DNA of 36,894 nucleotides, from NCBI GenBank assembly GCA_022822185.1, contig JAJECE010000090.1, forward strand, positions 1 through 36,894. Direction: 5' to 3'. Both the position numbers and the translations under genes were made by a program. Under the pieces are notes generated by a model, which made no database searches, was not told where the DNA came from, and worked only from the letters and a program-made list of their open reading frames with translations. Origin of the DNA: Rhodothermales bacterium (GTDB taxonomy: Bacteria > Bacteroidota > Rhodothermia > Rhodothermales > Bin80). Below are positions 1 to 36,894 of this stretch, piece after piece. Position 1 is the first letter of the stretch; the number at the start of each line of letters is the position of its first letter.

Positions 1-1
1 A

Positions 2-595
2 GTTGCGCAGGAGGTAGCATTTCAGGGGGCGATCAACCATCAATCTCTTGCACGCGGACAGTCTATGATGCCGGTTACGTTTCCAGAAGTTTCGGGGGGC
101 GCAGCCCCGATCAGGTATGATGTTACTCCCACACTTCTGGAGGGACTGGCATTTAACGCCGGCACGCGTGTTTTGTCGGGAACGCCCACGATGATCACAG
201 ACCATTCACAATCCTACAAATACAAAGCGACCGATGTAAATGGATCTTCTGACAGTTTACTGTTTACAATTGATGTATTTTCTCCGGTGGCCAGTCAGCA
301 GCAGGTTTCTTTACCGGAATCCTTTATGGTGCATGGCAATTATCCGAATCCATTTCAAGCGTCCACACGCTTGTTGATTGATCTTCCTCAACCTGCACGC
401 GTGGAAATTGAGGTGATGGACCTAACTGGACGGCGCATACTTACGGTACCTGCACAGATTTTGTCTGCTGGGTGGGAGCATAGTTTGTCACTAGACGGTC
501 AAGGGCTTCCTTCTGGGCTGTATATGTATCGTATCATTGCTGCCTCGGTGGAGGAAAAATTTATGCATACCGGTAGTTTTATACGCATCAGGTAA
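2..595 (+). CDS. C-terminal part of a secreted protein with a T9SS type A sorting domain (5' partial)
   Basis: The reading frame is open to the left edge of the window, so the true start lies outside and the internal ATGs at 65 and 68 are not needed. The first ~70 residues (GLAFNAGTRVLSGTPT and surroundings) resemble a putative Ig/cadherin-like domain (He_PIG type) of large surface proteins. The last ~85 residues form a T9SS type A C-terminal domain: NYPNPFQASTRLLIDLPQ, then a segment like VEIEVMDLTGRRI and the GLPSGLYMYRI end. In Bacteroidota and relatives this domain directs export through the type IX system, and the protein is then released or attached at the surface. What the missing N-terminal part does is unknown. 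It fits the PorQ-like gene near 27 kb. The sorting-domain call is firm; the Ig-like call is moderate. Confidence 0.85.
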   Translation, partial: VAQEVAFQGAINHQSLARGQSMMPVTFPEVSGGAAPIRYDVTPTLLEGLAFNAGTRVLSGTPTMITDHSQSYKYKATDVNGSSDSLLFTIDVFSPVASQQQVSLPESFMVHGNYPNPFQASTRLLIDLPQPARVEIEVMDLTGRRILTVPAQILSAGWEHSLSLDGQGLPSGLYMYRIIAASVEEKFMHTGSFIRIR

Positions 596-740
596 CAAAT
601 TCCGTATGGATGCGGGAAACCCAATCAAACAGATGTAAAAACCACCTCAAATCAGATTGCCATGATGGGGGAACTTGGGAAAGCCTATACCCCGTCAAAA
701 AAGCCCAAAAACGGGACTGGAAAAAATCTGTGCTCCATAT

Positions 741-776
741 CACTACAAATCAACAAACTTGGGTTAAGTTGTAGTG
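741..776. repeat. Inverted repeat with 8-bp arms between the T9SS-tagged gene and the GMC gene
   Basis: CACTACAA (741-748) and TTGTAGTG (769-776) are perfectly complementary. Inside them AAC/GTT can extend the stem after a small internal loop. No T-run follows, so this is not a classic terminator. It lies about 100 bp before the GMC start and could be an operator or an RNA hairpin at the end of the upstream transcript. The function is unknown. Confidence 0.4.
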
Positions 777-839
777 CTATGTCCTAAGATATGGTGACTG
801 TGTATGGATGTGTGGGGAGGGTGTTTACTTTAGATAATG

Positions 840-847
840 TATTTTTG
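840..847 (+). promoter_or_regulatory. Candidate Bacteroidota-type -7 element ahead of the GMC gene
   Basis: TATTTTTG matches the TAnnTTTG consensus for the primary sigma factor of Bacteroidota and lies 28 nt upstream of the ATG at 876. I found no good -33 TTG/TTTG element at the usual distance, so support rests on one box in an AT-rich stretch. Confidence 0.3.
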
Positions 848-875
848 TACGTGAATTCGAATATCTGATAAGATT

Positions 876-2600
876 ATGAATCAGAAAATTACTTATGTAT
901 CCCGTGCCCCGGAGGTTACGGATGTCATCGTAGTGGGCTCCGGGATCAGCGGAGGGTTCGCGGCAAAAGAACTCACGGAGGCAGGCCTGAATGTGTTACT
1001 TCTGGAGCGGGGATATAATCTGGTGCACGGTGCTGGATACGTTACGGAACACCTTGAAAATTGGGAATTCCCGGCCCGCAACAGCAAGGGATCCCGCCTG
1101 CACCAGCAGCAGTATGCAATTCAATCCCGGACCTATGCCTTTGCAGAGCACACGGAACATTTCTTTATTAATGATCAGGAGAATCCCTACATAGAAGGGG
1201 ATCCATTTACCTGGATCCGGGCGGATGTTGTGGGTGGACGTTCACTTTTGTGGGCCCGCCAGTGTTACCGGTGGGGGGCAATGGATTTTGAGGCGAATGC
1301 ACAGGATGGTATGGGTATTGACTGGCCGATCCGGTACGAAGAGATTGCACCTTGGTATGACCATGTAGAGCGATTTGCGGGGATTACCGGGCAACCCGAA
1401 GGCCTTTCACAGTGCCCGGATGGTATTTTTCTACCTCCGATGCCCCTGAACTGGGCAGAAGAGCGTGTACAGGAAGCAATCGCCAAATTTTTTGATGACC
1501 GGTTATTGACGATCGGCCGGGCCGCAATCCTTACCCAGCCTCATAATGGCCGGGCAGCATGCCACTACTGTGGCGAATGCTACCGAGGATGCTCCGCAGG
1601 GGCTTATTTCAGCAGCCTGAGTGCAACACTGCCCGCTGCACTTGCAACGGGCCGGCTGACCCTGCAGCCGGAAAGTATTGTGCACAGTGTCATTTATGAC
1701 GAAACGCAGGGAAAGGCGACCGGGGTTCGGTACATAGACCGCACCACCGGAGTCATGCGGGAGGCGTATGCCCGAATGATTTTCCTGTGCGCCTCCGCAC
1801 TGGGGACGACGCAGATCATGCTGAACTCAACCTCCCCCCGCTTTCCCGATGGTCTTGCAAATGATAGCGGGGTACTAGGGCACTATTTGATGGATCATCA
1901 CTTTCAGATTGGTGCCACCGGTGAGTTGCCGGGAGGTGAGGATCGGTACTTTCAGGGGAAACGCCCGAATGGGATCTATATCCCCCGGTTTCGAAATATC
2001 TCCAGAAAGACCCGGCGCAGTGATTACCTCCGAGGCTTCGGATATCAGGGAGAGGCGACCCGATCCTCCTGGAACCGCCCGGTGCAGGGCTTTGGTGCGG
2101 AACTCAAACAGACACTCAGAACGCCGGGCCCCTGGGAAATGGTTCTGGAGGCATTCGGGGAAGCATTGCCGAAATTTGACAACTATGTAACCCTTGATGA
2201 GTCGGTGACGGATGCATGGGGGATTCCGGTCCTGCGGATCCACTGTAAATGGGGCGAGAACGAATTCGCCATGCGGGAAGACATGAAACAATCCGCCGCA
2301 GAAATGCTGGATGCCGCAGGCGCAAAGAATATAGAGATCTATGACCATTATACAGAAGATGGTCTTGGTGCGGAGCCGGGACTGGGAATCCACGAGATGG
2401 GAACCGCCCGGATGGGACATGATCCGGCTACCAGCGTATTAAATGCGCATAATCAGTGCCACGCTGTTCCCAATGTATTTGTGACCGATGGTGCATGCAT
2501 GACATCTTCAGCATGTCAGAACCCGTCGATTACCTATATGGCCCTGACCGCAAGGGCCGCCGGCTATGCCGTGGATGAGTTGAAGCGCTTAAATCTCTGA
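876..2600 (+). CDS. GMC family oxidoreductase
   Basis: FAD-dependent glucose-methanol-choline oxidoreductase of 574 residues, a normal family length. The N-terminal Rossmann FAD site is clear (VIVVGSGISGG around residues 17-27, ending in LLLERG). A cysteine-rich CHYCGECYRGC segment at residues ~229-239 is common in the bacterial subgroup often annotated as sugar or choline dehydrogenases. The C-terminal GMC domain has HEMGTARMG and then NVFVTDGACMTSSACQNPS, containing the conserved active-site region and the NP pair. No signal peptide is visible, so the protein is cytoplasmic or exported with a partner. No gluconate-dehydrogenase subunit 3-like gene is adjacent. The substrate, probably a sugar or other alcohol, cannot be fixed from sequence. 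The gene stands alone, with ~280 nt of non-coding sequence before it. Confidence 0.92.
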   Translation: MNQKITYVSRAPEVTDVIVVGSGISGGFAAKELTEAGLNVLLLERGYNLVHGAGYVTEHLENWEFPARNSKGSRLHQQQYAIQSRTYAFAEHTEHFFINDQENPYIEGDPFTWIRADVVGGRSLLWARQCYRWGAMDFEANAQDGMGIDWPIRYEEIAPWYDHVERFAGITGQPEGLSQCPDGIFLPPMPLNWAEERVQEAIAKFFDDRLLTIGRAAILTQPHNGRAACHYCGECYRGCSAGAYFSSLSATLPAALATGRLTLQPESIVHSVIYDETQGKATGVRYIDRTTGVMREAYARMIFLCASALGTTQIMLNSTSPRFPDGLANDSGVLGHYLMDHHFQIGATGELPGGEDRYFQGKRPNGIYIPRFRNISRKTRRSDYLRGFGYQGEATRSSWNRPVQGFGAELKQTLRTPGPWEMVLEAFGEALPKFDNYVTLDESVTDAWGIPVLRIHCKWGENEFAMREDMKQSAAEMLDAAGAKNIEIYDHYTEDGLGAEPGLGIHEMGTARMGHDPATSVLNAHNQCHAVPNVFVTDGACMTSSACQNPSITYMALTARAAGYAVDELKRLNL

Positions 2601-2646
2601 CTATCTGAAAAACAGATCCAGTCGATGGTCATCCTGATCATGAGAG

Positions 2647-3543
2647 ATGCGTTCGCTGCCCGCAAGGTTTGGGGTGGTCTACAGGGTCTGCGTTTTTTTG
2701 AATGCCTTCACGAACATGATTGCTCTACTTTTTCTGATCCAGTTCCTGCCGCTGAAGGATGCACTTACGTTCCATGCATCTTTCGATTCAGTTTCAACTG
2801 CAGGCATTGCGGCAGGGGACCCGGTCCTTTATCGGACGCAGGCGTGGGAGGAGCGTGATGATGCACGTCCGGCTGCCCTGCCGGAGGGGGTGGTCTCCAT
2901 TGACGCGCACGGTGGACGCTACGGCGGTGCTCTGGACTTTTCCAGATACGCCGAAGCACTGTACTATTTTAAGGCGCAGGATAATTTTCCCTATGCCTCC
3001 AAGGGCTGGAATGCAACCATCTCCTTCTGGTTGAAACTGGATCCCAATCAGGATCTGGCTGAGGGGCAGTGGTGCGATCCGATACAGATTACCTCACGGG
3101 CCTGGGACGATGGGGCTATATTTGTGGACTTTACACGCAACCGTCCGAGGAAATTTCGCTTTGCTGCGTTTGCAGACCGTGAAAGATGGAATCCTGATGG
3201 CCAGCCGTGGGAGGAAATGGCACCGGGAGTGATGCCAATGATCACGGTGTCGTCTCCTCCGTTCAAGCGGGATGCATGGACGCATGTGGCTCTGGTGTTG
3301 CAGAGGTTCAATACCGACCCGGAGCATGCGGTACTCCTCGCGTATCTTAACGGGGAGCCTGCTGGCGTATTGGAGGGGCGAGATCAGGCAATTACCTGGA
3401 ATCCTGAGGATGTCCTTGTACAGATTGGGTTACAGTTCAAGGGGCAGATCGACGATCTGGCCTTCTTCAACCGGGATCTCTCATTGGAAGAAATGAGACA
3501 GGTGTATACGCTCCCGCATGGCATTGCAACGCTATATCCGTAG
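2647..3543 (+). CDS. Exported LamG/concanavalin A-like lectin-fold protein
   Basis: A 298-residue protein with a hydrophobic N-terminal segment (about residues 10-38), probably a signal peptide or anchor. ATG 2647 provides arginines before the hydrophobic core; ATG 2716, which starts inside it, is an alternative. The rest reads as one LamG-like jelly roll (~residues 42-290): LTFHASFD at the first strand, GALDFSRY, ATISFWLKL, the central WTHVALVLQRF strand, YLNGEPAG, and a closing QIDDLAFFNRDLSLEEM. This order is typical of LamG_3 domains on secreted carbohydrate-binding or surface proteins. The stop is 1 nt before the preferred start of the dehydrogenase/cytochrome lipoprotein downstream, so the two are probably co-translated and may act together outside the inner membrane. 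The ligand is unknown. Confidence 0.8.
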   Translation: MRSLPARFGVVYRVCVFLNAFTNMIALLFLIQFLPLKDALTFHASFDSVSTAGIAAGDPVLYRTQAWEERDDARPAALPEGVVSIDAHGGRYGGALDFSRYAEALYYFKAQDNFPYASKGWNATISFWLKLDPNQDLAEGQWCDPIQITSRAWDDGAIFVDFTRNRPRKFRFAAFADRERWNPDGQPWEEMAPGVMPMITVSSPPFKRDAWTHVALVLQRFNTDPEHAVLLAYLNGEPAGVLEGRDQAITWNPEDVLVQIGLQFKGQIDDLAFFNRDLSLEEMRQVYTLPHGIATLYP

Positions 3544-3544
3544 C

Positions 3545-6430
3545 ATGTACAGATCCTTCCCGTTACTGTTACCGGTCCTGCTGTGGAGTTGTGCCTCTCC
3601 AGCCGGGCCTCCGTATGCTCCGGATGAAGCAATCAACACAATGGAGGTGGAAGAGGGGTTCAGGGTTGAACGGTTCGCTGCGGAGCCGCTCGTGCAGGAT
3701 CCCGTCGCAATGACGATTGACGAACGGGGGCGGGTCTACGTAGTAGAGATGCCGGGGTATCCGTTGGATACCGGGGGTTCCGGGCGCGTGAAGTTGTTGC
3801 AGGACTCCGATGGAGACGGTTATCCGGATACGGCGACTCTTTTTGCTGAAGGGCTCAGACTCCCGAACGGTGTGATGCGCTGGAAGAAGGGGGTACTCGT
3901 AACGGATCCACCGGATGTGCTTTATCTGGAAGATACCGATACGGATGGAGTGGCAGATGTTCGTGAAGTGATCCTGACGGGATTTGCTCTGAGCAATCCG
4001 CAACATAATGCCAATACCCCGCTTTATGGCCTTGATAACTGGATCTACATTGCCAATAACGGTACGATTTCCTGGACAGAAAAGTATGCGGATCCGTTCG
4101 GGGATACGGGTGGGGAGATCTTTTTTTCATCACAGCCGGAAGGGCCCCGACTGCCTCCGAACGGACTGGACCGGAATATCCGGTTCCGGCCGGACACATT
4201 TGAGCTTGAGATGCGGAGCGGAAAATCACAGTTTGGTCACACCTTTGATCCATGGGGGCGACATTTTCTGAACGATAACAGTCGCCATCACTATTACGAG
4301 GCGCTGGCAGCGCCATATCTGGAGCATAACCTGTCGGTTGCGGTGAAGAATGCAACGCAGATTTCGTCAGATCATGGCGGTGCATCCCAGATATTTCCAA
4401 TTACAGTCAATCCGGAACATCAACTTCTCACAGATCGGGGAGTAATGACCTCTGCGTGTGGAATCACATGGTATCATGGCGGTTTGTTTCCGGCTCCGTA
4501 TGATGCGGATATCACCTTTACGGCGGAGCCGGTACACAATCTGGTTCATGTGAACCGGGTCCAGGCAGACGGCAGCGGATTTATTGCCTCCCGTATTCAG
4601 GAGGGAAAAGAGTTTCTGGCTTCCACGGACAGTTGGTTCCGGCCCGTAAATTTCACCGTGGGGCCGGACGGAGCGTTGTATGTTGTTGACTACTATCGAC
4701 AGATCATTGAGCATCCGGAGTGGATGGATGATGCGGTGGTTGAGGCGGGGAATCTGACGCAGGGGACTGCACGGGGCAGGATTTATCGCATTGTTCCAGA
4801 TGGAACGCCAGCGCCATCCTGGCTGGATGCCCTGAAGCCAATGGACACGGCCGAACGTGTCCACCGCTTAGCGGATGCAAATGGATGGTGGAGAATGACG
4901 GCGCAGCGAATGCTGGTGTCCGAGCGAGATACGGCGGCCATACCGCTGCTGAGAGAACAACTCTACCGGGAAACGCAGCCCGAGGGGCGACTTCACATCC
5001 TGTGGGCTTTGCAGGGGCTGGATGCCCTGCGCACGCAGGATATCCGTGTCGGAATAGAGGATCCCCATCCCCGTGTTCGGGAGAATGCGGTCCGTCTGGC
5101 GGAGCTCAGCCCGCAAGGCGGGGATGTTTTACGTCCCTTTCTTACGGAACTCGCCAATGATCATGATGCGAGGGTACGTTATCAGGTATTAATGACGCTG
5201 GGGGTTATGCTCCATGGAGATTCCGGGGATGTTTTGCGGGTGCAGGAGCAGATTCTACGACAGGATCTGCACGATGAATGGGTGCAGGTGGCGGCGCTGC
5301 TTTCCATGCCATCAGATCGGCTGTTCATGATCGCCCTGCGCCGCCCGGATCATCCTTCATTCGTAGAAAAAATTACGGAGGTCATGGTTCGGGAGCAGCG
5401 TGCAGCGGTGCCTCTTGCGAGCGTCCTTGCTTCGGACCGTGACCAGTGGTGGCATGCAGCGGTACTCCGAGGCATGGCTTCGGCCAATGCAAGCGCCTCG
5501 GCTTCCCAGGCAAAAGATTTGATTGCACGGATGTGGCAAACAGGGGACGAGGAGATTGCGCGTGCCATTCTGTCAATCCTGCCGTCAGGCAGCTTGGCAC
5601 CGGATGTTGTAAGCGATGCATATCAGCTGGCGCAAACTCCCAAAATCTCCACGATGCAACGTCTGCGGGCAGTACGCCTCTTATCGGTCGCACCAACGGG
5701 GCCGGAGGTATTACTTACACTGTTCAAGAATGAGGTTCCGCTGGAGATGCAGCTTGAGGTGTTAAAGGGACTCCGCCGGAGGGGTGGGGTAGAGGTTGCG
5801 ACACATATTCTGGATCAATGGGCACGCTTAACGCCACAACTGCGGCACACCGCTTTGGAAACATTCAGTAATGCTGATCGCGCAGCCCTTCTGGTGGAAG
5901 CGTTGGAGACCGGGGTGGTTTCGGTTGCAGATCTATCCTGGAATCAGCGCGTGCGGCTGATGCGTGACACGCCCGAGCCAACCCGCAGCCGTGCCCGTGC
6001 ACTGCTCCAGATTACCAATGAGGCGCGTGGGAAAGTGGTCGGCGATCTGGTGGGAGACCTTTCATCGGGGGCTTCGATATTTGCTACGGCCTGTGCATCC
6101 TGTCATACACGTGGATTTGGCCCGGATCTGGCCACCGTCCGTCACTGGCCGGATCATATGCTGATTGATGCAATCCAGAATCCATCCAGATCCATCTCCA
6201 GCGGTTTTGAACTGTGGCAGGTGGTGACTACAGCAGGGGATACACTGCATGGTGTAATTACCTCGGAAACCTCCTCGGCAGTGCGGCTTATTGCAGAACA
6301 AACCGATACCACGATCCCTCGTTCAGAGATTGGGAGTGTGCGCCCGCTGACGGTTTCAGGGATGCCGGAAGAACTAATTCCGGACCCACAGAAACTGGCG
6401 GACCTATTAGCGTTTTTGAAACAACTCTGA
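3545..6430 (+). CDS. Lipoprotein with propeller-type dehydrogenase domain, HEAT repeats and cytochrome c domain
   Basis: The architecture matches the 'putative membrane-bound dehydrogenase' proteins (TIGR02604-like) common in Planctomycetes, Verrucomicrobia and the FCB group. I place the start at ATG 3545: MYRSFPLLLPVLLWSC is then a lipoprotein signal with a lipobox cysteine. An in-frame ATG at 3518 would overlap the upstream gene and spoil this signal. Counting from 3545, residues ~30-420 form a propeller-like region (GRVYVVEMPGYP, LPNGVMRWKKG, PLYGLDNWIYIANNG, FTVGPDGALYVVDYY). Residues ~430-810 are helical HEAT-like repeats, including DPHPRVRENAVRLAELSP. A C-terminal c-type haem domain has CASCH at ~850-854, followed by FGPDL. 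It probably oxidises a sugar or alcohol in the periplasm and passes electrons to the haem; the substrate is not evident. Confidence 0.87.
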   Translation: MYRSFPLLLPVLLWSCASPAGPPYAPDEAINTMEVEEGFRVERFAAEPLVQDPVAMTIDERGRVYVVEMPGYPLDTGGSGRVKLLQDSDGDGYPDTATLFAEGLRLPNGVMRWKKGVLVTDPPDVLYLEDTDTDGVADVREVILTGFALSNPQHNANTPLYGLDNWIYIANNGTISWTEKYADPFGDTGGEIFFSSQPEGPRLPPNGLDRNIRFRPDTFELEMRSGKSQFGHTFDPWGRHFLNDNSRHHYYEALAAPYLEHNLSVAVKNATQISSDHGGASQIFPITVNPEHQLLTDRGVMTSACGITWYHGGLFPAPYDADITFTAEPVHNLVHVNRVQADGSGFIASRIQEGKEFLASTDSWFRPVNFTVGPDGALYVVDYYRQIIEHPEWMDDAVVEAGNLTQGTARGRIYRIVPDGTPAPSWLDALKPMDTAERVHRLADANGWWRMTAQRMLVSERDTAAIPLLREQLYRETQPEGRLHILWALQGLDALRTQDIRVGIEDPHPRVRENAVRLAELSPQGGDVLRPFLTELANDHDARVRYQVLMTLGVMLHGDSGDVLRVQEQILRQDLHDEWVQVAALLSMPSDRLFMIALRRPDHPSFVEKITEVMVREQRAAVPLASVLASDRDQWWHAAVLRGMASANASASASQAKDLIARMWQTGDEEIARAILSILPSGSLAPDVVSDAYQLAQTPKISTMQRLRAVRLLSVAPTGPEVLLTLFKNEVPLEMQLEVLKGLRRRGGVEVATHILDQWARLTPQLRHTALETFSNADRAALLVEALETGVVSVADLSWNQRVRLMRDTPEPTRSRARALLQITNEARGKVVGDLVGDLSSGASIFATACASCHTRGFGPDLATVRHWPDHMLIDAIQNPSRSISSGFELWQVVTTAGDTLHGVITSETSSAVRLIAEQTDTTIPRSEIGSVRPLTVSGMPEELIPDPQKLADLLAFLKQL

Positions 6431-6508
6431 CAGGGTATTCCGTCTTGCTGATCCGTTTTCTGGAGGTGCACAAGAGATGGATGCGGACTCATTTTCAGGA
6501 TGTTCCGG

Positions 6509-6991
6509 TCAGGAACCCTCAAATAATTCCTCAATTTTTGTGCGCCGGTATCCAAAGATCCTTCGCAAGTCAGGGCGAATGATGAGCCGATCAATCAGTG
6601 TTCCCCCGGGCACGAGATAATGGATGGTGTCCTCCACCCTTGTCCCTCCATTTTCGGAACAAAAAGTATGCTGATGGACCCATTTCCGGTATGGCCCGCG
6701 GAGTTGCACATCGGTAAAGCTGTCTGGAGGATTCCAGTCGGTGATTTCGGTTTGCCAGTGGATCGGTAATCCGCGTACGCGCAACTGGTAGTCGATCAGG
6801 GCGCCTGGGCGCATCTCGATGGCTCCCGGTGTCATAATGCGGAAACGCAGAAAAGGAGGTGTAATTCGCTCCAGATTACGAGCCTCTCCGAAAAAAGCAA
6901 AGGTTTCTTCAAGGGGGGCGGGCAGCCACTGGCTTGTGGAGAAGATCAGATCGGTGTCATTCGGCGTACATGGTTTTGCTTTGTATTTCAT
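6509..6991 (-). CDS. SRPBCC-fold (START/polyketide cyclase-like) protein
   Basis: A 160-residue protein of the SRPBCC ligand-binding fold. An early strand, FSTSQWLPAPLEETFAFF, leads into ARNLERITPPFLRFRI. A middle section has GALIDYQLRVRGLPIHWQTEI, a W/F-rich DVQLRGPYRKWVHQHTF strand, then GGTRVEDTIHYLVPGG and a C-terminal helix ending near RRTKIEELF. This pattern is the small 'SRPBCC family / cyclase-dehydrase' group, sometimes fused to or placed near NAD-dependent epimerases. The ligand is unknown. It is a single-gene unit converging on the dehydrogenase lipoprotein gene, with 78 nt between the two stops. No signal peptide. Confidence 0.82.
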   Translation of the reverse strand: MKYKAKPCTPNDTDLIFSTSQWLPAPLEETFAFFGEARNLERITPPFLRFRIMTPGAIEMRPGALIDYQLRVRGLPIHWQTEITDWNPPDSFTDVQLRGPYRKWVHQHTFCSENGGTRVEDTIHYLVPGGTLIDRLIIRPDLRRIFGYRRTKIEELFEGS

Positions 6992-7168
6992 GGAAATCGC
7001 AGGTTTTTACAGGCAATAAAGGAGATCGAAAATCAGGCAATCGGACAGATGCGCCATAAACGCCTCAGAGCGCAGAAAGAGCGCATCCCGCCGGAAAATT
7101 TTTTCGGATCTTCGGCTGCGGTGCAACCCTCGGTTTTTGGGATGTCGCGGTCGCCTGCGGGATCCGCG

Positions 7169-7609
7169 TTATTTTCCGATCCCGATGATCTCAATCAGGA
7201 TAAAGGGAATGGATCCAGAGAAGGCGAATGGAATGATCACATACCATGGTGCCGCCCGGAACATCCCGATCACGGCCACAGACATCAGCACAAAAGCGAT
7301 GCACGAGGCTAGGTAGATCAGGTGGCGATGCAATCGAAGTCTTGCATAACTTCGAAGCGTATTCAGTTTATGTCCTTTTTCGGCCAATTCCAAAATTCGT
7401 CCGGCCGCACCAGGAAGCACCTTCTCGTATTCGGCAAGTTCCTGGGCGCTGGGAATCGGGCAGGGATTGAGTGCGGAATCGTCATCCACCCATTCCTGCA
7501 ATCTACGGAGTGGATCTCTGAGCGGATCAGGTTTATTCTCTTCGGGTTTATCCTGACCGGATTCGCCGTTTTTGTAATGGCCGTTGCTTGAAGAATGATG
7601 CGTACTCAT
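7169..7609 (-). CDS. DUF2335-like small membrane protein
   Basis: About 146 residues from ATG 7609; an in-frame TTG at 7642 would add 11 residues. The first ~65 residues are hydrophilic and rich in S, N, P and D. AEYEKVLPGAAGRILELAEKG matches what I recall of the DUF2335 signature (LPGAAxRIlxMAEx). Two hydrophobic segments follow, near LIYLASCIAFVLMSVAVIG and VIIPFAFSGSIPFILIEIIG, with a short loop. The protein is therefore a two-pass membrane protein with a cytoplasmic N-terminus. The family has no established function; members often sit on mobile or phage-related DNA. ATG 7609 follows a weak TTGACT-N17-TACTAT promoter-like sequence by only 4 nt, so a leaderless mRNA is possible. The family name is from memory of the motif. 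Confidence 0.6.
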   Translation of the reverse strand: MSTHHSSSNGHYKNGESGQDKPEENKPDPLRDPLRRLQEWVDDDSALNPCPIPSAQELAEYEKVLPGAAGRILELAEKGHKLNTLRSYARLRLHRHLIYLASCIAFVLMSVAVIGMFRAAPWYVIIPFAFSGSIPFILIEIIGIGK

Positions 7610-7699
7610 CTGTATAGTATTCCAAATTGAGGTGTCAGTCAAGGGAGTGGATTATGTGCAAAATCAGGATTCATCCCCCTAAATGTAAGCATTATCGGT

Positions 7700-7888
7700 T
7701 TAACGTAGACCGACATGCGAACCCATCGTCACACTTTGAACGACAATCCATGAACTTTGAGCCATTTGATCGCCGATAGTCAGTCCCAGGAACTCCATCA
7801 GGAAGCATCCCCCAATCCCCAGCGTGGATATCATGGCGAGAATACGCCCAGACGGCGAGATCCAGGATGCGGACAGGAAACGGACCAC
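7700..7888 (-). CDS. Short membrane ORF, possibly an AtpI-like fragment
   Basis: A 62-residue reading frame from a GTG start, with an in-frame TGA two codons upstream. It has two hydrophobic stretches (RILAMISTLGIGGCFLMEFL and SSWIVVQSVTMGSHVGL) around GLTIGDQMAQ. The pattern G-x-x-x-D then S-x-W and G-x-x-x-GL faintly recalls AtpI-type proteins, as in the GYWLD and GTSPW segments of that family, but the match is too weak to name. It may be the remnant of a longer gene. No ribosome binding site is clear. It lies between the DUF2335-like gene and the amber-interrupted membrane gene, inside a patch that already shows decay. Confidence 0.25.
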   Translation of the reverse strand: MVRFLSASWISPSGRILAMISTLGIGGCFLMEFLGLTIGDQMAQSSWIVVQSVTMGSHVGLR

Positions 7889-7985
7889 GAATCAGAGGGA
7901 AGCGTTACTCCTGCCGTGATCCAGACTGCTCCGAATCACTGGGTAGATCATTTAGGTAGTTATGTACTTAACTGTAATTATCGAA

Positions 7986-8396
7986 TCACCCATTTCGTCT
8001 ACCGCCGTTTCTGAGCGTTATGTCACTGAACAAGTGTTTGACCGCGTAACTCGCCAAACCAACAATTTGGGCCAGATTCTGGACGAGTAAGGCAGGCAAA
8101 AGCCAATCATAATCTTTAAAGTCAAGTACTCTGAATCCTACAAGAACTAGGATGATCATCTGGTAACCAATCATACAACCAATGGCCCACAACAAGAACC
8201 GAGACTACTGACCTTTGTGTTTATAATACTGCTGACCCCCCTTGCAGTGTTCGTATTTTGTCTGTGATTCCAACTCTTGGGAATCAAACGAGGTAACGTA
8301 ACGCTCCCCGCCGTCTGGATCGGGAGATGGAATCTCGTCCAGCCCTCTTGGGAAAACATTTTGGATATTCCCGCCCTCACTGGACACTCCACTCAT
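7986..8396 (-). pseudogene. Membrane-protein gene interrupted by one in-frame amber codon
   Basis: ATG 8396 opens a 63-codon frame that stops at TAG (8207-8205). Directly after it the same frame continues for 72 codons to a second stop at 7986. Reading through gives one ~136-residue protein: a hydrophilic N-terminal half (GLDEIPSPDPDGGERY, then many K/Q/Y), then two probable membrane helices, AIGCMIGYQMIILVLVGF and LLPALLVQNLAQIVGLASYA, and a short basic tail. No frameshift is needed, only one sense codon at the TAG; CAG, TGG or AAG are single-base neighbours. The start is 2 nt after the immA/irrE-type stop, so the two genes form an operon. It is either a recent nonsense mutation, a sequencing error, or two peptides made by re-initiation at TTG 8195 or the nearby ATGs. 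The family is not recognised. Confidence 0.5.
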
Positions 8397-8398
8397 TC

Positions 8399-8899
8399 CT
8401 ACCTATCCTTCATTCTGATCTCTATCATTGTTCTTGACACGAAGAAAATGTCTGCCAGCGTACCAGCGCTCACAGTTGGATTTAGAACTGGCTTCAAAAG
8501 ATGATCGGGGGCAAGAAGATGGGCGGCGAATTTGTTGGCCTCTTTCTCATGCGGACTATTGTTGCTCGGCCTGCTGAACCGCGGAAGCACCGGATAGGTC
8601 TTTGGATTTTCCCCGAAAATACTTCGATGCATGACCCAATGTCCTAATTCGTGTGCAATTGTAAAGCTTTGCCTCCGTGGGCTGTCGGCGGCATTGACGA
8701 ACAACTTGGCCTTTCTGAAATCGCAATATCCAGCGACGCGCTCTGAACTGGACCCAAAATTGGCAAAGATTACGTTGACACCATTCTGCTCCGCAATTTC
8801 CAGAACTGGTACCGGTGGGGACGAATAGACCTCTGTCAATCCGTCTGCTTTGCGCTTGGCCATGACCAAATTCGCAACTCCTCCAGCGTTGCGTACCAT
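8399..8899 (-). CDS. ImmA/IrrE family zinc metallo-endopeptidase
   Basis: 166 residues. It shows the zinc signature HELGH (residues 83-87) within FTIAHELGHWVMH and the downstream ligand region HEKEANKFAAHLLAP (~117-131), where E120 is the likely third ligand. This is the ImmA/IrrE/M78 family, whose members cleave repressors or antitoxins in phage, ICE, stress and toxin-antitoxin settings. I chose ATG 8899 over the upstream in-frame ATG at 8935, because 8935 lies inside the -10 box of a consensus promoter. ATG 8899 also has a GAAGAG Shine-Dalgarno-like sequence 7 nt upstream and gives the usual family opening (MVRNAGGVANLV). No Xre-type repressor is adjacent; the gene 2 nt downstream is the amber-interrupted membrane protein. 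The substrate is unknown. The immediate neighbour upstream is a group II intron fragment. Confidence 0.85.
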   Translation of the reverse strand: MVRNAGGVANLVMAKRKADGLTEVYSSPPVPVLEIAEQNGVNVIFANFGSSSERVAGYCDFRKAKLFVNAADSPRRQSFTIAHELGHWVMHRSIFGENPKTYPVLPRFSRPSNNSPHEKEANKFAAHLLAPDHLLKPVLNPTVSAGTLADIFFVSRTMIEIRMKDR

Positions 8900-8933
8900 A
8901 GTAAAACTCTTCGGAGTGGTTTGTAAGCCGTTC

Positions 8934-8962
8934 ATTATACGAAAAAAACTCAAATGTGTCAA
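8934..8962 (-). promoter_or_regulatory. Consensus sigma-70 promoter for the immA/irrE-type operon
   Basis: On the minus strand TTGACA (8962-8957) is followed by a 17-nt spacer and TATAAT (8939-8934), a perfect match in both hexamers with optimal spacing. Transcription would begin near 8927 and leave a ~28-nt leader before ATG 8899 that contains GAAGAG. Such a box is unlike the TAnnTTTG elements expected for a Bacteroidota-type sigma factor, which suggests the operon came from another lineage. Confidence 0.75.
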
Positions 8963-9017
8963 CCAGCCTGCGAATCCCTTCACGGTAACGATAAGAAAAT
9001 CCCCCCGGCTACTCCAC

Positions 9018-9600
9018 GTGTGCCACGAGCAAAATACATGGAGGTAAGGCAATGACTTAGCCACAATGTATGAAACTGTACAAGGGATGGAGGCAGGTCC
9101 TCCACAACCGCTGTGCAGGCGGGGTTGTAAACCACCCACAGCTGAGGCATTTAAGAGGTGTCGTGGTGAGCGTGTCGGGAAAAGGCAGGTGTAGGAACCT
9201 GTCAGGTGTTCATCGTAGAGTCGAACGAAAGTGAATCATAGATGACGGTCAAAACCGGGGTCGTATATCCGTTCCGGGACGAGGTTGGCGGGTGCCTGCT
9301 TACTGTCTAACTGGCCTCCGGCATATACATGACGAGACTGCGATGTGGCCCTTGTATGGAACGTGGGAACCTGTCGGGGTGATGTGAAGGGAGCGTGTCA
9401 AGCGGGCAATCCCCGCAAGGCATTGAGTACCAACGCACTCCACAGGGGCGGATCATCCCGTAGTAGTGTGGAAATTCCTGTAATGGGAATGGAGCGAAGG
9501 GGGTGAACCATGCAGCGTAAGGCAACGAAGCAGCCAAGCGGGAGGACTTTGGCGCAAAACGCAAGGCCGTTTCCAGTCAATACCCAACAGCTGCATGACA
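9018..9600 (+). mobile_element. Group II intron remnant (5' ribozyme part, no reverse transcriptase body or domain V)
   Basis: This stretch has the recognisable order of a bacterial group II intron 5' half. A GTGTG start at 9018 fits the GUGYG intron boundary. It is followed by CCGCTGTGCAGGCGGGGTTG, GAGTCGAACGAAAGTGAA, GGAACGTGGGAACCTGTCGG, GGTGATGTGAAGGGAGC, GGGCAATCCCCGCAAGGC, and TCCCGTAGTAGTGTGG with GGAATGGAGCGAAGGGGGTG just before an ATG at 9510. In intact introns this is domain I into domain IV, where the maturase ORF begins. Here only ~30 plausible maturase N-terminal residues remain (MQRKATKQPSGRTLAQNARP...), then the frame wanders into unrelated sequence. No YADD motif and no domain V (AGC...GAAA...GUU hairpin) is found before uxaA at 9845. 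The element must be splicing- and mobility-dead. The 3' limit is approximate. Confidence 0.75.
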
Positions 9601-9844
9601 TGTATCCGTACGAGGTAATTACCCTCAAAAGCTTGATCGGATGCTCAAGCCGATGTCGATTTACGGTTGAGTATATAATTCCCTTCATTTATGCAGGAGG
9701 ATCAGGTTCGGGAGGCATGCGGTACATTGTAGAAGGAGGTTGCGAAAGACGCAGGGGGCAGAGCTGCCGTATTTGTAACGGGGATTGAGTTGAGATGGAT
9801 GCTCATTCAAACTCCCTGCATCGGAACAATTTCGTGATCTTTTG
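9601..9844. other. Non-coding joint between intron remnant and uxaA-like gene
   Basis: No credible gene. A plus-strand frame from 9510 runs through to 9788 but is low-complexity and matches nothing I know. Two mutually exclusive hairpins overlap at 9631-9654: GCTTGA (9631-9636) with TCAAGC (9645-9650), and ATCGG (9636-9640) with CCGAT (9650-9654). A TATAAT-like box follows near 9673. The stretch probably marks a deletion junction that removed the intron's 3' part. Confidence 0.4.
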
Positions 9845-11470
9845 CTACAGAGAGATCCCGCGTTTCCATGGAATAAAATCCTTCTGCCCTAGGCGCACCG
9901 AAGCCGGAATCAGATCCCCACTTGCGACCTTCACAGCCAGATCCAGAATCTGCCCGCCGACAGATTCAATCGTTTCCTTACCCTCAAGGATGCCTCCGGC
10001 ATCCAGATCAATCAAGTCCGGAATCCGGCTGGCGAGACGGGAATTGCTGCTGATCTTGATCACCGGTGCAACCGCATTCCCCGTTGGTGTCCCCATTCCT
10101 GTGGAGAAGAGGATAATCTGGGCACCTGCTCCCGCAATGGCCGTCGTTGACTCCACATCACCGCCCGGTGTGCAAAGGAGGTTCAGCCCAGGCTCGGTCG
10201 CATATTCAGGATAGTCCAGAACCGCCGTGATGGGGGAAGTGCCTCCTTTGCGTGCAGCACCGGCGCTCTTCATTGCATCGGTTAATAATCCGTCCCGGAT
10301 ATTTCCCGGAGTCGGATTCATATCAAAGCCCGACCCAACCGCTTCCGCCAAGGTGGAATAGGATTCCATTAAGTGTACAAAGCGGTTTGCGAGTGAGGGA
10401 TCAATACAGCGGTCAATCAGGGACTGTTCCTGACCGCAGAGTTCCGGGAACTCCCCCAGAATGGCGCTACCCCCAAGTGCCATCAGCAAGTCTGTCGCAT
10501 ATCCTATGGCAGGATTTGCGGTGATCCCGCTGAATCCATCGGAGCCGCCGCATTCCAGCCCCAAAGTGAGTCTGCTGAGTGGGGCGGGGGCCCGGCGAAG
10601 CTGGTCAGACTTCTGGAGGCCCGCAAAAGTGTCGCGAATGGCCTGTGTGATGAGCGCATCCGCACTGGCAAAGGACTGTTGCCGGAATACATGCAGCGGC
10701 TTATCAAATGCCGGGTTACGAGTATGCACTTCCTCCATCAGCCGATCCACTTCCGCATTCTCGCATCCAAGACTCAGCACCGTTGCGCCGCATACATTGG
10801 GGTGGTTCAGATATCCGGCGAACAGCCCGCAGAGCGATTGGGCATCTTGCCGCGTTCCACCACAGCCCAGCTGATGAGGAAGAAATTGTATTCCGTCCAC
10901 ATGCTCAAAAAGTCTCGATCCGGCCGAGATTTTTTCAAGGGTCACTGAAGGATTTCCAGTGCGGTGCGCATGAGCCAGCGCCGCAACCTGTTGGCGGTAT
11001 TCCGTGACCATCCCATACCCCAGTTCATCCTCAAACGCGCGGCGGAGCACATCAATATTCCGGTTCTCACAGAACACCATTGGCATCACGATCCAATAAT
11101 TCGCCGTGCCCACCTGTCCGTCCGACCGGTGATAGCCCTGGAACACGGTATTTTGCCATCTTGAGACATCCGGGGGACTCCAGTCTGGAATTGGATGTTT
11201 CTCTTTTATCCGGTAATCAGAGGTGTCATGGATCAGATCTGTCCGGCTTAGCCGGTCACCGGGAGAGAGGTCACGAAGGGCCTGTCCGACCGTGACACCG
11301 TACATGGTAACGGGGTGCGATTGCCGGATGGGTCTGGTGACGATCTTGTGTTTTGCCGGAATGGGGGTCTGCGTCACACAGCCGGGCAGGGCCTCTGCGC
11401 CTGCCGGTACAGAGGCCAGCACAACCGCGACATTGTCACTCGGGTGGATCTGCAGTACATGCACAGACAT
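9845..11470 (-). CDS. uxaA: Altronate dehydratase family protein (UxaA type)
   Basis: 541 residues. The N-terminal ~100 residues match the SAF-like domain of altronate/galactarate dehydratases (LQIHPSDNVAVVLASVPAG, GQALRDLSPGDRL). The rest is the catalytic portion: GYHRSDGQVGTANYWIVMP, LGLECGGSDGFSGITANPA, MNPTPGNIRDGL, SPITAVLDYPEYATEPGL, LCTPGGDVESTTAIAGAGA and FSTGMGTPTGNAVAPVIKIS. UxaA (EC 4.2.1.7) dehydrates D-altronate to 2-keto-3-deoxygluconate in hexuronate breakdown, and related enzymes use other sugar acids. Its ATG overlaps the stop of the upstream nucleotidyltransferase by 1 nt (TAATG), so it is translated with a nucleotide-sugar operon, an unusual place for a catabolic enzyme. 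No uxaB, uxaC, kdgK or kdgA is in the window. The family is certain; the substrate is not. Confidence 0.92.
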   Translation of the reverse strand: MSVHVLQIHPSDNVAVVLASVPAGAEALPGCVTQTPIPAKHKIVTRPIRQSHPVTMYGVTVGQALRDLSPGDRLSRTDLIHDTSDYRIKEKHPIPDWSPPDVSRWQNTVFQGYHRSDGQVGTANYWIVMPMVFCENRNIDVLRRAFEDELGYGMVTEYRQQVAALAHAHRTGNPSVTLEKISAGSRLFEHVDGIQFLPHQLGCGGTRQDAQSLCGLFAGYLNHPNVCGATVLSLGCENAEVDRLMEEVHTRNPAFDKPLHVFRQQSFASADALITQAIRDTFAGLQKSDQLRRAPAPLSRLTLGLECGGSDGFSGITANPAIGYATDLLMALGGSAILGEFPELCGQEQSLIDRCIDPSLANRFVHLMESYSTLAEAVGSGFDMNPTPGNIRDGLLTDAMKSAGAARKGGTSPITAVLDYPEYATEPGLNLLCTPGGDVESTTAIAGAGAQIILFSTGMGTPTGNAVAPVIKISSNSRLASRIPDLIDLDAGGILEGKETIESVGGQILDLAVKVASGDLIPASVRLGQKDFIPWKRGISL

Positions 11471-12468
11471 TATTCCAGATGAGACTGGTCCCCAACATTG
11501 ACTTTATCCGGCCTGCCGGTAACGACACTGTGTGCACCAATCATGGAGTCTCGAAGTACCGAATTCTGAACCTGTGCGGATTCAAAAATGATAGTGTCAC
11601 GGAGGATCGAATTACGGATATTTGCCCCGGCCTCTACACTCACATAAGGCCCCAGAATGGAGTTTTCAATGATCGCATCTTCGGCGATATGGACGGGCTC
11701 GTGAAGGATGGAATTCGAGCAGCCGGGGCGGGGACTCCTCTGCGGCTCGTGATCCAGCAGATAGCGGGTCGTGTCCATAAAGGCATCCAGGGTTCCGCAG
11801 TCCAGCCACGCGTTCACCGCTGCTGTCCGAAAAACCAATCCATCCTTTAACATGCCGTCGAAGGCATCGGTCAGATAATATTCACCGCCATTGCCACAGA
11901 TATTTTTATCAAAGAGTACCTGGATTGCGGCCTTTAACTTTTCCAGATGCTGCACATAGTAGATTCCGATGAGTGCCTCGTTGGAGATGAACTCTTTCGG
12001 TTTTTCCACGAATGCGGTAACCTGATCTCCTTCCCGCACGGCAACCCCGAACCGGCTGGGATCTTCGATCTCTTTGATCCACGCGACAACATCACTGCGT
12101 TCCAGATTGTGAACCGGATCCATGTCAAAGACCGTGTCGGCGTAGACGACTACGCCCTCTCCCTCCAAAAAATTCCGTGCACAGATTACGGCGTGGGCCG
12201 TCCCCCTGGCCTCCTCCTGAATCACATAGTGGGGACGGATTTTATGCCGCTGACAAACAGCATCCAGGATCTCGTACGCCTTGCGATCAAATCCCGGTCC
12301 AAGAATGAAGATCCCATCCGTAATCGGGCGGGGCAATGTGTGGGTGAATTTTTCTATGATACGCTCAACCATACATTGACCGCGTACGGTCATGAGCGGC
12401 TTCGGGGTGATGGACGACTGAGGGCGTAAACGCTTGCCGCGCCCCGCCATGGGAATAATTAGCTTCAC
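11470..12468 (-). CDS. Sugar-phosphate nucleotidyltransferase with C-terminal left-handed beta-helix
   Basis: 332 residues from a GTG start at 12468. No upstream ATG fits, and the next ATG at 12450 would cut the first strand. The nucleotide-binding signature is IIPMAGRGKRLRPQSSITPK with the PKPL lysine, then VVYADTVFDMD in the metal-binding position and a GTLDAFMDTTRYLL end of the Rossmann-like domain (~residues 1-240). The last ~80 residues contain hexapeptide-like repeats (AIIENSILGPYVSVEAGANI, NSILRDTIIF, NSVLRDSMIG), a left-handed beta-helix. It should join a sugar-1-phosphate to an NTP; which sugar and base are unclear. It starts 3 nt after the RmlC-like gene and overlaps uxaA. It may act with the other nucleotidyltransferase of this operon on a different sugar. 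Confidence 0.88.
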   Translation of the reverse strand: MKLIIPMAGRGKRLRPQSSITPKPLMTVRGQCMVERIIEKFTHTLPRPITDGIFILGPGFDRKAYEILDAVCQRHKIRPHYVIQEEARGTAHAVICARNFLEGEGVVVYADTVFDMDPVHNLERSDVVAWIKEIEDPSRFGVAVREGDQVTAFVEKPKEFISNEALIGIYYVQHLEKLKAAIQVLFDKNICGNGGEYYLTDAFDGMLKDGLVFRTAAVNAWLDCGTLDAFMDTTRYLLDHEPQRSPRPGCSNSILHEPVHIAEDAIIENSILGPYVSVEAGANIRNSILRDTIIFESAQVQNSVLRDSMIGAHSVVTGRPDKVNVGDQSHLE

Positions 12469-12471
12469 GGT

Positions 12472-12945
12472 TTAGTCGAGAATTAGGTTGTGGTCAGGAC
12501 GTTCTTCCCAGCGGATTTCATCTACCGGGTCTAGTCTGCCTTCTCCGGCATAGAGCCGGTTCGGGCAGTTGAGGACAAGTGCATCGGATGTACCCGTATT
12601 GCGGTACGCGTGGATTACGCCTGGAGGAACCATGACCGTAGTCGGCGATTCTGCTCCCGTATCCAGCACCTGCCGCGTTCCATAGGTCGGGGAGTCCTTA
12701 CGGGGATCCCATAAATAGAGTCGGAAGGAGCCGTTCAAAAACGCAAAAAGATCTGTCTGGTCACGATGCTCATGCGGGCCGCGGGTGATGCCTGCACAGG
12801 TCAGTGAAACATACGCCATTACGGGGTGGAATTTCGGTTCCAGTTCATCGTGTCGAAAGATCTCGGACAGCCAGCCGCGCTCATCTGTATAACAACGCAG
12901 TAGCCGTACGATGCAGTCGTGTACGTTCCCCGGGGTCCAGTTCAT
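12472..12945 (-). CDS. RmlC-like sugar 3,5-epimerase (dTDP-4-dehydrorhamnose 3,5-epimerase family)
   Basis: 157-residue cupin. YTDERGWLSEIFR is the family's opening motif. GITRGPHEHRDQTDLF contains the conserved histidine region of RmlC (RGLHxH...Q.K in rhamnose enzymes, here varied). SFRLYLWDPRKDSPTYG and VMVPPGVIHAYRN follow the jelly-roll order. It is shorter than the classic ~180-residue RmlC, and R-G-P-H-E-H replaces R-G-L-H-x-Q. It may therefore act on another keto sugar nucleotide or be a single-epimerisation relative. The ATG is immediately adjacent to the stop of the upstream nucleotidyltransferase gene, with no gap. No rmlB or rmlD lies in this operon, so the product is probably not dTDP-rhamnose made locally. 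Confidence 0.82.
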   Translation of the reverse strand: MNWTPGNVHDCIVRLLRCYTDERGWLSEIFRHDELEPKFHPVMAYVSLTCAGITRGPHEHRDQTDLFAFLNGSFRLYLWDPRKDSPTYGTRQVLDTGAESPTTVMVPPGVIHAYRNTGTSDALVLNCPNRLYAGEGRLDPVDEIRWEERPDHNLILD

Positions 12946-13695
12946 TTATACTTCAGGATGTAGTGCCGGGTAAATAAGACCATGTGCGAGTTCATTTGCA
13001 TGATGCCATCCCGCAAGCGTTCCCGCGTCTCCCCACCATCCATTCAGCACGCCGTAGGTTAAGGTGCTGTGTTTAACGTAGGCAGAGTTCAGGTCGCTGA
13101 CCTCGTATTCGCCGCGACGACTCGGAGAGAGCGTGCGGATAAAGTCAAAGACCTGCGCATCATAAAAATACAACCCTGTTACCGCATACCGGCTGGGGGG
13201 CGATGCAGGTTTTTCGATGATTTCGACAATCTCCTCTCCCTCAAATCTCGGGACCCCGTAACGTTCGGGATCCTGAACGGCTTTCAAAAGGATACGGGCC
13301 CCTCTTTGCTGCTGCCGAAAGATCTCTGCCTCCTCCATCAGACTGTCTTCCAGGATGTTATCCCCAAGGACGACCAGAAAGGGCTTGCCGCCGGCGAAAT
13401 TCTCGCATAGTCCCAGTGCCTGTGCGATGCCGCCAGGCTGGTCCTGCACACGGTAGGTCAGATCTAGACCAAGCTCTCGTCCACTTCCAAGAAGGTTGAC
13501 CACATCGCCCATGTGTTCAGGACTGGTGACCACGGCAACCCGCGTGATTCCCGCTTCCCGGAGCCGCATGAGTGGGTGATAAATCATAGGGTACCGGCCT
13601 ACAGGCAGTAAGTGCTTGTTGGTGACTTTGGTCAGCGGGTATAATCGACTGCCGGTGCCGCCGGCCAGAACGATCCCGTTCAGGGGTTCATGCAT
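12946..13695 (-). CDS. Glucose-1-phosphate thymidylyltransferase-like nucleotidyltransferase (RmlA/RfbA-like)
   Basis: About 249 residues from ATG 13695; an in-frame TTG at 13701 adds two residues. Signature: NGIVLAGGTGSRLYPLTKVT with NKHLLPVGRYPMIYHPL, then VVTSPEHMGDVV, YRVQDQPGGIAQAL, FLVVLGDNILED (metal-binding Asp), ERYGVPRF, IVEIIEKPASPPS, AVTGLYFYD, EYEVSDLN and WWGDAGTL. All are conserved in RmlA-type enzymes. It lacks the ~40 C-terminal residues of the long RmlA form, as in the short group found in many archaea and bacteria. It should form dTDP- or UDP-sugar from a hexose-1-phosphate. The start is 27 nt after the gmd stop. Confidence 0.88.
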   Translation of the reverse strand: MHEPLNGIVLAGGTGSRLYPLTKVTNKHLLPVGRYPMIYHPLMRLREAGITRVAVVTSPEHMGDVVNLLGSGRELGLDLTYRVQDQPGGIAQALGLCENFAGGKPFLVVLGDNILEDSLMEEAEIFRQQQRGARILLKAVQDPERYGVPRFEGEEIVEIIEKPASPPSRYAVTGLYFYDAQVFDFIRTLSPSRRGEYEVSDLNSAYVKHSTLTYGVLNGWWGDAGTLAGWHHANELAHGLIYPALHPEV

Positions 13696-13722
13696 GTGCA
13701 AAAAGTACAGTTTCGGGTAAGA

Positions 13723-14796
13723 TCAGGGTTGCATGGGAGATGGATCCGCTGAATGAATAGCCTGTTCCCGCCGGAGATCCTCCTGGACCATTTCCTGGAC
13801 CAATTTATCGAAAGGTGTGGTGGGTTTCCAGCCGAGGTCCTTGCAGGCAAGCGAAGGATCCCCGAGTAAGTGATCCACCTCTGCGGGTCGATAATACCGG
13901 GGATCCACCTCAACGAAGGCACGTCCGGTCTTTTTGCAGTACCCCTTTTCATCTTTTCCGGTACCTTTCCACTCCAGCGGAAGGCCGATCTCTGTGAAGG
14001 CCAGGGAGCAGAAATCTCGTACGGAGGTGGTCTGTCCGGTCGCCAGTACATAGTCCCGCGGACTTTCCTGCTGCAGCATTCTCCACATCCCCTCCACATA
14101 GTCGCGGGCATGCCCCCAGTCCCGTTTCGCATTCAGGTTTCCGAGGTATAGCTTCTGATCAATCCCGAGTTGGATCCGAGCGGCAGCCCGGGTAATTTTG
14201 CGGGTCACAAAGGTCTCCCCGCGCAGTGGGCTCTCATGGTTAAAAAGAATCCCGTTACAGGTGTACATCCCGTAGGCCTCCCGGTAGTTGACGGTGATCC
14301 AGTAGGCGTAGAGTTTTGCTGCGCCGTAGGGGCTGCGGGGGCGGAACGGAGTTGTTTCGGATTGCGGGGGCGGTGCATTCCCGAAGAGTTCACTCGTGGA
14401 GGCCTGATAAAAGCGAACTTGATCGGTCAGCCCCAGGATGCGGACGGCCTCCAACAGCCTTAAAACACCGACGGCATCCGCATTCGCAGTGTACTCGGGG
14501 GTGTCAAAGCTGACCTGAACATGGCTCTGTGCGCCCAGATTATAAATCTCGTCCGGCTGAACCTCCTGCACAATACGAATGATGTTCGTCGAATCGGTCA
14601 GATCCCCGTAATGGAGATGAAATTGTGCATGGTCCACATGTGGATCCGTGTATAAATGGTCGATCCGCTGCGTATTAAAGAGACTCGCACGGCGTTTTAC
14701 GCCATGAACTGTGTATCCCTTGCCAAGAAGGAGTTCGGACAGGTAGGCACCGTCCTGACCGGTCACACCGGTGATGAGGGCTGTTTTCGTTTTCAT
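13723..14796 (-). CDS. gmd: GDP-mannose 4,6-dehydratase
   Basis: 357 residues starting at ATG 14796, which overlaps the fcl stop as ATGA. An in-frame GTG at 14802 is less likely. The NAD(P)-binding [19 protein letters not shown] opens the protein, followed by VHGVKRRAS and [11 protein letters not shown]. The SDR tyrosine/lysine pair is Y157 and K161 in [12 protein letters not shown], and [20 protein letters not shown] is a Gmd hallmark. EC 4.2.1.47 converts GDP-mannose to GDP-4-keto-6-deoxymannose, the substrate of the fucose synthase encoded just upstream. Length and motifs are normal. Confidence 0.96.
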
Positions 14797-15752
14797 TGAC
14801 ACTCGGACTTATACCACGCATACGTCTTCTGAATCCCATCCTGCAGGGAAGTGGGAGCCTTCCATCCCAATTTCATCAGACGTGAAACGTCAACCAGTTT
14901 ACGCGGGGTGCCGTCCGGTTTGGAACGGTCAAAGTCAAGCGCACAGCCGGTTCCCATGACGTTCTGAAGAAGATCACACAATTCCCGGATACTGAGATCG
15001 GCTCCACAGCCTACATTCAGCATGGAATCGGGAGCAACGCGCAAGAGGTGTTCTTCGGGCGTTTCCAGCACGAAGACACAGGCATCGGCCATGTCTTCAC
15101 TGTAGAGAAATTCTCTGCGGGGGCTTCCGGATCCCCAGACCGAGATGCGTTTCTGCCCGGATGTATGCGCTTCGTGAAGTTTTCGCATGAGTGCCGGCAG
15201 TACGTGACTGGAGGCGAGGTCAAAATTGTCTCCCGGTCCGTAGAGGTTGGTTGCCATGACCGTCACAAAATCACTGCCATGCTGACGGCGGAGCGCCTGA
15301 CACTGCACGACTCCGGTAATCTTGGCAACCGCATACCACCGGTTGGTCACTTCAAGCGGTCCGCTGAGCAGAGCCGTTTCCTGCATCGGCTGCTCGGCCT
15401 CCCGGGGATAGATGCAGGTGCTTCCGAGAAAAAGGAGACGCTTTATCCCGTTCTTTCTTGCGGCATCCAGAACATGGTTCTGGATCAGGAGGTTATCTCC
15501 CAGAAAATCTGCCGGATATCGGTCATTGGCAAGAATCCCTCCAACCCGGGCTGCCGCCAGGATCACAAATTCCGGCCGCTCCGATTCAAAGAAGGAGTTG
15601 ACCGAGTGCTGGCACCGCAGGTCCAGTTCTTCACGGGTTCGAAGGAGCAGGTTTCTGTACCCATGTGTGCGGAGTTTCTTGACCAGTGCACGTCCAAGCA
15701 GCCCTCTGTGCCCGGCAACATAAATGGATGCATCAGGATGGGTTAGATGCAT
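14793..15752 (-). CDS. fcl: GDP-L-fucose synthase
   Basis: 319-residue SDR enzyme (also called wcaG). The [14 protein letters not shown] motif at 14-27 is the nucleotide-binding loop, and [12 protein letters not shown] is specific to this family. [16 protein letters not shown] is followed by the catalytic pair Y140/K144 in [10 protein letters not shown], then [20 protein letters not shown] and [13 protein letters not shown]. It carries out the 3,5-epimerisation and 4-reduction that turn the Gmd product into GDP-L-fucose (EC 1.1.1.271). It lies 3 nt after the UDP-glucuronate decarboxylase gene and overlaps gmd by 4 nt, so the two steps of GDP-fucose formation are translationally coupled. Confidence 0.96.
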
Positions 15753-15755
15753 GGG

Positions 15756-16700
15756 TCAGGATGCTTGGCCGATTTTCTGAAGAACATAAGAGAGGGTACG
15801 CTGGAGCCCCTCCGTCCTGTCCACTTTGGGACACCAGCCCAGGAGCCGGTTTGCCATGGAGATATCGGGCTGACGATTTTTGGGGTCATCTTCAGGAAGT
15901 GGATCATGGATGATTGCGCTTTTACTGCCAACCAGCGCAATAATTTCTTTTGCAAACGCAAGGATGGAGATTTCATCCCTGCATCCAATATTGACGGGGG
16001 AGGTAACCTTGCTGCGCAGAAGTCGCACGATCCCGTCAATCGTGTCATCTACATAGGTGAATGAGCGGGTCTGTTCTCCCGTTCCGTGAACCGTGATTGG
16101 GGCTCCAACAAGTGCCTGACGCATAAATGCCGGGAGTGCCCTGCCGTCATTGAGGCGCATACGGGGGCCATACGTGTTGAAAATACGCACAATGCGTGTC
16201 TGTAAATTATGATGACGGTGATAAGCCATGGTGATTGCCTCGGCAAACCGTTTTGCCTCATCATAGACCCCCCGGAGTCCAACCGGATTAACATTTCCCC
16301 AGTACGTTTCTTTCTGCGGATGTGTGATCGGATCTCCATAAACCTCGCTGGTGGATGCCAGAAGGAAACAGGCATTCTTTGCTTTGGTGAGTCCAAGCGC
16401 ATTGTGGGTACCAAGTGCCCCGACCTTGAGCGTCTGGATCGGAAGGCGTAGATAATCAATGGGCGAGGCCGGACTGGCAAAATGCAATACATAGTCGAGT
16501 GCCCCCTCTATCGTGATATATTCGGTCACATCATGCTCAAGAAAATTGAAGCGGGAGTGCCCGGCCAAATGTGCAATGTTGTCGGGGGATCCGGTCAGGA
16601 AGTTATCCATACAGACCACATCATGCCCGTCTTTCAGCAGCCGGTCACATAAATGAGACCCAAGAAAACCGGCACCACCAGTAATCAAAGTTCGTGGCAT
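15756..16700 (-). CDS. uxs: UDP-glucuronate decarboxylase (UDP-xylose synthase), extended SDR
   Basis: 314 residues. [19 protein letters not shown] is the NAD site. [33 protein letters not shown] and [13 protein letters not shown] with [13 protein letters not shown] are the characteristic UXS strings. The catalytic pair is Y146 and K150 in [12 protein letters not shown], and the C-terminal part carries [17 protein letters not shown] (EC 4.1.1.35) makes UDP-xylose and CO2 from UDP-glucuronate through a bound 4-keto intermediate. It is the first clear gene of the seven-gene minus-strand operon. The gene symbol is the usual one for eukaryotic homologues; no fixed bacterial symbol applies. Confidence 0.93.
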
Positions 16701-16866
16701 CAGGAGCGACAGATGAATCCTAAGCTGTGCATTGGCATACGCATCGTACCCAAAGTTACGACTTGAGACGGACCTATTGAGGAAATTCGATCAATAGCAC
16801 GCCGAATTATGGGGGCAAAATCTGCCGGAACGCTGGAGTACACCGCAGAGGGAGATCGGTATGGTG

Positions 16867-16885
16867 GAGGCAGTCGCCTCTTTTT
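16867..16885 (+). terminator. Candidate plus-strand hairpin plus T-run
   Basis: GAGGC (16867-16871), a 4-nt loop and GCCTC (16876-16880) are followed by five Ts. The shape is that of an intrinsic terminator on the plus strand, yet no plus-strand gene lies upstream. It might stop antisense transcription into the racemase gene, or be chance. The stem is short. Confidence 0.3.
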
Positions 16886-16911
16886 GGGTTCTACTGCGAT
16901 CATGTAAAATT

Positions 16912-17664
16912 CTAAAGGGGGCGAAGTTTTTGCGGGGTGGTTTCACGGATCAGTGCACGCGCTAGAGCGCGGGCAGGATCAATCAGAGGCAGGCCCTCCG
17001 CACTGCTCACTGCAAGCGGCAATTCGGTGCATCCCAGGATGACGGCCTCCGCCCCTCTCTTGCGACATTCGTCCAGGGCGGAGTACACCATGCTCTGTGC
17101 GGTTCTGGTAGTCGGGGCCGATTGCGCTTTAATGCCGTACTCCGGATCAAAGATGGCCCGGTGAACCACTTGTTCGGCAATTTCATCGGGTGGCATGATG
17201 GGGGTGTAGCCGGCGTTTTCCAATGCAGACCGGTACAGGCCTAGACGATGAACGCTGAGCGTAGATAAACATCCGATCCGGTTCAAATCTGGCAGGGTTT
17301 CCTGGATATACCGGATCGTCTCCTGAATCAGATGCAGGATGCGGATGCCAGTGCCTTCCAGACAGCCGGTCAATATATTAAAAATTTGCGGGGCATGTGC
17401 AGAGTTACAGGGAATTCCCGCAACATAGACCCCCAATTCAGAAAGCTTGCGGGCAATGGAGGAAATCGCAATCGCGGGATTCAAAACCGGTTCCCCAAAT
17501 ACATATGCGCTCCGGTCTCCAATCAGATGGCTGTAGGACAGCAGCGCCACAGGCAGGTGATCCTGATCCGTTGTGGCCTGGGTTTCCGCAATCACTTTAG
17601 CCGCCAGATCAAGCCCCGCTTGCGGTCCCATTCCCCCAATAATGCCGATAACCGGAAAATTCAT
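16912..17664 (-). CDS. Aspartate/glutamate racemase family protein
   Basis: 250 residues from ATG 17664; a TTG at 17667 is directly before it. The two cysteines that act as acid/base in this family are visible in GIPCNSAHA (near residue 85) and LGCTELPLA (near 214). The opening IGIIGGMGPQAGLDLAAKV and the central GCLSTLSVHRLGLYRSAL are typical of the RacD/YgeA subgroup. Such enzymes racemise aspartate or glutamate for wall peptides, or act on related substrates. The stop is ~210 nt before the start of the uxs operon, and the gene is transcribed in the same direction. Divergent from the tRNA-Gln and prs block. Confidence 0.9.
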   Translation of the reverse strand: MNFPVIGIIGGMGPQAGLDLAAKVIAETQATTDQDHLPVALLSYSHLIGDRSAYVFGEPVLNPAIAISSIARKLSELGVYVAGIPCNSAHAPQIFNILTGCLEGTGIRILHLIQETIRYIQETLPDLNRIGCLSTLSVHRLGLYRSALENAGYTPIMPPDEIAEQVVHRAIFDPEYGIKAQSAPTTRTAQSMVYSALDECRKRGAEAVILGCTELPLAVSSAEGLPLIDPARALARALIRETTPQKLRPL

Positions 17665-17708
17665 CAATTATTCATACAAATTTAAGCGAAGGAATGCCAA
17701 AATGTTTT

Positions 17709-17716
17709 TATCTTTG
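17709..17716 (+). promoter_or_regulatory. Candidate -7 box for the tRNA-Gln/prs transcript
   Basis: TATCTTTG fits TAnnTTTG exactly and lies 37 nt before the tRNA, a sensible distance for a tRNA leader. No convincing -33 box is visible. The racemase and the tRNA are divergent and share this ~90-nt gap. Confidence 0.4.
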
Positions 17717-17753
17717 CAGTTTCGTCCCCCAAAGTGGCACAATACGACACGAT

Positions 17754-17824
17754 TGCCCGGTCGTCTAATGGCAGGACAGCGGCCTTTGGAGCCGTCGGTG
17801 GAGGTTCGAGTCCTCCCCGGGCAA
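17754..17824 (+). tRNA. tRNA-Gln (anticodon UUG)
   Basis: A full cloverleaf can be folded. The acceptor TGCCCGG pairs with CCGGGCA. The anticodon stem GCGGC/GCCGT encloses the loop CTTTGGA with anticodon TTG. The T-stem GGAGG/CCTCC encloses TTCGAGT. The discriminator base is A, and no CCA is encoded (ACTC follows). The D-arm has the usual GTC...GAC. UUG reads CAA and CAG by wobble. Followed 34 nt later by prs on the same strand. Confidence 0.96.
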
Positions 17825-17858
17825 CTCTTTCTATTTCAGTACTGCAATACATAAGTCG

Positions 17859-18803
17859 ATGTCATATCGGAATGGAGAACTCCCCATTGGGATCTTTACG
17901 GGTAGTAGTAACCCTGCACTCGCAGAAAAGATTGCCGAATCGTACGGTCAGCCACTCGGCAAATTGAGCCGTGTGGTGTTTTCAGACGGGGAGTTATACG
18001 CCAAGTATCAGGAATCTATCCGGGGAAGGGATCTGTTCATTGTGCAGAGTACGTATCCGAACGCGGACAACTGGATGGAACTGCTGCTTCTGATTGATGC
18101 GGCCAAGCGTGCCTCTGCGGACCGGATCAATGCAGTCGTTCCATACTTTGGATATGCCCGTCAGGAGCGGAAGGATCAGCCAAGAGTTCCCATTGCGGCC
18201 AAGCTCATGGCCGACCTGCTCCAGACCGCCGGGATCAATCGGCTGCTCACCATGGACCTGCACGCATCGCAGATCCAGGGGTTTTTTAATGTGCCTGTGG
18301 ATCATTTGTATGCCTCGGCAGTATTTGCAGGCTATTTTCAGAAAATTCGTCTGACAAACCTGGTGGTTGTCGCACCGGATGTCGGAGCAATCAAGATGGC
18401 CCGTGCCTATGCCAATCGACTGGATGCAGATCTTGCAGTCATTGATAAGCGCAGACCCCATCCGAATGAAGCAGAGATCATGAATATTATTGGCGAGGTC
18501 AAAGGACGCAATGTGCTTTTGATCGACGACATCATTGATACTGCCGGAACGCTGACCAATGCGGCCAATGCACTCCGGGATGCTGGTGCCCATGAGATCA
18601 TGGCGGCCTGTACGCATCCGCTGCTGTCGGGCAAAGCCTATGAGCGGATCAATGCTTCGGTTCTGAGTAAGCTCCTGGTGACCGACAGTGTTCCACTGAA
18701 GAAGAAGTCTGACCGCATTGAGGTGGTCAGTGTTGCCGAGATGTTCGCAGATGCCATCCGGCGCATTTCAACGGATGATTCCGTTTCAACGTTATTCAAC
18801 TAG
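17859..18803 (+). CDS. prs: Ribose-phosphate pyrophosphokinase (PRPP synthetase)
   Basis: 314 residues, the normal class I length. FSDGELYAKYQESIRGRD and the FIVQSTYPNADNWMELLLLI region form the allosteric and ribose-5-phosphate sites. VVPYFGYARQERKDQPR is the ATP-binding flexible segment, MDLHASQIQGFF carries a conserved catalytic histidine, and LLIDDIIDTAGT (residues 221-231) is the PRPP loop. The enzyme makes PRPP from ribose-5-phosphate and ATP for purines, pyrimidines, NAD, His and Trp (EC 2.7.6.1). Followed 10 nt later by rplY, an arrangement common in bacteria. Confidence 0.97.
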   Translation: MSYRNGELPIGIFTGSSNPALAEKIAESYGQPLGKLSRVVFSDGELYAKYQESIRGRDLFIVQSTYPNADNWMELLLLIDAAKRASADRINAVVPYFGYARQERKDQPRVPIAAKLMADLLQTAGINRLLTMDLHASQIQGFFNVPVDHLYASAVFAGYFQKIRLTNLVVVAPDVGAIKMARAYANRLDADLAVIDKRRPHPNEAEIMNIIGEVKGRNVLLIDDIIDTAGTLTNAANALRDAGAHEIMAACTHPLLSGKAYERINASVLSKLLVTDSVPLKKKSDRIEVVSVAEMFADAIRRISTDDSVSTLFN

Positions 18804-18813
18804 TTTAAAATCC

Positions 18814-19419
18814 ATGAATGTGATTTCGATTTCAGCACAGGCCCGTATGCCGGGGAAAGCTTCGGCCAGGGCAGCACGCAGGGCAGGGGATGTCCCCTGT
18901 ATTCTTTATGGGCGCCATGTAGATGCGCACCCCTTTGTGACGAGTGAGCGAAGCCTGCATCCACTCATCTTTACCAACCGGACCCATATCGTGAACATCA
19001 GCCTAGGGGACGAATCATGGGAATGCATTGTCAAGGATGTGGACTATCATCCGGTCACAGATCGTCCCATGCATGTTGATTTTCAGGCGCTTCAGGCGGG
19101 GGAGAAAGTGACCTTGTCGGTGCCAATCAATTTCATGGGGGTTTCTGTGGGGCAGTCAAAGGGAGGATCGCCTAGATTTGTCCTGAATGAGCTGGCGGTC
19201 AGCTGTTTTCCACGGGATATTCCCAAACAGATTGACATTGATGTCAGCAAGGTCGATATCGGGGATTCAATCTATCTGCGTGACCTTGAGGAGGAGACCC
19301 TGGAATTCCTTGCGCCGGGAGATCAGATTTTGATGTCGGTTGTGCGTCCACGCACTGTGGAAGAGACCGAGGAGGTGGAGGAAGATGTAGAGGCGGCAGA
19401 CGAGGAGACGGAGGAATAA
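18814..19419 (+). CDS. rplY: 50S ribosomal protein L25/Ctc (TL5 type)
   Basis: 201 residues from ATG 18814. The opening ISISAQARMPGKASARAARR and GDVPCILYGRH form the 5S rRNA-binding L25 domain. The second half (VTLSVPINFMGVSVGQSKGG, then ELAVSCFPRDIPKQIDIDVS) is the Ctc/TL5 C-terminal domain. The protein ends in a very acidic tail rich in E and D (~20 residues), frequent in this family. It binds 5S rRNA in the large subunit. It lies between prs and pth, with gaps of 10 and 29 nt. Confidence 0.94.
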   Translation: MNVISISAQARMPGKASARAARRAGDVPCILYGRHVDAHPFVTSERSLHPLIFTNRTHIVNISLGDESWECIVKDVDYHPVTDRPMHVDFQALQAGEKVTLSVPINFMGVSVGQSKGGSPRFVLNELAVSCFPRDIPKQIDIDVSKVDIGDSIYLRDLEEETLEFLAPGDQILMSVVRPRTVEETEEVEEDVEAADEETEE

Positions 19420-19448
19420 GTGCCGGACAGGCCGGTTTCGGTTGTTGA

Positions 19449-20066
19449 ATGCCACAGAAACAGTGCGTGATTCTTGGATTAGGGAATCCAGGCCCTGAAT
19501 ATGAGGGAACACGTCATAACGTCGGTTATCAGGTGATTGACCGGATTGCAGAGCGGTGCAGGATCGCCTTGCGTCCCCACTCCCCGACCAATTCGGTTGC
19601 AGGGAAAGGACGGTGGAGAGGGCGTGCCTTCACGGTTGCGAAGCCGCAGACCTGGATGAACCGAAGCGGAGAATCCGCCCGCGGTTTTCAGCGGCGCATG
19701 CGACTCAGCGGACGGGATTTTCTGATCGTGCTGGATGATTTACATTTGCCCGCTGGCACGCTAAGGCTGCGCCAAGGCGGAAGCGCCGGCGGGCATAACG
19801 GGATGCAGAATATTATAGATGCCCTGCAAGATGAGCAGATCCCAAGGTTACGCGTCGGGATTGGTCAGGCGTTTCAGCGGGGCAGACAGAAAGATTATGT
19901 ACTCTCGCACTTTAATGAGAGCGAGCGCGTAACAATGGGGCAGATGCTCAATCATGCGCGGGATGCCGCTTTGGCGTTTGTTGCCGAAGGGGTGGTGCCT
20001 GCCATGAACCGTTTTAACCGTCGCATCCAGGCTGCCGAATCAGATTCGGATGAAGCGCCTGGATAA
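19449..20066 (+). CDS. pth: Peptidyl-tRNA hydrolase
   Basis: 205 residues. VILGLGNPGPEYEGTRHNVG holds the active-site asparagine (N13) and catalytic histidine (H23). KPQTWMNRSGES, FLIVLDDLHLPAGTLRLR and GGSAGGHNGMQNIIDAL supply the other conserved Asn and Asp residues, followed by RLRVGIG. The enzyme frees peptides from peptidyl-tRNA that has left the ribosome (EC 3.1.1.29). A C-terminal extension after ~185 is short and polar. The gene follows rplY as in many genomes. Confidence 0.96.
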   Translation: MPQKQCVILGLGNPGPEYEGTRHNVGYQVIDRIAERCRIALRPHSPTNSVAGKGRWRGRAFTVAKPQTWMNRSGESARGFQRRMRLSGRDFLIVLDDLHLPAGTLRLRQGGSAGGHNGMQNIIDALQDEQIPRLRVGIGQAFQRGRQKDYVLSHFNESERVTMGQMLNHARDAALAFVAEGVVPAMNRFNRRIQAAESDSDEAPG

Positions 20067-20089
20067 TTCAGGTATCATTCACTACTTAA

Positions 20090-20102
20090 ACCATTAAATG
20101 GT
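20090..20102. repeat. Short palindrome between pth and hppA
   Basis: ACCATT A AATGGT is a perfect two-arm repeat with one central base. It sits 51 nt before the hppA start in an 86-nt gap and may be an operator site. There is no other evidence. Confidence 0.25.
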
Positions 20103-20152
20103 CGTTTGAAGATGTGTTCTTCGCAATGCGACCTATTTGAATTCCTACATTT

Positions 20153-22261
20153 ATGCAACCTATTCCTCTCATTCTTTTGGTGTGCACCTGTGGTGTGATC
20201 GCACTCGTATTTGCCTGGATGCGGGCACGCTGGATCTCCAGGCAGGATCCGGGCACAGAGCAGATGGTCGTCATTGCCGGGCATATCGCCCGGGGGGCGC
20301 AGGCCTTCCTGAATCGTGAATATCGTGTCATTGCCGTCTTTGTGGTTTCTGTGGCGGCCATTCTGGTCTTTACCGGTCTGGCAGGTGGTGCGGAGTCTGG
20401 ACAGTCGCCAATGGTGGCGGTCTCCTTTTTTGTCGGTGCATTTTGCAGTGGTGCAGCAGGGTTTATCGGCATGCGGGTTGCCACCAAAGCGAATGTCCGT
20501 ACCACCAATGCCGCCCGGACCGGACTTGCACCGGCGCTGGAGATTGCGTTCTCCGGCGGCCTCGTGATGGGGTTGTGTGTGGTGGGACTCGGGATCCTGG
20601 GACTGGGCGGTCTGTTTTTGGCCTACAACGGGTTGACGGACTGGACGACGATTCGGGTGATTGAGGTGATTTCCGGATTTTCGCTCGGCGCCTCCTCCAT
20701 TGCATTATTTGCACGTGTCGGGGGAGGGATCTATACCAAGGCCGCGGATGTGGGGGCCGATCTTGCCGGAAAGGTCTATGAGGGGATTCCCGAAGATGAT
20801 CCCCGGAATCCCGCAACGATTGCCGACAATGTGGGAGACAATGTGGGGGATGTTGCCGGCATGGGGGCGGATCTGTTTGAAAGCTATGTGGGATCCATCA
20901 TCGGTGCGATGGTCCTGGGGGCCGGGTTCCTGACGGTCTTTGACGGTTCTAGTGCGGCGCTGGGAAGTCTCAGTGCAGTACTGCTGCCTCTGGTTCTGGG
21001 GGCGGTCGGAATTCTGGTCTCTGTTCTGGCCTCCTATTTTGTCCGCGTCAAAGAGGGGGGCAACCCTCAGCGCGGGCTGAATCTGGGCGAATTTGGTGCA
21101 AGTGCAGTCATGGCGGTCGCTGCGTTCTTCGTGATTTCCTGGATGCTGCCCGGCGAGTGGACGGCGACAACGAGTATTGTCGGAGAGCGGGTCTATACGG
21201 CGCTGGGGGTATTTCTGGCCATGCTGATTGGCCTGGCTGCAGGTGTTTTGATCGGTCTGGCGACCGAGTATTTTACCGCCACCAACACCCAGCCCACCCT
21301 GCGGATCGCAAAGCAGAGTGTCACGGGTGCGGCAACGAATATCATTTCCGGACTGGGAACCGGGATGTATTCAACGGGCATCCCGGCGGTTGTGCTTGCA
21401 TTGGCGATTATTGGCGCGTTCAGTACAGCAGGTCTGTATGGGATCGCGATTGCGGCGGTTGGAATGTTGTCGGTCACCGGGATCCAGCTCGCGGTGGATG
21501 CCTACGGCCCGATCAGTGATAATGCCGGAGGCATCGCAGAAATGACGCACCTCCCTGCCGAGGTGCGGGAGCGGACCGACAAACTGGACGCTGTCGGGAA
21601 TACAACTGCTGCCATCGGAAAGGGGTTTGCCATTGGCTCGGCCGCTCTGACCGCGCTTGCGCTCTTTGCAGCATTCATGCAGCAGACCGGGATTGAGACG
21701 ATTAATGTGGCCCAGCCCAATATCCTTGCAGGTCTCCTGATTGGAGCGACATTGCCCTATGTGTTCAGTGCGATGGCAATGGCCGCGGTCGGGCGTGCGT
21801 CTGCGGATATGATTGTCGAAGTGGGGCGGCAGTTCAACGAAATCCCGGGACTGCGGGAAGGAACGGCACCGGCCGAATATGCCAAGTGCGTAGATATTTC
21901 CACTGCGGCCGCCATTCGTGAAATGGTTGCCCCCGGTCTGTTGGCGATTGTGCTTCCGGTCGTGATTGGATTGATCAGCAAGGATATGCTGGGAGGACTG
22001 CTGGTTGGTGTGACGGTATCGGGGGTCCTGTTTGCGATCTTTCAGTCGAATGCCGGCGGTGCATGGGATAATGCGAAAAAACGGATTGAAGGGGGGGTGG
22101 AGTTTGATGGTGTGAGGTTCGGCAAGGGCAGCGAAGCACACAAGGCGGCAATCGTTGGCGATACGGTCGGAGATCCGTTTAAGGATACCTCGGGTCCAAG
22201 TCTGAATATTCTGATCAAACTCATTGCCGTGGTTGCTCTTGTGATTGCACCGATGCTCTGA
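20153..22261 (+). CDS. hppA: Membrane-bound ion-translocating pyrophosphatase, K+-dependent type
   Basis: 702 residues with ~16 hydrophobic segments. The pyrophosphate site is [20 protein letters not shown] with [19 protein letters not shown], continuing [19 protein letters not shown] second site near the C-terminus is [38 protein letters not shown] has Ala and Gly at the positions that separate K+-dependent enzymes from the Lys/Thr-bearing K+-independent ones, so it should need K+. Such enzymes couple PPi hydrolysis to H+ or Na+ export (EC 7.1.3.1 or 7.2.3.1). Which ion is pumped cannot be read with certainty. The start [20 protein letters not shown] is a first membrane helix. Confidence 0.96.
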
Positions 22262-22316
22262 CGCAAACAAGTTGCGGGGGAACGGGTACGATCTATCGGT
22301 CCAAAATTTTGATGTT

Positions 22317-23951
22317 ATGGCAAAGGTTGAAGTCCCGATGCCCAAGATGGGCGAGAGTATTACCGAAGGGACGGTTATTGTATGGCATAAGCAAGAGGGA
22401 GATCCTGTTGAACTGGATGAGACACTCCTGGAGATTGGGACAGATAAAGTAGATACGGATGTTCCTGCACCGGTGAAGGGGGTTGTCGGGAAAATTCTTA
22501 CCCCGGAGGGGGAGACCGTGCCGGTCGGGCATGTGATTGCCGTCATTCATACGGAAGCGGAGGACGGGGATGCCCCCGCACCGCCTCTTGCATCTGCGGA
22601 TTCCAGTGCAACTGAACCTGAACCTGCACCGGTTTCATCTACATTGGCCGCTGAGGATACTCCCGTTGTGATGCCGAAGATGGGGGAGAGCATTACCGAA
22701 GGGACGGTTGTCGTCTGGCATAAGCAGGAAGGGGACACCGTCGAACTGGATGAGACGCTCCTGGAGATCGGAACCGACAAGGTCGACACGGATGTACCTG
22801 CTCCGGCTTCCGGGGTTGTGCGGGCCATTCTGGTGCCCGAAGGAGAGACCGTGGATGTCGGGACTACGATTGCCATCATCGGGGCGGAGGGCAGTGAGCA
22901 TGTGCGAGTCTCTGCGTCCGAGCGTACGCCGGTATCCGAGCCGGAACCGGACACTGAATTACTAGAGCCTTCCGAGCCGGAGGGGAGCCGGCACCTGGGG
23001 GATGGTCGATTCCTGAGTCCGCTGGTTCGCAGTATTGCGGAGGCGGAGAACATTTCCCGGGAGGAACTCTCTTCGATTCAGGGATCCGGGCGTGCCGGAC
23101 GGATCACAAAAAAAGACATGGTCAATCACCTGAAATCCCGAACGGCAGCCCCTGTTTCCAGGCCGCCGAAGCAGGTCGTGCGATATGCCGGAAAACCGCC
23201 GGTCCCCTCTGCTCACCGGGAGGCGAGCAAGGCAGGAGACCGGGTGGAAGTCATCCGGATGGATCGGATGCGCCAACTCATTGCCGAGCACATGATGGAG
23301 TCGCGGCGTACGGCCGCACATGTGACCTCGTTCGCAGAGGTGGATGCTACAAGGCTGGTGCGGGTGCGGGAAGCGAACAAGAAGGCTTTCTTTGAACGTG
23401 ATGGTGTAAAACTGACGTATGCTCCCTTTTTAATCCATGCTGCAGTGGAAGCGCTCCGCGACTTCCCGCTGCTCAACAGTTCGGTCGAAGGAGACAAGAT
23501 TCTTGTACGGAAAGACCATCATATCGGAGTTGCGGTTGCACTGGAGCAGTCGGGATTGATTGTCCCGGTGATCCGTAATGCCGGGCGGTTAAGTATTACC
23601 GGGCTTGCTCATGCGGCCAGTGATCTGGCCCATCGCGCACGGGCATCCGAATTGCTTCCCGATGACTTGCAGGGCGGGACGTTTACCCTGACCAATGTCG
23701 GCTCGCTTGGTTCATTGATGGGAACGCCGATCATCCTGCAGCCCCAGGTCGCAATCTTAGCAACGGGAACGATCATAAAGCGTCCAGTAGTGGTGGAGCA
23801 TCCTGATCATGGGGACAGCATTGCGATCCGGCACATGATGATTCTGTCGCTCTCGTATGACCATCGGATTATTGATGGTGCGATGGGGATTGCCTACCTT
23901 CGCCGGTGCACGGAAGTGATTGAAAATCTGGATCCGCATATGGATTTGTGA
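22317..23951 (+). CDS. 2-oxoacid dehydrogenase E2 (dihydrolipoamide acyltransferase) with two lipoyl domains
   Basis: 544 residues from ATG 22317; an upstream in-frame start at 22245 would overlap hppA and lacks the family opening. Two lipoyl domains are nearly identical: residues ~2-78 and ~113-189, with the lipoyl-lysine in GTDKVDT at K44 and K155. Acidic/Pro/Ala linkers join them. A subunit-binding domain follows (FLSPLVRSIAEAENISREEL, GRITKKDMVNHL), and a catalytic CAT domain ends with SLSYDHRIIDGAMG, whose H-x-x-x-D-G is the acyltransferase motif. It could be the succinyl-, acetyl- or branched-chain-transferase of a dehydrogenase complex; sequence alone does not decide. No E1 or E3 gene is adjacent. 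Gap to hppA 55 nt. Confidence 0.92.
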   Translation: MAKVEVPMPKMGESITEGTVIVWHKQEGDPVELDETLLEIGTDKVDTDVPAPVKGVVGKILTPEGETVPVGHVIAVIHTEAEDGDAPAPPLASADSSATEPEPAPVSSTLAAEDTPVVMPKMGESITEGTVVVWHKQEGDTVELDETLLEIGTDKVDTDVPAPASGVVRAILVPEGETVDVGTTIAIIGAEGSEHVRVSASERTPVSEPEPDTELLEPSEPEGSRHLGDGRFLSPLVRSIAEAENISREELSSIQGSGRAGRITKKDMVNHLKSRTAAPVSRPPKQVVRYAGKPPVPSAHREASKAGDRVEVIRMDRMRQLIAEHMMESRRTAAHVTSFAEVDATRLVRVREANKKAFFERDGVKLTYAPFLIHAAVEALRDFPLLNSSVEGDKILVRKDHHIGVAVALEQSGLIVPVIRNAGRLSITGLAHAASDLAHRARASELLPDDLQGGTFTLTNVGSLGSLMGTPIILQPQVAILATGTIIKRPVVVEHPDHGDSIAIRHMMILSLSYDHRIIDGAMGIAYLRRCTEVIENLDPHMDL

Positions 23952-24119
23952 GCAGTTGTACAGTGCGGGCGGATTTAGGAGAGCGCAGGCAGACGTTGCA
24001 GTTTACGGTCAGGATCTATGCGAAAGGTCTGCCTTGTGACCATTCGTTTCAATCCTTGCGTCACAGGGACCATTCCGTGAACTTGCGTTCTTGAGTGTAT
24101 ATACATATGAAGAGAAAGG

Positions 24120-24980
24120 ATGATACAAGAGGTATATAAAATATCCGTGGCAGCACCAGGTGGAGTCGATGGAGTGCTTGATGTTCATGAGGCACTAGGG
24201 ATCGCTATGGACTTTTTTAGCATATTGAAAGTGGATGCCGATGATATTTCGCTCAATATCAAATCTATCGTCAGGGAAAATCCGCTGATCGTTGAATGCC
24301 TGCCGTATAATTCACGCACGCATGTTCTTGATTACGAGAGTGTAGAGGAAAATGCAAGAAGCTTTGCCCGTCTATGTGATGATGTTTTATCGGGGAGGCG
24401 ATGTTCCGTGGGCGTAAGTGAGTCCTTGCAAAAAAAGGCAATCCGTATGCTAAAGCGCACCTCCAGAGGCGTGTCTGAAGCGATTTGTGTTCTGGGTCCA
24501 ATTCGGCGTTCGATTACGTTCGTGCCTGAGTCCGCGGGGAATGCTGCAAAGATTCTGGAATTTCCATCCTCTGACATCTACCCGCATCTCTATAAGGGCA
24601 AGGCGGCCAAAGGATGTGAACTGGGAGAGATTGATGGTGAGATTATTGGAATAATCAGACGCAACGGTAAGCCGGTACTCAAGATTGATGAGCCAAGCTG
24701 GGACAAAAAAATCTGGTGTAGTCTGGCAGATTCTGAAATAAACAAATGGAAGGCAATCCTGACGGCAGAGGATGCCTGGAGGGGGAAGCGAGTGCGGGTT
24801 CGCGGTGAACTGGTCTTTGATCGGCTTGGTCGCTATTTAGATGGGGTAAAGGATGGCTACCTTCGTGAGGTAGAGATACCCCCTGACCGATCAGTTGGGG
24901 AATTGTTTGACCCGGATTTCACCGGGGGAATGTCTGCAAAGGAGTATTTGCGAAAACGCTGGGATGGGGGCAATTCTTAA
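24120..24980 (+). CDS. Unrecognised protein, candidate partner (antitoxin-like) of the PIN nuclease
   Basis: 286 residues, soluble, no signal peptide; ATG preceded closely by AGAGAAAGG. I do not recognise the family with certainty. Residues ~1-100 look alpha/beta, with DVHEALGIAMDFFSIL and NPLIVECLPYNSRTH. Residues ~166-254 look like a small beta-barrel (GEIDGEIIGIIRRNGKPVLK, then RGKRVRVRGELVFDRLGRYL), perhaps OB-like. The tail FDPDFTGGMSAKEYLRKRWD is charged, as in short regions that bind a partner. The next gene, a PIN-domain nuclease, begins inside it: 17-nt overlap, ATG 24964 before TAA 24980. Such overlap is usual for toxin-antitoxin pairs. I infer an antitoxin or RNA-binding partner; this is not shown by a known domain. 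Confidence 0.5.
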   Translation: MIQEVYKISVAAPGGVDGVLDVHEALGIAMDFFSILKVDADDISLNIKSIVRENPLIVECLPYNSRTHVLDYESVEENARSFARLCDDVLSGRRCSVGVSESLQKKAIRMLKRTSRGVSEAICVLGPIRRSITFVPESAGNAAKILEFPSSDIYPHLYKGKAAKGCELGEIDGEIIGIIRRNGKPVLKIDEPSWDKKIWCSLADSEINKWKAILTAEDAWRGKRVRVRGELVFDRLGRYLDGVKDGYLREVEIPPDRSVGELFDPDFTGGMSAKEYLRKRWDGGNS

Positions 24981-25487
24981 TCCGTCCAAGAAAACTTCCA
25001 AATACTATTGGGATTCATGTATCTGGATTGATTTGATCCAAAGAATTGAGTCTGAAAGGATCAGGTCGATTGAATTTGTTTTTGAACCTGTCCAGCGTGG
25101 AGAGGCGCAATTAAACATGTCTGCAATAACCTTGGCTGAGGTATTCAAGGATGACCCGAAGCACGGAGACAGACTGGAGTTGTCTGGTGGTGAGGATATT
25201 TCATTTGAGGATTACGTTGATCGGTATGTGACCGTATTAAACGTAACACAGGCAGTGGGTATCATAGCGAGGGATCTCCAAAAAAATCATTCTCGTTTGG
25301 CACAGGGGGGATGTGGAGATGCAATTCATGTGGCATTTTGTCTGTATTACAAGGGAATTGTAATATTCAAGTACTCCACACATTCGACGGAGGCCTCCTA
25401 TCATTGAACCAGAAACTGGAGTGCTCCAATGGGAAAAAACTGATTATTTGCAAGCCGCAACTACCGGGTAAGCAACTGGAATTTTAG
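24964..25487 (+). pseudogene. PIN-domain nuclease (VapC-like toxin) disrupted by a one-base frameshift
   Basis: The frame from ATG 24964 has a PIN domain: D17 in YYWDSCIWIDL, E59 in SAITLAEVF and D119 in GCGDAIHVAFCLYY. It ends early at 25407 with an atypical tail. In the -1 frame from about 25353 the sequence reads GNCNIQVLHTFDGGLLSLN and continues to TAG 25485-25487. The HTFDGGLLSL part is the expected last strand and fourth acidic residue (D142) of a PIN fold, and KPQLP follows near the end. One missing G in the run at 25353-25355 would restore a 174-residue protein. So the gene is broken, or this is a sequencing error or a recoding site. PIN proteins are Mg2+-dependent RNases, often toxins. 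It lies downstream of the 286-residue gene, overlapping it. Confidence 0.8.
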
Positions 25488-25841
25488 GTAGGATCTGATC
25501 ATCGATCATCTGGAGGCTTGGGAGCAGGTTTTGGTCCTGTTGGGTTCAAATGTGTCTCGTAGATGTTCCGTGCGGACCTGCCTGCGAGAGCACGGAAGAA
25601 TTGTGCGAATCTGCTGGTAAGACCGGCCACTTTCCATTGACGCTGCGAGTGCAACGGTTGCGGAACCATTTCTTCGCATCCATGTACGGATGCCGCGTGG
25701 ATGGATTGGCAATCGCTGCAGAGGGTTGACGCAGTTGCACGGTCAGGAGCATTCATGCCGGGGACTTCAGGGACTCGTGAAATTGATCCACAGATGTTTC
25801 ATAAATTGGGCAGTTCTGGATAGAATTTCTGGAATTTATCC
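25488..25841. other. Non-coding stretch between the PIN gene and the recombinase-like gene
   Basis: No solid gene. Three short overlapping minus-strand frames lie at 25499-25756. They carry fragments in different frames that together faintly resemble a zinc-ribbon/HTH transposase N-terminus: LCSDCQSIHAASVHG, then DAKKWFRNRC, then SGRSYQQIRTILPCSRRQV. It may be a decayed insertion, but chance cannot be excluded. Nothing repeat-like, no attachment site and no clear terminator was seen. Confidence 0.3.
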
Positions 25842-26753
25842 ATGTTAAAAGATGATGACTTAGTCAAGACCCTGTCAATCGACGCGGTTCTTGCCCGGAT
25901 CGATTTTTTTGTGAGTACACTTTCGCAGAAGAAATCGCCCGCCACCGTGCAGACCTATAAGAATGCGTTGGACGTATTCAAGTTGTGGGCGATAGCGCAG
26001 GAGGGGAGTCTGGAACTTTCCCAGAAAAATCTGGAGAAGTTTCCAATCTATCTGAAAACAGAACGGAAGGTTGCCTACAGGACGATTCTGACCTACCTGA
26101 CCGCAATGCGGCAATTTTTCATGTTCCTGGTCAAGGAGGGGTTGCTGGAGGAAGATCCAGCCAAAAACATCACGATTGAACGTGAGATCCGCCCCGCAGG
26201 GCGTGGGATCCTGACCGAAGAAGAGATTGTCAAATTATTTGAGGTTGCCGTAGGGAACGCTCCCATACAGTTGCGTGATCGGGCAATCCTCTGTTGTATG
26301 CTGCTGGAGGGCCTGTCGGAAGGGGAGATCGTAAAATGTAATTACGAGGACCTCGAGCACACCCTGATGGGCAAAGAACTGAATATTCGTGAGAAGGATG
26401 GGAGACGCATTGTACCGCTGGACGGGGAGACCTATCGGAGTCTGCGAGCGTATCTTGCGACGCGGCGGCGGCCAATTTTGTCCAGACATCCGCTCTTTCA
26501 GTCACTGGGTCCCCGGGAGTCGTATGGGCGGATGAAGGTCCGCACGGTTCGATCCCGTATGCGCTTAATACTTGATCGCGCAATGATTACACGTCCAGGA
26601 ATCACTCCGCAGAGCCTGGTGCATACCTCCATCTTATTTCAGATCCAGAAAGGAGTTACGCGAAGTGCACTCAAAGAACGGACCCGCCCCTGGATTCTCT
26701 ATCATCGCTTAAATGACCTCAAGGAACGAGGGCTTATTGATCCCTCGTATTGA
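25842..26753 (+). CDS. Tyrosine recombinase-fold protein lacking catalytic arginines
   Basis: 303 residues. Residues ~5-105 match the phage-integrase SAM-like core-binding domain (YKNALDVFKLWAIAQEG, YRTILTYLTAMRQFFMFLVKEG, LEEDPAKNI). Residues ~120-295 match the catalytic domain (RDRAILCCMLLEGLSEGEIV, REKDGRRIVPLDGETYRSLR, then ITPQSLVHTSILFQIQKGVT). The usual first arginine (TGLR-x-x-E) is Ser in EGLSEGE. The H-x-x-R box is Q-S-L-V with only the following His kept. The Lys (REKDGRR) and a Tyr (WILYHRL) remain. By family rules it should not cut DNA normally; it may be a DNA-binding relative or decayed. Its 3' end overlaps the convergent porQ-like gene by 20 nt. An intact reading frame argues for some use. 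Confidence 0.78.
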   Translation: MLKDDDLVKTLSIDAVLARIDFFVSTLSQKKSPATVQTYKNALDVFKLWAIAQEGSLELSQKNLEKFPIYLKTERKVAYRTILTYLTAMRQFFMFLVKEGLLEEDPAKNITIEREIRPAGRGILTEEEIVKLFEVAVGNAPIQLRDRAILCCMLLEGLSEGEIVKCNYEDLEHTLMGKELNIREKDGRRIVPLDGETYRSLRAYLATRRRPILSRHPLFQSLGPRESYGRMKVRTVRSRMRLILDRAMITRPGITPQSLVHTSILFQIQKGVTRSALKERTRPWILYHRLNDLKERGLIDPSY

Positions 26754-27702
26754 AGCGGGTGGTGATCGTGAACTGATGTAATCCCGCAAAGGACCAGGAA
26801 CTGAACGAGTAATCCAGTTCAAAGCGCCGAATCTGCAGGCCGAAACCAACGTTGGTCCCTGCCATATCCAGCCGGCGGTCAGATTTAAGGTTTCGCTTAC
26901 GGTGGTTATAGCCTACTCGGAGATCAAAGGCGGGAATAGCCTGGAATTCAAGACTGAAAATGGCATGCCGGAACCCCTCATCCAGTGCGCTCACCTCATG
27001 GATGTGCTGCAGATTATAGACGGTGAGCCCAACAAGCACCGGGATATGCCGGAGCCGCTTGGAGACCGCTGCACGCAAATCCAGAGGCATGGCCTCTCTA
27101 GATTGTCCAAGACGGGAAAGAGACTGCCCAATGTTTACGGCGGCCACAGAGGTGGTAAATCCCTGATCCGCAATATGGTATACCAACCCAGCATCCATGG
27201 CAACGGCCAGCGCGTTGAACTCTGCAATGGAGGTGTAGGCGAGATGCAGGTTTGCCCCGTACCGAAAGCGGGAGCGCCAGAGACGAGACAGTCCTGCCGA
27301 AAGCGCAGTATTGCTGGAGGTGAGCGAACCGGTACGCTCGCCATCTGCATCGGCTCGGTCTATGTCGCCCCAGTGAAAGAATCGCACGCCCAGCCCCGCC
27401 ATACCCAGTTTGCCGAAATCCCGCGCATAGGTGACAGTACCGGACTGCAGGTCACTTAAATGATTCAGCCATGACACCGAAAGGCTGCCGTCGGCGACCG
27501 GACTTAGCAGTGCCGGATTATACAGGATGGCACTGCTCTGGGGGGAACTGGCATGCAGGATAGTGCCGCCGAGTGCCGCCGCCTGTGCAGAGGGTTCAAG
27601 TCGCAAAAAATCAAAACTTGATAGTGTCTGCCCCGGTGCATCTGCGGCGGCGAGGAAACCGGCAACAATGCACAGCCAGAACGAAATACTTCGCTTGATC
27701 AT
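26734..27702 (-). CDS. porQ: PorQ-like type IX secretion outer-membrane protein
   Basis: 322 residues from ATG 27702, which gives a clear signal peptide (MIKRSISFWLCIVAGFLAA...GQT). A longer in-frame start to 27813 would bury it. Mature features match the PorV/PorQ (UPF0164) family: FDFLRLEPSAQAAALGGTIL, SAILYNPALLSPVADGSLS, and alternating beta strands predicted to form an outer-membrane barrel, ending in FTITTRFNTRDQ. PorQ is tied to the type IX secretion system, which exports proteins with the C-terminal domain seen at the left edge of this window. No other por genes are nearby. The start lies 175 nt from divergent secA. Confidence 0.87.
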   Translation of the reverse strand: MIKRSISFWLCIVAGFLAAADAPGQTLSSFDFLRLEPSAQAAALGGTILHASSPQSSAILYNPALLSPVADGSLSVSWLNHLSDLQSGTVTYARDFGKLGMAGLGVRFFHWGDIDRADADGERTGSLTSSNTALSAGLSRLWRSRFRYGANLHLAYTSIAEFNALAVAMDAGLVYHIADQGFTTSVAAVNIGQSLSRLGQSREAMPLDLRAAVSKRLRHIPVLVGLTVYNLQHIHEVSALDEGFRHAIFSLEFQAIPAFDLRVGYNHRKRNLKSDRRLDMAGTNVGFGLQIRRFELDYSFSSWSFAGLHQFTITTRFNTRDQ

Positions 27703-27711
27703 AGTAGAAGA

Positions 27712-27731
27712 TACACGAATTATCCCGTGTA
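27712..27731. repeat. Inverted repeat in the porQ/secA divergent region
   Basis: TACACG (27712-27717) and CGTGTA (27726-27731) are perfectly complementary around an 8-nt centre; GTGTACAC at 27727-27734 is itself palindromic. It sits 9 nt before the porQ start on its sense strand. It could bind a regulator or be an RNA hairpin in the porQ leader. The rest of the 175-nt gap shows no clear promoter boxes. Confidence 0.3.
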
Positions 27732-27877
27732 CACGCAGGGAGGGGGAACGGATCCAGGGTAAAGGTGCGTTAAACGCCCTTCGCTGATGTGCGTACCACA
27801 GACGGTACACCACAGCTCGCCTCTCGCTAAGTACACAGCGGCAGGTCAGGCGCGGGTATTGAAAATCAGTTAACTCT

Positions 27878-30800
27878 ATGTTGAATTTTATTAATCAACT
27901 TTTCGGTGATAAAAATCAGCGCGAAATTAATCGCAAGTATGAACCGGTGGTTGTCCAGATCCATGAGGCGACCCCGGTAGTGCAAGCGTTGTCAGATGAC
28001 GAGTTGCGAGGTCGCACCGAAGTCTATCGGGAGAGGATTCGAACGGCCGTTGCGGAGATTGAGGAACGAAAGCAGGAGATCCAGACGGCCCTGCGAACCG
28101 GATATAGAGAGGGAGATTCGGAAGCGCTGCTGACTTTGGAGGATCGGCAGGAGTATTTTGAGGAGTTGGACGAACTCGAAGATGAATGGCTGGAGGTTGC
28201 CGAAGAAACCCTGGATGAGATTCTCCCGGAAGCCTTTGCACTGGTGAAGGAGGTCTGCCGGCGACTGACCGAAAGGGGGTCTCTGAAAGTCCGTGCAACC
28301 GATCATGACCGCGCCATCCGCAGCCGCCGTGCATATCCCGAAATTGAAGGATCCTGGGCCGTCTGGTCCAATGAATGGGAGGCCGGGGGCACAATGATTC
28401 AATGGCAGATGATCCCCTATGATGTACAGTTAATTGGGGGCGCTGTGCTTCACAGAGGCAATATTGCCGAGATGAAAACAGGCGAGGGAAAAACCCTCGT
28501 CGCCGTCGCACCGGTCTACCTGAATGCATTGCTGGGCCGCGGGGTGCACCTGATTACGGTCAACCCCTATCTGGCACAGCGGGATGCCGAATGGATGGGG
28601 CCGATCTTCGAATTCCTTGGATTGACGGTTGACGTGATTGACGGCTATGATGCACATTCAGAGGGCCGCCGCAAGGCGTATCGTGCAGATATCACCTACG
28701 GGACCAACAACGAGTTTGGCTTTGACTACCTGCGGGACAACTCGTTTGTGATTGATCCCAAGCAGCTTGTGCAGCGGGGACATCACTTCGCGATTGTGGA
28801 CGAAGTGGACTCGGTCCTGGTGGATGAAGCACGAACGCCGCTGATCATCAGCGGACCCGTTCCGCAGGCAAACAAGAGCCGGTTTGATGAACTCAAGCCT
28901 GCCGTTAACCGACTGGTACAGGCGCAGAAACGGCTGGTCGCAGGTTTTGTGGCAGAAGCCGAAAAGAATCTGAAGTCCCGCGACCTAGCCCTTGAACGCG
29001 GGGAGGAAAAGGAAGCAAAAGAATTTGAAGCGGAGGCGGGACTGGCGCTTTTGCGTGCATCCCGTGGTTTTCCGCGTAATCGGCGGCTTACGAAGCTTTT
29101 GCAGGAGCCGGGTGTTGAGCAGCTGCGGCGCAAGACCGAGTACTTCTATCTGCAGGATAATGCGAAGCGGATGCCGATTGTGGATGATGAAATGCATTAT
29201 GCACTGGACGAGAAACAGCATGCACTGGAGCCGACGGATCAGGGACGCGAATTCATTGCACGGGCAGCAGGCGAGGATGTAAACCTGTTTATTCTTCCAG
29301 ATGTCGGCGAAGAGACAGCCCGGCTCAAGCGGGACTATGAATCCCATAAACAGAAGTTGTATGAGTCCATTCGGGGACGGGAGGATCTTTCTGAAGAGAA
29401 ACGGGAGCATAAGCTGCAGAATGACCTGCGCGTTTTGAAGAATACTCTGGATGAACAGACGCGAAAACTGTACTCCACCTACTCAGAGCGGGCCGAGAGA
29501 CTCCACGCAATTGAGCAACTCTTAAAGGCCTACACACTCTACGAGCGCGATACCGAGTACATTGTTCAGGACGGCAAAGTGCAGATCGTGGATACGCACA
29601 CCGGACGGGTTCTTTCAGGGCGGCGGTATTCTGATGGTCTGCATCAGGCGATTGAGGCGAAAGAGGGAGTGAAAGTCCAGGCGGCAACCCAGACCTATGC
29701 CACCATTACGCTCCAGAACTACTTTCGCATGTACAGCAAACTCGCAGGCATGACCGGGACTGCGGAAACCGAAGCGGAAGAGTTCCACAAGATCTATAAG
29801 ATGGATGTTGTAGTGGTTCCAACCAATAAACCCATTGCAAGGGGGGATCTGGATGATCTGGTCTTCCGGTCAAAACGGGAGAAGTACCGCGCGGTCATTG
29901 ATAAGATTGAAGAATACCATGACCGGGGACAGCCGGTCCTGGTGGGTACGACATCAGTTGAGGTATCCGAAACCCTGAGCAGAATGCTGAAGCACGCACG
30001 CATTCGGCATAATGTACTTAACGCCAAGCGGGATCGTGCAAAGCAAGAGTCCTTGATTGTGGCCGAGGCAGGCAAGCGCGGCGCAGTTACGATTGCAACG
30101 AATATGGCCGGGCGCGGCACCGATATTAAACTCGGTGCCGGGATTGTGAAACTGGGGGGACTCGCAATTATCGGGACGGAGCGGCACGAAAGCAGGCGCA
30201 TTGACCTGCAGCTTCGGGGCCGGTCCGGGCGGCAGGGAGACCCTGGAGAAAGTCAGTTCTATGTATCGCTCGAAGATGATCTGATGCGACTGTTCGGGCC
30301 GGATCGGGTGGCAGGGGTCATGGATCGGCTCAAACTTGAAGAGGGCGCGGTGATCACACATCCGTGGGTCACCAAGAGCATTGAGCGTGCACAGAAAAAA
30401 GTGGAACAGAACAATTTTGCCATTCGGAAACGGCAACTGGAGTATGATGATGTACTGAACTCTCAGCGTGAGGTGATCTATGATCGTCGCATGCATGCCC
30501 TGAAAGGGGAGCGCTTTCGGGGCGAGATTCTGGATATGCTGTACAAACTGATGGAGCGGCTCGTGCAGCGCCATCACGGTGAAGGGGAGATGGATGAACT
30601 GCGGGAAGAGTTTCGCCGGCTGCTCTCCTTTGACTACGAGATTGATCGTCAGCGGTTTTTCGATCTGGGGGAGGATGGGGTGACCGAGGACGCGTTCAAT
30701 AAGGCGGTAGAGTACTATGAGCGTAAGCGCCGGGCGCTGGCAGAGCCTTTTTTTCAGAGCATGAAGACCGTTCAGGAGAGTGATGCAGAAAATAAGCCGG

Positions 30801-31354
30801 AACGGGCTTTTGTGGATTTTTCGGATGGACACCGCAGGCTGCGGACGGTGGTTCGCATTGAGGATGTCGTTGCAACCGGGGGGCAGGAGATGAATGACAG
30901 CCTCGAAAAGACGGCCATGCTTTCGCTGATTGATGAGTACTGGACCGAGCATTTGCGCTCCCTGGATGAGGTCAAGGAGGGGATTGGCCTCCGGGCATAC
31001 GGGCAGCGTGATCCGCTGGTGGAGTACAAGATGGAGGCCTTTCGGCTTTTCTCGGAGGTGATTGAGCAGATTGGGGAGAATGTGGTGACGTTTGTATTCC
31101 GGGCGGGCCCGGTCGTGGAACGGCGCACAGGTGCAAATACGAAGCAGACCAGCCGTATGGATCGAAAGCGGGCACAGGCCAGGCATCGTTCTGCATCCCC
31201 CTCCTTTGGAGTCGCTCCTGCGCAATCCAACGGAGCCAGCCGGGATCCAAGTGCAAAGCGGCAGCCGGTTCTGGCCGGTGAGCGTATTGGCAGGAATGCA
31301 CCATGTCCGTGTGGAAGCGGGAAGAAGTACAAGTTCTGCTGCGGACGCGAATAA
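27878..31354 (+). CDS. secA: Preprotein translocase ATPase SecA, enlarged form
   Basis: 1158 residues, against ~900 in Escherichia coli. The Walker A motif MKTGEGKTLVAV is at ~199-210 (near 102 in E. coli), so ~100 extra residues lie in the N-terminal region, including a charged segment ~58-130. DEVD follows at 308-311, and GTNNEFGFDYLRDN is conserved. A long charged insert of ~100 residues lies around 335-500 before the cross-linking region. NBD2 has ATNMAGRGTDIKLG and GRSGRQGDPGESQFYVSLED. The C-terminus CPCGSGKKYKFCCG (~1143-1156) is the zinc motif. It drives proteins through SecYEG. Large SecA forms are typical of Bacteroidota and relatives. recN follows 13 nt later. Confidence 0.97.
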   Translation: MLNFINQLFGDKNQREINRKYEPVVVQIHEATPVVQALSDDELRGRTEVYRERIRTAVAEIEERKQEIQTALRTGYREGDSEALLTLEDRQEYFEELDELEDEWLEVAEETLDEILPEAFALVKEVCRRLTERGSLKVRATDHDRAIRSRRAYPEIEGSWAVWSNEWEAGGTMIQWQMIPYDVQLIGGAVLHRGNIAEMKTGEGKTLVAVAPVYLNALLGRGVHLITVNPYLAQRDAEWMGPIFEFLGLTVDVIDGYDAHSEGRRKAYRADITYGTNNEFGFDYLRDNSFVIDPKQLVQRGHHFAIVDEVDSVLVDEARTPLIISGPVPQANKSRFDELKPAVNRLVQAQKRLVAGFVAEAEKNLKSRDLALERGEEKEAKEFEAEAGLALLRASRGFPRNRRLTKLLQEPGVEQLRRKTEYFYLQDNAKRMPIVDDEMHYALDEKQHALEPTDQGREFIARAAGEDVNLFILPDVGEETARLKRDYESHKQKLYESIRGREDLSEEKREHKLQNDLRVLKNTLDEQTRKLYSTYSERAERLHAIEQLLKAYTLYERDTEYIVQDGKVQIVDTHTGRVLSGRRYSDGLHQAIEAKEGVKVQAATQTYATITLQNYFRMYSKLAGMTGTAETEAEEFHKIYKMDVVVVPTNKPIARGDLDDLVFRSKREKYRAVIDKIEEYHDRGQPVLVGTTSVEVSETLSRMLKHARIRHNVLNAKRDRAKQESLIVAEAGKRGAVTIATNMAGRGTDIKLGAGIVKLGGLAIIGTERHESRRIDLQLRGRSGRQGDPGESQFYVSLEDDLMRLFGPDRVAGVMDRLKLEEGAVITHPWVTKSIERAQKKVEQNNFAIRKRQLEYDDVLNSQREVIYDRRMHALKGERFRGEILDMLYKLMERLVQRHHGEGEMDELREEFRRLLSFDYEIDRQRFFDLGEDGVTEDAFNKAVEYYERKRRALAEPFFQSMKTVQESDAENKPERAFVDFSDGHRRLRTVVRIEDVVATGGQEMNDSLEKTAMLSLIDEYWTEHLRSLDEVKEGIGLRAYGQRDPLVEYKMEAFRLFSEVIEQIGENVVTFVFRAGPVVERRTGANTKQTSRMDRKRAQARHRSASPSFGVAPAQSNGASRDPSAKRQPVLAGERIGRNAPCPCGSGKKYKFCCGRE

Positions 31355-31367
31355 AGGGGGAAACCTG

Positions 31368-33080
31368 ATGCTGCGTACCCTCTACATACGGGATTACGCC
31401 ATCATTGATGAGCTTGAGGTGGAATTTGAGGGTGGGCTCAATATTCTGACCGGAGAAACCGGTGCAGGGAAGTCTATTCTGGTTGGTGCACTCAAGTTGA
31501 TCCTGGGGGAGCGTGCATCCGCAGATACCATCCGGTCCGGTGCCCGGAAAGCGGTCATTGAAGGGATATTTGAGGGGAGAACTGTGTCGGATCTGGGGGA
31601 GATTCTGGAAGAATATGAGATCCCGGCACAGCCGGTACTGATCATGAGACGGGAGATTGCAAGAACGCACAGCCGCGGCTATATCAATGACGCGCCAGCG
31701 ACCCTTCCAGTGATGCGACGGGTTGCCGCGCAGATGATTGACCTGCACGGGCAGCATGAACACCAATCCCTGCTCAGGGAGGAAACCCATTTGGGGATGC
31801 TTGACAGTTTTGGCGGGCTTGCAGGGATACGGTCAGAATATGAACAGGCGTATGTGCGGGCTCATGACCTGCGCAGAGAATATGAAACGCTTCAAACCCG
31901 CCAGACCAGTCTGGAGGCAGCCCGGGAAAGGTTGGCCTATGAAATTGAAGAGATTGATGCGGTCGCGCCACAGGAAGCGGAAGAGGATACATTTCGGCAG
32001 GAGATGAATCGGCTCGAACATGCCGAACAACTCTATCGTGCTACAGCATCACTGCATTCCATGCTGTATGCCCGTGAAGATTCTACCGCAGATCAGCTTG
32101 GGATTGCACAGAATGAACTTGAAAACCTTGTACGTATTGATCCGGCGTTGGATACGGCCCGTCAGGAGATTGAACAGGCGCAGATCTCAGTTACAGAAAT
32201 TGCGGCAATCCTGCAGGATTATAATGCACGGATTGAGTTCAGTGAACACAGATTGCAGGAAATTCATGACCGGCTAGGGGAACTGGACACGTTAAAGCGA
32301 AAATATGGGGGCAGTATGGAAGCAGTGCTGGATTATCGCGAACGGATTGGAAAAGAATACGAGATAGCAGTGAACTATGACACAGCGCTTGAAAACGTAG
32401 CGAAAGATCTGACCGAAGCCAGAGAAATTCTCTCCGAGGTGGCAAACCGGTTGTCTGCCAGGCGTCACGAAGCCGCAAAAGAGATTGAATCTGCCATTAC
32501 AGCCGAGTTTGCAAGCCTTGGGATGGCAGCGGGTAAACTTCGGGTGCAACTTCAAGTGCACATTGATCCCGCAGGATGGATTACACGGGAGGCGGCGGGC
32601 GGCCAGAAACAGCATTACAGGGCCTATCCGCACGGGATGGATGATGTGGTGTTTTTGATTACGACAAATGTGGGGGAAGATTACCGGCCGCTTGCACGTA
32701 TTGCTTCGGGGGGAGAGGTCAGTCGGATCATGTTGGCCATTAAACGGGTTCTGGCGGAAAATGACCGACTTTCCAGTCTGGTGTTTGATGAAATAGATGT
32801 CGGTGTCAGTGGTGCGATTGCACGTAAAGTGGGGAAGAGTATGGCAGAGTTAGCGAAATATCACCAAATTATCGCCATCACACATTTGCCGCAAATTGCT
32901 GCATTGGCACAGGCGCACTATGTGGTCGAGAAGCACGTTTCGGAAGGCAGAACCACGACCCAGATCCGGCAGTTAAGCGATGAAGAGTCGCTCGAACAGG
33001 TCGCAAAACTCATTACGGGCTCCGACGTGACCGATGCGATGCTGCAGAGTGCAAGAGAACTCATGAACTTTGATCATTAA
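31368..33080 (+). CDS. recN: DNA repair protein RecN
   Basis: 570 residues from ATG 31368, with a strong AAAGGGGGAAA Shine-Dalgarno-like sequence 5-15 nt upstream. LRTLYIRDYAIIDELEVEF and Walker A GETGAGKS (29-36) open the protein, with DLHGQHEHQSLL at the linker hallmark. Two long coiled-coil stretches (~residues 160-420) are rich in E, Q and R. The C-terminal head has ASGGEVSRIMLAIKRVL (signature), LVFDEIDVGVSGAIARKVG (Walker B) and ITHLPQIAALAQAHYVVEK. RecN is an SMC-like ATPase that helps in double-strand break repair. Length matches the family. Confidence 0.96.
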   Translation: MLRTLYIRDYAIIDELEVEFEGGLNILTGETGAGKSILVGALKLILGERASADTIRSGARKAVIEGIFEGRTVSDLGEILEEYEIPAQPVLIMRREIARTHSRGYINDAPATLPVMRRVAAQMIDLHGQHEHQSLLREETHLGMLDSFGGLAGIRSEYEQAYVRAHDLRREYETLQTRQTSLEAARERLAYEIEEIDAVAPQEAEEDTFRQEMNRLEHAEQLYRATASLHSMLYAREDSTADQLGIAQNELENLVRIDPALDTARQEIEQAQISVTEIAAILQDYNARIEFSEHRLQEIHDRLGELDTLKRKYGGSMEAVLDYRERIGKEYEIAVNYDTALENVAKDLTEAREILSEVANRLSARRHEAAKEIESAITAEFASLGMAAGKLRVQLQVHIDPAGWITREAAGGQKQHYRAYPHGMDDVVFLITTNVGEDYRPLARIASGGEVSRIMLAIKRVLAENDRLSSLVFDEIDVGVSGAIARKVGKSMAELAKYHQIIAITHLPQIAALAQAHYVVEKHVSEGRTTTQIRQLSDEESLEQVAKLITGSDVTDAMLQSARELMNFDH

Positions 33081-33093
33081 TTTGGAACCGAAC

Positions 33094-34686
33094 ATGCGTA
33101 TTGAGGCAGAGGATATTCCTCGTTTAATCCGCACATACTATACAGGAATCCCATCGGGGGAGGTGACCTTTGGGACATCAGGCCACCGTGGATCTTCGCT
33201 CAGGGGCACCTTTAACGAGTCCCATATTTTGGCAATCAGCCAGGCGGTCAGTGAACTTCGTTCGGCAACAGGCCCAATCATCCTCGGAAGGGATACGCAT
33301 GCTTTATCCGACCCTGCCAGTGAGACGGCGATAGAAGTCTTCGCTGCGAATGGTCTGGAAGTGGTGATCGGGGCGGGGTATGTTCCGACCCCGGTAATTT
33401 CTCATGCCGTGCTGGAATGGAATCGGAACCATTCGGAGTATCTAGCCGATGCGGTGATCTTTACCCCTTCACACAATCCGCCGGAAGACGGCGGCTTCAA
33501 ATACAATCCGCCCCATGGCGGCCCTGCATCCAGTGCGTTTACCAAGGCAATCCAAGAGCGGGCGCGGTCGTTAATGGCAAACGGATTGAAGGGAGTCAAA
33601 CGAATTTCAGTCGAACGGGCTAGAAATGCAGCGATCACCGTAGAGAAGGATCTGATGACTCCGTACATCAGCGATCTTTCGTCGGTCGTGGATATGGATC
33701 TGATTCGTGATGCAGGATTATTGATTGGAGTGGATCCGATGGGAGGTGCTGCGGTGCATTACTGGGAGCCGATTGCAGAGCACTACAACCTGCATATTGA
33801 GGTGGTAAACCGTGCGGTTGATCCGGCATTTGCATTCATGCCGCTAGACCATGATGGCAAGGTTCGCATGGATTGTTCGTCTAAATTTGCGATGGGGCGT
33901 ATGGTTGCAAAGGTGGAGGGATATGACATTGCGTTCGGGAATGATCCAGATGTGGATCGGCATGGGATTGTGACCAGGGAGGGCGGGCTGATGAACCCCA
34001 ATCATTATCTGGCCGTGGCGGGCAAGTATTTACTTGAGCACCGCTCAGCGTGGTCAAACAAGGCCCGCTTTGCCAAAACACTTGTATCAAGTTCTATGAT
34101 TGATCGGGTTGCAGAGGATTTGGAGCGGGAGTTATTTGAGGTGCCGGTCGGATTCAAGTGGTTTGTGGAGGGATTGCATGACGGAACCTGTGGCTTTGCA
34201 GGTGAAGAAAGTGCGGGGGCATCCTTCCTTCGAAGGGACGGGACGGTCTGGACGACGGATAAGGACGGAATCATTCTAGGGCTCTTGGCGGCGGAAATTC
34301 TTGCGGCAACCGGGCTTGATCCTGCGCAGCATTATCAGGCACTGACCGAACGTTTTGGGGCGCCTGCCTATCTCAGAATGGATTCGCCTGCGACTCCCCG
34401 TCAAAAAGAAATGCTGGCCGGACTGTCTCCGCATCACGTAACAGCCCGTGTGCTGGCAGGCGAGCCAATTGAATCCAGACTCACCAGAGCCCCCGGCAAT
34501 GATCAGGCGATTGGCGGCCTCAAAGTGACCACCAAAAACGGATGGTTTGCCGCAAGGCCGTCCGGGACGGAGGACCTGTACAAGATCTATGCGGAAAGTT
34601 TTCTGGGCGAGGAACATTTAGCCTGGATTATAGAGGAAGCACAATCCATTGTAAATGAGGCATTATCTGCCGGTGGATCCGCATGA
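33094..34686 (+). CDS. pgm: Phosphoglucomutase (alpha-D-phosphohexomutase family)
   Basis: 530 residues from ATG 33094; a TTG at 33070 would overlap recN. VTFGTSGHRGSSLRGTFNE is the start of domain 1, and TPSHNPPEDGGFKYNPPHGG carries the phosphoserine (S126). GNDPDVDRHGIV is the Mg2+ loop, FAGEESAGASFLRRDGTVW the sugar-recognition loop and RPSGTEDLYKIYAESF the phosphate site. This closely follows the bacterial PGM group that interconverts glucose-1- and glucose-6-phosphate (EC 5.4.2.2). The enzyme would feed the nucleotidyltransferases encoded around 12-13 kb. It follows recN by 13 nt and overlaps the second mutase by 4 nt. Confidence 0.93.
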   Translation: MRIEAEDIPRLIRTYYTGIPSGEVTFGTSGHRGSSLRGTFNESHILAISQAVSELRSATGPIILGRDTHALSDPASETAIEVFAANGLEVVIGAGYVPTPVISHAVLEWNRNHSEYLADAVIFTPSHNPPEDGGFKYNPPHGGPASSAFTKAIQERARSLMANGLKGVKRISVERARNAAITVEKDLMTPYISDLSSVVDMDLIRDAGLLIGVDPMGGAAVHYWEPIAEHYNLHIEVVNRAVDPAFAFMPLDHDGKVRMDCSSKFAMGRMVAKVEGYDIAFGNDPDVDRHGIVTREGGLMNPNHYLAVAGKYLLEHRSAWSNKARFAKTLVSSSMIDRVAEDLERELFEVPVGFKWFVEGLHDGTCGFAGEESAGASFLRRDGTVWTTDKDGIILGLLAAEILAATGLDPAQHYQALTERFGAPAYLRMDSPATPRQKEMLAGLSPHHVTARVLAGEPIESRLTRAPGNDQAIGGLKVTTKNGWFAARPSGTEDLYKIYAESFLGEEHLAWIIEEAQSIVNEALSAGGSA

Positions 34687-36071
34687 ATGACACGATACGT
34701 TTTGGCACAGACGGCTGGCGTGCCGTTATTGGACGGGAGTTTACGTTTGAGAATCTGACGCGAATTGCCCGTGCAACTGTGCAGTGGCTCAAACAATCGG
34801 GAGTGAATCGCCCGGGTATCCTTGTTGGGTATGATACACGCTTTATGGGACACCTCTTTGCAGAGCATGTGGCACAGGTGATTGCAGACGAAGGGGGCAC
34901 CGCCGTGCTAACCACCGGACCAACCCCCACTCCGGCAATCAGTTGGGGCACTCAAAAATTACAGGAGGTAGATCTGGGAGTGGTGATTACCGCCAGCCAT
35001 AATCCGCCCGAGTATAGCGGCTATAAGGTTAAGGCAAAATTTGGGGGATCGGCCACGCAGAAGATGACCCGGGAAATTGAGAGTTTGATCATGCCGAACC
35101 TGCAAAATTCGGTCTCTTATGGGGGAGGGGAGATCCTAGAGCGGGATATCAAGACGGAGTATGTAGAGCATTTGCGGGGGATGTTTGATCTGGAATCCAT
35201 GGATCTTCGGGTGGTGCATGATCCAATGTACGGGGCAGGTCAGGGGATCCTGTCCGCACTTCTGGGAGATCCGCTGGTCACAGAGATTCACGGTGAAATC
35301 AATCCCGGTTTTGGAGGAAGGTCGCCGGAACCGATAGAGCGGAACATGCAGGAGTTGATGCGTTGTGTGGTGCAGGAGAATGCCGCCATCGGGATTGCAC
35401 ATGATGGGGATGCGGACCGGATCGGTATCGTAGATGAGAAAGGGAATGTGGTTACATCCCATCTGGTGATGGCGCTTTTGGCGGCGCATTTGCACAGGCA
35501 GCAAAAACAGCACGGTGCAATCGTACGTACATTTGCCACTTCGGCGATCCTGGAAAAGATGGGCGTTGCCTGGGGATTACCGGTGGAAACCTATCCGATT
35601 GGATTCAAATATGTGGCACCGCGTTTCCTGGAGACCAGTGTGCTTGTCGGTGGAGAGGAATCGGGGGGCATTGCGGTGGCGGGGCATATTCCGGAGCGGG
35701 ACGGTATTTATGTAGCGCTTGTACTGCTGCAGATGCTCATGCATCGGGGCAAGTCTCTCACCGCTCTGGTACAGGAGTTGTTTGATGAGTTTGGTCCGCA
35801 TGCCTATTACCGCTCCGATGTGCACACCGAGAAGCAGTCAGAGATCATCCAGGCCCTGCGCCAGAACAATGGATTGCGTCATATTGCAGGCCGGAGTGTA
35901 CAGGCGATGGACACGCTGGACGGTTTCAAGCATTTAATGGAAGACGGATGGCTGCTGGTCCGTCCTTCGGGGACGGAGCCGGTCCTTCGGATTTATGCGG
36001 AGGCTCCCACGCGTGCGGAAGCCGAGGAACTGGTTCATGACACCAAGGTCCAGTTTGGTTTGGCAGACTGA
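34683..36071 (+). CDS. Phosphomannomutase/phosphoglucosamine mutase-like phosphohexomutase
   Basis: 462 residues; ATGA overlap with pgm. FGTDGWRAVIGREFT opens domain 1, TASHNPPEYSGYKVKAKFGG carries the phosphoserine (S105), HDGDADRIGIVDEKG binds Mg2+, VGGEESGGIAVAGHIPERDG is the sugar loop and RPSGTEPVLRIYAEAP the phosphate loop. The substrate is mannose-, glucose- or glucosamine-phosphate; the sugar loop does not match the classic GlmM pattern (GGEQSGH), so I do not name it glmM. A phosphomannomutase would supply mannose-1-phosphate for the GDP-mannose that Gmd uses. Two paralogous mutases in tandem suggest separate sugar specificities. Confidence 0.9.
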   Translation: MNDTIRFGTDGWRAVIGREFTFENLTRIARATVQWLKQSGVNRPGILVGYDTRFMGHLFAEHVAQVIADEGGTAVLTTGPTPTPAISWGTQKLQEVDLGVVITASHNPPEYSGYKVKAKFGGSATQKMTREIESLIMPNLQNSVSYGGGEILERDIKTEYVEHLRGMFDLESMDLRVVHDPMYGAGQGILSALLGDPLVTEIHGEINPGFGGRSPEPIERNMQELMRCVVQENAAIGIAHDGDADRIGIVDEKGNVVTSHLVMALLAAHLHRQQKQHGAIVRTFATSAILEKMGVAWGLPVETYPIGFKYVAPRFLETSVLVGGEESGGIAVAGHIPERDGIYVALVLLQMLMHRGKSLTALVQELFDEFGPHAYYRSDVHTEKQSEIIQALRQNNGLRHIAGRSVQAMDTLDGFKHLMEDGWLLVRPSGTEPVLRIYAEAPTRAEAEELVHDTKVQFGLAD

Positions 36072-36624
36072 ATGTATCCATCCGGGGATCTGCGGTTCGG
36101 GTGGGGTTCCTCCGTGAATCTGTTTCAGCGGATGGGGCTGTTCGGGAGATACATCCGTCAACGAAGTGACACTCTGATCTGATATCGTTGTGCAGAAATG
36201 GTGTCCTTTCCGGAAAATGGTATTCCATGGAGGTCGTTGATCGTATGCCGGGGGGATCTGCTGGATCCTCTCATCAATCGGGGTGTTCAGGATGGATTCT
36301 GTGTGACTCCCGTCAGGGTTCCAGCGTCTATACCAGAGAATCGTTCAGGAACTGGGTTGGGATGCATTAAGGAGAATCCAATCCCAATCGACAGCAGAAC
36401 CTGCTTGATTGAAAGTCCTTTTTCAAGTAGAGACTTGTGTCTGCGAAGGGCGTACAAGCGGTAATCTGTTCATTGAACGAGTCCTCCAAAGTGAATGAAA
36501 TTTGACCGGAATTCCAACGGGGATACATTTTTCATGGACGAACAATACATGATCTCTGAAAATAATCTTCATCACATATCCGTTATTCAAATAAGTCTTT
36601 AACGAACCAATCAATACTTGAACC
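36072..36624. other. 553-nt non-coding stretch before the last gene
   Basis: No convincing coding frame; the short frames here (up to 88 codons) look random. An inverted repeat, TTGGGAT (36357-36363) with ATCCCAA (36381-36387), has a 17-nt loop. A second weak one, TTGAAA...TTTCAA, lies near 36411-36426. No rRNA, tRNA or riboswitch core was recognised. It may hold the promoter of the secreted-protein gene and the end of the mutase transcript. Confidence 0.4.
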
Positions 36625-36894
36625 ATGTTGACCAATAATAAACTCCGTCAAACCTTCCTGTTCATCCTGCTCTTCTCAGGGTTTTCGCATGTGGCCTCCG
36701 CACAGGAACGGAAGCCCGACTTCATGGATCATGTTGTTGTGGTGCAGTTTGTCCCGGGAATTCCAATTGGAGAAACAGCGGCGAAAACAAATCTATCCGG
36801 CTTTGATCGAAAGGCCGCGAGGTATGATGTATACAGGATTGAGCGTGTGTATCCATTTCTGGATTATGTGGAGCCGACCCCTGAGACCGCCGAG
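36625..36894 (+). CDS. N-terminal part of a secreted protein, perhaps a subtilisin-like protease propeptide (3' partial)
   Basis: The first 90 codons of a gene running off the right edge, starting at ATG 36625. A clear signal peptide is visible: MLTNNKLRQTFLFILLFSGF followed by SHVASAQ, with cleavage likely after the VASA segment. The next part, VVVVQFVPGIPIGETAAKT with DVYRIERVYPF, resembles the inhibitor/propeptide region that precedes S8 (subtilisin) domains in Bacteroidota exported proteins. The catalytic domain is not in the window, so this is a guess from pattern. A T9SS tail might be present further on. Signal peptide firm, family weak. Confidence 0.7.
   Translation, partial: MLTNNKLRQTFLFILLFSGFSHVASAQERKPDFMDHVVVVQFVPGIPIGETAAKTNLSGFDRKAARYDVYRIERVYPFLDYVEPTPETAE

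What the first reader, a model, noticed from the sequence alone, without database searches (positions are those of the whole stretch)
7986..8899. ImmA/IrrE metallopeptidase coupled to a two-helix membrane protein, split by one amber codon
The membrane gene starts 2 nt after the peptidase stop, and a single TAG divides an otherwise continuous ~136-codon frame exactly between its soluble half and its membrane half. Partners of ImmA/IrrE are usually Xre repressors or toxins; a membrane partner is unusual. The TAG may be a recent mutation or may allow separate soluble and membrane peptides.
Basis: partly seen in the sequence, partly recalled or inferred. Interest (0 to 1): 0.55.

Follow-up and report, generated by a model that had tools for sequence, protein, structure and literature searches.

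The report
Toxin-antitoxin pair with broken toxin
A bacterium of the order Rhodothermales carries a two-gene module, a peptidase that is probably the antitoxin and a small membrane protein that is probably its pore-forming toxin, in which the toxin gene looks recently cut short by a stop codon; the kind of module is already known from a phage, and this copy is an ordinary casualty of decay.

Summary
In detail: an M78 (ImmA/IrrE) peptidase gene (8399-8899, minus) is followed after 2 nt by a 136-codon frame with one TAG (8205-8207). The frame is a real gene. A pattern scan of 84,980 species genomes found 19 relatives; 18 are complete and uninterrupted, have Trp at the TAG column and have M78 directly upstream, the 19th is cut by a contig end. 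The same genome holds an uninterrupted second copy. Iterated profiles, though not direct comparison, connect the membrane protein to RmrT_D5 of Gordonia phage Kita. Kita's published RosmerTA pair has the same gene order; its toxin depolarises membranes and the pair protects E. coli against some phages (PMC10440598). Best reading: a Kita-type RosmerTA module whose toxin gene was recently interrupted. The part after the TAG has not diverged faster than in intact relatives, so an assembly error is not excluded. Sister genome G003 lacks the module at this site. Damaged copies are common in the genus; no intact toxin without its peptidase was seen. Separate soluble and membrane peptides are not supported. 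New, decayed member of a known kind.

The parts
8399..8899 (-). M78 (ImmA/IrrE) metallopeptidase, 166 aa, no HTH domain; likely antitoxin, RmrA-like
   Evidence: PF06114 E 9.9e-18; HExxH; start chosen by alignment with relatives
7986..8396 (-). Reading frame of the two-TM partner (136 codons plus stop), RmrT_D5-like toxin, interrupted
8205..8207 (-). In-frame TAG, in the column where 12 of 12 other rows of alignment A4 have Trp
8208..8396 (-). 63-codon N-terminal part: variable tail and start of the helix that leads to the first membrane stretch
   Evidence: model of the G007 relative
7989..8204 (-). Part after the stop: conserved two-TM hairpin
   Evidence: hydropathy of relatives
7828..9542 (.). 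Segment replaced by 63 unrelated bases at the syntenic site of genome G003
9018..9597 (+). 5' part of a group II intron next to the peptidase gene (a neighbour, not part of the module)
   Evidence: RF01999 at 9089-9207, E 3.2e-17; similar copies elsewhere in the genus that run to about 9597

Best explanation
The locus is a Kita-type RosmerTA toxin-antitoxin module. The first gene, an HTH-less M78 peptidase, restrains the product of the second, a small protein with a flexible cytoplasmic tail and two membrane helices that can make a depolarising pore, probably when a phage upsets the peptidase. In this genome the toxin frame carries a recent nonsense codon ahead of the membrane hairpin, so the pore part is not made as one protein, while the peptidase is kept. 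Shown here: pairing, gene order, homology by iterated profiles, the stop, slow divergence after it, and absence of the module in the sister genome. Published for the Kita relative: toxicity, depolarisation, incomplete neutralisation, phage defence. Inferred: that the Rhodothermales members do the same, how the peptidase neutralises, and that the stop is in the living organism and not a sequencing error.
For: 18 of 19 ORF2 loci from 84,980 species genomes are complete and uninterrupted and 18 of 18 of these have an M78 frame directly upstream that overlaps the ORF2 open frame. Of 28 viral M78 loci examined (of 32 found), the 11 best have a two-TM frame abutting or overlapping the M78 end. Profile chain to Kita gp33: E 7.6e-4 before inclusion among 7289 frames, 3.6e-20 after; a two-sequence Kita-type profile gives hhalign 91%. 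Kita's own M78 ranks in PADLOC as the window's does, CapP first and RmrA second. M78 tree of 90 chosen rows: the window lies in a 25-row clade (100/100) in which every row has this partner. Published function. Recency: dN after the stop 0.177 and 0.133 to G007 and G004 against 0.182 between those two; M78 dN/dS 0.184 and 0.194 against 0.145. Uneven decay: 3 loci with M78 kept and toxin broken or absent, 0 with intact toxin and no intact M78.
Against: Direct similarity to Kita gp33 is not significant: E 2.8 in the first round and hhalign with Kita alone 39% over 31 columns, WelcomeAyanna alone 62% over 89; the decoys were single sequences, so the 91% is not like for like; one decoy reached 19% and the Helicobacter partner 30% over 12 columns. 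The published RmrA did not fully neutralise RmrT_D5. No functional data exist for Rhodothermales or alphaproteobacterial members. Only 3 of 10 neighbouring proteins tested in relatives had a PADLOC hit, and 0 of 6 window neighbours.
Confidence: 0.74

Rival explanations
1. The membrane protein is an anchor or substrate of the M78 peptidase in a signalling pathway, not a toxin: the peptidase cleaves its tail on a signal and the cell responds.
For: HExxH is kept in 24 of 24 viral and 18 of 18 genome M78s with this partner that I checked. The tail is variable and low in model confidence. Solved relatives are the proteases CapP and IrrE.
Against: The Kita relative is a depolarising toxin; the loss pattern fits toxin and antitoxin.
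Confidence: 0.14
2. The TAG is a sequencing or assembly error and the module in this genome is intact.
For: A single stop in an otherwise undamaged frame, with divergence like that of intact relatives.
Against: Copies of the module decay often in this genus and the sister genome has lost it at this site.
Confidence: 0.15
3. The amber codon is functional: readthrough or restart gives separate soluble and membrane peptides.
For: TTG codons follow 4 and 5 codons after the TAG; the hairpin stays conserved.
Against: 12 of 12 other rows of A4 and 18 of 18 complete genome loci are uninterrupted. The M78 gene itself ends in TAG, as do 5 of 26 large window ORFs that I chose, M78 included. A start there would lie inside the helix of the first membrane stretch (weak model).
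Confidence: 0.04

Closest known systems
RosmerTA of Gordonia phage Kita (RmrA_D25 : RmrT_D5; Ernits et al. 2023, PMC10440598)
   Same: HTH-less M78 gene followed by an overlapping small two-TM gene; toxin family connected by iterated profiles; same PADLOC ranking of the M78
   Different: Another phylum and a chromosome, not a phage; frame of 136 codons against 119; the window toxin is interrupted
RosmerTA as modelled in PADLOC (RmrA models of 357-400 positions)
   Same: The window M78 matches RmrA models, best E 1.1e-11
   Different: It matches only model positions 140 and later and is 166 aa. The ORF2 relatives had no PADLOC hit below 0.005, nor did Kita gp33 below 0.001
CBASS CapH/CapP
   Same: Closest PADLOC model of the M78 is CapP (3.9e-23); closest solved structure is CapP, 7t5t (8.6e-7)
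   Different: No HTH or CBASS match among the window frames scanned. Kita's M78 ranks the same way, so the ranking does not separate the two
ImmR/ImmA of ICEBs1 (from passages of PMC10440598)
   Same: Same peptidase family
   Different: No repressor found beside the window gene among the frames scanned

Membership tests
RosmerTA, Kita type | M78 (ImmA) protein as one partner | tested here: met
   PF06114 E 9.9e-18
RosmerTA, Kita type | Adjacent small gene homologous to RmrT_D5 | tested here: met
   Only by iterated profiles: E 7.6e-4 before inclusion, 2.8 directly
RosmerTA, Kita type | Complete toxin gene | tested here: not met
   TAG at codon 64 in the window; the G000:C10 copy is uninterrupted. 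The window copy is filed as a decayed member only
RosmerTA, Kita type | Toxicity neutralised by the M78 partner; phage defence | not testable with these tools
   Published for Kita
RosmerTA, PADLOC RmrA architecture | RmrA of about 360-400 aa with the M78 domain in its later part | tested here: not met
   166 aa; matches model positions 140 and later. Kita's M78 fails this too
CBASS CapH/CapP | HTH partner CapH beside CapP, next to CBASS genes | tested here: not met
   No such match among the window frames scanned: 4 plus 4 in Pfam, 6 neighbours in PADLOC

The most novel reading that the evidence does not exclude
The two-TM partners are one large pore-toxin family, without a named model in the libraries tried, that reaches from Rhodothermales and Alphaproteobacteria to phages of Gordonia and Mammaliicoccus; and their M78 partners are infection- or damage-sensing proteases that hold or fire the pore by acting on its flexible tail, a membrane counterpart of CapP acting on CapH.
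Probability: 0.25. Interest if true: 0.55.

Novelty: new member of a known kind. Interest (0 to 1): 0.3.

Why it matters
It turns an unexplained membrane gene beside an M78 peptidase into a testable toxin-antitoxin pair, extends a toxin type reported from one Gordonia phage to another phylum and to Alphaproteobacteria, and shows one copy in decay with uninterrupted copies in the same genome and genus for comparison.

Tried and rejected
Openness of the frame as evidence: rejected, 42 of 260 comparable frames do the same. Searches that found nothing useful: ORF2 of L048 in phages (no match); narrow alignment A3 in viral contigs (23 pattern matches, none confirmed); Kita gp33 in plasmids (no match) and in viral contigs (only a contig identical to itself); ORF2 profile in solved structures (none at E 1).

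Family libraries: no ORF2 relative reached a curated Pfam or NCBIfam cut-off (8 relatives in Pfam and NCBIfam). Weak hits existed: DUF2976 8.1e-4 below its cut-off, PHROGs best 0.0069, PADLOC 0.0078. Kita gp33 matches phrog_13343 at 2.2e-5 and the Mammaliicoccus partner phrog_5346 at 2.7e-5, both of unknown function; L048 hit both very weakly (0.85 and 0.21) and L047 hit phrog_5346 (0.078). So unnamed PHROGs models touch parts of this family. The Mammaliicoccus partner also had weak hits to YobI-ATPase (7.6e-4, below cut-off) and LeoBC (5.1e-4).

A fold search was not run because the model is weak. Spread: ORF2 in 4 of 394 drawn genomes of the phylum, all in the window's genus, and in 2 of 298 drawn genomes of the family of G099, one being G099 itself. 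It is rare and patchy; horizontal transfer is likely but was not tested against a species tree.

Papers: listings, and the empty, showed no paper on the Rhodothermales or alphaproteobacterial pair; 'irre' also matches 'irreversible'. That is all the claim of no earlier report rests on, and supplements of Ernits et al. were not seen.

Limits of counts: one search took 28 of 32 loci; one search kept the best 80 of at least 503; undercounts, as one search found three more (L121, L123, L147); the tree has 90 rows that I chose, without near-copies and without the more distant M78s, and rows labelled 'none' (L111, L113, L132) sit among partnered ones. L054 and L055, two of the 11, have two-TM partners that are not detectably homologous.

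Full report
What is there. On the minus strand an M78 peptidase gene (8399-8899, 166 aa, no HTH domain; PF06114 E 9.9e-18; start set by alignment) is followed after 2 nt by an ATG at 8396. From it 63 codons run to a TAG at 8205-8207, and 72 further codons stay open to the stop at 7986-7988. An open frame of this length after a stop is not rare here (42 of 260), so the case rests on homologues.

Homologues. The same genome has a second copy on contig C10: M78 62% identical and a partner frame without any stop; its first ATG would give only 100 aa of the 142-codon open frame, so its true start is unsure. Among 99 genomes (own, genus, family, order) ORF2 was matched in 7. A pattern scan of 84,980 species genomes with a 13-row alignment gave 19 loci, 4 from Rhodothermales and 15 from Proteobacteria, mostly Alphaproteobacteria by their titles. 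Eighteen carry the complete frame without a stop and with Trp at the column of the TAG, and all 18 have an M78 frame directly upstream that overlaps the ORF2 open frame. The nineteenth is cut by a contig end. These titles place the window's genus in Rhodothermales. In alignment A4, 12 of 12 other rows have Trp there.

Viral relatives. An M78 scan of viral contigs gave 32 loci. Of the 28 I examined, the 11 best (L045-L055) have a two-TM open frame that begins within -28 to +1 nt of the M78 stop; the other 17 have none of this kind. A wider scan kept the best 80 of at least 503 relatives: 28 of 78 assessable loci have such a frame. Its query came from such pairs, so this is not an unbiased rate.

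Link to a known system. Gordonia phages Polly and Kita carry a metalloprotease gene overlapping by 4 nt a small two-TM gene. Ernits et al. 2023 (PMC10440598; I saw passages, section 11 part 1 of 2 and reference list part 1 of 2) report the Kita pair as RosmerTA: RmrT_D5 stops growth of E. coli, depolarises and permeabilises its membrane, is not fully neutralised by RmrA_D25, and the pair protects against some phages of a coliphage set (text: Bas54 and Bas59; figure legend: Bas54 and Bas60). From the window's ORF2 family, Kita gp33 was not detected directly (E 2.8). One round added six rows: three re-fetched copies of members (L109, L110, L112), two new viral partners (L151, L161) and the Mammaliicoccus phage phi31 partner. 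Then Kita gp33 came up at 7.6e-4 and WelcomeAyanna gp34 at 4.1e-4 among 7289 frames, and at 3.6e-20 and 8e-27 after inclusion; 16 of the 28 viral partners joined. The frames come mostly from loci around M78 genes, so these are E-values for a small set. The only background frames below E 0.02 at the end that held no family sequence (L121, L123, L147) also lie just downstream of an M78 match. In profile comparison the two-sequence Kita profile scored 91%, Kita alone 39% over 31 columns, WelcomeAyanna alone 62% over 89, the Helicobacter partner 30% over 12 columns, one decoy 19%, and the other single two-TM decoys shown under 6%. I take homology as likely, not proven.

The peptidase. In a tree of 90 chosen rows the window falls in a 25-row clade (100/100) in which every row has the RmrT_D5-like partner; partner types need 18 changes on the tree against 39.3 on shuffled labels, as low in 0 of 200. 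HExxH is present in 24 of 24 viral and 18 of 18 genome M78s with this partner that I checked. The closest solved structures are CapP (7t5t) and IrrE (3dte). The best PADLOC model is CapP, then RmrA; Kita's own M78 ranks alike, CapP 1e-25 and RmrA 4.8e-15, so the CapP ranking is no evidence against the Kita type. Of four plasmid relatives opened, three have an HTH regulator gene just upstream (not 69); the window gene has none among the frames scanned.

State of the window copy. After the stop, dN is 0.177 and 0.133 to G007 and G004, against 0.182 between those two; before it, 0.351 and 0.329 against 0.303. M78 dN/dS is 0.184 and 0.194 to them, against 0.145 between them. The stop is therefore young, or an assembly error. 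The M78 gene ends in TAG itself and 5 of 26 large ORFs that I chose, M78 included, do, so TAG is an ordinary stop here. The AlphaFold2 model of the intact G007 relative (mean pLDDT 62.9, pTM 0.33) has a low-confidence start and helices 29-87 and 99-130; its residue 64, the Trp of the TAG column, is inside the first helix. Restart at the TTG codons just after the TAG is possible, but nothing conserved points to it.

Decay in the family. Uninterrupted pairs: G000:C10, G003:C128, G004:C65, G007:C87, G014:C1. M78 kept and toxin broken or absent: the window, G003:C39 (M78 matched to 172 of 173 residues, its frame running on; 38 residues of the toxin left) and G009:C166 (no toxin match). Both damaged: G009:C99. 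Partial or at contig ends: G002:C103 with C32, G009:C178, G003:C94, G000:C96. No intact toxin without an intact M78 was seen among these loci. That is what a toxin and its antitoxin would leave behind. At the window's site the near relative G003 (96% identity in the neighbouring altronate dehydratase-like gene) has 63 unrelated bases in place of 7828-9542. It keeps 9543-9840 at 90%, whose first 55 bases belong to the intron as other copies show. So the intron end was there before, and loss in G003 is simpler than gain in the window.

Context. In relatives, neighbours given to Pfam include a GmrSD_N protein and a RadC-like protein (G003), an AbiJ_NTD4 protein (G007), and in seven alphaproteobacterial cases three metabolic enzymes and four without a family. 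Of 10 neighbours given to PADLOC, 3 had hits: NsnA (G003, 9.8e-67), PDC-S32 (G007, 3.3e-25) and weakly mad8 (G004, 9.9e-7); 7 had none. None of 6 window neighbours had a PADLOC hit. A defence setting is suggested for three of the genus's loci, not shown for the window or in general.

Verdict. A Kita-type RosmerTA toxin-antitoxin module with an apparently recently interrupted toxin gene: a new, decayed member of a known kind.

Noticed in passing
window 9018-9597, plus strand: 5' part of a group II intron beside the M78 gene (RF01999). Similar stretches occur in 10 of 17 genomes searched; 21 of the 41 other matches begin at the same base to within 3, and copies run to about 9597.
   Followed up: partly
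L011 (G009:C166) 2497-3162, plus: Reverse transcriptase (PF00078, E 7.1e-23) downstream of an M78 gene whose toxin partner is missing: an intron-type element stands near where the toxin gene would be.
   Followed up: partly
window 7169-7642, minus: DUF2335 membrane protein near the pair (PF10097 E 7e-8; phrog_3996 moron membrane protein). A membrane-protein-like ORF near the C10 copy (L002 2302-3105) had no Pfam match.
   Followed up: partly
L044 (G000:C96) 1378-1566 and L043 (G003:C94) 1501-1668: In two genomes the same truncated start of the toxin gene is joined to a similar long ORF (weak AAA_16 match below cut-off in L044), as if one rearrangement was inherited or spread.
   Followed up: partly
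L054, L055, L081, L082, L122, L130, L137, L140, L155, L163: Phage M78 genes whose two-TM neighbours are not detectably homologous to the RmrT_D5 type, some with a long stretch between the helices: possible further membrane partners.
   Followed up: partly
window 17754-17824, plus: tRNA gene (RF00005).
   Followed up: no
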